Assembly (NCBI GenBank): GCA_017510405.1
Contig: JAFWNG010000013.1
Location: forward strand, 1 to 64,000
DNA length: 64,000 nucleotides
Reading direction: 5' to 3'
Origin: Solobacterium sp.
GTDB lineage: Bacteria > Bacillota_I > Bacilli_A > Erysipelotrichales > Erysipelotrichaceae
Of this stretch, positions 1-64,000 are shown piece by piece. Made by a program: the position numbers and the translations under genes. Within the stretch, counting starts at the first letter, position 1. Every line of letters starts with the position of its first letter. The notes beneath the pieces are model-generated. The model ran no database searches. It was not told where the DNA came from and was given only the letters and a program-made list of their open reading frames with translations.

Positions 1-699
1 TATCTAAATGAATTTGACATGGAATACGCAAGAAGAGGAGTGCCGGAAATAAGGTACGCAGATGACATCGTTCTGCTGGCCAGAAGTAAGCGCGCAGCTG
101 AGCGACTGCTTGAAGGAAGTTGTGCCTATCTTGAAGGGAAACTTAAACTCAAAGTCAACAGAGAGAAAAGCAGGATTGTCTCACTTGCGAGCAATCGCGG
201 CAACTTCAAATTTCTCGGTTTCAACATGGGCAAGGGCAGAAATGGAAAGTTTCACGTCTATGTCCACAGGAAATCCAAGATGAAGTTCAAAGCCAAGCTC
301 AAAGATCTGACATCGAGGAAAAGACCGGGTACATTTCAGTTGATCTGCAGTGAACTCAATCGGGTTGTCACTGGATGGCTGAATTACTACGGGATTGCCG
401 AGATGAAAAAATGGATCAGCGCGACGAACGGATGGTTACAGAGTAGGATAAGACAAATCATCTGGAAGAGATGGAAGAAACCAATTACCAAATATCGAAA
501 ACTGGTGCATCTTGGGACACCGCCTAAGTATGCGTACATGGCGGCCAACTCCCGCAGAGGATACTGGTTTACGATACATACAGGAGCGGTACTTCGGGCA
601 CTTTCAAATGAAAAGCTCGAAGGCTGGGGTCTGGTTAACTTGATCAAAGCCTACGAGCGTATTCATTCTTATCCGGTTCAACTGCAGTTTATGTTCTAA
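1..699 (+). CDS. ltrA: Group II intron reverse transcriptase/maturase, C-terminal part (5' end outside window)
   Basis: The frame is open from base 1, so the start lies upstream of the window. Visible are the end of the reverse-transcriptase domain with the catalytic YADD box (about 12 codons after the first in-window ATG at 19), a lysine/arginine-rich thumb, and the maturase (group II intron maturase, GIIM) region with the conserved GWLNYYG motif near residue 118. The protein splices its own intron RNA and reverse-transcribes it during retrohoming. No HNH endonuclease domain follows the GIIM region; the protein ends right before RNA domains V and VI. The family is certain; the intron class is not assigned. 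Confidence 0.93.
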   Translation, partial: YLNEFDMEYARRGVPEIRYADDIVLLARSKRAAERLLEGSCAYLEGKLKLKVNREKSRIVSLASNRGNFKFLGFNMGKGRNGKFHVYVHRKSKMKFKAKLKDLTSRKRPGTFQLICSELNRVVTGWLNYYGIAEMKKWISATNGWLQSRIRQIIWKRWKKPITKYRKLVHLGTPPKYAYMAANSRRGYWFTIHTGAVLRALSNEKLEGWGLVNLIKAYERIHSYPVQLQFMF

Positions 700-707
700 G
701 TATTGGA

Positions 708-777
708 AGCACCGTGTACGGAGCCGTACGCACGGTGCTGTGAGAGGACGGGAGCTAATCACTCCCTCCTACTCGAT
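708..777 (+). ncRNA. Group II intron RNA domains V and VI (3' end of intron)
   Basis: Bases 708-739 fold into a single long hairpin starting with the AGC triad, pairing AGCACCGTG with CACGGTGCT through an inner TACGG/CCGTA stem and a 2-nt bulge: the shape of catalytic domain V. Bases 742-773 form a second hairpin (GAG/CTC, AGGA/TCCT, GGGAG/CTCCC) with an unpaired A at 771, the expected branch point of domain VI. The intron 3' boundary should lie just after this, near 777. The exact last base is inferred. Confidence 0.8.
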
Positions 778-781
778 TGGG

Positions 782-819
782 CACAGAAAAAGCAGGCATG
801 CGGAATGCCTGCTCTGTGT
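782..819 (-). terminator. Intrinsic terminator of metA
   Basis: Read on the minus strand, AGCAGGCAT (805-813 complement) pairs with ATGCCTGCT (791-799), loop of five, followed by TTTT; flanking CACAGA/TCTGTG extends the stem. It sits directly after the metA stop codon and directly against the end of the group II intron, which is in the opposite orientation. Confidence 0.85.
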
Positions 820-1778
820 CAGTCCTGTTCGACAGGATGGATGTCCGGAGCGATGGAGTGCATGGAAACATGCTCGACATCGTACGGAGTTTCCTGATAA
901 ACGAAGTAATTGAGCCAGTTGGAATACATCAGATGCGCACTGGAACGCCAGGTGCATACCGGCCGCTTCGTGTCGTCGTCGTCCGGATAGTAATTGAACG
1001 GCACATGGATGGGAAGGCCGGCTGCCTTGTCACGCAGATATTCCTTTTCCAGCGTGTCCGGATCGTATTCGGAATGTCCGGTGATGAATACCTGTCTGCC
1101 GCCGTCGGTGGACACGGCATATACGCCTGCCATCTCGCTTTCGGCAAGGATCTTCAGCTTGTTGGTTGCCAGAATATCTTCTTTCCGGATCGTCGTGTGG
1201 CGGGAATGGGGAACCATGAAGGTATCGTCAAAGCCGCGGAACAGGATCGAATTGCGGTGCGTCACCTTGTGCGGGAAGACGCCGAACATCTTTTCGCTGA
1301 GCGGATACTTCGGGATCCCGTAGTGGTAGTAGAGGGCAGCCTGCGCGCCCCAGCAGATGTGGAACGTGCTGTATACATGCGACTTGGACCATTCCATGAT
1401 CTCACACAGTTCATCCCAGTAGTCCACTTCCTCAAAGGGGAGTTCTTCGACCGGGGCGCCGGTGATGACCATGCCGTCGTAATGTCTGTGTTTTACTTCG
1501 TCAAATGTTTTGTAGAAAGCGAGCATATGCTCTTCCGGCGTGTTCTTCGGGGTATGGCCTTTGACTTTCAGAAGGTCCATTTCCACCTGCAGAGGGGTGT
1601 TTCCCAGAAGGCGCGCCAGCTGTGTTTCCGTCACGATCTTTGTCGGCATCAGGTTGAGGATCAGAATATACAGGGGACGTATACGCTGGTGCTCCGCCCG
1701 GAAGTGACTCATGACAAAGATGTTTTCCTCCTCAAGGATATGCTTGGCAGGGAGGGCGTCGGGAATTTTGATCGGCAT
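819..1778 (-). CDS. metA: Homoserine O-acetyltransferase, MetA type
   Basis: Acylates L-homoserine in the cytoplasm as the first committed step of methionine synthesis. The 319-residue protein has the full MetA/HTS fold markers: nucleophile Cys142 in [10 protein letters not shown], and His235 and Glu237 in ITGHSEYD. Residue 111 is Glu ([12 protein letters not shown]). In characterised MetA proteins Glu at 111 goes with acetyl-CoA and Gly with succinyl-CoA, so I call it an acetyltransferase in spite of the common succinyltransferase label. It starts 4 bp after metY on the same strand, so the two are cotranscribed, and metY is the enzyme that would use O-acetylhomoserine. Confidence 0.93.
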
Positions 1779-1782
1779 GGAA

Positions 1783-3057
1783 TCAGAGGCAGTTCAGAGC
1801 CTGTTCGAGATCGGCAATGATATCCTCTGCATGTTCAATGCCGACGGAGAGACGGATCAGATCCGGGGAAACGCCGCCTGCGGCCAGTTCCGCGTCGCTC
1901 ATCTGACGATGGGTCGAGGAAGCCGGGTGCAGCACGCAGGTATGCGCGTCTGCGACGTGGGTGGCGATCATTGCGACTTTGAGATGCTTCATGAATTCCT
2001 CGGCAGCTTTGCGTCCGCCTTTGACGCCGAAGGAGATGACGCCGCAGGTGCCGTTCGGCATATATTTCTGCGCGCGCTCATAGAAGCGGTTGCCCGGAAG
2101 ACCCGGATAATTGACCCAACTGACATGTTCGTTTGCCTGCAGGAATTCTGCGACTTTCTGCGCGTTTGCACAGTGGCGGTCCATGCGGACAGCCAGGGAT
2201 TCCAGACCCAGGTTCAGGATATAGCAGTTGAACGGGGAAGGAATACTGCCGAGGTCGCGCATCAGCTGCGCGGTCGCCTTGGTGATGAACGCGCCGGCCA
2301 GGCCGAAGCGCTCGGCATAGGTGATCCCGTGGTAGGATTCATCCGGTGTTGTCAGTCCCGGGAACTTGTCGGCATGCGCGAACCAGTCGAATTTGCCGGA
2401 GTCTACGATACAGCCGCCTACGGTCGCGTCATGTCCGTCCATGTACTTTGTTGTGGAATGGGTGACGATGTCCGCACCCCATTCGATCGGACGGCAGTTG
2501 ACCGGTGTGGCAAATGTGTTGTCGATGATCAGCGGCACACCGTGGGCATGCGCTGCCTTGGCGAAGCGTTCGATGTCAAAGACGATCAGCGCCGGGTTGG
2601 CAAGCGTTTCGCCGAAGACGCATTTCGTATTCGGACGGAAGGCTGCTTCAAGCTCTTCGTCGCTGCATTCCGGATCCACGAATGTGAAGTCGATGCCCAT
2701 GCGGCGCATCGTGACATTGAACAGGTTGTAGCTGCCGCCGTAGATGGCAGAAGAAGCGATGACATGGTCGCCGCAGCCGGCCAGATTGAATACGGAGTAG
2801 AATGTGGCAGCCTGACCGGAACTCGTCAGCATTCCCGCAGTGCCGCCTTCCAGCGCCGCGATCTTCGCTGCGACATAGTCATTGGTCGGGTTCTGAAGAC
2901 GGGTATAGAAGTATCCCTCGGCTTCCAGATCGAACAGCTTTCCCATGTCCTCACTGGTGTCATATTTGAACGTCGTGCTCTGGACGATCGGAATCATTCT
3001 CGACTCACCGTTTTTCGGTGTGTATCCTGCCTGTATGCATTTGGTCTCGAGTTTCAT
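1783..3057 (-). CDS. metY: O-acetylhomoserine sulfhydrylase (PLP enzyme)
   Basis: Converts O-acetylhomoserine and sulfide to homocysteine. The 424-residue protein is a Cys/Met-metabolism PLP enzyme: PLP-binding Lys204 in [10 protein letters not shown], the SSGQAA phosphate-binding turn near residue 79, and the YTRLQNPT segment near 51. Length (about 425) and the RLQNPT motif fit MetY better than MetB or MetC. I chose the ATG at 3057 because GGAGGAG lies 4 nt upstream; the ATG four codons earlier (3069) overlaps this ribosome site. metA follows in the same transcript. A minus-strand TATAAT (3093-3098) precedes the gene; I see no SAM riboswitch in the 147-bp spacer. Confidence 0.93.
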
Positions 3058-3092
3058 AATCTCCTCCATCAGTATTTTTTCTATTGTATCAG

Positions 3093-3098
3093 ATTATA
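3093..3098 (-). promoter_or_regulatory. -10 element of metY-metA
   Basis: Perfect TATAAT on the minus strand, 35 bp before the metY start; the -35 is weak. A 12-bp palindrome CGGGCATGCCCG at 3133-3144 lies between this promoter and that of the divergent MATE gene. Confidence 0.6.
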
Positions 3099-3178
3099 AC
3101 GCATAGGAACGGGAAAAACACTGTATTGTGTTCGGGCATGCCCGGCGCATACACAGATGGGAATGACATACATCATGG

Positions 3179-3184
3179 TATAAT
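3179..3184 (+). promoter_or_regulatory. -10 element of the first MATE gene
   Basis: Perfect TATAAT followed by a GCAGGAGG ribosome site and the ATG at 3205. No good -35 is visible. Confidence 0.5.
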
Positions 3185-3204
3185 ATGGGGCAGGAGGACA
3201 GACG

Positions 3205-4566
3205 ATGCAGAGTGATTTTGAACATGGTACGGTCTGGAAGGTGATCATGGCGCAGTCCATCCCGCTGATGGCGGCGCAGCTGGTGCATCTTCTTTACAAT
3301 GTCGTCGACCGCATCTTTATCGGTCATATGCCGGATGTGGGCAGTATCGCACTGACCGGCGTCGGCCTGGCATTTCCGATCACGGCGCTGACGGCTGCCT
3401 TTACCAATCTGTTCGCGACCGGCGGCGCACCGTTATTCGCCATTGCCCGCGGGCAGAAAAGGGAAGACGAAGCGGAGCGGATCCTCGGTCAGGTGGCGGG
3501 GTCGCTGCTGATCACGTCTGCGCTGCTGTTTGCGGTATGCTTCCTCTTCCGTAAGAACATCCTGTATCTGTTCGGTGCGAGCGATACGTCCTATGCCTAC
3601 GCGGACCGCTATCTGAAGATCTATCTGCTTGGTACGGCTGCGGCAATGCTTTCGACCGGGCTCAACGGCTTCATCAACGCGTCCGGGTATCCGAAGGTCG
3701 GCATGTATACCATCCTGATCGGCGCTGTCGTCAATATCATTCTGGACCCGGTGTTCATCTATCTGCTGCATATGGGTGTTGCCGGCGCGGCGCTTGCGAC
3801 CGTGATCTCGCAGTTCGTATCGTGCTTCTGGGCGGTCCGTTTCTTCCTGAGCGATACCTCTCCGTATCAACTGCGGCGGGAATACATGAAGCCGGAAATG
3901 CGCCTTCAGAAAGAGATCGTCCCGCTCGGTGTGGCAGGCTTCGTCATGCAGGGGACCAACGCGCTTGTTCAGATCGTCTGCAACGTCATGCTGAGGGAGT
4001 ACGGCGGCGACCTGTACGTCGGCACGATGACCGTGATCAATTCGATCCGCGAGATCCTCTCACTGCCGGCACTGTGCTTCTGCAGCGGCGCCCAGCCGGT
4101 CATCAGCTATAACTACGGTGCGAAAAAGTATCAGCGCATCCGGGAGTCCATTCAGTTCATGACGCTGTCCTGCGGCCTCTATACGCTGGCGGCGTGGGCG
4201 GTGGTGTTCTTCTTCCCGAAGATGATGATGTCTGTATTCACCTCCGACGCGGCGATGATCGCGGCCGGGGAAGGAGCGCTGCGCCTGTATTTCTTCGGCT
4301 TCGTATTCATGATGTTCCAGAGCGCCGGCCAGTCGTCGTTTACGGCTCTGCGCTGTACGAAGCGGGCCATCTTCTTCTCGCTGTTCCGCAAGGTCATTAT
4401 CGTTGTGCCCCTGACGCTTCTTCTGCCGGGCATGGGCTTCGGCTATAACGGCGTATTCCTGGCGGAGCCGGTCTCCAACCTGATCGGCGGCCTGGCCTGC
4501 TTCATCACCATGTACTTTACCGTTTACCGCAAACTGCCGCAGGACGGCGAAACTGCGGTCATATAG
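3205..4566 (+). CDS. MATE family efflux transporter (DinF/NorM-like), first of three
   Basis: Membrane antiporter that exports drugs or metabolites using a Na+ or H+ gradient. At 453 residues it has the usual 12-helix length, begins with the short N-terminal stretch leading into IMAQSIPLMAAQLVHLLYNVVDRIFIGH, and has the two-fold repeat typical of MATE proteins (second half from about residue 230). AGGAGG stands 8 nt before the ATG. The arsC-like and SDR genes follow within 11 bp and 4 bp, so it probably heads a three-gene operon. The substrate cannot be told from sequence. Confidence 0.9.
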   Translation: MQSDFEHGTVWKVIMAQSIPLMAAQLVHLLYNVVDRIFIGHMPDVGSIALTGVGLAFPITALTAAFTNLFATGGAPLFAIARGQKREDEAERILGQVAGSLLITSALLFAVCFLFRKNILYLFGASDTSYAYADRYLKIYLLGTAAAMLSTGLNGFINASGYPKVGMYTILIGAVVNIILDPVFIYLLHMGVAGAALATVISQFVSCFWAVRFFLSDTSPYQLRREYMKPEMRLQKEIVPLGVAGFVMQGTNALVQIVCNVMLREYGGDLYVGTMTVINSIREILSLPALCFCSGAQPVISYNYGAKKYQRIRESIQFMTLSCGLYTLAAWAVVFFFPKMMMSVFTSDAAMIAAGEGALRLYFFGFVFMMFQSAGQSSFTALRCTKRAIFFSLFRKVIIVVPLTLLLPGMGFGYNGVFLAEPVSNLIGGLACFITMYFTVYRKLPQDGETAVI

Positions 4567-4576
4567 GAGGATCAGT

Positions 4577-4927
4577 ATGCTTGTACTCTGCTACGCAAAA
4601 TGCGGCACCTGCCGCAAGGCGCTGAAATGGATGAAAGACAACGGCATCGAGGCGGATGTCCGTGATATCAAAGAGAATAACCCGACGGCTGCGGAACTGA
4701 AGGAATGGACGGCAAAGAGCGGTCTGCCTCTTCGGAAGCATTTCAACACGTCCGGAAAGCTGTATAAGGAAATGGACCTGAAGAACCGGCTGAAGGAAAT
4801 GAGCGATGACGAAATGATCACTCTGCTGTCCGGCGACGGCATGCTGGTGAAGCGGCCGATCCTCGTGGACGGCGATACCGTGCTGGTCGGCTTTTCGGAA
4901 GAACAGTGGAAAGAGGCACTGCTGTAG
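4577..4927 (+). CDS. ArsC/Spx family thioredoxin-fold protein (YffB/Spx-like)
   Basis: Small cytoplasmic thioredoxin-fold protein of 116 residues with a CGTC motif at residues 9-12 (C-x-x-C, as in Spx) and the family markers LRKHFNTSG and KRPILVDGD. Family members act as arsenate reductase-like enzymes or, as Spx, bind RNA polymerase. The Pro preceding the RPI segment is conserved. The CxxC and lack of an arsenic operon favour a redox or Spx-like role, which is inference. The ribosome site AGGAGG is 8 nt upstream; the gene lies between MATE and SDR in one operon. Confidence 0.85.
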   Translation: MLVLCYAKCGTCRKALKWMKDNGIEADVRDIKENNPTAAELKEWTAKSGLPLRKHFNTSGKLYKEMDLKNRLKEMSDDEMITLLSGDGMLVKRPILVDGDTVLVGFSEEQWKEALL

Positions 4928-4930
4928 ACG

Positions 4931-5704
4931 ATGGGAACCGTACTGATCACGGGCAGCTCCCGGGGACTGGGGCTTTCCTTTGCGCGGCTCTGTGCGAAAC
5001 GGGGCGATGCGGTCCTTCTGCACGGGCGGAATGAACAGCGTCTTCTGCAGGCACAGGAAGCGCTTAAGAGTGAAGTACCCGGTGCGGACATCCGGTATTT
5101 CGTGCAGGATCTTGCCGAAGAAGACGGGGCGCTGAAGCTGTACGAACAGGTAAAGGACCTCGGCGTGACGATGCTCATCAATAATGCCGGCGTCGGCTAT
5201 ACCGGTCCGGCGGCAGAGATCAGCGCTCAGCGGGAAAAGAACATGGTGCAGATCAATGTCCTGGCAGTCGTGCAGATGACACGGCTGTTTCTGGCAGACA
5301 TGAAAGAATGCGGCGGCACGATCCTGAATATTTCATCGACCGGCGCTTTCCAGTACGGACCGCTGATCGCGGAATACTACGCTTCCAAGTCGTTCGTGCT
5401 TTCCTATACAAAGGCGGCCGCGAGGGAATGGCAGGGCACACCGGTATGCATCTGCTGTTTCTGCCCGGGACCGCTGCGCACGGACTTCTACGCGGAAAGC
5501 GGCCTCGCTGTGCCGCGGATCGCCATGGATCCCGATCAGGCGGCGGAATACGCGCTCAGCCATATCCGGCACGGCGCGGTGATCATCCCGGATCTGTTGA
5601 GCAGGGCAGTGCGCGTACTGCCCGAACGGCTGCGGTCCGAATGGGTATGGCAGGACAAAAAACGCGCTCTCAGGAAAAAGCATTCCTGCATGAAACAGCG
5701 CTGA
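4931..5704 (+). CDS. Short-chain dehydrogenase/reductase (SDR)
   Basis: NAD(P)H-dependent oxidoreductase of the classical SDR type, 257 residues. The Rossmann dinucleotide motif TGSSRGLG is at residues 7-14, NNAG at 84-87, the catalytic Ser about 135 and the Tyr149-x-x-x-Lys153 pair in EYYASKSF. The Arg following the SS fits NADP preference (inference). The basic C-terminal tail WQDKKRALRKKHSC is unusual. Start is 3 bp after the upstream stop, so it is translationally linked to the ArsC-like gene. Substrate unknown. A 9-bp inverted repeat (5700-5708/5724-5732) follows but has no T-tract. Confidence 0.9.
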   Translation: MGTVLITGSSRGLGLSFARLCAKRGDAVLLHGRNEQRLLQAQEALKSEVPGADIRYFVQDLAEEDGALKLYEQVKDLGVTMLINNAGVGYTGPAAEISAQREKNMVQINVLAVVQMTRLFLADMKECGGTILNISSTGAFQYGPLIAEYYASKSFVLSYTKAAAREWQGTPVCICCFCPGPLRTDFYAESGLAVPRIAMDPDQAAEYALSHIRHGAVIIPDLLSRAVRVLPERLRSEWVWQDKKRALRKKHSCMKQR

Positions 5705-5782
5705 AAACAGGCTGTTTATACGGGTTTTCAGCACATATTTCAGTTTCTTAAGGGAATTTATGCAGAAAAGCGTGATTTCTGT

Positions 5783-5811
5783 TTGCATAAGTTTTCGAAG
5801 AGTTATAAGAT
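5783..5811 (+). promoter_or_regulatory. Promoter of the HU gene
   Basis: TTGCAT (5783-5788), 17-bp spacer, TAAGAT (5806-5811), followed by AAGGAGG and the ATG at 5839. A well-spaced housekeeping promoter, fitting the abundant HU protein. Confidence 0.65.
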
Positions 5812-5838
5812 AACAACGTTGCAATAAGGAGGCATACT

Positions 5839-6129
5839 ATGAGCACACCAACATTTGTTAAGACAAAGAAAGACCTCGCTGATAAGGTTGCTAAAGAATT
5901 AGGTATCAGTAAGAAAGACGCTGTTCAGGCAGTTGATCTCGTATTTGAAGATATTATTGAAACACTCGCTTCCAACGGTGAAGTATCCATCAGCGGCTTC
6001 GGCAAGTTCACAGTCAGTGAGCGTCCGGCACGCAGCGGCATCAATCCTTTCAACAAGGAACCGATCGATATCGCAGCTTCCAAGTCCCCGAAGTTCAAAG
6101 CTTCCAAATCCTTCAAGGACAAGATCTGA
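5839..6129 (+). CDS. hup: DNA-binding protein HU
   Basis: Histone-like nucleoid protein that bends DNA as a dimer. The 96 residues include the KKDLADKVAKELGISKKDA helix pair, the GFGKF turn and the beta-arm with RPARSGINPFN, the signature of HU/IHF. Slightly longer than the usual 90 because of an N-terminal MSTPTFV extension. Monocistronic: own promoter, strong AAGGAGG site and a perfect terminator. It uses more A/T-rich, highly expressed-type codons than its neighbours. Confidence 0.97.
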   Translation: MSTPTFVKTKKDLADKVAKELGISKKDAVQAVDLVFEDIIETLASNGEVSISGFGKFTVSERPARSGINPFNKEPIDIAASKSPKFKASKSFKDKI

Positions 6130-6138
6130 GTCAAAGAG

Positions 6139-6169
6139 ACCGCAGTCACACAGGACTGTGGTTTTTTTT
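6139..6169 (+). terminator. Intrinsic terminator after hup
   Basis: ACCGCAGTC (6139-6147) pairs with GACTGTGGT (6154-6162), six-base loop, followed by a run of eight T. Confidence 0.9.
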
Positions 6170-6230
6170 ACGGCATCCGGTCTTTTTTTCTGCTACAGTG
6201 TAGACAGATAACAGGAAAGGAATACATATC

Positions 6231-7841
6231 ATGAAACTGACACCGAATGGGCTGAAAGAACGCCGTCCCTGGATCGATGCCGGTATCCGGCTGCCGGAAT
6301 ACGATGTGGAGGCAGTACGGGAAAAGACGCAGGAACACCCGGTATGGGTGCATTTCGGCATTGGCAATATTTTCCGCATCTTCCTCGGGACCGCAGCGGA
6401 TGATCTGATCGCGCAGGGGCTTCTGGACAGAGGCATCATCTGTGCCGAGACATTTGATTTTGAAGTGGTCGACAAAGTGTACCGTCCGCACGATGATCTC
6501 GCGTTATGCGTCACGCTCTTCGGTGACGGAACGAGCGACCAGCGCGTGATCGGCTCGCTGTGTGAATCCGTTGCCCTGCGTCCGGGCGAAACGGCCGCAA
6601 GAGCGCGCATGAAGGAGATCTTCAGCGATCCGTCCCTGCAGATGGTCTCGTTTACCATCACGGAAAAAGGCTACGCCCTGCGCGGCGCCGACCGGCAGTA
6701 TTTCGGATTCGTACAGAAAGATCTGGAAAACGGACCGGGACAGGTCAGCCATGCCGCGGCAGTCATTGCGTCGCTTCTGCTGGACCGCTGGAATGCCGGC
6801 GCTGCTCCGCTTGCCCTGGTATCCATGGACAACGTTTCGCACAACGGCGAGATCCTCCGCAATGCCGTGCTGGAGATCACAAAGGCATGGAAGGACAGGG
6901 GATATGTAACGCCGGAATTTGAAGCCTGGGTCAGCGATGAGAATTGCGTATCGTTCCCGTGGACGATGATCGACAAGATCACGCCGCGTCCGAGTGAAAG
7001 CGTACGGGATCTTCTGACAAAGGAAGGCGTTGAAGACATGGATATCGTCATCACGGACAAGCGCACCTATATCGCGCCGTTCGTCAATGCCGAAGGACCG
7101 CAGTATCTTGTCGTCGAAGATCATTTCCCCAACGGCCGGCCGCCGCTGGAAAAAGCAGGGATCTATATGACCGACCGCGATACCGTGAACGCGTGCGAGC
7201 GCATGAAGGTAACGGTATGCCTGAATCCGCTCCATACCGCCCTGGCGCCGTACGGCTGCGTCCTTGGGTATGAGCGCTTCAGCGATGTCGTGCGCGATCC
7301 GGAACTGTATAAACTCATGGAATGCGTCGGCATGAAAGAGGGCATGGCCGTCGTAAAGGATCCGGGCATCCTTTCGCCGGAAGCGTTTATCCGCGAGTGC
7401 ATGGAAGTCCGCTTCCCGAACGAATACATTCCCGATACGCCGCAGAGGATCGTCGTCGACACGTCCCAGATGGTCGCGATCCGCTTCGGCGAAACGATCA
7501 AAGAGTATATCCGCAGAGACGGAGACGCCCGCGCGCTGACCGGCATTCCGCTCGCAATCGCCGGCTGGCTGCGCTATCTGCTGGCAGTGGACGAGAACGG
7601 CAAGGCATACGAGCTGTCGCCGGACCCGATGAACGGCGAACTGACGGAGCTGCTGAAAGAGGTGAAGATCGGCGATCCGCAAAGCGCCGCCGGCATCCTG
7701 AAACCGCTGCTGTCCAACGCGCATATTTTCGGCACGGATCTCTATGAAGCCGGCATCGGTGAAAAGATCGAAACGATGTTTGCCGAAGAGATCGCGGAAT
7801 TCGGCGCGGTCCGGAAAACACTGATAAAATATCTCGGCTGA
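6231..7841 (+). CDS. Mannitol dehydrogenase family oxidoreductase (fructuronate reductase/mannitol 2-dehydrogenase type)
   Basis: NAD(H)-dependent polyol/hexuronate dehydrogenase of the long-chain MDH family, 536 residues. The N-terminal Rossmann part shows VHFGIGNIFR (about 39-48), the middle has SMDNVSHNGE, and the C-terminal helical domain holds the catalytic-lysine region MKVTVCLNPLHTALAPYG. Family members reduce fructuronate to mannonate (UxuB) or oxidise mannitol to fructose. There is no uxuA, kdgK or sugar transporter next to it, so the substrate stays open. It stands between the hup terminator and a MATE gene. The ribosome site GGAAAGG is 8-9 nt before the ATG. Confidence 0.88.
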   Translation: MKLTPNGLKERRPWIDAGIRLPEYDVEAVREKTQEHPVWVHFGIGNIFRIFLGTAADDLIAQGLLDRGIICAETFDFEVVDKVYRPHDDLALCVTLFGDGTSDQRVIGSLCESVALRPGETAARARMKEIFSDPSLQMVSFTITEKGYALRGADRQYFGFVQKDLENGPGQVSHAAAVIASLLLDRWNAGAAPLALVSMDNVSHNGEILRNAVLEITKAWKDRGYVTPEFEAWVSDENCVSFPWTMIDKITPRPSESVRDLLTKEGVEDMDIVITDKRTYIAPFVNAEGPQYLVVEDHFPNGRPPLEKAGIYMTDRDTVNACERMKVTVCLNPLHTALAPYGCVLGYERFSDVVRDPELYKLMECVGMKEGMAVVKDPGILSPEAFIRECMEVRFPNEYIPDTPQRIVVDTSQMVAIRFGETIKEYIRRDGDARALTGIPLAIAGWLRYLLAVDENGKAYELSPDPMNGELTELLKEVKIGDPQSAAGILKPLLSNAHIFGTDLYEAGIGEKIETMFAEEIAEFGAVRKTLIKYLG

Positions 7842-7860
7842 CTGGCCGGCGCATGGGCAA

Positions 7861-7871
7861 TATGATATAGT
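7861..7871 (+). promoter_or_regulatory. Overlapping -10 candidates just before a start codon (candidate leaderless promoter)
   Basis: TATGAT (7861-7866) and TATAGT (7866-7871) lie 8-13 nt before the ATG at 7880, with no Shine-Dalgarno sequence between. CTGACT at 7838-7843 is a possible -35 for the first. The transcript would begin at or within a few bases of the start codon. Confidence 0.45.
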
Positions 7872-7879
7872 ACGCATAC

Positions 7880-9271
7880 ATGCTCAGAGAAGAAACAAAA
7901 CACTATCTTGCCGATACGATGAAGATCGCTGTTCCGATCATGATCCAGAACGGCATATCCAACTTTGTGAATATGCTGGACAATATCATGGTCGGACAGC
8001 TTGGAACCGACCCGATGTCAGCGGTTGCGATCGTCAACCAGCTGATTTTCGTGTTTAACCTGACCATCTTCGGCGGTCTTTCCGGCATCTGCATCTTTAC
8101 GGCGCAGTATCACGGAAGGGAAGACGAAGACGGCGTGCGGCATACGTTCCGCCTCATGATCATCGCTTCGCTGCTGGTATCCCTGATCGGCTTTGCGGTC
8201 CTGTCAGTCTTCCGCGATCCGCTGATCGGGAAATACCTGACCGATGACGGCGGGGCGGGAAACGCGGCAGAGACGCTGCTGTACGCGCAGAAATATATCG
8301 GCGTCATGTATCTGGTGCTGGTGCCGTTTGCGCTGACCCAGGCATATGCCTCCGTACTGCGCACGACCGGTGATACGGTCTCGCCGATGCGTGCCGGCGT
8401 GCTGGCAATGCTTGTCAACCTTGTCGGCAACTACATCCTGATCTACGGAAAGATCGGCTTCCCGGCGATGGGCGTGGCCGGCGCGGCGCTTGCGACCGTG
8501 CTGGCGCGGTTTGTGGAGCTCGGCTATCTTGTTCTGCTCGCGCATACGCAGCCGGAGCGGTATCCGTTCATACAGAATGCCTGGAACAGCCTGTATGTGC
8601 CGGGAAAACTGGTCAGGGAATGCGTAAAGAAAGGCTCGCCGCTTCTGCTGAACGAGTTCATGTGGTCGCTCGGCAGCGCAACGATGGTGCAGCTGTATTC
8701 CACGCTCGGTCTTTCGGTCGTGGCGGCGTTCAATATCAGCAGTACGATCTCCAATGTATTCAATGTGGTATTCATATCGATGGGCAGTGTCGCCGGCATC
8801 CGGATCGGCATGGAGATCGGGGCGGGAAAGACCGACAGGGTCATGAACCACGCGCTGATGCTTACCCGGATGTCCATGGTGCTGTGCGCCGGGATCGGGG
8901 CAGTCCTGTTTATGACAGCGCCGCTGTTTCCGCGCTTTTACAACACATCGGAAGAGATACGCTCGCTGGCCTGTGATCTGATCCGGATCGCGGCTGTGTT
9001 CATGCCGGTGTATGCCTGCTGCAACTGCGAGTATTTCATTCTCCGCTCCGGCGGAAAGACGCTGATCACGTTCCTGTTTGATTCGGTATTCAGCTGGACC
9101 GTGGTCATCCCGCTGCTGTGGGTGCTCCTTCACTTTGTGCCGATGCCGGTGCGCATGCTGTATGCGTGCGTACAGAGCGCCGACCTTATCAAGCTGGTCT
9201 GCGGCATGATCCTGGTGAAAAAGGGAGTCTGGATCAACGATATTATTCAGGGTATTTCGACAGGGGGTTAA
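7880..9271 (+). CDS. MATE family efflux transporter, second of three
   Basis: Multidrug/metabolite antiporter in the membrane, 463 residues with 12 predicted hydrophobic segments. It opens with a short amphipathic stretch then MKIAVPIMIQNGISNFVNMLDNIMVG, the N-terminal MATE signature, and has the PMRAGVLAMLVNLVGNYILIYG motif in helix 5-6. No ribosome site precedes the ATG; a -10 hexamer lies 8 nt upstream instead. The MYG1-like gene starts 1 bp after its stop and the ogt gene follows. Substrate unknown. Confidence 0.9.
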   Translation: MLREETKHYLADTMKIAVPIMIQNGISNFVNMLDNIMVGQLGTDPMSAVAIVNQLIFVFNLTIFGGLSGICIFTAQYHGREDEDGVRHTFRLMIIASLLVSLIGFAVLSVFRDPLIGKYLTDDGGAGNAAETLLYAQKYIGVMYLVLVPFALTQAYASVLRTTGDTVSPMRAGVLAMLVNLVGNYILIYGKIGFPAMGVAGAALATVLARFVELGYLVLLAHTQPERYPFIQNAWNSLYVPGKLVRECVKKGSPLLLNEFMWSLGSATMVQLYSTLGLSVVAAFNISSTISNVFNVVFISMGSVAGIRIGMEIGAGKTDRVMNHALMLTRMSMVLCAGIGAVLFMTAPLFPRFYNTSEEIRSLACDLIRIAAVFMPVYACCNCEYFILRSGGKTLITFLFDSVFSWTVVIPLLWVLLHFVPMPVRMLYACVQSADLIKLVCGMILVKKGVWINDIIQGISTGG

Positions 9272-9272
9272 G

Positions 9273-10247
9273 ATGGTACCGAAACTGAACTTATATACAC
9301 ACGACGGGCTGTTCCATGCGGATGACGTATTTGCGGCAGCCCTGCTGTCTCTTATCGCCGAGGAAGTGAACATCGTCCGCGGCAGTGATGCGGAGCTGCC
9401 GGAAGATACGAAGAACTGGATCATCTTCGATATCGGCGGCGGGGAACTGGATCACCATACGCCGGAGAACAAGCAGAACAACGGCTGTCATCCCGGCACA
9501 AATGTTCCGTATGCGGCCTGCGGGCTGGTATGGCGCAAATACTACCGCGAGATCCTGAAGGAACAGGGCTGCGAAGAGCGCAATATGGAAAAGGTATACC
9601 GGCGTCTTGAGTCTTCCCTGATCCTGGGGATCGACGCGGCGGACAACGCGTATGATCCGGTCGGCGACGCCATGACGACAATGCCGAATATCACGGATGA
9701 ACAGCGGGATACCATCCTTGAGCAGGCGCGCATCTCTCTGACCGTGTCGCAGATCATCAAGGATTTCAATCCGCCGTGGAACAGTTCCATGAGTTACTAT
9801 GACGCGTTCCTGGATGCCGTATCCTTTGCCAAGGACATCCTGCTGAACCGGATCGACAGTATCCTTTCTTCACTGGACGGACGGGACTACGTGAATAACT
9901 GCATCCGCTATTCTGCCGGCCACATCATGATCATGGATGAATTCGCGCCGTGGGAAGGTCTGCTGTACTCTCTGCACTACGATCAGAAAGCACAGGATAT
10001 CTGGTATGTCGTCTTCCCGGCACTGCGGGGAGGATGGAATGTGCAGTGCGCGCTGGTGTCGCCGCGTGACCGCACGGTCTACCGCCATCCGCTGCCGAAG
10101 GAATGGTACGGACTGCGCGGGGAAGACCTGCAGAAAGTCAGCGGGATCAGGACCGCTTCCTTCTGCCATGCGTCCGGTTTCCTGGCCAACGCCGATACCG
10201 AGTCGGATGCGCTGGCAATGGCGGAACTGGCCGTACGCCGTAAATAG
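9273..10247 (+). CDS. MYG1/UPF0160 family DHH-like hydrolase
   Basis: Recognised by THDGLFHADDVFA at residues 8-20 and DIGGGELDHH at about 52-61, the metal-binding pattern of the MYG1 family related to DHH phosphoesterases. The eukaryotic member is a 3'-5' RNA exonuclease; the bacterial role is not known to me. 324 residues is the normal family length. The ribosome site AGGGGG overlaps the end of the MATE gene, so the two are translationally coupled. The C-terminal GFLANADTESDALAMAELA stretch is also family-typical. Confidence 0.85.
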   Translation: MVPKLNLYTHDGLFHADDVFAAALLSLIAEEVNIVRGSDAELPEDTKNWIIFDIGGGELDHHTPENKQNNGCHPGTNVPYAACGLVWRKYYREILKEQGCEERNMEKVYRRLESSLILGIDAADNAYDPVGDAMTTMPNITDEQRDTILEQARISLTVSQIIKDFNPPWNSSMSYYDAFLDAVSFAKDILLNRIDSILSSLDGRDYVNNCIRYSAGHIMIMDEFAPWEGLLYSLHYDQKAQDIWYVVFPALRGGWNVQCALVSPRDRTVYRHPLPKEWYGLRGEDLQKVSGIRTASFCHASGFLANADTESDALAMAELAVRRK

Positions 10248-10252
10248 TTTTC

Positions 10253-10744
10253 ATGAGCGGACAGTACTTCAGCCGCTATGACCGCGGTCCCGTGCATCTG
10301 CTGATCGCACAGAAGGAAAACGGGATCTGCGGGATCTGGTTTGTCGGTGCGAAAAAGTACGCGAAAGGCCTGGACAAAGACGCGGAAGAGAAGGAAACCG
10401 CGCTGATCCTGCGCACGAAGCAGTGGCTGGACTGCTATTTCTCCGGCGAACAGCCGGAAGATGACATCCCGCTGAGTCTCTCCGGAACGCCGTTTCAGCT
10501 TGCGGTATGGAAACAGCTTCAGAGGATCCCGTACGGAAGTCTTGTGACGTATGGCGAGATCGCGGCGGCGCTCGGAAAGCCGCGGGCAGCCCAGGCGGTC
10601 GGCCAGGCTGTCGGCGCCAATCCCGTGTCCGTTCTCATTCCATGCCACCGCGTGATCGGAAAAAACGGTACATTGACGGGGTATGACGGCGGCATCGAAA
10701 ACAAGAAGCTTCTGCTGCGTACGGAAGGTACCCTGACAGAATAA
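10253..10744 (+). CDS. ogt: Methylated-DNA--[protein]-cysteine S-methyltransferase
   Basis: Repairs O6-alkylguanine by moving the alkyl group to its own cysteine. The 163 residues carry the full signature: acceptor Cys131 in IPCHRV, the helix-turn-helix with the arginine finger GKPRAAQAVGQA, and YGSLVTYGEIA before it. There is no Ada regulatory domain. It starts 5 bp after the MYG1-like gene with no clear ribosome site and ends in its own terminator, so it is the last gene of the operon. Confidence 0.95.
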   Translation: MSGQYFSRYDRGPVHLLIAQKENGICGIWFVGAKKYAKGLDKDAEEKETALILRTKQWLDCYFSGEQPEDDIPLSLSGTPFQLAVWKQLQRIPYGSLVTYGEIAAALGKPRAAQAVGQAVGANPVSVLIPCHRVIGKNGTLTGYDGGIENKKLLLRTEGTLTE

Positions 10745-10771
10745 ACCGGCAGACAATGGTAAATGAATATA

Positions 10772-10795
10772 AGCAGGACGGGGTCCTGCTTTCTT
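10772..10795 (+). terminator. Intrinsic terminator after ogt
   Basis: AGCAGGAC pairs with GTCCTGCT with a two- to three-base loop, then TTCTT. Confidence 0.75.
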
Positions 10796-10799
10796 CAAC

Positions 10800-10829
10800 T
10801 TGCACGTACAACCGGAAAAATGATAGTAT
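10800..10829 (+). promoter_or_regulatory. Promoter of the orphan response regulator
   Basis: TTGCAC (10800-10805) with GATAGT (10822-10827, spacer 16) or TAGTAT (10824-10829, spacer 18). It lies about 50 nt before the start codon and just after the ogt terminator. Confidence 0.45.
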
Positions 10830-10878
10830 TAAACAGAAGAAAGAATATGTCGCATTTTACTGCGCCTGTAAATAAAGT

Positions 10879-11556
10879 ATGTTCATTATTCTGGAAAGCA
10901 AGTCGTCTGGCGGGAATACTCTTTTCTGTCAGCTTGAAGGTCTCGCAAAAGAAGTGAAAACAATGACCGGGGAAGAGGAAGTCATTGAGTTTCTGCGGGA
11001 GGATACATCTCACACGATCGAGATGGTTTTTGTGCATACCGGCGATAAGGAAGAGCAGATCTGCCGCAGGATCCGCCTCTGTTCACAGGTACCGCTGTTC
11101 GCAGTGCTGGACGCGGACAGTGCCGGAAGGATCCCGGACTGCCTGGAAGAAGGCGCAGACGATGCCCTGGCGGAACCGTATTCCGAGCGGGAACTGCAGA
11201 CCCGGATCCAGGCAGTGCTGCGCCGCGCCATGATGGATTATCCGCGGGTGGCGGCCGTGACGATCGGCGACAATGTGATCGATTTCCAGAAAGCGCGCGT
11301 GACACGGCTGGGCAGGGAAGTGAATCTGACATCCATGGAATACAAGCTTCTGCTCATCCTGATCCGTCATAAGAATACAGTGCTGACAAGGATGGAGATC
11401 CTCGATGTCCTGTACAACGATCTCGGGGAATATGTGAATGACAATACCCTGACGGTATATATCAAGCGTCTGCGGTCAAAGCTGGCAGACGAAAAGGGCA
11501 GGTATATCCGCACAGTGCGCGGGATCGGCTACAGTCTGCTCGATGATCTGAAATAA
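10879..11556 (+). CDS. OmpR/PhoB-type response regulator with degenerate receiver (orphan)
   Basis: The C-terminal half (about 125-225) is a normal winged-helix DNA-binding domain: LTSMEYKLLLILIRHKNTVLTR, the recognition helix with DNTLTVYIKRLRSKL, and the RTVRGIGY wing. The N-terminal receiver keeps its length but not its chemistry: the phospho-acceptor Asp is replaced (VFVHTG, His53), the acidic pair after strand 1 is ES rather than ED/DD, and the conserved Lys is Glu (AEP, Glu99). No histidine kinase is adjacent. It should therefore act independently of phosphorylation, as known for atypical regulators; that is inference. No convincing ribosome site precedes the ATG, but MFIILES aligns with receiver strand 1. 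Confidence 0.88.
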   Translation: MFIILESKSSGGNTLFCQLEGLAKEVKTMTGEEEVIEFLREDTSHTIEMVFVHTGDKEEQICRRIRLCSQVPLFAVLDADSAGRIPDCLEEGADDALAEPYSERELQTRIQAVLRRAMMDYPRVAAVTIGDNVIDFQKARVTRLGREVNLTSMEYKLLLILIRHKNTVLTRMEILDVLYNDLGEYVNDNTLTVYIKRLRSKLADEKGRYIRTVRGIGYSLLDDLK

Positions 11557-11580
11557 ACAGCTTCGGCTGTTTTCTTTTTT
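11555..11580 (+). terminator. Intrinsic terminator after the response regulator
   Basis: AACAGC, TTCG tetraloop, GCTGTT, then TTCTTTTTTT. Confidence 0.9.
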
Positions 11581-11595
11581 TATGAATCATTTCAC

Positions 11596-11647
11596 TTGCG
11601 TTAGTTATAACTAACTAGTATGCTGTATATGGTTATTTATAACTAAC
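11596..11647 (+). promoter_or_regulatory. Promoter with tandem palindromic operators (DUF3793-flavodoxin operon)
   Basis: TTGCGT (11596-11601), 17-bp spacer, TATGCT (11619-11624). The spacer is filled by a perfect 16-bp palindrome GTTAGTTATAACTAAC (11600-11615). A second copy with one mismatch, GTTATTTATAACTAAC, is at 11632-11647, 32 bp on, that is three helical turns. The arrangement blocks the promoter and the start region, as for a repressor dimer pair. The TTAG...CTAA half-sites resemble DtxR-family metal-repressor boxes; the regulator identity is inference. Confidence 0.75.
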
Positions 11648-11660
11648 AAAGGAGGCGGAT

Positions 11661-12221
11661 ATGTCGGAAGAACAGATCGTAATGCACTGCGCGCCGACCC
11701 TGACGGACTGCAAGGCAGGAAGCCTGTTTGCGGCAGAATACAAAGACCGCGCATCGCTTCAGAAGGAGATCACACAGCTGAATGAACGTCTGTCTTTCCG
11801 AAATGTACGGACGATTCTGCTGGGATTCACGAAGAGCCGGGCCCTGGTCTATATCTTCCGCCCGGACCGGGTGCAGGAAGCCCTCCGGAACAGTACAGCC
11901 CGTTCCATTCTGGAAGAGCGGGGGTATGATCCTTCGAATCTTTCCGGCTGTCTGTCGCGGCTTCGTCTGCGGCTTGCGGGAACGGACGGCTTTCCGCATG
12001 AGATCGGACTGTTTCTGGGATATCCTGCGGAGGAAGTCCGGGCATTCATCCGCAATGACCGCCCGTGCAGGTTCACCGGGACATGGAAAGTCTACTGCGA
12101 TGAGGATCTTGCCCGCAGAATGTTCCGGATCTTCCGTCTCTGCACAGCAGCCTGTCAGAAGCGGCTGGCGGCCGGTGTGCCTTTGGAAAAACTGACCGTA
12201 GAAAGAAGGAAAACAAAATGA
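11661..12221 (+). CDS. DUF3793 family protein
   Basis: Cytoplasmic protein of unknown function, 186 residues. I recognise the DUF3793 pattern: HCAPTLTDCKAGSLF near the N-terminus, FLGYPAEEVRAFI near 120 and GTWKVYCDEDLARRMF near 142. It begins 8 nt after a strong AAAGGAGG and its stop overlaps the flavodoxin start (ATGA), so the two proteins are coupled. In Firmicutes this family is commonly found next to flavodoxins, and the operator in front suggests metal (iron) or redox control; both points are inference for this copy. Confidence 0.8.
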   Translation: MSEEQIVMHCAPTLTDCKAGSLFAAEYKDRASLQKEITQLNERLSFRNVRTILLGFTKSRALVYIFRPDRVQEALRNSTARSILEERGYDPSNLSGCLSRLRLRLAGTDGFPHEIGLFLGYPAEEVRAFIRNDRPCRFTGTWKVYCDEDLARRMFRIFRLCTAACQKRLAAGVPLEKLTVERRKTK

Positions 12222-12640
12222 AAATCGCAATTGTGTATTACTCCGGAACAGGCAACACAGAACAGATGGCAGAGGCCGTCGCGGAAGGCGTTACGGGAAA
12301 AGGCGCAGAAGCAGAAGTGATCTCCTGCGAAAACTTCGGCGCCACTGACATTGACAGCTATGATGCATTCGCCTTCGGATGCCCGGCTATGGGTGCGGAA
12401 GTACTGGAAGAAGGTACATTCGATCCGATGTTTACGGAGATCGAAGCATCTCTTGCCGGAAAGAAAGCAGGTCTCTTCGGCTCTTACGGCTGGGGTGACG
12501 GCGAATGGATGAGAAACTGGGAAGACCGCTGCCGCGAAGACGGCATCGAGCTTGTCGGTGACGGTGTCATCTGTATGGAAGCGCCGGACGATGATGCGCT
12601 GGCCGCGTGCCGCACACTGGGCGGAGCACTTGCCGCATAA
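12218..12640 (+). CDS. Flavodoxin
   Basis: FMN-binding electron carrier of 140 residues, short-chain type. The phosphate loop YSGTGNTEQMAEAV is at residues 8-21, and the FMN-stacking loops are at FGCPAMGAEVL (about 53) and FGSYGWGDGEWM (about 87). It probably replaces ferredoxin under iron limitation, which fits the operator-controlled operon with the DUF3793 gene. The start codon overlaps the upstream stop by 4 bp. Confidence 0.95.
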   Translation: MKIAIVYYSGTGNTEQMAEAVAEGVTGKGAEAEVISCENFGATDIDSYDAFAFGCPAMGAEVLEEGTFDPMFTEIEASLAGKKAGLFGSYGWGDGEWMRNWEDRCREDGIELVGDGVICMEAPDDDALAACRTLGGALAA

Positions 12641-12642
12641 AG

Positions 12643-12671
12643 TTGTACTGCAGACAGAAAAGTGATATTAT
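12643..12671 (+). promoter_or_regulatory. Promoter of the TPP riboswitch transcript
   Basis: TTGTAC (12643-12648), 17-bp spacer, TATTAT (12666-12671). RNA would start about 12678, just before the riboswitch. Confidence 0.6.
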
Positions 12672-12680
12672 GAGTGACAG

Positions 12681-12752
12681 TGAACAGGGGTGCCCCAGGC
12701 TGAGAAATACCCTTATCACCTGATCTAGTTCGTACTAGCGTAGGGAGTTTGC
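12681..12752 (+). promoter_or_regulatory. TPP riboswitch (THI element)
   Basis: All conserved TPP blocks are present in order: CAGGGGTGCC, GGCTGAGA, AATACCC, CACCTGATC and the final TAGCGTAGGGA. It senses thiamine pyrophosphate and precedes a thiamine transporter gene, as expected. Confidence 0.96.
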
Positions 12753-12763
12753 TTGAACTCTTT

Positions 12764-12786
12764 ACGCCTTCAGAAAACGGAGGTGT
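12764..12786 (+). promoter_or_regulatory. Expression platform: hairpin masking the thiT ribosome site
   Basis: ACGCCTTC (12764-12771) can pair with GGAGGTGT (12779-12786), which contains the thiT Shine-Dalgarno sequence, closing a seven-base loop. There is no T-tract, so the riboswitch probably controls translation rather than termination. Confidence 0.6.
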
Positions 12787-12792
12787 ATTTTT

Positions 12793-13500
12793 ATGAAGAA
12801 CAGCAGAATCAGATCTATGAGCTATATGGCTCTCTATGTCGCGCTTTACATCGTTCTCAAATGGGTGGGAAACATGATCCCGTTCCTGCAGATGCCCAAC
12901 GGCGGTTCCATTGAACTGGAACTGATCGCGGTATTCATCGCATCCTATCATCTGGGATGGAAGGGCGGTCTTGCGGTGGCGATCCTTTCCTGGCTGATCA
13001 CGATCGTGCTCGGATTCCCGATGTATTTCTACTGGCCGGTGCAGATCCTTCTCGACTATGTACTGCCGCTGGCAGCGTGCGGCATCGCGTCGCTTCTGTT
13101 CCCGATCCGCGATCTGAATACGCCCGGCGCCGTTGCGCTGGCAGTGATCCTTGCGGCCGGCGCGTTCTTCGGCATCTATAACAGCTATCCGGAAGGAACC
13201 GCTGTGACCGTGGGAGCGATCGCTCTGGCAGCGGGCATGTTCGCGTTCACATACTGGTATCTGAAAACGCGCAGTCACTTCGGCATCGTTGCGGCGATGC
13301 TGCTGAAATATGTGTTCCAGGTACTGTCCGGCGTTTACTTCTGGTTCCCGGAAGGAGAGGCGGCAGGTTCGGCATATGCGTGGACCTTCTCTCTGAGCTA
13401 TAACCTCTGGTACAACCTGGTCACGATGATCGTATGCATCATCGTGGTGCCGCTTCTGATCGATTCCCTGAAGCATGCCGGCATCAAGTTCAGCGCATAA
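12793..13500 (+). CDS. thiT: ThiT-type ECF transporter S component for thiamine
   Basis: Integral membrane substrate-binding subunit of an energy-coupling-factor transporter for thiamine, 235 residues with about six helices. It has the family's early motif MPNGGSIELE (about 34-43), Trp/Tyr-rich substrate segments (PMYFYWPVQ, YNSYPEGTA) and the late TFSLSYNLWYN. It is longer than the roughly 190-residue norm, with extra helices in the middle. The riboswitch directly upstream supports the thiamine assignment. The ATPase/T module must be encoded elsewhere. Confidence 0.92.
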   Translation: MKNSRIRSMSYMALYVALYIVLKWVGNMIPFLQMPNGGSIELELIAVFIASYHLGWKGGLAVAILSWLITIVLGFPMYFYWPVQILLDYVLPLAACGIASLLFPIRDLNTPGAVALAVILAAGAFFGIYNSYPEGTAVTVGAIALAAGMFAFTYWYLKTRSHFGIVAAMLLKYVFQVLSGVYFWFPEGEAAGSAYAWTFSLSYNLWYNLVTMIVCIIVVPLLIDSLKHAGIKFSA

Positions 13501-13531
13501 CTGGCAGATAAGCAAAATAACTGCTAATATG

Positions 13532-13559
13532 AAAAAGTGCTTAAAACAAGCACTTTTTC
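13532..13559 (+). terminator. Intrinsic terminator after thiT
   Basis: AAAAAGTGCTT pairs with AAGCACTTTTT around an AAAAC loop, followed by CTTT. Confidence 0.85.
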
Positions 13560-13600
13560 TTTGCTATTCAAGGCATATCAAGAAAGAATTCAGAAAGAAA

Positions 13601-13642
13601 TTAGCACTATAGTGTTGACAGTGCTAAATATTGGAGTATTCT
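13601..13642 (+). promoter_or_regulatory. CIRCE-like HrcA operator and promoter of hsp20
   Basis: TTAGCACTA (13601-13609), nine-base spacer, CAGTGCTAA (13619-13627). The CIRCE consensus is TTAGCACTC-N9-GAGTGCTAA, so only the innermost base of each half differs. A perfect -35 TTGACA (13615-13620) lies within it and TATTCT (13637-13642) follows at 16 bp. HrcA repression of the heat-shock gene is the natural reading. Confidence 0.85.
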
Positions 13643-13682
13643 ATAGGTGTGAGGTGAGAGATCCTCAGGAAAGGCAGGATAT

Positions 13683-14102
13683 ATGATGAGAAATTATCCG
13701 GAAAGAAAAGATTTATTTGATTCCATGCTTGATGATGTATTTGCGGCACCGCTGTTTCGCAATGAAACGCTGATGAAGACAGATATCCGCAAGAAAGACG
13801 GCAGCTATGTACTGGACATTGAGATGCCGGGATACAAGAAAGAAGATATTACGATCAGCCTCTACAACGGCAACCTGACGATCCGTGCACAGCACAATGA
13901 AACAGCTGAAGAGAAAGACAGCAAGGGCACGCTGGTACGTCAGGAACGCTACAGCGGCGCATGCTCCAGAACATGGTATGTCGGCACAGCGATCCGCGAT
14001 ACCGATGTCAAGGCAGCGTTTGAAAACGGCATCCTGCAGGTAACTGTACCGACTGCCGAGAAGAAAGAAGCGGAAGAGAAGAAGTTCATCGACATTCTCT
14101 GA
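13683..14102 (+). CDS. hsp20: Hsp20/alpha-crystallin small heat-shock protein
   Basis: ATP-independent holdase chaperone in the cytoplasm, 139 residues. The alpha-crystallin domain (about 33-125) contains YVLDIEMPGYKKEDITISLYNGNLTI and the ENGILQVTVP motif near the C-terminus. The gene begins with two ATG codons; an AAAGGCAGGA site precedes both. It stands alone with its own CIRCE-type promoter and terminator. Low-GC codons mark it as a highly expressed gene. Confidence 0.95.
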   Translation: MMRNYPERKDLFDSMLDDVFAAPLFRNETLMKTDIRKKDGSYVLDIEMPGYKKEDITISLYNGNLTIRAQHNETAEEKDSKGTLVRQERYSGACSRTWYVGTAIRDTDVKAAFENGILQVTVPTAEKKEAEEKKFIDIL

Positions 14103-14110
14103 TGCCGGTC

Positions 14111-14137
14111 AGCAGAGCATATGCTCTGCTTTTTTTG
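14111..14137 (+). terminator. Intrinsic terminator after hsp20
   Basis: A perfect 20-bp inverted repeat, AGCAGAGCAT/ATGCTCTGCT, followed by seven T. Confidence 0.92.
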
Positions 14138-14202
14138 TCGGGCGGCCTCATGGTCAACCGTGCGTTCATTCATGTACAATAGAGTCAGGAGGATTTTCCG
14201 CT

Positions 14203-16333
<2,131 letters not shown>

Positions 16334-16357
16334 GAAAAGCGCAGAAAGGAGTCACGC

Positions 16358-16786
16358 ATGAACGGACCGTATTACAGCAAAAGCACAAAGGATCTTTGCG
16401 CGGAAGATCCCCGGTATACCGCTGCCGGAACACCGGAGGATCTGTATTGGATCCTGCGTCACGTATGGGCAAAGGACACCTGTGCGCCGCGTATGCAGGA
16501 CCGCTGGAGCGAGGCAGACTGTACGCTTGGACACTGTTCCGTGACATCGTTTCTTGTACAGGATATTTACGGCGGCGAGGTATACGGCATTCCGCTTCCG
16601 GACGGCAATTACCACTGCTTCAACTGCGTAAACGGCACCGATTTCGATCTCACCGCCGAACAGTTCAGGGACGAAGAACTGCTTTATACGCACGCATATC
16701 CGCAGAAACGCTCGGTTCATTTTGCCAAAGCGGAAAAATATGAGCGGTATCTGAAGCTGAAAAAACGGCTGGAAGACGCACTATGA
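16358..16786 (+). CDS. YunG-like hypothetical protein
   Basis: 142 residues, soluble. The spaced pattern W-x3-TC-x8-W, GHCSVTSFLVQDIYGGEV, HCFN-x-VNG and DLTAEQF resembles the YunG-like family; the Cys/His/Asp order hints at a cysteine-peptidase-like fold, but I cannot confirm that. AGAAAGGAG precedes the ATG by 6 nt. Its stop overlaps the start of the GNAT gene (ATGA), so the two are cotranslated, and the same pair may follow GH1 in one operon (24 bp gap). Confidence 0.6.
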   Translation: MNGPYYSKSTKDLCAEDPRYTAAGTPEDLYWILRHVWAKDTCAPRMQDRWSEADCTLGHCSVTSFLVQDIYGGEVYGIPLPDGNYHCFNCVNGTDFDLTAEQFRDEELLYTHAYPQKRSVHFAKAEKYERYLKLKKRLEDAL

Positions 16787-17229
16787 GGATCGAAGTACTT
16801 CGTTTTGAACAGCTGAGCAATTACCAGCTTTATGATCTTCTGAAACTGCGCAGTGATATCTTCGTCGTGGAACAGAACTGCGTATACGGTGATATGGACG
16901 GACGTGACATCAGCGCAGTTCATGTTCTTCTGTATGACCGGGATGTTCTGCAGGCTTATCTGCGGGTCTTCCTCCACGAAGACGGCACGGTGCGCCTCGG
17001 CCGTGTCGTATCAAGAACACGCGGAAAAGGCTATGGGCAGGCGGTCCTGAAACACGGCATCCGGACGGCGGAAGAACTGTTTGACGCCGAAGAGATCGTG
17101 ATCGAAGCGCAGGTATATGCCGCAGGCTTTTACGGTATGCAGGGATTCCGGATCGATTCAGAGGAATTTCTGGAAGACGGCATCCCGCATGTACGGATGG
17201 TAAGAAGAAAAGCAGAACTCCCGGACTGA
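16783..17229 (+). CDS. GNAT acetyltransferase, ElaA family
   Basis: 148 residues. LYDLLKLRSDIFVVEQNCVYGDMDGRD at the N-terminus is the ElaA signature and RGKGYGQAVLKHGI is the acetyl-CoA-binding motif A (Q/RxxGxG). Acetyl acceptor unknown. It overlaps the YunG-like gene by 4 bp. Just after its stop there is a 14-bp tandem duplication (17221-17248) and then a two-way terminator. Confidence 0.88.
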   Translation: MRIEVLRFEQLSNYQLYDLLKLRSDIFVVEQNCVYGDMDGRDISAVHVLLYDRDVLQAYLRVFLHEDGTVRLGRVVSRTRGKGYGQAVLKHGIRTAEELFDAEEIVIEAQVYAAGFYGMQGFRIDSEEFLEDGIPHVRMVRRKAELPD

Positions 17230-17263
17230 ACACACCGGACTGAACACAATTGATCACAGAAAG

Positions 17264-17303
17264 AAAAGCGCTGACGGTCGAATATGACAGTCAGCGCTTT
17301 TTC
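17264..17303. terminator. Bidirectional intrinsic terminator
   Basis: AAAAGCGCTGAC pairs with GTCAGCGCTTTTT around a 14-base loop. A-tract on one side and T-tract on the other serve both the GNAT gene (plus) and the deacetylase gene (minus). Confidence 0.85.
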
Positions 17304-17312
17304 AGATCCTGT

Positions 17313-18770
17313 TCAGTTTGCGATGCCGTGGTGGGCAGTGTAGCTTTCCGGAGTCAGGGCACGGAAGGTATAGCCGTTTTCCAGACCCCAGAGAATGATG
17401 CGTTCGACGGCTGCGACAGAGTAGTCCTTAACGTCATGCTGGAGGACGACGGAAGGCTTGCCGTATGCGGAATTGCCGCGGATGCCGCTGATCACATTCT
17501 GATAGACGACCTCGGTGCTGGTCGTTGCGCCGGCGTCTCCGGAAGATACGTTCCAGTCGAAGTAGATCAGGCCTTTTTCCGCTGACTGGCGGGCAAGGGC
17601 TGTCATGACGCCGGAACAGTAATTGCGGGATACGGTATTGGAACTGCCGCCCGGGAACCGGAACATGGTCGCATACTTTCCGGTCTGTTCATAGATGACG
17701 TTATTCTGGTAATTGAAGTCTGCCCAGTAATTGTCTGTGCTGGAATAGATGACTGAGTAGTCATGCGTACGGGTATGAACGCACACGGTATGACCGCGCT
17801 CCGCTTCCAGCCGCATGCAGTAGGCATAGGCAGGGTAGGCGGACGTGGTGAAGAATGTCGCCTTGACGTTGTATTTATCGAGAATATCGAGAAGCGTCTC
17901 GGTATAGCGGTAGGGACCGTCGTCAAATGTCAGGTAAATGACTTTCGGACCTTCGACGCCCGTATCGTTGTTAACGGGTTTTTCCTTGACATGGACCGTC
18001 CGGTATACCGTTACGGTATTGCCGTGGGCATCGGTACTCGTATAGCTGAGTTCATAGTCACCGGCTGTGCTGGTGTCTACGGAGCCGGTCACCTGAACGG
18101 AAGAAGTGACGTCGCCGTCCGCGTCATCGACCGCGGTATAGGAATCTTCGAAATCGCTGCCGAGCCATACGGTGACTTCACCGCCGCCTTCCAGTACCAG
18201 TCCCGGCGGCGTCCGGTCGTCGTAGAAGATCTTGCGGATCGCGATGCCGGTGTTTCCGGAAGAGTCAGTGACAGAGTAGTATACGTATCCGTTGAGTTCC
18301 TTCGTCTGTACCAGGTCAGTCAGGTCGCCGTCCATGGAGTCAACGGCGGTATAGCCTTCTTCCTCATAGATGTGATTCGGTACCGTATAGTGATCTTCGA
18401 TCTCCGTCAGCGTAATGACCGGTGCTACGGTATCGGAGACTGTAACGATGCGCTCCGCTGCGACAGGATCCTTTTCGTTATCGATCACATAGCGGACGGT
18501 ATACGTGCCGTTGGCATTTCCGTCGACCGTGCCTTCCGTCGTATAATTCAGCTTTCTGTGCAGGAACGGAAGCAGAGTGCCTCTTGTTTCCGCGATCACG
18601 CCGGGATCCTCAAAGGATTCGCCGGTCTGTACATGATAGTGTTTCGGACCGATCAGTTCGATATGTGTTTCCCATTTATTCAATATGAAGACCACGCCCG
18701 CGGCGACCAGCAGAAGTGCTGCGGCCGCATATACTAGTACGGGAGGTCTCCGTTTGGTGTTTTTTGTCAT
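17313..18770 (-). CDS. Membrane-anchored polysaccharide deacetylase with Ig-like domains
   Basis: 485 residues. A basic N-terminus and one membrane segment (about 11-30) anchor the protein; three DUF5011-type Ig-like domains follow (about 32-255, each with D-T-APVITL- or GDVT-type motifs), then a NodB deacetylase domain (about 275-485) with TFDDGP, the metal-binding HTRTH pair and RFPGGSSN. It would remove acetyl groups from peptidoglycan or another wall glycan outside the cell. I start at ATG 18770, which has GGGGG 9 nt upstream; the ATG at 18779 overlaps that site. Monocistronic. Confidence 0.88.
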   Translation of the reverse strand: MTKNTKRRPPVLVYAAAALLLVAAGVVFILNKWETHIELIGPKHYHVQTGESFEDPGVIAETRGTLLPFLHRKLNYTTEGTVDGNANGTYTVRYVIDNEKDPVAAERIVTVSDTVAPVITLTEIEDHYTVPNHIYEEEGYTAVDSMDGDLTDLVQTKELNGYVYYSVTDSSGNTGIAIRKIFYDDRTPPGLVLEGGGEVTVWLGSDFEDSYTAVDDADGDVTSSVQVTGSVDTSTAGDYELSYTSTDAHGNTVTVYRTVHVKEKPVNNDTGVEGPKVIYLTFDDGPYRYTETLLDILDKYNVKATFFTTSAYPAYAYCMRLEAERGHTVCVHTRTHDYSVIYSSTDNYWADFNYQNNVIYEQTGKYATMFRFPGGSSNTVSRNYCSGVMTALARQSAEKGLIYFDWNVSSGDAGATTSTEVVYQNVISGIRGNSAYGKPSVVLQHDVKDYSVAAVERIILWGLENGYTFRALTPESYTAHHGIAN

Positions 18771-18912
18771 TGTGCCCATCCCCCGTCTGGATCATCCATT
18801 CCATTATAAATCAGGCAGGGCAGAATTGGGGGAACAAAAGAAAGGTTAAAAAATGAAACACAAAAGTGCGGAAGCAGGGCAATCATGACAGGGCATCGTG
18901 CAGGATACCTGC

Positions 18913-18918
18913 TATAAT
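18913..18918 (+). promoter_or_regulatory. -10 element of the P-loop/CYTH gene
   Basis: Perfect TATAAT 26 bp before the start codon; no good -35 at the usual distance. Confidence 0.5.
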
Positions 18919-18944
18919 TGTCCCGTAGGCAGAGGAGATACAGG

Positions 18945-20051
18945 ATGGAACTGACAAAAGTAGTGATCACCGGCGGACCGTGCGCCGGCAAGACAACAGC
19001 GATGAACTGGATCCAGAATCATTTCAGCAGGATGGGATACAAGGTTCTGTTCATTCCGGAAACGGCGACAGAACTGATCAGCGGCGGCGTGGCGCCGTGG
19101 ACATGCGGAACGAACCTGGATTATCAGAAGTGTCAGGTAAAGCTGCAGCTGGTCAAGGAGGAACTGTTTGAACAGGCAGCGCGCACGATGAAGGCGGACA
19201 AGATCCTGATCGTCTGCGACCGGGGATTCATGGACAACAAGGCCTATATGACCGAAGAGGAGTTCGCTGCGGCGGTGGAATCGGTCAACGGCAATGTAGT
19301 GGACCTGCGGGACAACTATGACGCGGTCTTCCATCTTGTGACGGCAGCGAAAGGCGCGGAGGAATTCTATACGCTGGAAAACAACGCCGCCCGCTATGAG
19401 ACGATCGAAGAGGCTGTGGCGCTGGATGACCGGCTGATCGCGGCGTGGACGGGACATCCGCATTTCCGCATTATCGACAACTCCGTGAACTTTGAAAAGA
19501 AACTGCAGACTCTGCTGAATGAGATGCTTTCGGTCGTCGGCGAGGAACAGCCGATCGAGATCGAGCGCAAATATCTGATCGAATATCCGGATATAAAGTG
19601 GCTGGAAGAGAACCCCTTTGCCCGCCGCATCGAGATCATACAGACCTATCTGAACGCAAAGGACGGCGAAGAGTACCGGGTGCGCCAGCGCGGCGAAGAC
19701 GGACATTATATCTTCAGCGAGACCGTGAAGAAGCGCATCAGCGGGCTCAAGCGCATTGAACTGGAGCGCCGCCTGAGCGAGAACGAATACCGCAAGCAGC
19801 TGGAATACAACCGGGATCCCTCCTGCGAACAGATCCGCAAGACACGGTATTGTCTGGCCTATGACAAACAGTACTTTGAGATCGATGTCTATCCGTTCTG
19901 GAAAGACAAGGCGATCGTGGAGATTGAACTCAGCAGCGAGGAACAGGAAGTGCGTTTCCCGCCTGAGCTCCATGTCATTAAAGAAGTAACGGACGATCCG
20001 GAATACAAGAACGCTGCTCTGGCAAAGCATGTGCACCAGGGCGACATTTAA
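18945..20051 (+). CDS. P-loop NTPase (AAA_28)-CYTH triphosphatase fusion
   Basis: 368 residues with two domains. Residues 1-195 are a nucleotide-kinase-like P-loop domain: Walker A GGPCAGKTT (10-18), LIVCDRGFMD (Walker B-like, about 88-97) and a lid with R-x-E. Residues 204-360 are a CYTH domain: the EIERK signature (205-209, ExExK), many alternating Lys/Arg/Glu of the triphosphate tunnel (YRVRQR, ETVKKR, ELERRLS) and VEIELSSEE. CYTH enzymes cut or cyclise triphosphate substrates. AGAGGAG is 6 nt before the chosen ATG. The substrate is unknown; kinase-CYTH fusions are known in plants and bacteria. Confidence 0.85.
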   Translation: MELTKVVITGGPCAGKTTAMNWIQNHFSRMGYKVLFIPETATELISGGVAPWTCGTNLDYQKCQVKLQLVKEELFEQAARTMKADKILIVCDRGFMDNKAYMTEEEFAAAVESVNGNVVDLRDNYDAVFHLVTAAKGAEEFYTLENNAARYETIEEAVALDDRLIAAWTGHPHFRIIDNSVNFEKKLQTLLNEMLSVVGEEQPIEIERKYLIEYPDIKWLEENPFARRIEIIQTYLNAKDGEEYRVRQRGEDGHYIFSETVKKRISGLKRIELERRLSENEYRKQLEYNRDPSCEQIRKTRYCLAYDKQYFEIDVYPFWKDKAIVEIELSSEEQEVRFPPELHVIKEVTDDPEYKNAALAKHVHQGDI

Positions 20052-20068
20052 TACTTTGATGAACGCAG

Positions 20069-20094
20069 GTCCGCCTCACAGAGGCGGGCTTTTC
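20069..20094 (+). terminator. Intrinsic terminator after the P-loop/CYTH gene
   Basis: GTCCGCCTC and GAGGCGGGC pair around ACA (one G-T wobble), followed by TTTTC. Confidence 0.75.
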
Positions 20095-20141
20095 GTATGA
20101 GCGGGAAGTATGCGATAATGAAAAGACGGAGAGTAATTGTT

Positions 20142-20564
20142 ATGAATCAGAATCCATCGGTATTAGTCATAGACGCGCAGGGCGGCGGCATCGGCCGGGA
20201 ACTCATCACCCGCATCCGGGCAGCGGGACTGGCGTGTCAGATCACCGCGGTCGGAACGAATTCCGCGGCGACCGGAAATATGCTCAGGGCAGGCGCTGAC
20301 CAGGCGGCGACCGGCGAGAACTCGGTGATCGTGTGCGTAAAGAACGCGGATATCATCATTGGTCCGATCGGCATCGTCATCGCGGACGCAATGCTTGGAG
20401 AAGTCACACCGCGTATGGCGGCGGCCATCGGACAGAGCAGGGCGGAACGGATCCTGATCCCGTTCATCAACTGCGGATCACGGATCGTCGGCGTGGAAAA
20501 TACAAATACAGGAAAGCTTGTACAGGAAGCCGTGGAAGCACTGGCGGAACTGCTGGAGGGATAA
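20142..20564 (+). CDS. DUF3842 family protein
   Basis: 140-residue protein of unknown function with the DUF3842 layout: VLVIDAQGGGIGREL at the start (nucleotide-binding-like glycine loop), TAVGTNSAATGNMLRAGAD, IGPIGIVIADAMLGEVTP and LIPFINCGSRIVGV. The start is the ATG at 20142, with GGAG 11 nt upstream and a GATAAT -10 just before. The membrane PstS-like gene follows 2 bp later, so they share a transcript. Confidence 0.8.
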   Translation: MNQNPSVLVIDAQGGGIGRELITRIRAAGLACQITAVGTNSAATGNMLRAGADQAATGENSVIVCVKNADIIIGPIGIVIADAMLGEVTPRMAAAIGQSRAERILIPFINCGSRIVGVENTNTGKLVQEAVEALAELLEG

Positions 20565-20566
20565 AC

Positions 20567-22015
20567 ATGCGGTTCATTCGCGAACTGCTGTTCATGTGGC
20601 TGGTGTTCCTGCTGGCATCCCTGATCGGCGCGGCAGGCATATTCCTGAGTGTGACCGGATGGCTGAGTGCCGTCATTGTATGCCTCATCAGTACCGGCTG
20701 GTATATCCTGCGCTTCCGGAAAGGAAAAGCAGGCGAGGATACCAGGCGGGCTGCCGGTGTGAGCGCGGGCATCTTTGCGGCGTTCATGCTCGCGGCGCTG
20801 GCATTAAGCGGCGGAAACTACCAGTCGCAGTATATGTATGCGGCGCTTGGCGCCTGCGTGCCGTTTTTTCCGCTGTACCTGCTGATGTCTCTTACGGGCC
20901 TGCTGGAAGTGCAGGCGGCAGTTGTCTTCGGCGTACCGGCACTGATCTATCTGATCCTGACAGTACTGGGAAAGAAAAGAGTACTGCCGCGGGCAGCGGG
21001 GATCCTCGCAGTGTGCGCGGCGCTGGGACTGTTCTGGATCAACCGGCCGCAGGCACGCTATGGCGGACACGGGTTCGCGTATATGAACGGCTGGTCCAGC
21101 ACGGACTTCACCGGTTACCATGTGTACGACGGTGAGAAGCTGGCAGTACTGGATCATGAACCGGAATTCATGATCGAAAACGAAAGCGATATGCCGGTCC
21201 TGGACGGGGCTGAGGCATGTTATCCGGTCTATGCGGCTATGGCGAAGACGCTGTACCGGGATATCGCGGACATTGAGCTGCGCTGGCAGAAGGAAATGAA
21301 GCAGAGCGGCCGGCGTCCGTGGCAGAACGGAAAGATCGTCAGCTTCACCAATACCGTGTCTGGATACAGCCGGCTGATCATGCAAGACGTCGATCTGATG
21401 TTTGCGGCCAGGCCGTCCGAACGGCAGAAAGAGGAAGCTGCCAAAATGGGGGAAGAGATCGTATGTGAACCGATCGGGAAAGAAGCGTTTGTGTTCTTCA
21501 CGACGCCGGACAACCCGGTGGATTCCCTGACGATCGATGAGATCCGCGGCATCTGGAGCGGACGGATCACGAACTGGAAGGAACTCGGCGGAAAGGATCA
21601 GAAGATCCTGGCGTTCCAGCGCCCGGAGGAATCCGGGTCGCAGGTCACGATGCGGGCGGTGATGAAAGATGTTCCGATGAAGGAGCCGCTTTCCTACGAG
21701 ATCGTCGATCCCATGATGGGCGTGATCCGGGAAACAGCCCAGTATCACAGTGAAGCCGGTGCTGTCGGCTACTCTTTCCGGTACTTTCTGGAAGAACTGA
21801 ACCAGGAGGGAAACGTGAAAGTGCTGGCGGTGAACGGGATCCGGCCGACACCGGAAACAATCCGTGACGGCTCCTATCCGATCACCGTCGACCTGGTGTG
21901 CGCGTATCTGAAATCGAATCAGAAGCCGTATGTAAGGAGAGTACTGGACTTCCTGCTGAGTGAGGACGGACAGATGATCATCGAGAAGACCGGTTACGGC
22001 CGTCTCGGAAACTGA
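20567..22015 (+). CDS. Membrane protein with PstS-like phosphate-binding domain
   Basis: 482 residues. The first 160 or so contain about five to six hydrophobic segments; the rest (about 165-482) is a periplasmic-binding fold of the PstS type: FTNTVSGYSRLIMQDVDLMFAARPS, PLTIDEIRGIWSG-like segment (DSLTIDEIRGIWSGRITNWKELGG), QRPEESGSQVTMRAV and AVGYSFRYF. In PstS the IRGIFSGKITNW and SGT-R motifs contact phosphate. No pstCAB or phoU lies nearby, so it may be a phosphate or anion sensor rather than a transporter subunit (inference). It follows the DUF3842 gene by 2 bp. Confidence 0.8.
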   Translation: MRFIRELLFMWLVFLLASLIGAAGIFLSVTGWLSAVIVCLISTGWYILRFRKGKAGEDTRRAAGVSAGIFAAFMLAALALSGGNYQSQYMYAALGACVPFFPLYLLMSLTGLLEVQAAVVFGVPALIYLILTVLGKKRVLPRAAGILAVCAALGLFWINRPQARYGGHGFAYMNGWSSTDFTGYHVYDGEKLAVLDHEPEFMIENESDMPVLDGAEACYPVYAAMAKTLYRDIADIELRWQKEMKQSGRRPWQNGKIVSFTNTVSGYSRLIMQDVDLMFAARPSERQKEEAAKMGEEIVCEPIGKEAFVFFTTPDNPVDSLTIDEIRGIWSGRITNWKELGGKDQKILAFQRPEESGSQVTMRAVMKDVPMKEPLSYEIVDPMMGVIRETAQYHSEAGAVGYSFRYFLEELNQEGNVKVLAVNGIRPTPETIRDGSYPITVDLVCAYLKSNQKPYVRRVLDFLLSEDGQMIIEKTGYGRLGN

Positions 22016-22063
22016 GAAAATTGTCACACTTTAGGAATCGGTGAACCTTTTTTCCGGAAACGG

Positions 22064-22069
22064 TATATT
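22064..22069 (+). promoter_or_regulatory. -10 element of the acyl-CoA synthetase operon
   Basis: TATATT (overlapping TATTAT) 28 bp before the ATG, in a short AT-rich spacer; weak -35 GTGAAC at 17 bp. Confidence 0.45.
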
Positions 22070-22096
22070 ATAGTCGTTGGGAAAGAGGTTTTTTTT

Positions 22097-23839
22097 ATGG
22101 AAACTACTGTTAAAACGCCCTGGTATGACGAATATATCGACATGCCGGTGCACCTGAAATACTTCGAAGGCTCCATGTATGAAGCAGTAGAAGAAATCGC
22201 AAAGAAATATCCGGACAACATCGCGTTTACCTTTATGGGAAGGCATACGACGTACAAACGGCTGATTGCCGAGATCAACCGCTGTGCGAAGTCTCTGCGC
22301 ACGATCGGCGTCCGCAAGGGAGACCGTGTGACAATTGCCATGCCGAACTGTCCGCAGGCCGTCTTCATGTTCTACGCCGTCAACCTGATCGGTGCTGTTG
22401 CCAACATGATCCACCCGCTGTCAGCGGAAAAGGAGATCGAACACTATCTGAACTTCTCGCAGAGTGTTACCGCGATCACCCTGGATCAGTTCTATGACAA
22501 GTTTGAGCGCATCCGTGCCAATACATGTGTTGTCAATATTATTATCGCTTCCGTCAAGGATGAGCTGAGCCGTCCGGTACGGGCAGGATATATGCTTACG
22601 GAAGGCCGCAAGATCCAGAAGATCCCGGCCGATGCGCCGGTCATCCGCTGGGATGAATTCATGCGTCTCGGCAGATTCTGCTTCTACAACTATAAGGCGA
22701 AAGTGGACAAGGATGATGTCGCCGTCATACTGTACTCCGGCGGCACCACCGGCACAACAAAGGGAATTATGTTAACGAACCTGAACTTCAACGCGCTTGG
22801 TCAGCAGGTCGTCGCAACAAACCCGATGTTCCGTCCGGGCGACAAGATGCTTGCCGCAATGCCGCTGTTCCACGGCTTCGGTCTGGGTGTATGCATTCAT
22901 ACGATGCTTTCGCAGGGCGGCCGCTGCATCCTCGTGCCGCGCTTTACGGCAAAGAGCTATGCAAAGCTGATCACCAAGTACAAGTGCAACTTCATTGCCG
23001 GCGTACCGACGCTGTACGAAGCGCTGCTGCGTCTGCCGTCCATGGAGAACGCGGACCTGAGTTCGCTGAAGGGCGTCTTCTCCGGCGGCGACTCGCTGTC
23101 GGTGGAACTGCGCAAGAAATTCGACGCGTTCCTGAAGGAACACAAGGCAACCATCCGCGTCCGTGAAGGCTACGGTACGACCGAGACTGTTACCGCGTGC
23201 TGCCTGACGCCGGAGCACAAAGAAAAAGACGGCAGTATCGGTATTCCGTTCCCGGATATCTACATCAAGATCGTAAAGCCGGGCACGGACGAAGAACTCC
23301 CGTACGGTGAAGAAGGCGAGATCCTGCTGGCCGGAACGACCGTCATGAAAGGCTATATGAACAATCCGGAAGAGACCGCTCAGACACTGCGCACACACGC
23401 AGACGGACTGACATGGGTCTACACCGGCGACCTCGGCATCATGGACGAGGAAGGCTATATCTACTTCCGCGGACGTGCCAAGAGAATGATCATCAGTTCC
23501 GGATACAACATCTATCCGGCACAGCTGGAAAACATCCTGGACGCGCATGAGAAAGTACAGATGAGCTGTGTCATCGGCATTCCGGATCCGTATAAGATCC
23601 AGGCTGTCAAGGCATTCATCATGCTGAAGCCGGGTGTTGAAAAGAGCGAAGAGACCCGTCAGGAACTGCTGGCATACTGCCGGAAGAACGTGGCGAAGTA
23701 TTCCATGCCGAAAGAAATCGAATTCCGTGATGAACTTCCGAAGACACTGGTAGGCAAGGTCGCATACCGCGTGCTCGAGGAAGAGGAACTGGCGAAGATC
23801 GCAGCCCGCAAAGCAGAGGAGGAGAAAAATGCCGGATAA
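22097..23839 (+). CDS. Class I adenylate-forming enzyme (acyl-CoA synthetase-like)
   Basis: 580 residues. Activates a carboxylate as acyl-adenylate, then usually as a thioester. All AMP-binding motifs are present: P-loop YSGGTTGTTKGIMLT (about 215-229), YGTTE, YTGDLG, GRAKRMIISSGYNIYP and the catalytic lysine near the C-terminus in PKTLVGKVAYR. Fatty or aromatic acid specificity cannot be read. It ends 11 bp inside the next gene, an E2-like acyltransferase, so the two are translationally coupled and probably work in sequence. GAAAGAGG lies 8 nt before the ATG. Confidence 0.9.
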   Translation: METTVKTPWYDEYIDMPVHLKYFEGSMYEAVEEIAKKYPDNIAFTFMGRHTTYKRLIAEINRCAKSLRTIGVRKGDRVTIAMPNCPQAVFMFYAVNLIGAVANMIHPLSAEKEIEHYLNFSQSVTAITLDQFYDKFERIRANTCVVNIIIASVKDELSRPVRAGYMLTEGRKIQKIPADAPVIRWDEFMRLGRFCFYNYKAKVDKDDVAVILYSGGTTGTTKGIMLTNLNFNALGQQVVATNPMFRPGDKMLAAMPLFHGFGLGVCIHTMLSQGGRCILVPRFTAKSYAKLITKYKCNFIAGVPTLYEALLRLPSMENADLSSLKGVFSGGDSLSVELRKKFDAFLKEHKATIRVREGYGTTETVTACCLTPEHKEKDGSIGIPFPDIYIKIVKPGTDEELPYGEEGEILLAGTTVMKGYMNNPEETAQTLRTHADGLTWVYTGDLGIMDEEGYIYFRGRAKRMIISSGYNIYPAQLENILDAHEKVQMSCVIGIPDPYKIQAVKAFIMLKPGVEKSEETRQELLAYCRKNVAKYSMPKEIEFRDELPKTLVGKVAYRVLEEEELAKIAARKAEEEKNAG

Positions 23840-24719
23840 AGCCCACAGAAAGCGCGGAGACCGCAGAGACGGCACATGGATCAAAGATGTGACCGGACTC
23901 CAGACCATTATGATGCACCTTTGGCCGAAGCGCACTGACTGTGAGGTTTATCTGAACGATACCTTCGATGCCACGGAACTGGTGAAGTACATTGAAAAGA
24001 AGAACGCGGAACATCCGGAATTCCATACGACGATGTTCCACTGCATCGTGACGGCAGTTGCCCGCATGATGCACGAAAGAGAAGGCATGAACCGGTTCAT
24101 CCAGGGACGCCGCATGTATCAGAAAGACGAGATCAGCCTGAGCTTTATCGCCAAGCGGCGCTTCGCCGACTATGCGGAAGAATCCCTGATGGTCCTTGTT
24201 CCGAAAAAGACCGATACGCTGGATGAGATCTCCAGAAAGATCTACGGCGACGTAAAACAGACGCGTGAACGTCCGGCTGCCGAAGGCATCGACGATGTCA
24301 TCGACCAGTTTGCAAAGATCCCGCGGCCGCTTCTCATGCTTGTTCTCGGCATGATCAAACGTCTTGACTTCTTCGGCATGGTGCCCAAAGCACTGACCGA
24401 GGGAGATACGCATTACACTTCGGTCCTTCTGAGCAATCTCGGCAGCATTAAGTGTCCGAGTGTATATCATCACCTTGCCAACTATGGCACCAACTCATTT
24501 ATTATTACGATCGGCACACTGCACAAAGAAGAAATACTGATGGAAGACGGACACAGAGAGATCCGTGACGTCATCGATATCGGTGCGACGCTGGATGAGC
24601 GCATCGGCGACGGCTTCTACTTTGCCCGCAGCCTCAAGCTGATCAGACATATCATGGCGCATCCGGAACTGCTGGATCAGCCGATCGGCGAACCGAGCGG
24701 TTTTGACTACAACGCCTGA
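23829..24719 (+). CDS. 2-oxoacid dehydrogenase acyltransferase (E2)-like protein, catalytic His replaced
   Basis: 296 residues of the chloramphenicol-acetyltransferase/E2 fold: FHTTMFHCIVTAVARMM, LSFIAKRRF, the hydrophobic insert around 170-185, LLSNLGSI and ITIGTLHKEE. In E2 enzymes the late motif is DHRVVDG with a catalytic His; here it is DERIGDG (about 256-262), Glu in place of His. There is no lipoyl or subunit-binding domain. It overlaps the acyl-CoA synthetase by 11 bp. It may transfer the activated acyl group by another mechanism, or bind without catalysis. Confidence 0.82.
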   Translation: MPDKAHRKRGDRRDGTWIKDVTGLQTIMMHLWPKRTDCEVYLNDTFDATELVKYIEKKNAEHPEFHTTMFHCIVTAVARMMHEREGMNRFIQGRRMYQKDEISLSFIAKRRFADYAEESLMVLVPKKTDTLDEISRKIYGDVKQTRERPAAEGIDDVIDQFAKIPRPLLMLVLGMIKRLDFFGMVPKALTEGDTHYTSVLLSNLGSIKCPSVYHHLANYGTNSFIITIGTLHKEEILMEDGHREIRDVIDIGATLDERIGDGFYFARSLKLIRHIMAHPELLDQPIGEPSGFDYNA

Positions 24720-24764
24720 TATGCATACGGTCCTCTTAACGGAGGTTCCGGATCTATTTGGTTC

Positions 24765-24795
24765 AAAACGGATGCCTGTGTGACATCCGTTTTTC
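24765..24795 (+). terminator. Intrinsic terminator after the acyltransferase
   Basis: AAAACGGATG pairs with CATCCGTTTTT around a nine-base loop. Confidence 0.85.
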
Positions 24796-24804
24796 GTGCT
24801 ATCA

Positions 24805-24834
24805 TTGTTCCGTGATGACCGATTTAGATATGAT
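24805..24834 (+). promoter_or_regulatory. Promoter of the interrupted methyltransferase gene
   Basis: TTGTTC (24805-24810), 18-bp spacer, TATGAT (24829-24834), then GAGGAG and the ATG at 24871. Confidence 0.5.
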
Positions 24835-24870
24835 GTGCAATGCATTGACCGGCCCGGAAAGAGGAGTTTT

Positions 24871-26082
24871 ATGAGAACGTATGCGAAGATCACAGTGTCC
24901 CGCAAGGGGGAACCGTTTCTGAAGAAAGGGCAGACGCGCATGTATGCCAATAATGCCGTGTCGCTTTCCGAAGGCGCGGAAAACGGCGATCCGGCAGATA
25001 TCGTGACGGAAGACGGCGAATATATCGGCACCGGCTATCTGTCCCTGAAAAGCCATGTGCGCGTACGCATCCTGACAAGAGATCCCGAAGCGGAGCTGGA
25101 CCATGTGTTCTATAAGAAGCGTTTCCGGGACGCGTGGCGGTACCGCAATGCTGTGTGCGGAAGTGAAACAGACAACTGCCGGCTGGTGTTTTCGGAGGCG
25201 GACCGTCTGCCCGGTCTTGTGGCAGACCGCTACAACGATCTGATCGTTACCCAGATCAGCACCTTCGGCATGGAGAAAAACAAAGATATGATCTACAGCG
25301 CGCTGCTGGAAGTGATGCAGGAAGAAGGCCAGGTCATTCACGGCATCTATGAGCGCAACGATACGCCTTCCCGCACCAAGGAAGGCCTGCCGCTGTACAA
25401 AGGTTTCTGGAAAGATACCGGCATGTCCGTACGCACCGTCATCTCGGAAAACGGCCTGAAGCTGAATGTCGATGTGGAAAACGGACAGAAGACCGGCTAC
25501 TTTCTGGATCAGAAAAGCAACTGAATGCTGATTCGCTCCCTGGCGAAGGAAATGACGGTCATGGACTGCTTCACGCATACCGGCGGCTTTGCGCTGAACG
25601 CGGCATACGGCGGCGCAAAACATGTGGACGCCGTGGACATTTCCGAAACGGCGCTGAAACAGGCCAGGGCCAACGCGGTGCTCAACGGTCTGGAAGAGCG
25701 CATGTCGTTCGTGCAGGCGGATGTGTTCGAACATCTGAATACGATACAGAAAGGCGCGTACGACCTGATCATTCTCGATCCGCCCGCGTTTACCAAGTCG
25801 CGCCGGACGCATGATCATGCCTTCCAGGGCTATAAGCGCATCAATAAAAAAGCAATGGAACTGCTCAGCGACGGCAGCTACCTTGCGACCTGCTCGTGTT
25901 CCCGCTTCATGGAATCGCAGGACTTCGAAGTCATGCTCAGGGAAAGCGCGGACGAAGCAGGGGTAATGCTGAAGCAGCTTTCCTGCACCCAGCAGAACGC
26001 GGATCATCCGATCCTGTGGAACAGCGAAGATACTTCCTATCTGAAATTCTATCTGTTTCAGATTCTTGAGAAAGGACGTTAA
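24871..26082 (+). pseudogene. RlmI-like class I SAM-dependent rRNA methyltransferase, interrupted by one in-frame TGA
   Basis: Reading through the TGA at 25522-25524 gives a 403-residue protein of normal length for the YccW/RlmI family (23S rRNA m5C methylation). Residues 1-75 form a PUA-like domain, then LVADRYNDLIV, IYERND, TGYFLDQKSN, stop, then MLIRSLAKEMTVMDCFTHTGGFALNAA (SAM loop), AVDIS and LDPPAFTKS. Homologues have FLDQ-x-x-NR at the break, so Arg (CGA) appears changed to TGA. No base is lost or gained, and the part after it is undamaged. An ATG directly follows the TGA, so a separate C-terminal piece (25525-26082) could be made. GAGGAG is 5 nt before the ATG. Confidence 0.85.
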
Positions 26083-26084
26083 CT

Positions 26085-27506
26085 ATGAAGATCTGTCTTC
26101 TGAACGATTCATTTCCGCCGGTCATCGACGGTGTGGCGAATGTTATAAAAAGCTATGCCGACGTGCTGGCGGCGGAAAAAGTACACGATGTCATCGTCGG
26201 AACCCCGGTCTATCCGGATGCCGGCTATGAGAAACACCCATATCCGATCATTACCTATCCGTCTCTGGACGTGACCGCTCTGACCGCGGGATACCGTGCC
26301 GGCTATCCCTTTCCGGTAAAAGAGATCGCGGAGATGACGCAGTTCGCGCCGGATATCATTCATACCCACTGTCCGATCGTATCCTGCTTTATTGCCCGGA
26401 GCCTGCGGGAAGCGTCCGGCGCACCGGTCGTCTTTACCTACCATACGAAATATGATATCGATATCCGCCGGACCATCCCGGTGCCGCAGCTGCAGAAGGA
26501 AAGCATCCGCGCCCTGGTGAACAATGTTTCCGCCTGTGACGACGTATGGGCAGTCAGTCACGGCGCTGCGGACAACCTGCGTTCGCTCGGATACGAGGGA
26601 AACGTCATCGTCATGCCCAACGGCGTCGACTTTGCCCGCGGCAGACAGAGCGAAGACTATATCGAGAAACTGAACCGGGAATACGATCTGCCGGCGGATG
26701 TACCGGTATTCCTGTTTGTCGGCCGCATCATGAACTACAAAGGACTGCCGCTGATCCTGAACGCACTGCGTGTTCTGAAAGACGAAGGGAAGGCGTTCCG
26801 GATGGTATTTGTCGGTGACGGCGCCGACCGGAAGCCGCTGATCAAAAAAGCAGAGGAGTACGGCTTCACGGTATATGTTAAGGAAGAGAGCGGCATCACA
26901 AAGACAGGGGACGGCGATGCAGTGATCCTGTTTGCCGGGGCAGAGCGCAGCCGGGAGATGCTGCGGGCATGGAATACGCGGGCAGACCTGTTTGTTTTCC
27001 CGTCCACGTTCGATACCAACGGACTGGTCGTAAGGGAAGCGGCTGCCTGCGGACTGGCGAGCGTGCTGATCAAAGACTCCTGCGCTGCCGAAGGCGTGAC
27101 CGACGGCCGCAACGGCTATCTTGTGGAAGAAAACTATGAATCGCTTGCGCAGCAGCTGATCTGGGCCTGCGGTCATATGGAAGAACTGCACACAGCCGGT
27201 GAAAACGCCATGAACGAGATCTATCTGTCCTGGGCGGATGCGGTCCATCTTGCCGAAAAGCGCTATGCCGAAGTACTGGACCTGAAGAAGGCGGGAAGAC
27301 TTCCGGAACACCGGAAACTGGCAGACGATCCGCTGTTTGAAATGACTGCCGACGCCGTGCACCGCTATATTGAGACACATACCTATACGATGCCGCATTA
27401 TGAAGGCATGCTGGAGAACTTCGAAGAAACACTGCGGGGAAACCAGCAGATACTCGAAGATATCCTCCGGGAACTGAAGGAAGGTTTCTTCCCGCACGGA
27501 TCCTAG
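26085..27506 (+). CDS. Glycosyltransferase family 4 (diacylglycerol glucosyltransferase-like)
   Basis: 473 residues, GT-B fold. N-terminal NDSFPPVIDGVANVI and HTHCPIVSCFIARSL, the acceptor-side motif YHTKYDIDI, then PNGVDF, VGRIMNYKGL and the donor-site E-x7-E motif in FPSTFDTNGLVVREAAACGL. The N-terminal pattern is that of enzymes adding glucose to diacylglycerol, giving membrane glycolipids; a cytoplasmic-face peripheral enzyme. The C-terminal 70 residues beyond the GT-B fold are an extra helical tail. It starts 2 bp after the methyltransferase stop with AAAGGA as ribosome site. Confidence 0.87.
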   Translation: MKICLLNDSFPPVIDGVANVIKSYADVLAAEKVHDVIVGTPVYPDAGYEKHPYPIITYPSLDVTALTAGYRAGYPFPVKEIAEMTQFAPDIIHTHCPIVSCFIARSLREASGAPVVFTYHTKYDIDIRRTIPVPQLQKESIRALVNNVSACDDVWAVSHGAADNLRSLGYEGNVIVMPNGVDFARGRQSEDYIEKLNREYDLPADVPVFLFVGRIMNYKGLPLILNALRVLKDEGKAFRMVFVGDGADRKPLIKKAEEYGFTVYVKEESGITKTGDGDAVILFAGAERSREMLRAWNTRADLFVFPSTFDTNGLVVREAAACGLASVLIKDSCAAEGVTDGRNGYLVEENYESLAQQLIWACGHMEELHTAGENAMNEIYLSWADAVHLAEKRYAEVLDLKKAGRLPEHRKLADDPLFEMTADAVHRYIETHTYTMPHYEGMLENFEETLRGNQQILEDILRELKEGFFPHGS

Positions 27507-27600
27507 TTGTTCCTTCTGCTTTTCATTCCGCATTCATACCATGCATTACAATGCGTTTCTGCAGAAAAATGTGATACGATAGGAAAAAGAGGATTTGTTT

Positions 27601-28437
27601 ATGAAATTCAGAATTATATCGGATTCTTCGTCCAACGTTCTTGCGGCAGATTACCGTACGGAATATTCGACGGTTCCGCTGAAAATACGGACAGACGACA
27701 CGGAATTCCCGGATGATGCGAACCTTCATATCGGTGAACTGATCGATCATATTGAACACAGCACGACAAACAGTACGTCCTGTCCGAATTCCCAGGAATG
27801 GGTGGACGCATTCACAGGGGCAGACTGTGTGTTCGGCGTCACCATTTCCAGCAACCTGTCTGCGAGCTATCAGGCAGCCATAGTTGCCAAAGACCAGTAC
27901 GAAGAAGAAAATCCCGGTGCGAAGGTGCATATCGTGGATTCCCTCGGTACCGGCGGCCGCATGGAACTGATCATCGAAAAACTGGATGAACTGATCTCCC
28001 AGGGACTGAGCTTTGAGGAAGTGTGCGACGCTATTGACGCATACCGCAATAAGACGCATATCGTCTTTATGCTGGAATCCCTGCGCAACCTGGCCAAAAA
28101 CGGCCGTCTGAACAAGACCGTGGCGGAGATCGCGGGACTTCTGGGCATCCGCTTTGTCGGCAGAGCATCCGAAGAGGGAACGATCGTACAGGCAAGCATT
28201 GCCCGCGGTCAGCGGCGCGCTCTCGGCAATATCATCCAGGAAATGGTCAAGCTCGGCTATGAAGGCGGACGCGTACGCATCTCACACTGCCTCAACAGTG
28301 AAGCCGCGACAAAACTGCGTGCGGATCTTCTGGTAAAATTCCCGGACGCAGATGTCACGATCAATGCCTGCGGCGGTCTCTGCAGTTATTATGCGGAACG
28401 CGGCGGCCTGATCATCGGCTTTGAACTGGGACGCTGA
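27601..28437 (+). CDS. DegV family fatty-acid-binding protein
   Basis: 278 residues. RIISDSSSNV at the N-terminus, the STSCPN strand, TISSNLSASYQAA and LGIRFVGRASEEG are DegV (FakB-like) markers. Members present bound fatty acids to the FakA kinase for phospholipid synthesis; whether this one does is inferred from family only. I start at ATG 27601, with AAGAGG 8 nt upstream; a TTG two codons earlier is less likely. The neighbouring glycolipid glucosyltransferase makes a lipid role plausible. Confidence 0.9.
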   Translation: MKFRIISDSSSNVLAADYRTEYSTVPLKIRTDDTEFPDDANLHIGELIDHIEHSTTNSTSCPNSQEWVDAFTGADCVFGVTISSNLSASYQAAIVAKDQYEEENPGAKVHIVDSLGTGGRMELIIEKLDELISQGLSFEEVCDAIDAYRNKTHIVFMLESLRNLAKNGRLNKTVAEIAGLLGIRFVGRASEEGTIVQASIARGQRRALGNIIQEMVKLGYEGGRVRISHCLNSEAATKLRADLLVKFPDADVTINACGGLCSYYAERGGLIIGFELGR

Positions 28438-28451
28438 ACCATATCTTTTCC

Positions 28452-28477
28452 AGGAACCTCCGGGTTCCTTTTCTTTT
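28452..28477 (+). terminator. Intrinsic terminator after degV
   Basis: AGGAACC pairs with GGTTCCT around a short CTCCG loop, then TTTCTTTT. Confidence 0.75.
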
Positions 28478-28489
28478 CAGAACAGCACT

Positions 28490-28512
28490 AAAAAAGGCAG
28501 CTTGGCTGCCTT
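28490..28512 (-). terminator. Intrinsic terminator of the minus-strand HAD gene
   Basis: On the minus strand AAGGCAGC and GCTGCCTT pair around CAA, followed by six T. Confidence 0.8.
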
Positions 28513-28519
28513 CCGGTAC

Positions 28520-29362
28520 TCAGTCAATGAGCTTGAGATATTTGAATGCCTTCCAGAGACCGTCATTGTCGACGTCATCGGTGATGTAGTCGGCCGCAGC
28601 TTTGATCTCCGGTCCGCCGTTGCCCATCGCAACGTTGAACGCACACAGTTCAAACATGGACAGATCGATCTTTGCATCGCCGAAGGAAATGGTATCTGCC
28701 TTATCCGCGTGGAGATAGTCCAGCAGTACTTCGATCGCATGCTTTTTTGTGATGCCGGTCGGACCGAGGTCGCCGAACAGTGCCAGTTCACCCTTGCCGC
28801 CCCATGTATTGGCAATGAGTTCCGGGAACTCTGTTTTGGAATCCAGATGATCCTGATAGGAAGAAAGAATAAAGCTGATCTTGTTTACATCACTGCGGTA
28901 CAGGTCCTCACCCTGAAGGTGAATGAACGAATTGACAAAGCCGGCAGCGGTCGCTTCTGCCTTGGAAATGTCCGCACCTTTACCGGTCGCGTATTTGACC
29001 ATCGTTGCCGGTCCCTGTTCGAGCATATAATCATTGCAGTACATGCCGGAATTGGCTTCCAGATAGAATCCCAGATGGCGGTCGTTGCACCAGTCAACGA
29101 TGTGCCGGACATCTTCCCTGGACAGTCCCTGATGCATGACCACGACGCCGTCATCTTCCACGTAAGCGCCGTTTCCGCCGATCATTCCGCTCAGACGCGG
29201 CAGATCTCTCTGTTCGATCTCCGCTTTGGAACAGCCGGTGCAGATATACACTTTATGTCCGTTGTCCAGTGCCTGCTCCACGGCTTTTTTTGCAGAATCC
29301 GGGCATTTTGTCTCATAATTGATCAGTGTTCCGTCAACATCTAAAAATACGATTTTTCTCAT
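28520..29362 (-). CDS. HAD-IIB (Cof-type) phosphatase
   Basis: 280 residues, cytoplasmic sugar-phosphate or nucleotide phosphatase. Motif I is FLDVDGTL (about 5-12), motif II the ICTGCS stretch, motif III Lys about 220 (ITKKHAIEVLL) and motif IV FGDAKIDLSMFELC. The C2 cap lies between. I start at the ATG at 29362: GGAGG lies 6 nt upstream and a TATAAT stands just before it; longer frames upstream have no ribosome site. Divergent from another Cof-type HAD gene 123 bp away, with about the same length: probably an old duplication. Confidence 0.9.
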   Translation of the reverse strand: MRKIVFLDVDGTLINYETKCPDSAKKAVEQALDNGHKVYICTGCSKAEIEQRDLPRLSGMIGGNGAYVEDDGVVVMHQGLSREDVRHIVDWCNDRHLGFYLEANSGMYCNDYMLEQGPATMVKYATGKGADISKAEATAAGFVNSFIHLQGEDLYRSDVNKISFILSSYQDHLDSKTEFPELIANTWGGKGELALFGDLGPTGITKKHAIEVLLDYLHADKADTISFGDAKIDLSMFELCAFNVAMGNGGPEIKAAADYITDDVDNDGLWKAFKYLKLID

Positions 29363-29485
29363 GATTTCCTCCGTGGCTATATTATAACGGAATTTACGGC
29401 ACGTTCCCATCAAAGCTCTGTTAAACATGCATTACTGTTGTATTTTTTACGGTATTCAGTAAACTATGTGCAGGAGTTAAGATGT

Positions 29486-30325
29486 ATGATCAGTAAAATA
29501 TCCGTAATGGCTGCCGATATTGACGGTACATTGTGCATAAAGGGCGGCAATCTTATGCCGGAAACACGCCGGGCGATCCAGCGTCTTCATGACATGGGCG
29601 TACGCTTCGGCACAGCAAGCGGCCGGCCGCTTGACGAAAGAACACTTGTGAAAGCGCAGGAGTGGGGACTCGGATTTGATTTTGATTTTGCCATCGGCAT
29701 GAACGGCGGTGAACTGTACGATATTACGACCGGAAAATATGAGAGGTATTTTCTCATCCAGCCGGATACCATTCGCCGCATCCTGAACCGGATCTCCAAA
29801 TTCGATATCAATGCCATCGTTTACCGGAACGGTTACGATGAGATCTATGCTCTGCGTATGGATGACTTCCTGCGGGATTCGATCAAACGCAATCATTCCC
29901 ATGTGGAGATCGGTGATGTGGATTTCCTGAGCCGTTTCGCGACCGGGAAGATCGAAGTGCATATGAATCCGGCGATCAAGCCGGAGGTGCTGGCAGCGGT
30001 CGATGAGATCGCCGGTGAGGACTTCCGTTCGGTGATCACCTTTGAACTGGCGGATCATTCGACGCTGGAGTTCCAGGATCCCCGCATCAACAAAGGTCTG
30101 GCGCTGCGCAAGTACAGCGAAAAGCACGGGATCCCGCTGAGCGAGTTCATTGCCTTCGGCGATATGGATAACGATATCGGACTGCTGGAAGCGGCAGGCT
30201 GGGGCGTATGCCTGGCAAACGGTTCGGAGACGATGAAATCGATCGCGGATGCCGTCACGGAATACGGCGTTCTGGAGGACGGTGTCGGACGCTATCTGAA
30301 CAAGTATGTCCTGAATGAAAAGTGA
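29486..30325 (+). CDS. HAD-IIB (Cof-type) phosphatase
   Basis: 279 residues. Motif I is AADIDGTL, motif II GTASGRPLDE, motif III the NKGLALRKY lysine and motif IV FGDMDNDIGLLEAAG; MGNG-equivalent is LANGSE. Substrate unknown. The start at 29486 has CAGGAG 9-10 nt upstream; an overlapping ATG 4 nt earlier is out of frame. Followed by a strong terminator. Confidence 0.9.
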   Translation: MISKISVMAADIDGTLCIKGGNLMPETRRAIQRLHDMGVRFGTASGRPLDERTLVKAQEWGLGFDFDFAIGMNGGELYDITTGKYERYFLIQPDTIRRILNRISKFDINAIVYRNGYDEIYALRMDDFLRDSIKRNHSHVEIGDVDFLSRFATGKIEVHMNPAIKPEVLAAVDEIAGEDFRSVITFELADHSTLEFQDPRINKGLALRKYSEKHGIPLSEFIAFGDMDNDIGLLEAAGWGVCLANGSETMKSIADAVTEYGVLEDGVGRYLNKYVLNEK

Positions 30326-30349
30326 GAACCTGCGCGGTTCTCTTTTTCT
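30324..30349 (+). terminator. Intrinsic terminator after the plus-strand HAD gene
   Basis: GAGAACC pairs with GGTTCTC around TGCGC, then TTTTTCTT. Confidence 0.85.
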
Positions 30350-30395
30350 TCGCAAACACTGTATAATAACGGTAACAGACGGAGGTTATATCAGT

Positions 30396-31322
30396 ATGAA
30401 ATGCAGAGTATGCGGAGCTGAACTCGAAGAACTTACTATGTACTGCACGCAATGCGGCGCGAAACAGTATGAAAGCAGGCCGCAGGAAGTCGAACTGATC
30501 ATGCCGGATGCGAAGCACAGCCGCATCGTTGTCCATTCTTATGACAATATGACAAAGGCATTGACGAAGATACGTGATCTGACCGGTCTTACCGTTCCGG
30601 AAGTCAATGCCGTACTGCGGAATCTGCCGGCAGAACTGGTCAATGGACTGGATGAACAGACAGCGACGGAGATCGCGTCTGAGCTGGAAGAAAACGGTAT
30701 ACATGTATCCATAGAAGGCAAAAAGGGTGTTCCGGAAGCCGTCATAGAAGAGATGGAAGCTGTGGATGTGGAAGAACCGGTGATCGAACCGGAGATCGCT
30801 GAACCGGAAGTCATCGAGGAACCGATCTCGGAGCCAGAGATTCCGGAGCCGGTAACAGTTGAAGAACCGGAAGTTGTTGAAGAGCCGATCCCTGAGCCGG
30901 AAATAACAGAGGAACCGGAGATCACAGAAGAACCGGAAGTGATCGAAGAGCCAATTTCTGAAACAGAGATCATCGAAGAACCGATTCCGGAACCGGAGGC
31001 TGAGGAAGAACCTGCGGCAGAACCGGAAGTTATTGAAGAACCTGTTCCGGATCCGGAAATCATTGAAGAACCGGAAGAGGAATCGGTCAGTGAACCGGGT
31101 GAGATCGAGCTGACGATCGAACCGTCCACATTTGAGGAGATCGCGGCAGAGATCGAACTGATCGACGAATCCTTGCATTTCGATAAGAAAGATCCGGAAA
31201 ACATCGTACTTACCGGTGTTGAAGGAAAACGGCCGGCCGTCTTCCAGTCGGAAGATAATAAAGACAGCTGGTCGAATTTCGAAAAAGAAATGAATGCGTT
31301 CATGAAGAAAGACGACGAATAA
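30396..31322 (+). CDS. Zinc-ribbon protein with L7/L12 C-terminal-like domain and Pro/Glu-rich tail
   Basis: 308 residues, no signal peptide. Residues 3-20 are a zinc ribbon (CRVCG...CTQCG). Residues about 43-108 look like the C-terminal domain of ribosomal protein L7/L12: KALTKIRDLTGLTVPEVNAVL aligns with the KIxVIKxVRxxTGLGLKEAK helix pair, then LPAELVNGLDEQTATEIASELEENG and a closing strand HVSIEG. Residues about 117-262 are an acidic repeat of EEP-x-I/V-EPE units; the last 50 residues are again ordered-looking. GGAGG lies 11 nt before the ATG. The function is not known; factor binding at the ribosome is a guess from the domain. Confidence 0.75.
   Translation: MKCRVCGAELEELTMYCTQCGAKQYESRPQEVELIMPDAKHSRIVVHSYDNMTKALTKIRDLTGLTVPEVNAVLRNLPAELVNGLDEQTATEIASELEENGIHVSIEGKKGVPEAVIEEMEAVDVEEPVIEPEIAEPEVIEEPISEPEIPEPVTVEEPEVVEEPIPEPEITEEPEITEEPEVIEEPISETEIIEEPIPEPEAEEEPAAEPEVIEEPVPDPEIIEEPEEESVSEPGEIELTIEPSTFEEIAAEIELIDESLHFDKKDPENIVLTGVEGKRPAVFQSEDNKDSWSNFEKEMNAFMKKDDE
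30768..31090 (+). repeat. GAACCGG-rich degenerate repeat coding for Pro/Glu units
   Basis: Repeated GAACCGGA(A/G) units in phase with the codons, coding for EEP/EPE blocks. Not perfectly periodic; wobble positions vary, so it is selected at the protein level. Confidence 0.7.
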
Positions 31323-31325
31323 ACG

Positions 31326-31353
31326 AAAAAGCGGGCATCTAGTGCCCGTTTTT
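31326..31353. terminator. Bidirectional intrinsic terminator
   Basis: CGGGCAT and GTGCCCG pair around CTA, with AAAAA before and TTTTT after; it separates the zinc-ribbon gene from the converging serine hydrolase gene. Confidence 0.85.
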
Positions 31354-33209
31354 CAATATGCCTGAAGAAGGCGTTCTTTCAGCTTCTGAGCTGTTTTCTG
31401 CAGCTGCGGATCCTTCTCGGCGTACCGCGTCAGGACAGCCAGCTTGCTTTCAGCATTGCGCACTGCCGGGTGTGAGGAAGAAACGCCGGACGGAATGCGC
31501 TTGATGCTTTCCGCTGTCATATCTGCCAGCAGACTCATGAGTGCATCATGGCCGCCGTCAAAGAACAGCAGTTCCGGTATAAGGCCCAGTCCCGACGCGG
31601 AATACCAGTCGCCGTCAAAGAGATTCGGATCGGCATGCGGATCGGTGACAGGGGTATTCTTGGCATTGGTAAGATATGCGATGACCGTATCCCGTACCGA
31701 ATCGATCATGATCAGGGTGCCGGTCCATCCCTGATGGCCGATCACAGAAGGATGCGCCGAAGCGGAAAAGTGCCATGGCCGCTCATGATCGCCGTACCGG
31801 AACCATCCCATTCCCCAGTCACCGCGGTCCACGCCGGCCGGAGAAGCGAAATAATCACGGACGTTTCGGGAAAAGAAGCGGTGCGTACCATATCCGCCGT
31901 ACAGCATCGCCATGCCGAGAACAGCGGCGTCATGCGCCGTCGCAAACAGCCCGGCGTGACCGCTGATGCCCGCCATGGAGTAATATGCTTTTTCATCGTG
32001 GGCTTCTCCCTGGATGACCTCTGTGCGGTATTCAGGAATCGTGTGCAGGCCGTCGCGGGTGTTTCCATGCAGCTCCGTGGCGGCGCAGTCGTCTTTCGCA
32101 AAGCCGTGAAGGAGGGGCCGGAACGCAATGCGGGACAGTCCCATCGGAATCAGGAACGTTTCCCGCAGACAGGTGTCAAGATCCTGTCCGGTAAGTTTTT
32201 CGATCACCGCTCCCAAAAGCATATAATCGGTATCGGAATAGAGGGTGCGGGTGCCCGGCTCATAGAGAAGGGGCGTTTCAAACATGGCCTGCAGGGTGCG
32301 TTTTCTGGTTTCTTCCGTACCGTCACAGCCGGTATACAGCGGATTGACGGCATCCGGATCGGGACGGAAGACAGCGGCGTCATAGTGCTGGTAATAATAC
32401 CGTGCGTCGGCGGGAAAACCGGCACAGTGGGAAAGCAGGTGGCGCAGGGTGATGCGTTTCTTCCACGCTTTCTGCGTATCGGGATCGTTGCCGGTGCCGG
32501 CTTTGTACGGAATGACCTGGACATCCTGCCAGAAAGCGTCTCCCAGTATCTCAGAGACCTTTGTATCGGGCGTCACCAGGCCGTCGCTGATCAGCTTCTG
32601 CAGGGGATAGTTTACAGCAAACATCTTTGTGACCGAGGCAAGGTCATAAAGGGTATCCGGTGTGACGGAAGACGGAGTAGAGGAAGAAGTATCCTTTACG
32701 CCCCATGCTTTCCGGATGACTTCTTTCCCATGCCGGATCATGACCAGGGAAGCGGACGGGAATCCGTACCGGATATCTTCGCGGATCAGTTCCTCGAGGA
32801 GAAGTTCTGCTTCGCCCGGTTCCCGGCGTGAAACACTCTGAACCACGGGAAAGGGGATCCGGACGGTCACTGCCTCCGCAAGACCGCACGGTTCGATATT
32901 TGTGACCTGCAGGGTATTGCGGCCGCTGCGGGCGATCGCATGATAATCCAGCAGGAACGTTTCGCCCGGTTCAAACAGAGCGGGATCGATGCGGACGCCG
33001 TTTACAAACAGATCGAAGGACTGCACTTCGCGGCGGACCTCCACATACAGAACACCCTGGTCTTCACAGCCGGTGAAGCCGTACAGGGAGTTCATGGCAA
33101 GGGATTTCTGAACGATGCCGCACCAGTCCGGAAAACTCACGCATGCCTGCCATGAGGCGTTTTCCGGTATAACAGCAGATGAAACGGTATAACGGTAAGA
33201 TGATTTCAT
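31353..33209 (-). CDS. Serine hydrolase, beta-lactamase/PBP family (YfeW-like), with N-terminal beta-sandwich
   Basis: 618 residues. The C-terminal domain (about 135-560) is a class C beta-lactamase/DD-peptidase fold: Ser192-x-x-Lys195 in ASVTK, the Tyr motif YSDTDY and HQGWTG in place of KTG. The first 125 residues are a predicted beta-rich domain (LYVEVRREVQSFDLFVNGV). No signal peptide is visible, odd for a wall enzyme; it may be an intracellular esterase. I start at ATG 33209, 6-7 nt after GACGAGG. It is 18 bp from the GNAT gene on the same strand. Confidence 0.82.
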   Translation of the reverse strand: MKSSYRYTVSSAVIPENASWQACVSFPDWCGIVQKSLAMNSLYGFTGCEDQGVLYVEVRREVQSFDLFVNGVRIDPALFEPGETFLLDYHAIARSGRNTLQVTNIEPCGLAEAVTVRIPFPVVQSVSRREPGEAELLLEELIREDIRYGFPSASLVMIRHGKEVIRKAWGVKDTSSSTPSSVTPDTLYDLASVTKMFAVNYPLQKLISDGLVTPDTKVSEILGDAFWQDVQVIPYKAGTGNDPDTQKAWKKRITLRHLLSHCAGFPADARYYYQHYDAAVFRPDPDAVNPLYTGCDGTEETRKRTLQAMFETPLLYEPGTRTLYSDTDYMLLGAVIEKLTGQDLDTCLRETFLIPMGLSRIAFRPLLHGFAKDDCAATELHGNTRDGLHTIPEYRTEVIQGEAHDEKAYYSMAGISGHAGLFATAHDAAVLGMAMLYGGYGTHRFFSRNVRDYFASPAGVDRGDWGMGWFRYGDHERPWHFSASAHPSVIGHQGWTGTLIMIDSVRDTVIAYLTNAKNTPVTDPHADPNLFDGDWYSASGLGLIPELLFFDGGHDALMSLLADMTAESIKRIPSGVSSSHPAVRNAESKLAVLTRYAEKDPQLQKTAQKLKERLLQAY

Positions 33210-33227
33210 AAGCACCTCGTCTATGGA

Positions 33228-33695
33228 TCAAAGAACTCTGCGTACCAGAACGGCTGTTTCATCCTGTGCTTCGATGACAAAGCCGTTTTTCAGGAAAAGC
33301 TGCAAAGACGGATTATCGGCGGCGATGCGGTCATACAGTACCGCTATGCCGTTTTCTTTTGCGGCGGAACAGAGCAGCTGCAGACCGGCAGTACCGTATC
33401 CGCAGTTTCTGAAACGCGCATGGACGATCACATCGCAGAGATACCGTCCGCTTTCTTCCTCCCGATGCCAGGCCGCTTCGCCGACCGGGATCTGTTTCTC
33501 CGTATCATACAGATAGCGGTAGAAACGGATGTCTGCCGGCGAGTCGACCCAGTTCCGATACCATGTTTCCCAGCGGTCTTCGGGAAAATCGATCGTGCCG
33601 CCCCAGGCAGCGTTGTACGCCATCGTGGCGGGATCGGCAAGCAGAGTCTTTCGAAAGGACAGTTCCTGCAGGGCAGGGCGATACAGCTGGATCAT
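33228..33695 (-). CDS. GNAT acetyltransferase
   Basis: 155 residues. Motif A is VIVHARFRNCGYGTAGLQLLC (RxxGxG form RNCGYG) and the C-terminal NPSLQLFLKNGFV is the usual GNAT end. The acceptor is unknown. CCGGAGG stands 6 nt before the ATG. First gene of a two-gene operon with the serine hydrolase. Confidence 0.85.
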   Translation of the reverse strand: MIQLYRPALQELSFRKTLLADPATMAYNAAWGGTIDFPEDRWETWYRNWVDSPADIRFYRYLYDTEKQIPVGEAAWHREEESGRYLCDVIVHARFRNCGYGTAGLQLLCSAAKENGIAVLYDRIAADNPSLQLFLKNGFVIEAQDETAVLVRRVL

Positions 33696-33730
33696 GTATT
33701 TCCTCCGGTCATTTCCATTATATCAGGCAT

Positions 33731-33768
33731 AAAAAAACTCTTCCGTCATTTCTGACAGAAGAGTTTTT
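33731..33768. terminator. Bidirectional terminator (tRNA-Ser transcript on minus strand)
   Basis: AAAAACTCTTC-x-GTCA pairs with TGAC-x-GAAGAGTTTTT around TTTC. It directly follows the tRNA 3' end on the minus strand. Confidence 0.8.
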
Positions 33769-33770
33769 CA

Positions 33771-33861
33771 TGGCGCAGGAACAGGGATTTGAACCCTGGC
33801 ACCGTGTTACCGATCTACAAGCTTTCCAAGCCTGCCCCTTCAACCGCTTGGGTATTCCTGC
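33771..33861 (-). tRNA. tRNA-Ser (anticodon GGA)
   Basis: Minus strand: acceptor GCAGGAA pairs with TTCCTGC, discriminator G, encoded CCA. The anticodon loop is TTGGAAA with GGA, reading TCC/TCT. A long variable arm (GTAGATCGGTAACACGGTGCC region) is the class II feature of serine tRNAs, and the T-arm reads GGGTTCAAATCCC. A minus-strand TATACT (33875-33880) lies 13 bp upstream. Confidence 0.95.
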
Positions 33862-33943
33862 AACTGAATGCTTTAGTATAATATCACATTTTCCGGAAAA
33901 GGGAAGACAATTTGTAAAAAATACATTCTGTGGTGTTCTGCGG

Positions 33944-33949
33944 GTATAA
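33944..33949 (+). promoter_or_regulatory. -10 element of the LbH acetyltransferase gene
   Basis: Perfect TATAAT 31 bp before the ATG; weak -35. Confidence 0.45.
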
Positions 33950-33980
33950 TAGGAACAGCCGAAGCGGCAGGAGGAACACG

Positions 33981-34592
33981 ATGACACAGTATGAACGTAT
34001 GGTAAAGGGACTGATCTATGATCCCGGTGATCCGGAGATCATGGCGGAACAGAGCGTCTTCCAGGAAAAAGTATGGGCATTCAATCAGCTTAGTCCTGCC
34101 GATGCACAGAAAAAACAGGAATATATGCGCGAGGTCTTCGCGGAATGCGGCGAAAACTGTTATATAGAACTGCCTTTCCGGGCAAACTGGGGCGGTCATC
34201 ATCTGCATCTCGGCAGCAGCGTCTATGCCAATTTCAATCTGACGCTGGTGGATGACGGGCATATCTATGTCGGGGACAGGGTCATGTTCGGACCAAATGT
34301 CACGATCACGACGGCGAACCATCCGATCGATCCCGAACTGCGCGCCCGCGGCCTGCAGTACAACAAGGACGTATGGATCGGGGAAAACGCGTGGATCTCG
34401 GCCGGCGTGATCATCCTGCCGGGCGTTCACATCGGCAGAAATACCGTGATCGGCGCCGGCAGTATCGTGACAAAAGATATTCCGGATAATGTCGTGGCGG
34501 CGGGAAATCCGTGCCGCGTCATGCGTCCGGTCTCCGAAAGGGACAGGGAGTTTTTCTTCCGGAACGAACGGATCGACTGGGAAAACCTGTAA
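33981..34592 (+). CDS. Maltose/galactoside O-acetyltransferase-like protein (left-handed beta-helix)
   Basis: 203 residues. Uses acetyl-CoA to acetylate sugars (Maa/LacA family). N-terminal helix pair MTQYERMVKGLIYDPGDPEI, then hexapeptide repeats from about 75, catalytic His in TITTANHPIDPELR, and the coenzyme-A turns WIGENAWISAGVIILPGVHIG and GAGSIVTKDIPDNVVAAGNPCR. AGGAGG is 6 nt before ATG 33981. It stands alone. Confidence 0.92.
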   Translation: MTQYERMVKGLIYDPGDPEIMAEQSVFQEKVWAFNQLSPADAQKKQEYMREVFAECGENCYIELPFRANWGGHHLHLGSSVYANFNLTLVDDGHIYVGDRVMFGPNVTITTANHPIDPELRARGLQYNKDVWIGENAWISAGVIILPGVHIGRNTVIGAGSIVTKDIPDNVVAAGNPCRVMRPVSERDREFFFRNERIDWENL

Positions 34593-34655
34593 CGCATCCG
34601 GTCTTCACAGAAACGGAATTAATGATACAATCAGTACCGTACGAAAGAGGAGATT

Positions 34656-35711
34656 ATGGCTGTAAGAAGAAAACATATGTCATTTCTGCAGAAAACTGTG
34701 CTGATCCTGCTGCTGGCAGGGTCTTTGTGCTGCTTTGTGATCTCCCTGTTTGTCACCGATAAGTCTGCGTCCGCCGGTCCGGCAAAAACACCGGAGCCGA
34801 CGGAAGTGCCGCAGAACAGCGGTGACGGCGTGCTTCTGGCGGAAACGGAAGACGCAGGTCATGAATATCTGGACGGGACACTCTTCATGGGGGACTCCAA
34901 TACCGTGCGGTTCATGCTGTTTACCGATGAGTACGGACAGCAGTATACGACCAAGGACAATACCGTGGCGGTTGTCGGCGTCGGCACCGGCGGGATCTCC
35001 TCGCTGAACTGCATGCGCTTTTCCACCGGCGACTATACGATGGTGGACGCCGCTGCGATCCTGCAGCCGCACCGCATCATCATGACGTTCGGTACGAACA
35101 ACCTGACCGGTCCGTATACATCCCTGACGGACGCCTTCATCCGGGAGTATGCGGCAGAGATCCGCAAGGTGCAGGAGGCATATCCGTATGCCGATATCAT
35201 CATCAATACACTTCCGCCGGTGGCAGAGTACTGCCAGTACCGGGAATGCACGCAGGTGCAGATCGATTCGTTCAATGAGGCGCTTTACGGAATGTGCCGC
35301 GACAACGGCTGGCGTCTCTTGAATTCGATCGAAGTGCTGAAAGACAGCAGCACCGGTTACGGCCGGCAGGAATATATGGACTACGACGGTCTGCATCTCA
35401 ATAATGCGGGTGTCGACGCGCTGATGAACTACGTCCGCACACACGCATATATTACGGAAGACCGGCGTCCGCAGCCGCTCAATGAGATCCCGTACGTCTA
35501 CGGACCGCTGTATGAGCTTCTCCAGGATATGGCACGCCAGCAGACGCCGCAGCCGACCTACAGACCGGAACCGACGCCGGAACCGACCCCGGAACCCGAG
35601 CCGGAAGTCATACCGGAGCCGGAACCTGAACCGGAGCCGATCCCGGAACCCGAACCGGAACCCGTACCCGAACCGGAACCCGAGCCGGCACCTGAGCCGC
35701 CGGCGGAATAA
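34656..35711 (+). CDS. Cell-surface SGNH/GDSL esterase with Pro-Glu wall-spanning tail
   Basis: 351 residues. A membrane anchor or uncleaved signal (about 10-33) is followed by a Pro/Thr linker and an SGNH hydrolase domain (about 70-270): block [11 protein letters not shown], block [11 protein letters not shown], and the Asp-x-x-His pair in YDGLHLN. The last 50 residues are (P-E)n repeats, like the stalks that cross peptidoglycan, but here at the C-terminus and without an LPXTG sorting signal. It likely deacylates wall or surface glycans. AAAGAGGAG is 6 nt upstream. Confidence 0.87.
35563..35706 (+). repeat. CCGGAACC-type repeat coding for the Pro-Glu tail
   Basis: Degenerate 6-bp-phase units (GAACCG, GAGCCG, GAACCC) coding for EP dipeptides; slippage-prone, so the tail length may vary between strains. 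Confidence 0.75.
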
Positions 35712-35714
35712 TAA

Positions 35715-35743
35715 GCGCGATGCCCCGGCAGGCACGCGTTTTT
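35715..35743 (+). terminator. Intrinsic terminator after the SGNH gene
   Basis: GCG-TGCC and GGCA-CGC arms pair around CCGGCA with an internal mismatch, then TTTTT. Confidence 0.65.
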
Positions 35744-35788
35744 GTACGTATATGCTGATTTCTTCCGCGTCAACGGGATGCGGTCGAT

Positions 35789-35794
35789 TATAAT
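35789..35794 (+). promoter_or_regulatory. -10 element of murD-murI
   Basis: Perfect TATAAT 30 bp before the murD ATG; the -35 region is weak. Confidence 0.5.
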
Positions 35795-35824
35795 AGAAGT
35801 GCAGTCTGATAAGAGGTAATATCT

Positions 35825-37159
35825 ATGAACTATAAAGGAAAGAAAATACTGGTCATCGGCCAGGCGCGCAGCGGCATGGCTGCGATCCGTCTGCTGGTTA
35901 AGCTCGGCGCGGACAATATCACACTGACAGAACGGAAAGAAGTGAAAAACCGGGAAGAACTGGAACAGTACGGTGTAAAAGTACTGCCGCAGGAAGACAG
36001 TCTGTTTGAAGAAAACTGGGATCTTGTCATCAAGAATCCGGGTGTTCCGCCGGTATCCCCGTTTATTAAAAGCATGAAAACACGCGGGATCGACATCATC
36101 ACCGAAGTGGAGCTGGCATTCCGCAATGCGAAGCCGCAGCACTATGCCGCGATCACCGGTACGAACGGAAAGACCACGACCACGACTCTGACCTATGAGA
36201 TCCTGAAGACTGCCTACGGCGATAAGGCGCATGTATCCGGCAATATCGGCACGCCGTTATGCGAAACTGTGCTGGATCACGGACTTCTTGAAGAAGAAGG
36301 ACACTATATCTCCCTGGAGATCTCCAATGCCCAGCTCGTCGATATCGATACGTTCCGGCCGGAAGTCTCCGTAATCGTCAATATGACGCCGGACCACGTC
36401 GATACGATGGGCGGTCTGGACAAATATTACTTCTCCAAGACCCGCGTCTATGAGAATGCCGGGGAAGGCGACCTGTTCCTGAAGAACGCCGACGATCCTG
36501 TCGTTGCGGAATATACGGAGAAATATCCGGTGCACTGTGATGTGAAGACGTTCTCCCTGGAAGGGGACGCGGATGTCTGCCTGAAAGACGGCTGGATCGT
36601 CCGGAACGGCGAAAAACTGATCGACACCGCCAGAGTCACTCTGCCGGGCATGCACAATCTGCAGAACATCATGATCTCTGCCATGTGCGCGGAAAAACTC
36701 GGTGTCAGCGACGAAGACATCCGCCGTACCGTGTATGCGTTCCAGGGTGTGGAGCACCGCATTGAGTTCGTCCGTGAACTGGACGGCGTGAAGTACTACA
36801 ACGATTCCAAGGCAACCAATCCGGATGCCGTGATCACTGCCCTGAAATCCTTTGACAAAGGCGTGATCCTGCTGGTCGGCGGCTTTGAGAAAGGCTTGCC
36901 GATGGAAAGCCTTCTGCCGCATATGGGATGCGTGAAGCTGGTCATCGGTCTCGGGGTCAGCGGTAAGCGCCTGGCAACAGACCTGACAGGAGATGCGGCG
37001 GTGATCGTAAAAGATATGAAAGAAGCTGTGGATGCCGCAAGAAAGGCAGCGGTGGAAGGGGATATCGTTCTTCTCTCGCCGGCGACGTCGTCGTTTGACC
37101 AGTATTCCGGTTTTGAGGAGCGCGGGCGTCACTTCAAGCAGCTGGTGAATGCGTTATGA
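35825..37159 (+). CDS. murD: UDP-N-acetylmuramoyl-L-alanine--D-glutamate ligase
   Basis: Adds D-Glu to UDP-MurNAc-L-Ala in the cytoplasm (peptidoglycan precursor synthesis). 444 residues; ATP loop GTNGKTTTT (about 115-123), central LEISNAQL, NMTPDHVD and the C-terminal YNDSKATNPDA motif are all present. The stop overlaps the murI start by 4 bp (ATGA), so ligase and D-Glu supplier are produced together. Ribosome site AAGAGG. Confidence 0.97.
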   Translation: MNYKGKKILVIGQARSGMAAIRLLVKLGADNITLTERKEVKNREELEQYGVKVLPQEDSLFEENWDLVIKNPGVPPVSPFIKSMKTRGIDIITEVELAFRNAKPQHYAAITGTNGKTTTTTLTYEILKTAYGDKAHVSGNIGTPLCETVLDHGLLEEEGHYISLEISNAQLVDIDTFRPEVSVIVNMTPDHVDTMGGLDKYYFSKTRVYENAGEGDLFLKNADDPVVAEYTEKYPVHCDVKTFSLEGDADVCLKDGWIVRNGEKLIDTARVTLPGMHNLQNIMISAMCAEKLGVSDEDIRRTVYAFQGVEHRIEFVRELDGVKYYNDSKATNPDAVITALKSFDKGVILLVGGFEKGLPMESLLPHMGCVKLVIGLGVSGKRLATDLTGDAAVIVKDMKEAVDAARKAAVEGDIVLLSPATSSFDQYSGFEERGRHFKQLVNAL

Positions 37160-37959
37160 GTGATGTGAATTATATCGGAATCTTTGATTCGGGTCTCGGC
37201 GGACTGACCGTTGCCAAAAGCATCATCCGCACGATGCCGGAAGAAAATATCCTGTACTTCGGCGATACCGCGCATGTGCCGTACGGAACCAAGTCGCACA
37301 AGCAGATCCGCGAGCTGGCGGTCAACGATGTAAAGTTTCTGAGCCGCTTCCCGCTTAAGGCAGTGGTCGTTGCGTGCAATACCGCGGACTCCGTTGCCAT
37401 GGGGACCCTGCAGGAACAGTTCGATCTGCCGATCTTCGGCGTTATTGAGCCGGCTTCCCACAAAGCCGCAAGAACAACGAAAAACAACCGGGTCGGCATC
37501 ATGGCGACCAGCGCCACGGTGCGCTCCGGCGCTTATGAGAAGGCGATCCACCGCTACAACGACCAGGTGCAGGTATTCCAGCTGGCTTGCCCGCTGCTGG
37601 TGCCGCTCGTTGAAAACGGACGGTACCGCAAAGACGATCCGGTCGTACAGATCGTCCTGAAGGAATATCTCGACGTCCTCACCGCCAATGACATCGATAC
37701 GCTGGTGCTCGGCTGCACGCACTATCCGCTGCTGAGCGAAGCCGTTCAGTCCATCGTACCGGATCTGACGGTCATCAGTTCCTCCGAAGCCGCTGCCGAC
37801 GCGCTGAACCGGGGCATGCATGAACTCGGCATGTGCGAAACTTCCGGCGCCGGCATCCAGCATTACTATGTATCGGACGATGCGGAACACTTTGAAGAGA
37901 ATGCCCGTGTCTTCCTCGGGGAGGATATGAAGGCAACTGCAGAACTTGCGCAGATCTGA
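37156..37959 (+). CDS. murI: Glutamate racemase
   Basis: Makes D-glutamate for MurD. 267 residues; IFDSGLGGLTV at the start, first catalytic Cys in VVACNTADS, second in LGCTHYPLL, and the YGTKS motif. Coupled to murD by ATGA and followed by its own terminator. Confidence 0.97.
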   Translation: MSDVNYIGIFDSGLGGLTVAKSIIRTMPEENILYFGDTAHVPYGTKSHKQIRELAVNDVKFLSRFPLKAVVVACNTADSVAMGTLQEQFDLPIFGVIEPASHKAARTTKNNRVGIMATSATVRSGAYEKAIHRYNDQVQVFQLACPLLVPLVENGRYRKDDPVVQIVLKEYLDVLTANDIDTLVLGCTHYPLLSEAVQSIVPDLTVISSSEAAADALNRGMHELGMCETSGAGIQHYYVSDDAEHFEENARVFLGEDMKATAELAQI

Positions 37960-37980
37960 CCGTCGAAAGACGGTTTTTCT
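37959..37980 (+). terminator. Intrinsic terminator after murI
   Basis: ACCGTC, GAAA tetraloop, GACGGT, then TTTTCT. Confidence 0.85.
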
Positions 37981-38049
37981 GTATGGTTGACAGAGCGTCA
38001 AGACAGAAAACAATATGTATATGCTATATTGAGGCCGGGAGGTGATCCT

Positions 38050-38820
38050 ATGGATGCGGAAAAGACAGGAAAACTGATCGAAGAGGCAAGAAAAGCAAAA
38101 GGCATGACACAGGCCATGCTGGCGGAACAGATCCATGTTTCCAATACTGCGGTCTCGAAATACGAGCACGGGGTCCGCTTCCCGGATCTCTCTGTCCTGG
38201 AAAGCCTCGCTGATGTACTGGATCTCACGGTTTCCGAACTGATCCGGGGCGAACGGCAGGAGATCACGGACGAACAGGAACAGGCTGTCCGGGACATCGT
38301 ACGGGAAGCCGGCATTCAGAATGAAACGAATACGCTTCGCCGATCCCGCCGCATCACGCTGGCGGTGATCGGGGTGATCCTGGTGGTCCTGCTCGCTGCG
38401 TGGGTGCAGTTATGGAATCATCCGGTGCTGACGCGGCAGGCATACACGGAGACCAATGCGGCATATGAAATGACCAGTCCTGCCGTCGAACTGGTCCTGT
38501 ACCGGCGCACAGACAGCGGCACACAGGTACAGAGATCAAGACTGGACACGGATCCGAGGCTGTCATCCTGCCGCTTTCTGCAGATCTCGGTGACGGACGA
38601 ATGGCTGCAGTGGACCATCAGCGAACAGGCGGAGCCGATCGGAGAAGCAGGTCCGGAGACCCGGAATATACCGATGACGTGGAAAGAGAGCGTACGGGTC
38701 GGAAAGAACGAGAAACTTCTCGGCATCGATACCGCCCATGAACAGGCAGGGACGTTTGAAGAAATACGGGACAGCGGAAATTACGATGTACTTGTCACTG
38801 TGCGCATGCCGCAGAACTGA
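38050..38820 (+). CDS. Membrane-bound XRE-family transcriptional regulator
   Basis: 256 residues. Residues 5-65 are a Cro/CI-type helix-turn-helix (LIEEARKAKGMTQAMLAEQIHVSNTAVSKYEHG). One membrane segment follows at about 103-121 (ITLAVIGVILVVLLAAWVQ) and then about 135 residues outside the membrane, with no recognised domain. It could sense an envelope signal and act on DNA from the membrane. The ATG at 38050 has GGGAGGTGAT 5 nt upstream. It is flanked by murI and by divergent-ended HtrA. Confidence 0.88.
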   Translation: MDAEKTGKLIEEARKAKGMTQAMLAEQIHVSNTAVSKYEHGVRFPDLSVLESLADVLDLTVSELIRGERQEITDEQEQAVRDIVREAGIQNETNTLRRSRRITLAVIGVILVVLLAAWVQLWNHPVLTRQAYTETNAAYEMTSPAVELVLYRRTDSGTQVQRSRLDTDPRLSSCRFLQISVTDEWLQWTISEQAEPIGEAGPETRNIPMTWKESVRVGKNEKLLGIDTAHEQAGTFEEIRDSGNYDVLVTVRMPQN

Positions 38821-38835
38821 CGCTTCACAGCATAA

Positions 38836-38864
38836 GAAATGCCCTCAGGGATTCCTGAGGGCAT
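38836..38864. terminator. Intrinsic terminator of htrA (may also stop the XRE gene)
   Basis: ATGCCCTCAGG and CCTGAGGGCAT pair around GATT. The minus strand has TTTCTT after it; the plus strand has no T-tract. Confidence 0.7.
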
Positions 38865-38871
38865 TGATCTG

Positions 38872-40011
38872 TTATTCCGCTGTTCCGTTCAGCGTGACAA
38901 TGAATGTCATTTCCTGGCCTTCACGGTCAATGACCAGTTCGATCGTATCGCCGAGATTCTTGCCGAGCATGATGCCGGAGAGGTCGGTGTAGTCACTGAT
39001 CTCGATACCGTCCGCCTTGACGATGCGGTCATAGGCATGCAGTCCGGCTTCTTCCGCACCGCTTCCTTCAATGACTTCGGTGATGTACAGTCCGGCTTTG
39101 TAATTGCCCTGGGACTGGTAGATCTGGGAGAGGTAGACGCCGATCGTCGGCCGGTTGACAACTTTTCCGTAATCGATCAGCTGCTGGGCAACATCCATCG
39201 CATAATTGACCGGGATGGCAAAGCCGAGGCCTTCGATGATCGCACCGGAGCTGGTCGTTCCGGAGTCTTTCGCATTGACGATGCCGATCAGGCAGCCGTT
39301 TCCGTCGAACAGGCCGCCGCCGGAGTTGCCGTTATTGATCGCTGCGTCTGTCTGGATCAGATTCATCGATTCCCGTTCGATCGTGACCTGGCGGTTGGCG
39401 GAGGAAATGATCCCGCTTGTTACCGAGCCGCCCAGCGTGCCGAGCGGGTTGCCGATAACGATCGCCGTATCGCCCGCCTGTACCTTGGAGGAATCACCGA
39501 TGACAGCCGGGATGAGACTGTCTGCTTCAACTTTGATCACGGCAATATCTGCCTTTGCGTCTGTACCGATGAGAACGGCTTTATAGGTCTTGCCGTCATA
39601 AGTGGTGACCTGAATGTCATTGGCATTCTCGACAACGTGGTTATTCGTAATAATATAGCCGTCTGCGGACAGAATGACGCCAGATCCGGCCGCCTGGGCC
39701 GTATAGGTGCCGCCCCAGAATCCGTAGGATTCCTGTGTTACTTCGGTGATGATCTCAACAACGCTCGGGGAAGCTTTGGCAGCGACGTCGCTGACTGTCA
39801 TGCCGGTCGCCGCGGAACCCGCCGTCGTCTGCGGGCTGGTGCCTGTCTCAGTGGATGTATATATAACAGAGGATGGGCTGGCAAAGGTACGGTTTGCAAG
39901 GTATCCTCCCGCAAAGCCGCCGCCCAGGCCAAGTGTTCCCGCCAGTGCCGCAGTCAGTACCGGATGGCTCCGGTTCCTTTTTCTTTCGGGTCTGTAATCA
40001 TATTCGCTCAT
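38872..40011 (-). CDS. htrA: HtrA/DegP-like membrane-anchored serine protease
   Basis: 379 residues. Short basic cytoplasmic tail, membrane segment about 18-40, then a trypsin-like domain with the triad His125 (TNNHVV), Asp155 (ADIAVIK) and Ser230 (NNGNSGGGLF), and one PDZ domain (about 290-379). It degrades or refolds misfolded exported proteins. The ribosome site AAGAAGG lies 9 nt before the ATG. Monocistronic. B. subtilis-type HtrA has the same layout. Confidence 0.95.
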   Translation of the reverse strand: MSEYDYRPERKRNRSHPVLTAALAGTLGLGGGFAGGYLANRTFASPSSVIYTSTETGTSPQTTAGSAATGMTVSDVAAKASPSVVEIITEVTQESYGFWGGTYTAQAAGSGVILSADGYIITNNHVVENANDIQVTTYDGKTYKAVLIGTDAKADIAVIKVEADSLIPAVIGDSSKVQAGDTAIVIGNPLGTLGGSVTSGIISSANRQVTIERESMNLIQTDAAINNGNSGGGLFDGNGCLIGIVNAKDSGTTSSGAIIEGLGFAIPVNYAMDVAQQLIDYGKVVNRPTIGVYLSQIYQSQGNYKAGLYITEVIEGSGAEEAGLHAYDRIVKADGIEISDYTDLSGIMLGKNLGDTIELVIDREGQEMTFIVTLNGTAE

Positions 40012-40172
40012 ATAAATCGCCTTCTTTCTTATTCCGTGAATATATTACTTCCAAAATGTGAACTTTGCGTGAATAATAATCGAAATATATGTTAAGGGTA
40101 AAATGTCATAATCGTCATCTGCTTAATAAAATAGGTCATTCCGCACAGCAGAAAATGAGATATACTGATAGA
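40012..40172. other. Gene-free spacer, left part: htrA upstream region
   Basis: An AT-rich stretch between the htrA start (minus) and the leader of the SSB-like gene. It holds a minus-strand TATATT (40039-40044) that may serve htrA and a plus-strand TATACT (40161-40166) that may start the leader RNA. No gene is seen. Confidence 0.5.
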
Positions 40173-40338
40173 AGAGGGTACAAATCAGAGGACCTGTACA
40201 GTCTGCAGATATGAATCTGTTTTTTTGTACCGCTGCCGCCGGAGATACATTTACATGGTCGGATGCATAGAGGGGAAGGCATTGCGTCCGTGCATGTATG
40301 TCCGTCAGATGTATTTGGGAGGATAGAAAAGAATTACA
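40173..40338 (+). promoter_or_regulatory. Structured 5' leader of the SSB-like gene (candidate cis-regulatory RNA)
   Basis: Three elements are visible. (1) GGTACAAA (40177-40184) can pair with TTTGTACC (40224-40231), or its GTACA can pair with TGTAC (40195-40199): two exclusive folds. (2) CAGAT-ATGA-ATCTG (40206-40219) followed by seven T is a short terminator-like hairpin. (3) TACATG/CATGTA (40252-40257/40293-40298) encloses GGATGCA/TGCGTCC (40261-40267/40283-40289) with a G-rich loop AGGGGAAGG. The true ribosome site GGGAGGAT follows at 40317. It matches no riboswitch that I recognise. Confidence 0.45.
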
Positions 40339-40824
40339 ATGGAAACCAGAAAGTTCAGAGATTACTTTTCCTTTGAGTCGATCAGAGACCGCAGCGGGGA
40401 AGTGATCTGCTATCATGTCACGATGATCGGTACGATCGAGCACGACGGACTGGCGCGCATACGTACAGATCTCGGGAATGACCAGGACAGGAAAATGGCG
40501 TTCGGACGCCTGACTGTACACGGATGCGACCGCAAGATCCAGGTGCTTCTGAAAGAAACGGGAAGCCGGGTCTATTACCATTCCTATACGGAAGATGAAG
40601 GAACGTATGACATCATCAGTTTTGCCGCGAAAGACTGGCGGGCGGATGAAGTATATAAATTTAATGAGGGGGACCGCGTCCTGATCGAAGGCCGGGCGTA
40701 TCTCCGCGCCGGCGCACCGATGTCGGAATTCAAACCGGAACTGACAGTAACGGTCACCGGGCAGTTCCTGCTCGGACACCGCCGCAGACAGGCAGCGGCA
40801 CTGATTCCCCAGGAAGATTACTGA
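40339..40824 (+). CDS. SSB-like OB-fold protein
   Basis: 161 residues. The middle and C-terminal parts have the order of a single-stranded-DNA-binding OB fold: GRLTVHGCDRKIQVLLKE, YDIISFAAKDWRADEVYKFNEGDRVLIEGRAYLRAG and ELTVTVTGQFLLG. It lacks the acidic DDDIPF-type C-terminal tip of housekeeping SSB. The basic HRRRQAAAL end is different from known SSBs. Nucleic-acid binding is inferred. It has a long structured leader and its own terminator. Confidence 0.6.
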   Translation: METRKFRDYFSFESIRDRSGEVICYHVTMIGTIEHDGLARIRTDLGNDQDRKMAFGRLTVHGCDRKIQVLLKETGSRVYYHSYTEDEGTYDIISFAAKDWRADEVYKFNEGDRVLIEGRAYLRAGAPMSEFKPELTVTVTGQFLLGHRRRQAAALIPQEDY

Positions 40825-40825
40825 T

Positions 40826-40857
40826 AAAAAAGGCTCTGTGTGAAACAGAGCTTTTTG
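40826..40857. terminator. Bidirectional intrinsic terminator
   Basis: GCTCTGT and ACAGAGC pair around GTGAA, with six A before and five T after; serves the SSB-like gene and the converging rhomboid gene. Confidence 0.85.
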
Positions 40858-41424
40858 TTATCTGCGCGTATTTCCGTCTTTGAGGAAGAGGCCGCAGATC
40901 GATCCGATACAGCCGCCGACGATATGCGTCAGCTGAGAGACGTTGTCCGCGGATACGAAGCCTTCATAGACCTGCTGCGAGATGTAGATGACGGCAACGA
41001 TGATCATCGTCAGCGGGATGCCTCTGCGCGTGCCGGTTATGGATGCCAGCAGGATAAACGCGAAGACGATGCCGGAAGCGCCCATAAGCATTGTATTGCC
41101 GGCAATCAGGATGTGGATGATGCCGGTCACGAGAGCGACTGCCGCCATGATGGCAAGAAGGCGCTTACTGCCGTATTTTTCTTCCAGCAGCGGACCGACC
41201 AGCAGAAACAGCATCATATTGCCGGTGTAGTGGGAAAGGGATGCGTGTCCCAGCACATGGCCGAAAAGCCGGACATAGAAGAGAGGATCGGCCAGGGAAC
41301 CGCGGTAGACGCTGAACAGGAGACGGTTGGCCGCTCCGTGCGTCAGGGTATCTGCGGCAAGCGCTGCGGCACTGATCAGTGCGAACCATAATATGACCGG
41401 AGAATTCCAGGTGATCTTTTTCAT
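40858..41424 (-). CDS. Rhomboid family intramembrane serine protease
   Basis: 188 residues, about six membrane helices. HASLSHYTGNMMLFLLVGPLLEEKYG is the rhomboid N-motif, GASG carries the catalytic Ser117 and HIVGG the catalytic His167. It cleaves membrane proteins within the bilayer. I start at ATG 41424 (GAGG 11 nt upstream, first membrane helix directly after); the open frame continues upstream but runs antisense into the SseB gene. Confidence 0.93.
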   Translation of the reverse strand: MKKITWNSPVILWFALISAAALAADTLTHGAANRLLFSVYRGSLADPLFYVRLFGHVLGHASLSHYTGNMMLFLLVGPLLEEKYGSKRLLAIMAAVALVTGIIHILIAGNTMLMGASGIVFAFILLASITGTRRGIPLTMIIVAVIYISQQVYEGFVSADNVSQLTHIVGGCIGSICGLFLKDGNTRR

Positions 41425-41469
41425 AGTCTTGTTTACCTCAGCGAGTATTATAACAGAACAGTACGGTAA

Positions 41470-41498
41470 TTGAGAAAATTCTGCGGAAACGGTATACT
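41470..41498 (+). promoter_or_regulatory. Promoter of the SseB-like gene
   Basis: TTGAGA (41470-41475), 17-bp spacer, TATACT (41493-41498), then CGGAGG and the ATG at 41525. Confidence 0.65.
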
Positions 41499-41524
41499 GT
41501 AGACTGCAGTATCGGAGGCATAGT

Positions 41525-42376
41525 ATGGCGAAGAAGAATACAAAGAAGAAAAAGAAAAGTTCAGGAAGTGCGGAAGTAAAGATCACCGAGCCGTCCTCGG
41601 TCGTCAATCCGGAACTGAAAGAAATACTGAAACAGGCAGGATCCGACAACTCGCCGGAGACCCAGATGCGGCTGGCAGCCGCGCTGCGCAGCGCGAAGCT
41701 GCTCGTACCGGCAAAGACCGAGACGGTCATGCTGCAGAGCGGTACGCTGAAGCCGGTGCCGGTGCGCCGGGTGAACGTGTTCCTGCTGAATACAAAAGAC
41801 GGAAAGGCTTTCCTGCCGGTATTTACGGATATGGAAGAACTGGAAAAGAGCTTCAAGAAGGAAGACGGTGCCGAGCCGCAGATCTATACGATGAAGCGCG
41901 TCGACGATTTCCTGCGCAAGGGCGGCGACAAGTTCGGCGGCATGGTGCTGAATCCGGGCACTCAGGGACATCTCATGTTCCCGAAAGAGTCCGTATCGGT
42001 GATCGCAGGAACAGCGATCCCGGTTCCGCAGGCAGCTCAGCAGCCGGCAGTGCCCGCACCGCCGGTGCCGGAGATCCATGTCACATACGGGGAACCGGCA
42101 GTCTATCCGACCCGCATGGACAACGCGGTATACGATCTGTGCCGCGGAATCGAAAGCGTATCGCGCGTATGGCTTAAGGAAAAGAAGCCGCTGCGCACGA
42201 TCGTTCTGGTCGTGGAGAGCGATGTAAAGGACGACAGCATCCTGCAGCAGATCCAGGAGACCGCAATGCCGCACGCCAAAGACGGTTCCGTGGAAGCAGT
42301 CTGGTATGACACAGAAGCTGAGGAAAAGATCGTACAGGGCGCCTTTGCCATGTATGACCGGGAGATCGATCTTTGA
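41525..42376 (+). CDS. SseB family protein
   Basis: 283 residues. A lysine-rich start (MAKKNTKKKKK) is followed by an SseB N-terminal domain (about 45-165: RLAAALRSAKLLVPA, NTKDGKAFLPVFTDMEEL, GMVLNPGTQGHLMFPKE), a Pro/Ala linker and an SseB C-terminal domain (about 188-283). Function in Firmicutes is unknown. Its stop overlaps the next start by 1 nt (TGATG), so it is coupled to the GNAT-PPase-like gene. Confidence 0.88.
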   Translation: MAKKNTKKKKKSSGSAEVKITEPSSVVNPELKEILKQAGSDNSPETQMRLAAALRSAKLLVPAKTETVMLQSGTLKPVPVRRVNVFLLNTKDGKAFLPVFTDMEELEKSFKKEDGAEPQIYTMKRVDDFLRKGGDKFGGMVLNPGTQGHLMFPKESVSVIAGTAIPVPQAAQQPAVPAPPVPEIHVTYGEPAVYPTRMDNAVYDLCRGIESVSRVWLKEKKPLRTIVLVVESDVKDDSILQQIQETAMPHAKDGSVEAVWYDTEAEEKIVQGAFAMYDREIDL

Positions 42377-43164
42377 TGAAGATCCGTGTTCTGAACGAAC
42401 AGGAACGCTTTGACGCCCGCAATCTTGCCCGCGAAGTCTTCTTTTCTTCCGGCAATCTGGGCTATGAACGGGACGCAGCCCGTTCCTTTCTGGAATTTCT
42501 GGAGGAACATACCGGCCATCTGGTCATGATCGGCGCCTATGAGGGCGATATCCGGGGCATGCTGGCATACGATCCTGAACACTGGCATCTTTCGCTGCTG
42601 TTCGTGCGCAAGGAAGACCAGGGAAAGGGAATCGCCGCGCAGCTGTTCGCATGGCTTGTGAAAGAAGCGGAAAAAGCGCATGCCGTGCGCATTACCGTGC
42701 ATGCGGCGCCGGGCGCGCAGGCGGTATATGAAGCGGCCGGATTTGAGCCGGAAGGCGATCCGCTTACCGAAGGCGGAATGACCGTCATCCCCATGGAATA
42801 CCTGCTGGGAAAAGAAATACTCGGAAAAGAAGTCACGGTGACCGTGGACCGTCCGTACGGTTCCTTCCACCCGCTGTATCCGGACCTGGAGTATCCCCTG
42901 AATTACGGATATGTGGAAGAGGTGCTGAGCGGCGACGGGGAATACCAGGACGCCTACATATACGGTCCTGAAGAACCGGTCGACCGGTATACCGGCAGAG
43001 TGATCGCGGTGATCTACCGGCGCAATGACAATGAAACAAAATGGGTCGTGACAAAGGAGACTGCGTGGACCCGGGACGACATCGTTCAGGCGGTGGCGTT
43101 CCAGGAACAGTACTTTGACACCCGCTTCGTGTGGCTGAACAATCCGGAGAAAAAACAGGCATGA
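42376..43164 (+). CDS. GNAT acetyltransferase fused to an inorganic-pyrophosphatase-like domain
   Basis: 262 residues. Residues 1-140 are a GNAT domain (LLFVRKEDQGKGIAAQLF, motif A QGKGIA). Residues about 150-250 resemble a soluble pyrophosphatase-like domain: VTVDRPYGSFHP, YPLNYGYVEEVLSGDGEYQDAYIYG, RNDNETKWVV. Against the PPase motif DGDPxD it has DGEYQD: Asp187 and Asp192 kept, the middle Asp is Glu. Stand-alone versions of this domain occur in Firmicutes. The start ATG at 42376 overlaps the SseB stop. A terminator hairpin begins within its last codons. Confidence 0.8.
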   Translation: MKIRVLNEQERFDARNLAREVFFSSGNLGYERDAARSFLEFLEEHTGHLVMIGAYEGDIRGMLAYDPEHWHLSLLFVRKEDQGKGIAAQLFAWLVKEAEKAHAVRITVHAAPGAQAVYEAAGFEPEGDPLTEGGMTVIPMEYLLGKEILGKEVTVTVDRPYGSFHPLYPDLEYPLNYGYVEEVLSGDGEYQDAYIYGPEEPVDRYTGRVIAVIYRRNDNETKWVVTKETAWTRDDIVQAVAFQEQYFDTRFVWLNNPEKKQA

Positions 43165-43188
43165 CCGACGCGTCATGCTTTTTTTTCT
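43159..43188 (+). terminator. Intrinsic terminator overlapping the end of the GNAT-PPase-like gene
   Basis: GCATGAC (including the stop codon) pairs with GTCATGC around CGACGC, followed by eight T. Confidence 0.85.
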
Positions 43189-43267
43189 TATTCACACAGA
43201 ATTCATTTTCCGCTCAAACAGCGCACAGATTCACCCTGTACAGTAACGGCTGTAAAGGAGAACGGCG

Positions 43268-44047
43268 ATGGAAAAGAAAAAAGTGATCGATACATTCCAG
43301 AGAGTCGAAGACAAGTACCGTCTGACGCCTGACCAGGCAGAAGAATTTCTGAAGAGGATCCGCAGTCATGTGGAACAGGATGTCTTCTTCCGCTACACCG
43401 TTCACAGTATTTACTACGACACGGAAAACTGCGACCTGGCAGTAAACGGCCTGGAACATCCCGAATACAAATTCAAACTGCGTGTGCGCGGCTACAACAC
43501 CGTGCACGGCACCGATACGGTCTTTCTGGAAACAAAGAAGAAATATGGAAACATCGTATATAAGAAGCGCTTCCCGCTGACGGCGGACGCAGCGATCGAT
43601 TATCTCGAATACGGCATACCGCATTCCGATACATCCAATACCGCACAGGAGATCGACTACCGGATGAAGCAGGGGAACCTGCAGGCAAAAACCGTGATCA
43701 CGTATGACCGTGAATGCTGGTCGGCAGCTGCGGAGAGCGATGTGCGCATTACCTTTGACCGGAATATCCGCTACCGGCTGGATGATCTGTCGGACTTTAA
43801 CGACAGGGGCAGCGAGCGCAGCCTCAATGCCGGCTGGGTCATGCTGGAAGTCAAGGCGATGGACCGCTATCCGGTATGGCTGGTGCAGGTACTCAGCGAG
43901 ATGAAACTGTACCGTACTTCTTTCTCGAAATACTCGAGCATCTACAGAGACAACTTTGCGGCAATGTCCGTGACCGGACGGCCGCTGATCCATGAAATAG
44001 AAAATAACTACAGCAAGGAGACTAAATTATGTTCACTTCAATACTGA
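43268..44047 (+). CDS. VTC-domain polyphosphate polymerase-like protein
   Basis: 259 residues, triphosphate-tunnel fold. VEDKYRLT at the start, SIYYDT, FKLRVRGY, FLETKKKYGNIVYKKR, ITYDRECW and MLEVKA are the alternating basic/acidic strands that line the VTC tunnel; Lys/Arg pairs bind polyphosphate and the Glu residues bind metal. In yeast Vtc4 this domain makes polyphosphate from ATP. The next gene (DUF4956 membrane protein) overlaps by 19 bp, a known pairing. AAAGGAG is 7 nt upstream of the ATG. Confidence 0.9.
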   Translation: MEKKKVIDTFQRVEDKYRLTPDQAEEFLKRIRSHVEQDVFFRYTVHSIYYDTENCDLAVNGLEHPEYKFKLRVRGYNTVHGTDTVFLETKKKYGNIVYKKRFPLTADAAIDYLEYGIPHSDTSNTAQEIDYRMKQGNLQAKTVITYDRECWSAAAESDVRITFDRNIRYRLDDLSDFNDRGSERSLNAGWVMLEVKAMDRYPVWLVQVLSEMKLYRTSFSKYSSIYRDNFAAMSVTGRPLIHEIENNYSKETKLCSLQY

Positions 44048-44703
44048 CAAATACTTCTTCCGGCCTTTCCGTGCCGGCAGTGCTGATCTGCGTTCTGGTC
44101 AGCCTCGTAAGCGGCATGATCCTGGCAATGGCATACAAGGCGGCGGAACATCCGTCTAAAAGCTTCACTGTGACGATCGCGATCCTTCCGGCCGTCGTGA
44201 TGCTGGTCATCCTGATGGTCAACGGCAATCTCGGCGCCGGCGTGGCAGTAGCGGGAAGCTTCTCGCTCGTACGCTTCCGTTCGATGCCGGGAAAGGCAAG
44301 CGATATCCTGGTGATCTTCATTGCCATGGCGATGGGTCTGTGCACCGGTATGGGATACGTATGGCTGGAAATGGCGGCAGTCCTGCTGTTCGCCTGCGTA
44401 TGGCTCATCTTCATGAAAACGCCTCTGCTGAGCGGTGAAAACGGCTACCGGCAGCTGCGCGTAACGATCCCGGAAGATCTGGACTATGTGACGGTATTCG
44501 ACGATCTGTTTGCCGAATATACAGACAAGGCGGAGATCGCGTCCGTACGTACCGTAAACCTCGGCACCCTGTACCAGATCACATACGATATCGAACTGAA
44601 GGACAGCACAAAAGAAAAAGAATTCCTGGATGCGGTACGTGTCCGCAACGGCAACCTGTCCGTGATCAGTTCGCACGCAGCCACTCAGACGATGGAACTG
44701 TAA
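44029..44703 (+). CDS. DUF4956 membrane protein
   Basis: 224 residues. About four membrane helices in the first 130 residues with the signature VRFRSMPGKASDILVIFIAMAMGL, then a cytoplasmic domain of about 90 residues (RVTIPEDLDYVTVFDDLF). It overlaps the VTC gene by 19 bp, so the products likely form a membrane complex, perhaps moving the polymer or anchoring the polymerase (inference). Confidence 0.9.
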   Translation: MFTSILTNTSSGLSVPAVLICVLVSLVSGMILAMAYKAAEHPSKSFTVTIAILPAVVMLVILMVNGNLGAGVAVAGSFSLVRFRSMPGKASDILVIFIAMAMGLCTGMGYVWLEMAAVLLFACVWLIFMKTPLLSGENGYRQLRVTIPEDLDYVTVFDDLFAEYTDKAEIASVRTVNLGTLYQITYDIELKDSTKEKEFLDAVRVRNGNLSVISSHAATQTMEL

Positions 44704-44709
44704 AAACGC

Positions 44710-44738
44710 AAAGCATGTGCATAAGCATATGCTTTTTG
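44710..44738 (+). terminator. Intrinsic terminator after DUF4956
   Basis: AAAGCAT pairs with ATGCTTT around a 12-base loop, then TTG. Confidence 0.65.
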
Positions 44739-44773
44739 TTATACTGATGCAGAAAAGTCAGACGGAGGTAATT

Positions 44774-46366
44774 ATGTCTGTAGGATATATCAACGGCACG
44801 TTCTTCCACAGTGATGCCGAAGCGATTCTTGTCGAAGACGGAATCATTACAATGACCGGAACAAACGCAGAGATCCTTGCGGCAGTGACGAAAGAAGATG
44901 AGATCGTCGATCTGGCCGGGACCTATACGGTACCGGGTTTTATCGATTCCCATATGCATCTGATCGGACTGGGACAGTTTTTGACGAATCTGCAGCTGGA
45001 CGACTGCGAATCGCTCGATGAACTGCTGGATCTGCTGCGGCAGAAAGCGGCAGAGACGAAAGCCGGTGAATGGATCATCGGCCGCGGCTATAACGAAGAC
45101 CGCTTCCCGGATCACCGCCGGCCGGTAAAAAGCATGCTGGACGCGGTATGCCCGGATAAGCCGGTGGCTCTGACACGGGCGTGCGGACATGCAATGAGCG
45201 TGAACTCCAAGGCCATGGAGCTGGCCGGCATCGACGAACATACCACAGTCGAAGGTGGACATATCGATTTCGCCGACGGAATCATTGAGGAAAACGCCAT
45301 CACGCTGATCCACGACGCATGGCCGAAGGATACGCCGGTATCCGTGCGCAAAGCCATCTCTGCCGGCATGCGGTACTGCAATAAAAAGGGCATTACTACC
45401 GTCTGCAGCGACGACTTCCCGAATGCCGGAGATGATTACCGGCTGCCGCTGGATGTTTTTGAACAGCTGTCCTACCGCCAGGAACTCACTGTGCGCGTCA
45501 ATGAACAGTGCGAGTTCGGCTCAGTGAAAGAGTTCTCGGAATTCCTGGATGACGGATATACGACCGATGTCGGCAACGATTATTTCCGGATCGGACCGCT
45601 GAAACTGATCACCGACGGTTCCCTGGGCGCCCGCACGGCAGCGCTTTCCGGCACCTATGCGGACGATCCGTCCAGGACCGGATATATGGCCATAAACGAC
45701 GAAGACCTGGAACTGTATGTAAAACTGGCTGCCCGCTTCAACATGCCTGCGATCGCTCACTGCATCGGGGATGACGCCGTAGACAGAGTGCTCGCTGCGT
45801 ACGAGGACGTCGTGCTGGAAGGCAATCCGCTTCACCACGGCATCGTGCACTGCCAGATCATGCGTCCCGACCAGATCCAGAAGGTCCTGGACAAAAAACT
45901 GGTATGCTACTTCCAGTCGCTTTTTGTCGATTATGACGCCTCCATCCTGGAAGCGCGGGTCGGCAGGGAACTGGCGAAAACATCGTATCCGTTCCGGACG
46001 CTGTTTGAAGGAACGATCGCGTGCAACGGATCGGACGCACCGGTCGAGCTGAACGATCCTCTGAGAGGGATCATGCTGGCGGTAACGCGCGAATCGAAGC
46101 GTTTCCCCGGCTGTTCCATGAACAAGGACGAAGCGCTGACAGTCGAGCAGGCAGTCATGTCCTATACGGAAAAGGGTGCCGAAGCGATCTTCATGGAGGA
46201 CCGCATCGGCCGGATCAAAGAAGGGTATTATGCGGACTTTGCCGTCCTCGATACCAATATCATGGCATGCGATGTGAACGCGATCGGCGACGCGAAAGTG
46301 CTCATGACGGTCATGAACGGCGAAAGGGTATACGAATATGTTCCGGATGATCCGGAAGGAAGATGA
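44774..46366 (+). CDS. Amidohydrolase, YtcJ-like (amidohydrolase 3 family)
   Basis: 530 residues, metal-dependent TIM-barrel hydrolase. The metal-binding DSHMHL (His60, His62) follows VPGFI; HGIVHCQIM and CNGSDAPVELNDP supply later ligands. An N-terminal composite-strand domain (YINGTFFHSDAEAILVEDG) is typical. Substrate unknown; relatives act on N-substituted formamides or amino-acid derivatives. I start at ATG 44774 with GGAGG 7 nt upstream; an in-frame ATG 19 codons earlier overlaps the terminator. Confidence 0.88.
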   Translation: MSVGYINGTFFHSDAEAILVEDGIITMTGTNAEILAAVTKEDEIVDLAGTYTVPGFIDSHMHLIGLGQFLTNLQLDDCESLDELLDLLRQKAAETKAGEWIIGRGYNEDRFPDHRRPVKSMLDAVCPDKPVALTRACGHAMSVNSKAMELAGIDEHTTVEGGHIDFADGIIEENAITLIHDAWPKDTPVSVRKAISAGMRYCNKKGITTVCSDDFPNAGDDYRLPLDVFEQLSYRQELTVRVNEQCEFGSVKEFSEFLDDGYTTDVGNDYFRIGPLKLITDGSLGARTAALSGTYADDPSRTGYMAINDEDLELYVKLAARFNMPAIAHCIGDDAVDRVLAAYEDVVLEGNPLHHGIVHCQIMRPDQIQKVLDKKLVCYFQSLFVDYDASILEARVGRELAKTSYPFRTLFEGTIACNGSDAPVELNDPLRGIMLAVTRESKRFPGCSMNKDEALTVEQAVMSYTEKGAEAIFMEDRIGRIKEGYYADFAVLDTNIMACDVNAIGDAKVLMTVMNGERVYEYVPDDPEGR

Positions 46367-46901
46367 GTTTGCCTGCTGGTGGTGGTACAACTGGTATATC
46401 ACTCACAGCACCGCAACGTTTGAAACGTCCGTCGTTTCTTCCGAAGAGTATTCGGCGCGCATTGCGAACATCCGGAAAGACTATCCGTGGATCATTCTGG
46501 AGGAGGACGGCGTACCGGTCGGCTATGCCTATCTGTCCGCGTTCAATCCCCGCGCCGCCTATGCGCACACAGCGGACCTTGCCATTTATCTGGCACCCGA
46601 CAAACTGAACAGAGGCTACGGGACCCGGCTCATGAAAGAGATCCTGCGGGTCGCGGAGCTGGACGGCTATCATACGATCGTATCGATCGTGACGGACGGA
46701 AACACGGCCAGCGAGAAGCTGCATGAAAAAGCAGGCTTTATCAAAGCGGCTTCCTTTCCCGGCGTCGGCTATAAAAACGGCCAGTGGCTCGGGGTGATCT
46801 ACTACGTCAAAGTACTGAAACAACCGGAGGAGGGAGTCGTTCCCGAACCGGTGAAAAACCTCGATCCGTATGCGAACAGAACGAAGAGAATTCCGGTATG
46901 A
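46338..46901 (+). CDS. GNAT acetyltransferase, phosphinothricin-acetyltransferase-like
   Basis: 187 residues. YNWYITHSTATFET resembles the substrate-loop motif of the Pat/Bar family (YIxxSTxxFxT), and LNRGYGTRLMKEIL is motif A. Whether it gives resistance to an inhibitor is not known. It overlaps the amidohydrolase by 29 bp in another frame, so it is in the same operon. A tail of 25 residues (PEEGVVPEPVKNLDPYANRTKRIPV) extends past the fold, and the terminator hairpin starts inside its last codons. Confidence 0.85.
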   Translation: MFRMIRKEDEFACWWWYNWYITHSTATFETSVVSSEEYSARIANIRKDYPWIILEEDGVPVGYAYLSAFNPRAAYAHTADLAIYLAPDKLNRGYGTRLMKEILRVAELDGYHTIVSIVTDGNTASEKLHEKAGFIKAASFPGVGYKNGQWLGVIYYVKVLKQPEEGVVPEPVKNLDPYANRTKRIPV

Positions 46902-46915
46902 CGGAGTTCTTTTTT
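46888..46915 (+). terminator. Intrinsic terminator at the end of the GNAT gene
   Basis: GAATTCCG pairs with CGGAGTTC (one wobble) around GTATGA, followed by six T. It overlaps the stop codon. Confidence 0.7.
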
Positions 46916-46916
46916 C

Positions 46917-46945
46917 TTGCATTCCCCACCGCAATCGTCTACAGT
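46917..46945 (+). promoter_or_regulatory. Promoter ending 7 nt before a start codon (candidate leaderless)
   Basis: TTGCAT (46917-46922), 17-bp spacer, TACAGT (46940-46945). The ATG of the MATE gene is at 46953, where RNA synthesis would begin. No Shine-Dalgarno sequence fits in between. Confidence 0.6.
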
Positions 46946-46952
46946 CAGTTCT

Positions 46953-48326
46953 ATGAGAAAACGCAGCTTCCGCAGGGGATTCATAAAAGAACTGGCGTCG
47001 CTGGTGCTGCCCATCGTCATTCAGAGTCTGATCACTTCTTCGGTATCACTTGCCGATACGGTCATGCTCGGCAGGGTGGACCAGACGTCACTGTCCGCCT
47101 CATCGCTGGCCGGGCAGGTCCAGTTTCTTCTGAATATCCTTTTTTTCGGTCTGACATCGGCAATTGTGATCCTGGCATCCCAGTACTGGGGAAAGAAAGA
47201 CAGTGAAACGATCGGAAAAATCTTCGGCATCGGTCTGATCATATCCGCGGTATGTTCCTTTCTGGCGTTCTGCGGCGCGTTTTTTGCGCCTTCGCTGGTG
47301 ATCCGCTTCTGGACCGATGGGCCTGAGCTGGCGGCGGCAGGGGCGGTGTATCTGCGCTTTGCGGCCTGCTCGTATCTGTTCGCGGGACTGACGCAGCCGT
47401 ATCTTGCGGTCATGAAAAGCTGTGAGCGGGTGAAACTGTCCACGGTCATTTCAACGTTCACGTTTCTGTGCAATGTTGTGCTGAATGCAGTGCTGATCTT
47501 CGGCTTATTCGGCATGCCGGCCATGGGCATTACCGGGGCGGCGCTTGCGACCAGCATCAGCCGCGGTGTGGAAGCTCTGCTGTGCCTGACGGATTTCCTG
47601 CACCAGGAGTATATCCCGCGCTCGCCGCGCATCCTGCTGAACATTCCGCGTGAACTAACGCAGGACTTTATCCGCTATTCGCTGCCGGCGCTCGTCAACG
47701 ATATACTGTGGGCGCTCGCGTACAATATGAACTCTGTGATCATGGGACATCTCGGCTCCGATATCACTGCGGCCAGCGCCATGGCGGCCGTGGTGCGGGA
47801 TCTGATCACAGTGACCGGCTTCGGCATTTCCAGTGCGTCCGCGATCCTGCTGGGCAGGGAGATCGGCGAGGACCGGCTGGAAGCGGCCCGGAAAGACGCT
47901 TCGGATATTCTGTATCTCGCCATTGTCGTCTGCGTGATCCAGGGCGTGTTCCTGCTGGCGGTCAGTCCGCTGATCCCGCAGATCGTAAAGATCAGTCCGA
48001 CAGCGGCAGGCTATCTGCGGATCATGCTGTATATCAGTATCCTCTACCAGTCCGGACAGGTCATCAATACTCTGCTGATCGCGTCGTTTTTCCGCTGCGG
48101 CGGGGATTCCCGCTACGGTCTGCGGCTGGATATGCTGAGCATGTGGGGATTTGCGGTGCCGCTCGGTCTGCTGTCCGCCTTTGTGCTGAAACTGCCGCCG
48201 ATCATCGTCTATGCGCTGACCTGCACCGATGAATTCGTCAAGCTTCCGTTTGCCGTGCATCACTACCGCAGGGGAGACTGGATCCGCAACCTGACGCGCG
48301 ATTTTGCGGCCGGAGGGGAAGAATGA
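46953..48326 (+). CDS. MATE family efflux transporter, third of three
   Basis: 457 residues, 12 membrane helices. Basic start MRKRSFRRGFIKELASLVLPIVIQSLITSSVSLADTVMLG is the MATE N-terminal signature; PYLAVMKSCERVKLSTVIS and GITGAALATSISRG follow. I start at the ATG at 46953: it gives the right N-terminus and lies at the predicted RNA start; a TTG at 46917 falls within the -35. hflX overlaps the stop by 4 bp (ATGA), so both are on one mRNA. Confidence 0.88.
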   Translation: MRKRSFRRGFIKELASLVLPIVIQSLITSSVSLADTVMLGRVDQTSLSASSLAGQVQFLLNILFFGLTSAIVILASQYWGKKDSETIGKIFGIGLIISAVCSFLAFCGAFFAPSLVIRFWTDGPELAAAGAVYLRFAACSYLFAGLTQPYLAVMKSCERVKLSTVISTFTFLCNVVLNAVLIFGLFGMPAMGITGAALATSISRGVEALLCLTDFLHQEYIPRSPRILLNIPRELTQDFIRYSLPALVNDILWALAYNMNSVIMGHLGSDITAASAMAAVVRDLITVTGFGISSASAILLGREIGEDRLEAARKDASDILYLAIVVCVIQGVFLLAVSPLIPQIVKISPTAAGYLRIMLYISILYQSGQVINTLLIASFFRCGGDSRYGLRLDMLSMWGFAVPLGLLSAFVLKLPPIIVYALTCTDEFVKLPFAVHHYRRGDWIRNLTRDFAAGGEE

Positions 48327-49570
48327 CGCGGGTGATCCTGGCTGCGGTCATCCTGACCGGCACGCACCAGGATACCGAGGCGCTGCTTGCGGAAACAGAG
48401 GCACTCTGTCATGCGTGTGAGAGAGAAGTATGCGCCGTCATCACCCAGTCGTCCCGCTCTCTCGATCCCGCTTATGCGTTCCGGCGCGGCAAGATCGAAG
48501 AACTGCGCACGCTGGCGAAAGAGAATGAAGCGGAACTGGTCGTATTCCAGAACGATCTCTCACCGGCGGTCACCGCGCGCATCGCTGAAAGCATCGGGAT
48601 ACCGGTGATCGACCGCACGGCTCTGATCCTGGATATCTTTTCCCTGCGGGCACGTTCCCGTCAGGCACGCATCCAGGTCGAGATCGCCCGTCTGAAGGCG
48701 GATCTTCCGGCTGCCGGACTGCTGAAGGATGAGACCGAAAGCCACCAGCGGGGCGGTTCCGTCACGAACCGCGGCGCCGGTGAACGGCGGGGAACGGTCA
48801 TGAGCCGCCGGTATGAAGCACGCATCCGGGAACTGCAGAAAGAACTGGAAAAGATCGAAAAGCGGCGCATGCAGGATGAAAACAGACGGCAGCGCACACT
48901 GCTGCGGCGGGCTGCCCTTGTCGGCTACACCAACGCCGGCAAGTCCTCCCTGATGAACGCGCTCCTGGAGGAAACGCAGGGAAGAGGCAGCAGCGTCACT
49001 GAGAAAGACATGCTGTTTGCCACGCTGGATACCAGCGTCCGCACGATCGAGGCAGGAAAGAAAGCATTCTTCCTGTATGATACTGTCGGCTTTGTGTCCG
49101 GACTTCCCCATACGCTGGTGGAAGCTTTCCACTCGACGCTGTCCTCAGCCCGGGACGCGGATCTGCTGATCCATGTCAGCGATGCTTCAGACAGAGAGCG
49201 CGAGGAAAAGGAAGAGATCACACGCCGCACCCTCGATGAGATCAGAGCAGATGATATTCCTGTTCTGACGGTATACAATAAGTGTGATCTGATCCCGGCG
49301 GAAGAGCGTCCGTCCGGCATCTGTGTTTCCTGCCGCACAAAAGAGGGAATACGGGAACTGGCGGAGAAGATCGCGGAACGGCTCTATCCGGAAGAGGAAT
49401 CGCTGGAATGTCTGATTCCTTATAACATGTTCGGGCTTCTGCACCGGTGGCAGACCGTACTCAGCGTGAATATCCGGGAACAGAATGAAAACGGCATCAT
49501 CTGCACGGTCAGCGGACCGGCAGACAGAATACGGGAGTTTTATCCGTATGCAGTAAAAGGAGAAAAGTAA
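48323..49570 (+). CDS. hflX: Ribosome-associated GTPase HflX
   Basis: 415 residues. N-terminal HflX domain with DPAYAFRRGKIEEL and VFQNDLSPA, RTALILDIFSLRARSRQARIQVEIARLKA, the glycine-rich GGSVTNRGAGERR loop, then a G domain: G1 GYTNAGKSS, G3 DTVGF, G4 NKCD. It splits stalled 70S ribosomes under stress. It overlaps the MATE gene by 4 bp and is followed by the aminopeptidase 1 bp later. Confidence 0.97.
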   Translation: MTRVILAAVILTGTHQDTEALLAETEALCHACEREVCAVITQSSRSLDPAYAFRRGKIEELRTLAKENEAELVVFQNDLSPAVTARIAESIGIPVIDRTALILDIFSLRARSRQARIQVEIARLKADLPAAGLLKDETESHQRGGSVTNRGAGERRGTVMSRRYEARIRELQKELEKIEKRRMQDENRRQRTLLRRAALVGYTNAGKSSLMNALLEETQGRGSSVTEKDMLFATLDTSVRTIEAGKKAFFLYDTVGFVSGLPHTLVEAFHSTLSSARDADLLIHVSDASDREREEKEEITRRTLDEIRADDIPVLTVYNKCDLIPAEERPSGICVSCRTKEGIRELAEKIAERLYPEEESLECLIPYNMFGLLHRWQTVLSVNIREQNENGIICTVSGPADRIREFYPYAVKGEK

Positions 49571-49571
49571 A

Positions 49572-50942
49572 ATGGCAAAAACAGTATGGGAGAAGCGTAA
49601 AGGGGACGAACGGAAGACACTGTTCGCATTTGCGGAGGATTACCGCAGATTCCTCTCCGTCTCCAAAACAGAACGGACCTTTGTGGAAAACAGCATTAAG
49701 CTGGCAGAAGAAAACGGATTCCGTGACATCAGTGAATTTGAAACGCTGAAAACAGGCGACCGTGTGTACGCGGTCAACCGCGGCAAGAATATCTGCCTGT
49801 TCGTGATCGGTGAAGAACCGGTAGCGAACGGACTGAATATCCTCGGCGCACATATCGATTCGCCGCGCATGGACCTCAAGCAGAATCCGCTGTATGAATC
49901 CAACGGTCTTGTTCTGCTGGATACGCATTACTACGGCGGCATCAAGAAATACCAGTGGGTCGCACATCCGCTCGCACTGGTCGGCGTCGTTGCGAAGAAG
50001 GACGGCACCGTCGTCAATATCAACATCGGCGACAAGCCGGGTGATCCGGTCGTCGGCGTCAGTGATCTGCTGATCCATCTGGCCCGCGAACAGATGACAA
50101 AGCCGGCATCCACCGTCGTGGAAGGCGAGAAGCTCGATCTTCTGGCAGGCTCCATTCCGTGCGAAGACGAAGAGGAAAAAGAACCGGTCAAGAAGCAGAT
50201 CCTGAACCTGCTCAAAGAACAGTACGGGATCGAGGAAGATGATTTCCTGTCCGCCGAGATCGAGGTCGTTCCGGCCGGCGAAGCAAGAGACTACGGTCTG
50301 GATTCCTCAATGATCATCGGCTACGGCCACGATGACAAGGTATGCGCCTATACATCGCTGCGCGCGATCCTGGAAGAACCGTCCGTGAAGCGCACTGCCT
50401 GCTGTATCCTCGTAGACAAGGAAGAGATCGGCTCCGTCGGCAATACCGGCATGCAGAGCAGATGGTTCGAGATGACCGTCGCAAAACTGCTGGAAAAGCA
50501 GGGCGGCTGCACGATCACAAAGCTCAACGACACCCTGACAGCGTCGCGGATGCTGTCGAGCGACGTCTCGGTCGCATTCGATCCGAATTATCCGGAAGTC
50601 AGCGAACCGAAGAACACCGCGTATTTCGGACACGGCATCTGCTTCAACAAGTTTACCGGTGCCGGCGGAAAGAGCGGCTCCAATGACGCAAATGCCGAAT
50701 ATGTCGCAAAGATCCGCAGAGTCATGGATGACAACAATGTCTCGTTCCAGATGTGCGAACTGGGCAGAGTCGACTGCGGCGGAGGCGGTACGATCGCCTA
50801 TATCCTGGCAAACCTCAACATGGACGTCATCGATGCCGGCATCTGCGTACAGAACATGCACGCACCGTGGGAGACCGTGTCCAAGGCAGACGTCTATGAA
50901 GGCTATCTTGCCTACAGAGCGTTCCTGAAGGACATGGACTGA
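49572..50942 (+). CDS. M18 family aminopeptidase
   Basis: 456 residues, cytoplasmic di-zinc peptidase that removes N-terminal residues. AHIDSPRMDLKQNPLYE carries the first metal His/Asp, VDKEEIGS the catalytic Glu pair, and FGHGICFNKFTGAGGKSGSNDA and MHAPWE the C-terminal ligands. Length fits the bacterial M18 group (ApeA/LAP4). It starts 1 bp after hflX with AAAAGGAG as ribosome site. Confidence 0.94.
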   Translation: MAKTVWEKRKGDERKTLFAFAEDYRRFLSVSKTERTFVENSIKLAEENGFRDISEFETLKTGDRVYAVNRGKNICLFVIGEEPVANGLNILGAHIDSPRMDLKQNPLYESNGLVLLDTHYYGGIKKYQWVAHPLALVGVVAKKDGTVVNINIGDKPGDPVVGVSDLLIHLAREQMTKPASTVVEGEKLDLLAGSIPCEDEEEKEPVKKQILNLLKEQYGIEEDDFLSAEIEVVPAGEARDYGLDSSMIIGYGHDDKVCAYTSLRAILEEPSVKRTACCILVDKEEIGSVGNTGMQSRWFEMTVAKLLEKQGGCTITKLNDTLTASRMLSSDVSVAFDPNYPEVSEPKNTAYFGHGICFNKFTGAGGKSGSNDANAEYVAKIRRVMDDNNVSFQMCELGRVDCGGGGTIAYILANLNMDVIDAGICVQNMHAPWETVSKADVYEGYLAYRAFLKDMD

Positions 50943-50945
50943 CCG

Positions 50946-51113
50946 ATGTCAGAAGAGGAAAAAGCACCGGTCAAACCGGAAACGTCCGGCAAATATATCT
51001 GCCCGGTATGCGGCTATGTGCTGAAAGTGCATGATTCCGCCCGGGACTTCCGCTGTCCGCTGTGCGGAACGGAAAGCAGCCGGTTTGTGAAAAAACCGCT
51101 GGAAGAAGAATAA
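50946..51113 (+). CDS. Rubredoxin-like zinc/iron-ribbon mini-protein
   Basis: 55 residues, starting 3 bp after the aminopeptidase stop. It holds two CxxCG knuckles: Cys19/Cys22 in YICPVCGYV and Cys37/Cys40 in RCPLCGTES. CPVCGYV is the rubredoxin/rubrerythrin-tail motif, but the distance between knuckles (14 residues) is shorter than in rubredoxin. It could carry Fe or Zn and act in electron transfer or as a zinc ribbon. The frame is closed by acidic tails at both ends. A two-way terminator follows. Confidence 0.72.
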   Translation: MSEEEKAPVKPETSGKYICPVCGYVLKVHDSARDFRCPLCGTESSRFVKKPLEEE

Positions 51114-51117
51114 ACAG

Positions 51118-51151
51118 AAAAAGGTGAGGACAGTTCCGTCTTCACCTTTTT
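51118..51151. terminator. Bidirectional intrinsic terminator
   Basis: AAAAAGGTGAGGAC pairs with GTCTTCACCTTTTT around AGTTCC; serves the mini-rubredoxin (plus) and the GNAT-like gene (minus). Confidence 0.85.
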
Positions 51152-51905
51152 ATACGGTCACACAGGCAGTCCTGTGAAATGCGAACCACAGGATCGCGCC
51201 GTCTTCCACCGGTTCATCGGTCATCAGCCTGATTGGCTGCCAGCCGAGATGTTTCAGGATCTCCGCGTTGCGCAGCCGCGCCGGTTCATCCTTCATGCTG
51301 TAGATGTACGGGGCATCCGTGCGGTCTTCCCCATAGCAGGCAACGTCCGGATCCAGCGAGATGCAGGACAGCAGGACAGCGTTTTCCCGCCGCGACAGCA
51401 CCGCTTCCTCCGTCATTTTCAGCATATGCGTCAGGATGTGCTTTCCGCGGTACCGTTTCGAAGTATAGGCATTGGTATACAGCAGGACTTCCGCGTCCGG
51501 CGGATCATGTTCAGCGGAATCCAGAACGATCTCCGTCTGCCAGTACAGCCAGTCGCTTTCTTCCTCCAGCCGGCTCCGCACACAGTCCTTACGCAGTTCC
51601 CAGAGCGGCATGCCTTCCGCTGCCAGATCAGCGACTACTTCGTCTTCAGCGTTGAATACCAGCAGGACCCACTGTTCCGAGACTGCCGCACCCGGCGCAT
51701 CGTCCTTCAGGCGGAACGGCACATTGTCCGCTTTGTACAGCGGCCAGGAGAACACGCAGTATGTCAGTCCGTTTTTCTCTTCTTTCCGGTAATACGCGCG
51801 GTCAGCCGCAGTGCTGCGGGCAAGCAGCGAACCGTAGTCTTCCGCAGTGAACGGGATCCATTCGTGCAGAACGGCAAACGCGCGCTTCAGTACGGGATCG
51901 TTCAT
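51150..51905 (-). CDS. GNAT-like acetyltransferase, uncertain
   Basis: 251 residues. The middle part has TSKRYRGKHILTHMLKMTEEAVLS, a fair motif A (RYRGKHI), and later NAEILKHLGWQPIRL like a GNAT C-terminus. The N-terminal 100 residues (MNDPVLKRAFAVLHEWIPFTAEDYG) are not recognised. The start at 51905 overlaps the citrate synthase stop (ATGA), so it is translated after it. No function is suggested for the pairing. Confidence 0.65.
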   Translation of the reverse strand: MNDPVLKRAFAVLHEWIPFTAEDYGSLLARSTAADRAYYRKEEKNGLTYCVFSWPLYKADNVPFRLKDDAPGAAVSEQWVLLVFNAEDEVVADLAAEGMPLWELRKDCVRSRLEEESDWLYWQTEIVLDSAEHDPPDAEVLLYTNAYTSKRYRGKHILTHMLKMTEEAVLSRRENAVLLSCISLDPDVACYGEDRTDAPYIYSMKDEPARLRNAEILKHLGWQPIRLMTDEPVEDGAILWFAFHRTACVTV

Positions 51906-53272
51906 CGGTTGTCGATCGGGATATAATCTTCTTCGCCGCCGACATATTTGTAGGCCGGACGGATGATACGGTTGGAGAATTCGACTTCTTCCATACGGTG
52001 TGCGCACCAGCCGGCACAGCGGGCGATGGCGAAGATCGGCGTGAAGAGGTCTTCTTCAATGCCGAGGATCTTGAAAATCAGACCGGAGAAGAGATCCACA
52101 TTTGCGCAGATCGGCTTCTTTGTTCCCTTGACTTCGCGGAAAGCTTCCGGCGCCAGGTCGGCGATCATGCACAGCAGGCGGTATTCCCTGCCGAAGCCTT
52201 TCTGATAGCTCAGTTTTTCAGCGTGTTTCCGCAGCAGTCTCGCCCGCGGATCCGAGAGGGTATATACAGCATGGCCGACGCCGTAGATCAGTCCGCTTCC
52301 GTCGCCGGCAACACGGCACAGGATCTTCTTCAGGTATTCCTTGACCTGTTTGGGATCGTCGGTATCTTCAATATTGCGCATCATTTCCTCCGTCTGACGA
52401 ATGACCTTGCGGTTGGCGCCGCCGTGTTTCGGTCCCTTCAGGGAAACGAGCGCGCCGGCAATGGCGGAATAGGTATCCGTACCGGTCGAAGAGATGACAC
52501 GGTCGGTAAAGGCGGAGTTGTTGCCGCCGCCGTGGTCCGCGTGCACCATCAGGCAGAGGTCCAGCAGTTTCGCTTCTTCGTGCGTGAAGTCCTGGGTGAT
52601 GCGGTAGGTGCTCAGAATATGCTCGGCGGTACTCTGTCCCGGTGTCGGGAAGTGGAAGTACATCGTCTTATGCTCATAGACATGGCGCTTCGTCTGGTAG
52701 GCGTAGATCATCATCGTCGGGATCTGGGCGACCAGGTTGATCGACTGGTTGATGATATTCTCAAGCGTGGTGTCCTCGGCCTTGTCATCGTAGGAATACA
52801 TGGCAAGTACGGAACGGGCCATCTTATTCATGATGTCGGGCGACGGAGCACCCATGATCATGGTCTCGGCGAATCCGTCCGGCAGATCGCGGTGTTCTTC
52901 CAGCAGGTGGCAGAAGCGTTCCAGCTGCGGACGGGTCGGCAGGGAACCGAACATGAGCAGCCATACAGTTTCTTCAAACATGAAGCGGTCTTCGTTCAGA
53001 GCCGCGTCGACCAGTGTTTCAATATCAATGCCGCGGTAGACAAGTTTGCCTTCCGTCGGGATCAGTGTTCCTTTTTCATCTCTGCGGTAGCCGCGGGCAT
53101 CCGCAATATTTGTCAGACCGGCGAGTACACCGGAGCCGTCCGCGTTACGCAGACCGCGCTTGACGTTCAGCGCTTCACTGATCTCGGGATCAATGAAGTT
53201 GTTTTTCCGGTATTCCCGGCAAAGACGAAGTATTTCGTCCTGATTCAGTTTCGCTACTTCCGGATAAATCAT
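51902..53272 (-). CDS. gltA: Citrate synthase
   Basis: Condenses oxaloacetate and acetyl-CoA. 456 residues, longer than type I/II enzymes because of an N-terminal extension of about 60 residues. Catalytic residues are in HADHGGGNNSAF (first His), GVGHAVYTLSDPRA (second His) and the VDLFSG Asp; LKGPKHGGAN and IFAIARCAGW also match. CACGGAGG lies 7 nt before the ATG. It diverges from the aconitase gene 109 bp away, so both genes share one regulatory region. No sequence for NADH regulation can be judged. Confidence 0.95.
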   Translation of the reverse strand: MIYPEVAKLNQDEILRLCREYRKNNFIDPEISEALNVKRGLRNADGSGVLAGLTNIADARGYRRDEKGTLIPTEGKLVYRGIDIETLVDAALNEDRFMFEETVWLLMFGSLPTRPQLERFCHLLEEHRDLPDGFAETMIMGAPSPDIMNKMARSVLAMYSYDDKAEDTTLENIINQSINLVAQIPTMMIYAYQTKRHVYEHKTMYFHFPTPGQSTAEHILSTYRITQDFTHEEAKLLDLCLMVHADHGGGNNSAFTDRVISSTGTDTYSAIAGALVSLKGPKHGGANRKVIRQTEEMMRNIEDTDDPKQVKEYLKKILCRVAGDGSGLIYGVGHAVYTLSDPRARLLRKHAEKLSYQKGFGREYRLLCMIADLAPEAFREVKGTKKPICANVDLFSGLIFKILGIEEDLFTPIFAIARCAGWCAHRMEEVEFSNRIIRPAYKYVGGEEDYIPIDNR

Positions 53273-53310
53273 TTCTTACCTCCGTGTATTAGTTACATTT
53301 TATGAAAACA

Positions 53311-53340
53311 TTGATTTTGTGCAAGAAATATTTGTATCAT
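53311..53340 (+). promoter_or_regulatory. Promoter of the aconitase gene
   Basis: TTGATT (53311-53316), 18-bp spacer, TATCAT (53335-53340), 41 bp before the ATG; AGAGAGG serves as ribosome site. Confidence 0.5.
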
Positions 53341-53381
53341 TACTGCTAAGCATATACATGCAGGAAAGAGAGGACTGAGTT

Positions 53382-55610
53382 ATGCGTCTGTACGAGACCG
53401 GTGCTGTCATCCGAAACGGAAGACCGGAAGAAAGCAGTGTAATTGCGGAAGGAAGAGCGAAAACGATCGCTTACGGAATACTGGAAGATCATACTGTGTT
53501 AAAGGAAGGGAACGTGCGTCATATCCGTTTTGATTCCCTGACCAGTCACGATATTACCTATGTTGGAATCATTCAGACGGCAAGAGCGTCCGGCATGACG
53601 GAGTTCCCGATGCCGTATGTTCTGACCAACTGCCACAATACGCTTTGTGCTGTCGGCGGAACGATCAATGAGGACGACCACGCGTTCGCTCTGAGCGCGG
53701 CGAAGAAATACGGCGGGATCTATGTGCCGCCGTGCCTGGCGGTCATTCACAGCTACAACCGCGAAATGATGAGCGGCTGCGGCAGAATGATCCTGGGATC
53801 GGATTCCCATACGCGCTACGGTGCCCTGGGTACGCTGGGCGTCGGTGAAGGCGGCGGTGAGCTGGCCAAGCAGCTGGTCGGCCGTACATATGATATTACT
53901 GAGCCGCGCAATGTACTGATCTGGCTGAAAGGGGAAGTGCGTCCGGGTGTCGGTCCGCACGACGTTGCCCTGGCGCTGATCGCTGCCGTGTACGCAAACG
54001 GCTACGTCAAAAACAGCGTTATGGAATTTGCCGGTCCGGGTCTTTCAGCCCTGAGCCAGGATTTCCGCAACGGCATCGATGTCATGACGACCGAGACGAC
54101 CTGCTGGAGCAGCGTCTGGGAAACGGATGAGACCACACGGCAGTATTTTGTCCGCCACGGCAGAGAAGACGCCTACAAGAAGCTTTCCGTGCAGGAAGGC
54201 GCGTATTACGACGGCTGCGTGGAGATCGATCTTTCTGAGATCGAATGCATGATCGCGCTGCCGATGCATCCGAGCCTGGCCGTGACCATTAAGGAACTGA
54301 ATGCCGACCCGTATGCCATTCTCGGAAAGGCACAGGACAACGCCAACCGTCAGCTCAAGGGCAATGTCACGATGGATCTGCTTTCCGTGATCAAAGAAGA
54401 CGGAAAGATCCACGTGGACCAGGGAATCATCGCCGGCTGTTCCGGCGGTGTGTACGAGAACATCGCCAGTGCAGCAGAGATCCTCAAGGGACATACGACC
54501 GGCAATGATACGTTCCGCCTGTCCGTCTATCCGGATTCCATGCCGGCAAACAAGGCGCTGGCAGACCGGGGCATTCTTTCCGAACTGCTTCTGTCCGGCG
54601 CTGTGTACCGCGAAGCGTTCTGCGGTCCGTGCTTCGGTGCCGGCGATACGCCTGCGAATAATGAATTCTCCATCCGTCATACGACGCGCAACTTCCCGAA
54701 CCGCGAAGGCTCCAAACCGAACGAGGGACAGATCGCTGCCGTTGCGCTGATGGATGCGCGCTCCATTGCGGCGACCGCTGCGGCAGGGGGTATCCTGACG
54801 CCGGCAACGGATGTCGTTAAAGAAAAGATCGAAATACCGGAGGAAGTATTTGACGCCCGCATCTACGCCGGACGCGTCTACAACGGATACGGACATCCGC
54901 AGAAAGACTATCCGCTGCGCTTCGGACCGAATATCAAGGACTGGCCGGAACAGATCGCGCTGAGCCGGGATATCCTTGTCAAAGTCGTTTCCTTCATCGA
55001 TGACGCGGTCACGACGACCGACGAACTGATCCCGAGCGGCGAAACGTCCTCGTTCCGCTCCAATCCGCTGCGTCTTGCGGAATTCACGCTGTCCCGCCGC
55101 GATCCGGACTATGTGCCGGGTGCGAAAGAAGTGCAGAAGATGGAACGGGCAAGACAGAACGGAGAAATGGCGGAAGAAGCGGCGGCGGTATGGAAGAAGC
55201 TGCAGGACGCCGGCATCGGCGGCGATCCGGCAAATACCGATATCGGCTCGGCTGTCTATGCCAACAAGCCCGGTGACGGGTCTGCCCGTGAACAGGCTGC
55301 GTCGTGCCAGCGCGTGCTCGGCGGCATTGCCAACTTTGCCCGCAGCTACGCGACGAAACGCTATCGTTCCAACTGCATCAACTGGGGCATCCTGCCGTTT
55401 CTAACGGAAGACAAAGAAGCGCTGACGAAAGGTACATGGGTATTCATCCCCGGCGTCACAGAAGCGCTGTATAACGGAACGGACATCATCGCCTATGCCG
55501 TAAAGGACAGCCGGATCACGCCGGTCACGCTGGGACTTGGGCATCTTACAGATACGGAAAAGCAGATCCTGGAGGACGGCTGTCTGATCAACTACTACCG
55601 CAGACGCTGA
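53382..55610 (+). CDS. acnA: Aconitase-family hydratase
   Basis: 742 residues, [4Fe-4S] hydro-lyase for citrate/isocitrate. Iron-sulfur ligands are in IIAGCSGG (one Cys) and FCGPCFGAGD (two Cys); GSDSHTRYGALGTLGVGEGG is the aconitase substrate/histidine motif, and the C-terminal domain has RYRSNCINWGILPF (swivel domain). The arrangement is of the large, single-chain hydratase type common in Firmicutes and differs from AcnA/B in the CTNS motif. Divergent from citrate synthase. The Nudix gene follows 2 bp later. Confidence 0.88.
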   Translation: MRLYETGAVIRNGRPEESSVIAEGRAKTIAYGILEDHTVLKEGNVRHIRFDSLTSHDITYVGIIQTARASGMTEFPMPYVLTNCHNTLCAVGGTINEDDHAFALSAAKKYGGIYVPPCLAVIHSYNREMMSGCGRMILGSDSHTRYGALGTLGVGEGGGELAKQLVGRTYDITEPRNVLIWLKGEVRPGVGPHDVALALIAAVYANGYVKNSVMEFAGPGLSALSQDFRNGIDVMTTETTCWSSVWETDETTRQYFVRHGREDAYKKLSVQEGAYYDGCVEIDLSEIECMIALPMHPSLAVTIKELNADPYAILGKAQDNANRQLKGNVTMDLLSVIKEDGKIHVDQGIIAGCSGGVYENIASAAEILKGHTTGNDTFRLSVYPDSMPANKALADRGILSELLLSGAVYREAFCGPCFGAGDTPANNEFSIRHTTRNFPNREGSKPNEGQIAAVALMDARSIAATAAAGGILTPATDVVKEKIEIPEEVFDARIYAGRVYNGYGHPQKDYPLRFGPNIKDWPEQIALSRDILVKVVSFIDDAVTTTDELIPSGETSSFRSNPLRLAEFTLSRRDPDYVPGAKEVQKMERARQNGEMAEEAAAVWKKLQDAGIGGDPANTDIGSAVYANKPGDGSAREQAASCQRVLGGIANFARSYATKRYRSNCINWGILPFLTEDKEALTKGTWVFIPGVTEALYNGTDIIAYAVKDSRITPVTLGLGHLTDTEKQILEDGCLINYYRRR

Positions 55611-55612
55611 CC

Positions 55613-56131
55613 ATGGAATACTGGGATATCTACGATAAAGACCGCAGGTTTACCGGCAGAACGATGCGCCGCGGCGACCTTCCCGCACCGGGGGACTACC
55701 ATATCGTCGTACAGGTGTGGATCACGGACGGAAACGGCCGCTTCATGATCACGCAGAGGGCGGCGGGCAAGCCGTATCCGCTGCGCTGGGAACCGACAGC
55801 CGGCAGTGTGCTGGCCGGGGAAACGAGCGAACAGGCGGCAGTGCGGGAAGTGAAGGAAGAGATCGGCATCGATCTCGATCCGAAGCACGGAAAGCGCATC
55901 GCTTCCTTCCGCTACGATGACTGGGTATGCCCAGGATTCCTGGACGTATATGTATTTGTACAGTCGTTTTCCGAAGACGAGGTGCGCATGCAGGAAGAAG
56001 AAGTTATTGCGGCGCACTGGATGGACCGGCAGGAGATCATGGACCTGATCGCATCCCGTCAGTTTATCGAAAACAACCGGATGACCTATCTGGAGGAAGT
56101 GCTGTCCTATCAGCCCGATGATGCAAAATGA
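55613..56131 (+). CDS. Nudix hydrolase (IPP isomerase-like)
   Basis: 172 residues. The Nudix box GSVLAGETSEQAAVREVKEEIGI fits Gx5Ex7REUXEExGU exactly. The N-terminal WDIYDKDRRFTGRTMRRGD and FMITQRAAGKPYP pattern is like the isopentenyl-diphosphate isomerase/YfcD branch, but the IPP-isomerase Cys is not evident. It probably hydrolyses a nucleoside diphosphate derivative. It starts 2 bp after aconitase with no ribosome site, so it depends on coupling. Confidence 0.9.
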   Translation: MEYWDIYDKDRRFTGRTMRRGDLPAPGDYHIVVQVWITDGNGRFMITQRAAGKPYPLRWEPTAGSVLAGETSEQAAVREVKEEIGIDLDPKHGKRIASFRYDDWVCPGFLDVYVFVQSFSEDEVRMQEEEVIAAHWMDRQEIMDLIASRQFIENNRMTYLEEVLSYQPDDAK

Positions 56132-56170
56132 TCGGGAAAATGCTATTCTGAGGACAGAAGGGAGAAGAAC

Positions 56171-56548
56171 ATGAGACGATTGCTGAAACTGTTCTTCGTA
56201 TTCACACTGCTGTTTTCGCTTGCAGGATGCGGCGCCGGAAGACCGAATCTCACCGGCGAATACGAGATCACAAAACTGTCGGCGGGGGACAGAGACATGT
56301 CGGAAGAACTGGAACTGATCAAGTCCATGGGCATGAATATCACTCTTGTTCTGAATAAAGACGGCACCGGCACGCTGGAAATTGCCGGGCAGACGATTCC
56401 CCTGACATATGATGCGGACAAAATGATCATGCATCTGGAACCGGGCGGGGATGAGCCCTTTACCTATAAAAAAGGCGTCATTTCCTTCAGTGAAAACGAC
56501 AATACGATGGAGTTTGAACGGAAGAAAGAACAGAAGAAAACCGAATAG
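56171..56548 (+). CDS. Small lipoprotein
   Basis: 125 residues. A lipoprotein signal MRRLLKLFFVFTLLFSLAGC ends at Cys20 (lipobox LAGC). The mature part of about 105 residues (NLTGEYEITKLSAG...DGTGTLEIAG...) is a short beta-rich domain resembling the DUF-type lipocalin-like domains of Firmicutes lipoproteins; the function is unknown. GAAGGGAG is 8 nt upstream. Own terminator. Confidence 0.8.
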   Translation: MRRLLKLFFVFTLLFSLAGCGAGRPNLTGEYEITKLSAGDRDMSEELELIKSMGMNITLVLNKDGTGTLEIAGQTIPLTYDADKMIMHLEPGGDEPFTYKKGVISFSENDNTMEFERKKEQKKTE

Positions 56549-56550
56549 AA

Positions 56551-56588
56551 AACAGGCTGTCCGCATCAAACGGACAGCCGTTTATTTT
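56551..56588. terminator. Bidirectional intrinsic terminator
   Basis: GGCTGTCCG pairs with CGGACAGCC around CATCAAA, followed by GTTTATTTTC; on the minus strand GTTTTC follows. Confidence 0.8.
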
Positions 56589-57382
56589 CTGAGATCAATG
56601 TATACCGTTTCCGGCGGATTGAAGAGACGCGGCACACCGCGGGAACGGGAGTTTCCGCATCCCTTTGTGATCACCAGGCTTCCGTGCGGACCGGCAAACA
56701 CGCCTTCGGTATATTTCGGAAACAGTCCCTGACCGGGTGCGAAAAGAGCCCGGAAGAGGCGTACCTGACCGCCGTGGGCATGTCCTGAGAGCACCAGATC
56801 GATCGGAAGATCGGCCAGGAAGGGATACTGCAGGAAATAGTATTCCGGATGATGGGACAGCAGGATCTTAAAGCCTTCCTGTTTCGCGAACGCGTTCAGC
56901 CAGGAAACGTCGGGCTGCGGCAGCAGAGCTTCTTTTTCATTACTGCTTTTCGGATAGAGCGCATCCGGGTACCAGCGCTTTTTCACGTCCTGATAGTCCC
57001 GGCGGGAAAAGGATGTCAGGCCGCCGATCACGAACGGTCCGTGCTGCACGTATGCGTCATCGAGAAGCGTTACGCCGGTGCTGCGGATCATTTCGAGATC
57101 CCGTTCGCACAGCAGACGCTCATGGTTGCCGAGGGATACGAATACCGGCGCGATCTCTGTACATGCCGCAAGAAGACCGAGCACCTGGGGAACGGACTCC
57201 ATCTTATATACCGTGTGTTCCGGACGGCGCACCATGATGAGGTCGCCGGCAACTGCGATGAGATCCGGTTTCTGCGCGCGCAGCGAGGCAAGGATATCCT
57301 GCCCGCTGTCTTCATGGAGATCGGCAAGAAGGGCGATCCGCGCATCGAGCGGCGCGCGTACTGTGTAAAACGTTTCTTTCAT
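56582..57382 (-). CDS. Metallophosphoesterase, YkuE/YaeI-like
   Basis: 266 residues, calcineurin-like di-metal phosphoesterase. Metal motifs are DLH (ALLADLHED), GD (AVAGDLIM), GNHE and GHAHGGQVR. The GHAHGGQVR C-terminal motif is that of the YkuE group. No signal peptide is seen. The ATG at 57382 has no ribosome site; a minus-strand TATACT lies 6 nt upstream. Confidence 0.88.
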   Translation of the reverse strand: MKETFYTVRAPLDARIALLADLHEDSGQDILASLRAQKPDLIAVAGDLIMVRRPEHTVYKMESVPQVLGLLAACTEIAPVFVSLGNHERLLCERDLEMIRSTGVTLLDDAYVQHGPFVIGGLTSFSRRDYQDVKKRWYPDALYPKSSNEKEALLPQPDVSWLNAFAKQEGFKILLSHHPEYYFLQYPFLADLPIDLVLSGHAHGGQVRLFRALFAPGQGLFPKYTEGVFAGPHGSLVITKGCGNSRSRGVPRLFNPPETVYIDLRK

Positions 57383-57388
57383 GTCTTC

Positions 57389-57394
57389 AGTATA
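57389..57394 (-). promoter_or_regulatory. -10 element 6 nt before a start codon (candidate leaderless)
   Basis: TATACT on the minus strand, 6 nt before the phosphoesterase ATG, right after the proC terminator; the -35 is not clear. Confidence 0.45.
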
Positions 57395-57396
57395 CA

Positions 57397-57420
57397 GAAA
57401 AAGACCCCGTGAGGGGGTCC
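57397..57420 (-). terminator. Intrinsic terminator of proBAC
   Basis: Minus strand GACCCC and GGGGTC pair around a short CTCAC loop, then TTTTTC. Confidence 0.8.
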
Positions 57421-57430
57421 TGGTTTTGTG

Positions 57431-58240
57431 TCAGTCGCCGAGTTCTTCCGCGCGCTTGACGCATTTTTCGCTGGCGTTGTGCAGGATGTCCGCCAGTTTT
57501 TCTTCACGCAGGGAATTGACTGCTTCGATCGTTGTGCCGCCTTTGGAGCAGACTTCGTCGATGAACGCTGCGATCGGACGGCGGGAATCTGTCTGCAGAA
57601 GACTGCCGGCGCCGATGATCGTCTGGACGATCAGGGCACGCGCCGCTTCCTCGTCCATGCCGCGGGCTACGGCATCGTTGATCAGGCATTCCGCAAAGTA
57701 GTAGATATAGGCAGGCGTGGAACCGTGGACTGCGACCGAAGCGTTGATCTGCGCTTCCGGTACGGTGCGGGTTACGCCCATGGAATTGAACAGCTGGAAT
57801 ACAAAGTCGTATTCATCGGCACGGCATTCCTCGGATCTGCACATGGCAGTGGAGCCTTCCATGATCTGCAGCGGGGTATTCGGCATGGCGCGGATGACCG
57901 GGATCTTGCCGAGAGCTTCCTGCAGGCGGGCGATGGATACGCCGGTAACGATGGAAAGCAGCGTAGTGATCTTGGCACCTTTGAGTTCCTCGAGGACCGG
58001 ACCGATCTCCTGCGGCTTGACAGCGAGCAGGACGATGTGGCATTCCTCCGCGATCTCACGCGGGGAAGTCATGACCTGATAGCCTTCGATGCGAGCCTGT
58101 TTCTGGATCTCTTCGTTCGGATCGCAGATCGCGATCTGACGGCGTTCCAGATATTCACCGCGTACAGCGCCGCGGGCAATGGCGAAGCCCATATGGCCGC
58201 AGCCGATCAGACCAAGCGGGTATTGTTTTTTCGTTCTCAT
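57431..58240 (-). CDS. proC: Pyrroline-5-carboxylate reductase
   Basis: Last step of proline synthesis, NAD(P)H-dependent. 269 residues; LIGCGHMGFAIARG is the dinucleotide loop, AVKPQ and MPNTPLQIMEG the middle motifs, and GSTPAYIYYFAECLINDAVARG with GGTTIEAV the C-terminal signature. Its start overlaps the proA stop by 4 bp. Third gene of proB-proA-proC. Confidence 0.96.
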   Translation of the reverse strand: MRTKKQYPLGLIGCGHMGFAIARGAVRGEYLERRQIAICDPNEEIQKQARIEGYQVMTSPREIAEECHIVLLAVKPQEIGPVLEELKGAKITTLLSIVTGVSIARLQEALGKIPVIRAMPNTPLQIMEGSTAMCRSEECRADEYDFVFQLFNSMGVTRTVPEAQINASVAVHGSTPAYIYYFAECLINDAVARGMDEEAARALIVQTIIGAGSLLQTDSRRPIAAFIDEVCSKGGTTIEAVNSLREEKLADILHNASEKCVKRAEELGD

Positions 58241-59478
58241 CGTATTTCTCCTTTACCTTCCAGTTTATACGAATATGTTGTCAGCTCCTGCAGGCCCATG
58301 GGTCCGCGGGCATGGAGCTTCTGGGTGGAAATGCCGATCTCGGCGCCGAGTCCGAATTCGAAGCCGTCCGTGAAGCGGGTGGACGCGTTGTGATAGACAC
58401 AGGCGGAATCCACGCTGTTCAGGAAGCGTACGGCATGTTCGGCATCCTCGGTGAGGATGGCGTCGGAATGATGCGTACCGTGTTTTTCAATATGCGCAAT
58501 TGCTTCATCCAGTCCGTCGACGATGCCGACATTCAGGATCAGATCATTATATTCTGTATCAAAACTGTCTTCCGCGGCCGGCAGGATCTCATTCGAGATC
58601 GCGCAGGCACGTTCATCCCCATACATCGTAACACCGTTTTCCTTCATTGTGCGTACGATCCGCGGCAGGAACGCATCCGCGCATGCTTTTTCGATCAGCA
58701 TGGTCTCCATGGCGTTGCATACGCTCGGACGGCTGCACTTGGCATTGACGAGGATCCGCTCCGCCATATCGAAATCCGCGCTGGCTTCCACATAGGTGTG
58801 GCAGATGCCGGCACCGGTCTCGATGACCGGAACACGGGCGTTGTCGACGACGGCCCGGATCAGGCGGCTGCTGCCGCGGGGAATGAGCAGGTCGATGTTC
58901 TCGCGGTCGTTCATGAACTTCGCGGTCTCTTCGTGGCTGACCCGGTCTGCCAGCATGACAGCGTCTTCGCTGATGCCGTATTCGCGCAGGGCAGCCTTCA
59001 TGCATTCCGCAATGGCATTGGAGGAATTCCAGGCTTCCTTGCCGCCTTTGAGGACGCAGGCGTTGCCGCTCATGAGGCACAGGGCTGCGCAGTCTGCCGT
59101 AACATTGGGACGGGATTCGTAAATAATGCCGATGACGCCGACCGGTACGGTGACTTTCTTGAGGTGAATGCCGGAGGCGATCGTCCGTTCTTCGAGAACG
59201 CGGTTCAGCGGATCGGGGAGGGCAGCTACCTGGCGGACGCCTTCCGCGATGCCGGCGATGCGCTTTGCGTCAAGACGCAGACGGTCGATCATGGATTCGC
59301 GGATGCCGGATTCCCGGCCGGTGATGATATCCAGTTCATTGGCCTTCAGGATGGCATCGGTGCTTTCCAGCAGGCGGTCGGCGAAGCAGAGAAGGATGTT
59401 CCTGCGCGTCTCAGCGTCGAGACCGCGCAGCTGGGGCAGTGCTTTTTTCGCACGTACAGACTGTTCATAGAGATTCAT
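58237..59478 (-). CDS. proA: Glutamate-5-semialdehyde dehydrogenase (gamma-glutamyl phosphate reductase)
   Basis: Reduces gamma-glutamyl phosphate with NADPH. 413 residues; VIYESRPNVTADCAALCLMSGNACVLKGGKEA is the ProA signature, the catalytic Cys lies in CSRPSVCNAMET, and the C-terminus has GPMGLQELTTYSY. Overlaps proB and proC by 4 bp on either side. Confidence 0.96.
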   Translation of the reverse strand: MNLYEQSVRAKKALPQLRGLDAETRRNILLCFADRLLESTDAILKANELDIITGRESGIRESMIDRLRLDAKRIAGIAEGVRQVAALPDPLNRVLEERTIASGIHLKKVTVPVGVIGIIYESRPNVTADCAALCLMSGNACVLKGGKEAWNSSNAIAECMKAALREYGISEDAVMLADRVSHEETAKFMNDRENIDLLIPRGSSRLIRAVVDNARVPVIETGAGICHTYVEASADFDMAERILVNAKCSRPSVCNAMETMLIEKACADAFLPRIVRTMKENGVTMYGDERACAISNEILPAAEDSFDTEYNDLILNVGIVDGLDEAIAHIEKHGTHHSDAILTEDAEHAVRFLNSVDSACVYHNASTRFTDGFEFGLGAEIGISTQKLHARGPMGLQELTTYSYKLEGKGEIR

Positions 59479-60257
59479 TGTGGTGCTCCTTGGGGGACAA
59501 ACAGCGTCCCTGTCTTTTTACCGTCGGTGATGTTGTAGAGAATATCCGGATCGCTTCCGTTGGCGATGATCACGGGGATGCCTGCCTTCATGGCAATGTC
59601 GGCAGCCCGCAGCTTGGTGACCATTCCGCCGGTTCCCTGCGAAGTGTGCGATCCTTTGGCAAGGTGCCGCACGGCATTGAGGTCGGTCACGACATCAAGG
59701 TGCTTCGCATCGGGATAGATGGCCGGGTCGGCATCGTAGAGACCGTCGATATCGGAAAGCAGGACAAGCAGATCCGCTTTGATCAGAGCAGCGACTGCCG
59801 CGGACAGCGTGTCATTGTCGCCGTAGACGATCTCTTCCGTAGCTACCGAGTCATTTTCATTGACGATCGGAATGATGTGCATGGAAAGCAGTTCTTCGAA
59901 GGTCGCCGTGCAGTTGTTCCGGGCGCTGCTTTCTTCCAGGACGTCCTTCGTCAGAAGGATCTGGGCTGTGATCGATCCGTATTCACGGAAGAAACGGTCA
60001 TAGATGCTCATCAGTTCGCACTGGCCGATGGCTGCGGCGGCCTGCTTGGCGGAAAGGGAAGTCGGTCTTGCGGTCCACCCGGCTTTGTGAATGCCGGCAC
60101 CGATGGCGCCGGAAGTGACCAGTACCACATCGCTGCCGCTGTTCTTGATGTCGGAAAGAACCATGGAAAGACGTTCGATCCGGCGCAGATTCACAGTTCC
60201 GCCGGGATGGCATACGGTCGATGTGCCGACTTTGACGACAATGCGTTTATGTTCCAT
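59475..60257 (-). CDS. proB: Glutamate 5-kinase, without PUA domain
   Basis: Phosphorylates glutamate, the first, feedback-regulated step of proline synthesis. 260 residues: the amino-acid-kinase domain only (VVKVGTST, LVTSGAIGAG, VNENDSVAT, FGDND-like YGDNDTLSA, LLSDIDGLY, GTGGMVTKL). The C-terminal PUA domain of long ProB proteins (about 367 residues) is missing, as in several Firmicutes. AAAGGAG is 8 nt upstream; a CATAAT -10 precedes. First gene of the operon. Confidence 0.95.
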   Translation of the reverse strand: MEHKRIVVKVGTSTVCHPGGTVNLRRIERLSMVLSDIKNSGSDVVLVTSGAIGAGIHKAGWTARPTSLSAKQAAAAIGQCELMSIYDRFFREYGSITAQILLTKDVLEESSARNNCTATFEELLSMHIIPIVNENDSVATEEIVYGDNDTLSAAVAALIKADLLVLLSDIDGLYDADPAIYPDAKHLDVVTDLNAVRHLAKGSHTSQGTGGMVTKLRAADIAMKAGIPVIIANGSDPDILYNITDGKKTGTLFVPQGAPQ

Positions 60258-60326
60258 CGTGAGTCTCCTTTAGATGCTTGCAGTTATTATGCCATTTTTT
60301 TCCATAGAAAGGTACAGGAGATGATG

Positions 60327-60332
60327 TAGAAT
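60327..60332 (+). promoter_or_regulatory. -10 element 7 nt before the priA start (candidate leaderless)
   Basis: TAGAAT at 60327-60332 with ATG at 60340. CAGGAG at 60315-60320 is 19 nt before the ATG, too far to act as its ribosome site. Confidence 0.4.
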
Positions 60333-60339
60333 ATGTGCG

Positions 60340-62502
60340 ATGAATGTAATTGAATGCTGGATGGAACATCCGGTCCGGAAACTGGACACAACATTTACAT
60401 ACCGGACAGAGAAACATGTGGAATGCGGCTGCCGGGTCCGGGTGGCGCTGCGGAATACGACAGTGATCGGGTTTGTGGAGTCCGTGCAGGAAACGGACGA
60501 GACGCCGGAAGAGCTGAATGCAAGGCTCGGCTATACCGTGCGGGAAGTCGATGATGTGCTGGACGAAACACCGCTCATTACGCCTGAACTGCACGATCTC
60601 GCCCTGTGGATGCGCCATGAGACGGTCTCGACCGCCATTGCGTGCTTCCAGGCGATGCTGCCGGCAAAGATCAAGCCTGCCACCCACAGCCTGCATGCCG
60701 TCAAAGAGAAATACGTACGGCTCAGCGATGCCGAGACAGGGCTGACGCCGAAGCAGCTGGAGGCGTATCTTTTTGTGCGGAACGAAAGCGAAGTCCGCTA
60801 CAGTGAACTGCGCAGAAAGTATCCCGGACAGGCGAAGGCGCTGGTGGATAAAGGCGCTCTCACAGTGTTTGAAAAAGAGAAGGCGGCTGAGAGTACGGAG
60901 CACGCGGCGCTGAAGGAACCGTATGCGCTCAATACGTACCAGCAGGCTGTCATGGATGAGATCGAACAGTCGGATGATCCGGTGTATATCCTGCGCGGAG
61001 TGACCGGATCGGGAAAAACGGAAGTGTATTTCCACCTGGCACGGAAGGCGCTCGACGCCGGCCGGCAGGTGCTTCTGCTGGTGCCGGAGATCGCTCTGAC
61101 GCCGCAGATGATCCGCCGTGTGTACGAACGCTTCGGGGAAGATCTTGCGGTGTATCACAGCGGTCTCAATCCGCAGGAAAAATACGAACAGTACCGCAAG
61201 GTATATGAACAGAAGGCGAAGATCGTCGTCGGCACGCGCAGCGCGGTATTCCTGCCGTTCCGCGACCTCGGTCTGATCGTCATGGACGAAGAACACGATT
61301 CTTCCTACAAACAGGACAGCCAGCCGGCATACCACTGCCGCGACGTGGCGATCTGGCGGGGAAAGCGGCACCATGCCCGCGTGATCCTGGGATCCGCGAC
61401 GCCGTCGCTGGAATCGTATGCCCGGGGGATCCGTAAGGTCTATCATCCGCTGCGGCTGGACCACCGCGTCAATGATGCGATGCCGAAAGTGACGGTCGTC
61501 GACATGAAGGCGGCGGTGCAGAGAGGGGAGTCCTTCATTCTCTCGCAGGAACTGCAGGGAAAGATGGCCGACGTGCTGAACCGGGGAAAGCAGGTCATCC
61601 TGCTTCTGAACCGGCGCGGGTATCATGCCCGGCTGGCATGCCGCAGCTGCCAGGAAGTCCTGCTGTGTCCGCACTGCGATCTGGCAATGAGCTGGCACCG
61701 GGAAAGCCGGCGCATGAAATGCCATACGTGCGGCACGGAGATCTACGTGCCGAAAATATGTCCGAAATGCGGATCGGACAAAGGTTTTGCGACATACGGC
61801 TTCGGCACGCAGAAGCTGGAGGAAGAAGTCCTTGCCCGCTTCCCGGGCAGGAAAGTGCTGCGCATGGATGCGGATACGACCGCCCGCAAGAACGGTCATG
61901 AGAAGATCCTGACCGCGTTTGGAAATCATGAGGCGGATATTCTGCTTGGAACGCAGATGATCGCCAAGGGACTCGACTATCCCGACGTCACGCTGGTGGG
62001 CGTGCTGAACGGGGACGACGGGCTTGCCCGCACCGATTTCCGCAGCTGTGAGACGACCTTTGATCTGCTCATGCAGGCGGCGGGAAGAAGCGGCCGGGCA
62101 GACGAAAGCGGGGAAGTGGTCTTTCAGGTCTACCATCCCGACCACTATGCCGTACAGAGCGCCGCGTCGCAGGACTACGATACGTTCTTCCGCAATGAGA
62201 TGCATTTCCGCCATGCCGGCCAGTATCCGCCGTATACCTATATTACGGCGCTGACGTTCAGCGGTATGGACGCATCCCGCACAGAGCGGGCGGCGATGGA
62301 ATTCAAACAGGCGCTTGCCGGCGATTTCAAGGTGATCGGCGTTCTGTCGCTGCTTCGGATCAGCGACCGGAGCCGGTTCCGCATCCTGCTGAAGGGGAAA
62401 GATCCGGAAGCGATGAGAGAAGCTGTCAGGCGCGTCATAGACGCAGGCATCGACAGCAGGGTATCCCTGCGGGTGGATGTCAATCCGATGACGCTGGATT
62501 AG
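60340..62502 (+). CDS. priA: Primosomal protein N' (replication restart helicase PriA)
   Basis: 720 residues. N-terminal 3'-DNA-binding domain, then helicase with Walker A GVTGSGKTEVY, DEEH box (VMDEEHDSSYKQ), GSATPSLES, the double zinc site (CRSCQEVLLCPHC ... CHTCGTEIYVPKICPKC) and GTQMIAKGLDYPDVTLVGVLN, QAAGRSGR. It restarts stalled replication forks. The gene diverges from proB and is followed 9 bp later by rsmB. Confidence 0.97.
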   Translation: MNVIECWMEHPVRKLDTTFTYRTEKHVECGCRVRVALRNTTVIGFVESVQETDETPEELNARLGYTVREVDDVLDETPLITPELHDLALWMRHETVSTAIACFQAMLPAKIKPATHSLHAVKEKYVRLSDAETGLTPKQLEAYLFVRNESEVRYSELRRKYPGQAKALVDKGALTVFEKEKAAESTEHAALKEPYALNTYQQAVMDEIEQSDDPVYILRGVTGSGKTEVYFHLARKALDAGRQVLLLVPEIALTPQMIRRVYERFGEDLAVYHSGLNPQEKYEQYRKVYEQKAKIVVGTRSAVFLPFRDLGLIVMDEEHDSSYKQDSQPAYHCRDVAIWRGKRHHARVILGSATPSLESYARGIRKVYHPLRLDHRVNDAMPKVTVVDMKAAVQRGESFILSQELQGKMADVLNRGKQVILLLNRRGYHARLACRSCQEVLLCPHCDLAMSWHRESRRMKCHTCGTEIYVPKICPKCGSDKGFATYGFGTQKLEEEVLARFPGRKVLRMDADTTARKNGHEKILTAFGNHEADILLGTQMIAKGLDYPDVTLVGVLNGDDGLARTDFRSCETTFDLLMQAAGRSGRADESGEVVFQVYHPDHYAVQSAASQDYDTFFRNEMHFRHAGQYPPYTYITALTFSGMDASRTERAAMEFKQALAGDFKVIGVLSLLRISDRSRFRILLKGKDPEAMREAVRRVIDAGIDSRVSLRVDVNPMTLD

Positions 62503-62511
62503 GAGGCACGC

Positions 62512-63723
62512 ATGAACGCAAGAGAATATGCCCTGGACGTCCTGTACCGGGTGTTCCGGGAACACGGCTTTGCCTCTTTGATCCTGCGCAGCTGTCCGCT
62601 GGACGAACAGGAGACAGCGCTGGCAGCCAATATGATCTACGGCACCATCCGGCAGTATGCGCTGCTGGAAGCACAGTGGCGGCCGCATGTGAAAACACGG
62701 GTGCGCCCGCGGACGGCGCTCCTGCTGGATATGACCGTCTACCAGCTGTTCTTCATGGACGGGGTGCCGGCCTACGCAGCGGTGAACGAAGCTGTGGCAA
62801 TGACGAAGAAAGCCGAGAAAAGCTTTGTAAATGCTGTTCTGCGCAGCGTGCAGGAACAGGGACTGCTCGTACCGGAAGGAGACGCGCCGGCACAGCTGGC
62901 TGTGCGCTTCAGCCATCCCGAGTGGCTGGTGCGGATGTGGACCGCCCACTACGGCAGGGAACAGGCCATGCGCATTCTGGCAGCGGATCAGAAGGAACAT
63001 CCGGCATACGGCCGCATCAATACGCTCAGAAACGATCCGGCGATCAAAGAAGACAGCCGCGTCACCATGGTGGAGGACGACTGTTTCCACTATGACGGCG
63101 TACTGAGCAGAACGGACTGGTTCCGGGAAGGAAAGATCCTGATCCAGGACCGCTCCTCACAGCGCGTCGCCCGCCAGCTGGACGCGAAAGCCGGGATGCG
63201 CGTGCTGGACGTCTGCGCGGCGCCCGGCACTAAGACGCAGCATACCGCCTGCCTGATGAACGATACCGGCAGTATCACCGCCTGCGATCTCTATGAACAG
63301 AGATGCGGCCTCATCGATCAGCTGATGGAAAAGACCGGCGTATCGATCGTGCATACCGAGAGCAGGGACGCCTCGCAGAAGCGGGAAGAAAGCGAATACT
63401 TCGACCGGATCCTGTGCGACGTGCCGTGTTCGGGGCTTGGCGATCTTTCCCATAAACCGGAGATCCGCTGGCACATTCAGCCGCAGGACATCGATGAAGT
63501 CGCCCGCACCCAGGCAGCCATACTGGATGCCTCGGCCGATGCGCTGAAGCACGGCGGAATACTCGTATACAGTACCTGTACGCTGAACCGCAAGGAAAAT
63601 GAAAAACAGATTGCCGCATTCCTGTCCCGCCGTAAGGATTATGAGCTTCTTCACGAAGAAACGCTCTTCCCCGACGCCCTCGACGCCGACGGTTTCTACC
63701 TTGCGAAATTGCATAGAAAATAA
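62512..63723 (+). CDS. rsmB: 16S rRNA (cytosine-967 C5)-methyltransferase RsmB
   Basis: 403 residues. An N-terminal NusB-like helical domain (about 1-125), then a SAM methyltransferase: VLDVCAAPGTKTQHTA (SAM loop), the Cys in DVPCSGLGDL, and the catalytic Cys motif YSTCTLNRKENE. The order priA-(def/fmt)-rsmB-rlmN is common in Firmicutes; here def and fmt are missing between priA and rsmB. AGGAGG is 6 nt before the ATG. Confidence 0.96.
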   Translation: MNAREYALDVLYRVFREHGFASLILRSCPLDEQETALAANMIYGTIRQYALLEAQWRPHVKTRVRPRTALLLDMTVYQLFFMDGVPAYAAVNEAVAMTKKAEKSFVNAVLRSVQEQGLLVPEGDAPAQLAVRFSHPEWLVRMWTAHYGREQAMRILAADQKEHPAYGRINTLRNDPAIKEDSRVTMVEDDCFHYDGVLSRTDWFREGKILIQDRSSQRVARQLDAKAGMRVLDVCAAPGTKTQHTACLMNDTGSITACDLYEQRCGLIDQLMEKTGVSIVHTESRDASQKREESEYFDRILCDVPCSGLGDLSHKPEIRWHIQPQDIDEVARTQAAILDASADALKHGGILVYSTCTLNRKENEKQIAAFLSRRKDYELLHEETLFPDALDADGFYLAKLHRK

Positions 63724-63735
63724 ATACAGATATGG

Positions 63736-63741
63736 TAGAAT
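63736..63741 (+). promoter_or_regulatory. -10 element 7 nt before the rlmN start (candidate leaderless)
   Basis: TAGAAT at 63736-63741 and ATG at 63749; TATGGT (63731-63736) with TTGCAT (63709-63714) at 16 bp is an alternative. No Shine-Dalgarno sequence lies between. Confidence 0.45.
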
Positions 63742-63748
63742 GATACAT

Positions 63749-64000
63749 ATGCGTACGATTTATGATCTGAACCTGCAGGAAACAGAAGAGATGCTCAAAG
63801 CGAAGGGACAGAAGTCCTACCGGGCAAAACAGCTGTATTCCTGGTTATATAGAAAACATGTATCGTCTTTTGACGAAATGAGCGATCTTCCGGCTTCCCT
63901 GATCGAAAGCCTGAAGGGAGACTACTGCATCATGCCGCTGGAAGAGGCGGACCGGCAGACGGCAAAGGACGGCACGGTCAAATACCTGTTCCGCATGGCG
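63749..64000 (+). CDS. rlmN: Dual-specificity 23S rRNA/tRNA methyltransferase RlmN, N-terminal part (runs off window)
   Basis: The 84 visible codons give the RlmN N-terminal domain: GQKSYRAKQLYSWLYRKHVSSFDEMSDLPASL and the DGTVKYLFRMA strand that leads into the radical-SAM barrel, whose CxxxCxxC lies outside the window. RlmN methylates A2503 of 23S rRNA and A37 of some tRNAs. It starts 25 bp after rsmB without a ribosome site. The reading frame stays open to the edge. Confidence 0.9.
   Translation, partial: MRTIYDLNLQETEEMLKAKGQKSYRAKQLYSWLYRKHVSSFDEMSDLPASLIESLKGDYCIMPLEEADRQTAKDGTVKYLFRMA

Follow-up and report, generated by a model that had tools for sequence, protein, structure and literature searches.

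Whether a stop codon within an otherwise well preserved gene reflects a lesion of the living organism, a slip of the assembly or a working arrangement is the question raised by a locus of the uncultured gut bacterium Solobacterium sp. at positions 24871-26082, on the forward strand of the 64,000-nucleotide stretch of DNA analysed here (hereafter the window). The reading frame that begins with ATG at 24871 meets a TGA at 25522-25524 (codon 218), so that a continuous frame of about 400 codons is absent, and an ATG at 25525 abuts this stop in the same frame, which is then open to a TAA at 26080-26082. An earlier note on this DNA had described a split RlmI-like methyltransferase gene of this extent with a 185-residue downstream product, a description that sequence and translation bear out. 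The evidence presented below favours, with reasonable rather than strong confidence, the view that a nonsense substitution of very recent date has struck the conserved Arg codon 218 of this RlmI-type gene, making it most probably a genuine loss allele.

Architecture and identity of the locus

Judged from its sequence, the gene at this locus is of an ordinary kind, an RlmI-type 23S rRNA (cytosine-C5) methyltransferase gene with one stop, and it is intact apart from this in-frame TGA. It is preceded on the same strand by a Shine-Dalgarno-like sequence, located within GGAAAGAGGAG at 24859-24867 (limits approximate), for which the duplex with the anti-Shine-Dalgarno sequence amounts to -8.5 kcal/mol. 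As indicated by translation, domain and profile matches and structure comparison, the N-terminal part (24871-25521, 217 amino acids) comprises a PUA domain, a middle domain and the motif-X region up to FLDQKSN, the presence of the PUA domain being evident from a match to Pfam PUA_3 (PF17785, 8.2e-13, residues 7-70). The C-terminal part (25525-26082, 185 codons plus the TAA) is open and under constraint, and encompasses a SAM-binding Rossmann domain, recognized by Pfam Methyltrans_SAM (PF10672, 3.8e-21), with the DPP motif and the catalytic CSC region. The TGA is flanked by TGYFLDQ upstream and DCFTHTGGFALNAA downstream, and the sequence around it occurs once in the host genome. The two halves match consecutive parts of NCBIfam models of the RlmI type, and the read-through product covers positions 36-382 of 383 of NF053718 (5e-77). 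Since this product scores below the equivalog cut-offs of both RlmI models (259 against 575 bits for NF053718 and 244 against 712 bits for NF011707), the exact target nucleotide of the enzyme is left unassigned. All motif residues are kept, and D303, P304, P305, C341 and C343 are identical to those of all 36 orthologues of the same type. Two bases past the TAA lies the ATG of a co-oriented glycosyltransferase gene (26085-27506, forward strand), which is intact and conserved in synteny. Further along the window, a forward-strand frame at 30315-31322 combines a zinc-ribbon-like N-terminus (CRVCG..CTQCG) with a long, repetitive, acidic stretch rich in Pro and Glu and has no Pfam match, and a reverse-strand frame of 620 amino acids at 31353-33215 carries a domain of the serine beta-lactamase/PBP type (PF00144, 6.6e-51).

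Intact relatives and distribution in the genus

Sixty relatives were compared, of which 57 gave a match and 36 proved to be orthologues of the same type as this gene. The best orthologue is 78% identical across all 403 codons and has no stop, indicating that the split frame is not a product of chance. It belongs to the nearest relative with the gene, a Solobacterium sp. represented by a metagenome assembly from sheep rumen; a scan of contigs returned this relative as its sole match, and among members of the genus the closest DNA match reaches only about 75% identity. The conserved Arg that the earlier note had placed at the broken position was confirmed by homologue alignment: column 218 is Arg in all 36 orthologues (CGT 13, CGG 10, AGA 7, CGC 4, AGG 2, CGA 0), and the stop therefore sits in a place occupied by a sense codon in the intact homologues. 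When 315 genomes of the order were searched for a degenerate motif pattern followed by TRA (TAA or TGA, with TGG excluded), the combination of motif and stop was found in no other genome, and a conserved split gene was rejected on account of this uniqueness.

The motif pattern with an Arg-type codon (MGN) after it, taken as the mark of an intact gene, was present in 28 of 70 genomes of the genus and in 18 of the 41 of good quality, counts that represent a lower bound because the MGN pattern is strict. Many complete members of the genus have nothing closer than a paralogue of a more distant type (identity no higher than about 51%), and the host genome itself also has a distant paralogue, open and intact, at 45% identity (G000:C27:4403-5611). 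The gene is thus patchy within the genus, which often does without it. In another member of the genus the match falls into two partial pieces on two contigs (G008:C7:6338-7186 and G008:C36:9812-10309, corresponding to query positions 2-282 and 237-400).

Constraint on the two halves and the origin of the stop

Relaxed constraint in the C-terminal half was sought in conserved columns (those with conservation of 90% or more among the other orthologues), in dN/dS and in lineage-specific changes, and none was visible. This gene deviates at 3 of 70 conserved columns in the N-terminal half and at 6 of 95 in the C-terminal half; for the intact nearest relative the corresponding counts are 8 and 6. 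Values of dN/dS to that relative are about 0.15 and 0.08 for the N- and C-terminal halves, respectively, and are indicative only, as dS is saturated; lineage-specific changes in the C-terminal half are not in excess (8 nonsynonymous and 3 synonymous, versus 14 and 7 in the relative). The absence of decay in the second half implies one of three things: the stop arose too recently for traces to accumulate, it is not real, or the product is still in use. The earlier view of a single lesion in a gene that is not otherwise decayed stands, and with it two of the explanations offered there, a very recent mutation or an assembly error.

The same note had regarded CGA to TGA as the simplest change, which is where its account fits the data less well. 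Of the 479 Arg codons in 19 genes of the window, 3 (0.6%) are CGA, a codon that occurs in none of the 36 orthologues at this site, so that this route is not clearly the simplest. AGA, with 53 occurrences (11%), is also one base away from TGA, and the nearest relative has CGG at column 218; judging from codon use, AGA mutating in a single step, or a path of two steps, would be no less plausible. CGA is nearly missing from the window genes and is scarcer there than in the nearest relative, where 11 of 385 Arg codons are CGA, though tRNA-Arg(ACG) is present.

Weighing the alternative explanations

The conservation of the frame on both sides of the TGA under purifying selection is what would be expected if the stop were read through, by a near-cognate tRNA, as selenocysteine or by a suppressor, to give a full-length enzyme. 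The earlier note had listed this possibility, which has gained no positive support and appears very improbable indeed. RF2 (prfB) is present in the genome (501 bits), TGA terminates 12 of the 19 window genes and is the commonest stop among them, and the same genes contained no internal stop and hence no second internal TGA; recoding of TGA was rejected on these grounds. Selenocysteine was rejected as well, since in this 96.6% complete assembly neither tRNA-Sec nor SelB gave a match above the cut-off, the eight best tRNA-Sec candidates, all below it, being ordinary tRNAs according to ARAGORN. RNA folding around the stop is not unusual (z -0.43), and a programmed structure was rejected accordingly. 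A second way to preserve function would be termination and reinitiation at TGAATG, yielding two polypeptides whose halves would meet at the boundary between motifs X and I and together form an active split enzyme. The ATG does abut the stop, relaxation of constraint is not visible in the C-terminal half, and reinitiation close to stop codons is known in bacteria, with a dependence on the Shine-Dalgarno sequence ranging from none to essential (PMC6728339), so that a low level of the C-terminal fragment is possible. Against a dedicated restart, the anti-Shine-Dalgarno duplex at ATG 25525 reaches only -3.1 kcal/mol versus -8.5 kcal/mol at the gene's own start. Of 422 in-frame internal ATGs (from a gene set picked by length and including some antisense frames), one third do at least as well as ATG 25525. 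Met219 occurs in 6 of the 36 intact orthologues, suggesting that the ATG after the stop is ordinary variation, incidental rather than evolved as a start. A structure model predicted for the read-through product (mean pLDDT 89) puts residue 218 within a helix (215-224) just before the strand of motif I (229-232), which would place the break between the FLDQ motif and motif X on one side and the first Rossmann strand on the other, and not at a domain border. A product restarted at Met219 would thus begin within this helix, which belongs to the active-site region. Together with the uniqueness of the TGA arrangement to this genome, these observations deprive the two-polypeptide restart, also raised in the earlier note, of positive support and make a split enzyme a quite improbable outcome.

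The possibility that the TGA arose as an error of sequencing, assembly or strain consensus, and that the gene of the living organism is intact, deserves more weight; we regard it as possible but unlikely. The host genome is a draft (3.27 Mb in 46 contigs, 96.6% complete, 3.7% contamination), the nearest relative is known from a metagenome assembly, and the lesion is a one-codon difference within an otherwise well conserved gene. Nevertheless, across about 45 kb of synteny with that relative no other internal stop or frameshift affects a credible gene, the other apparent stops that were inspected being located ahead of the real start codons, past the ends of genes, or within frames that are antisense or unconvincing. 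Wider decay or poor assembly was rejected on this basis, and the assembly does not appear to be generally error-prone; a single wrong base could still be present. Consensus sequence seldom contains substitution errors that produce a stop, which also speaks against an artefact. A real nonsense allele is favoured by the invariant Arg in the orthologues and by the lack of any other motif-stop combination in the order, and is weakened by the lack of a second lesion of any kind that would independently mark the gene as dead rather than misassembled, and by the rarity in the window genes of CGA, the one-step precursor by transition.

Expected consequences of a probable nonsense allele

On the favoured reading of a recent nonsense substitution, ribosomes would stop at the TGA with RF2 and release a 217-residue protein, which would be inactive as an enzyme because it lacks the SAM-binding Rossmann domain. 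The allele may be fixed, or may be a strain allele caught by the assembly, and it would presumably be tolerated because the gene is non-essential, much of the genus lacks it and a distant paralogue accompanies it. E. coli cells that lose RlmI grow more slowly and remain viable (PMC7056703). The downstream glycosyltransferase gene could suffer polarity from the stop, and the adjacent ATG may permit some reinitiation, at most easing this effect. If the stop is real, the locus shows gene loss caught under way, in an rRNA methyltransferase that members of the genus freely retain or discard; were the stop an assembly slip, it would call for caution in pseudogene calls from metagenome assemblies. 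Neither reading would surprise a specialist.

Comparison with known systems

Among the closest known systems are RlmI-type enzymes of solved structure, with E. coli RlmI/YccW (PDB 3c0k, 4.4e-67) and PH1915 (PDB 2as0, 1.6e-76) giving colinear full-length matches to the read-through product, and TTHA1280 (PDB 1wxw) as another. The PUA domain and the FLDQxxNR, DPP and TCSCS motifs are common to these enzymes and the read-through product. They are uninterrupted, whereas this gene is broken at the Arg of FLDQxxNR, where the solved relatives have an aligned Arg (FLDQRENR in 2as0, YLDQRDSR in 3c0k). From recent single-lesion bacterial pseudogenes the locus differs in nothing of substance, the ATG after the stop looking incidental, and it shares with them one stop, an intact remainder, intact copies in relatives and a patchy presence of the gene within the genus.
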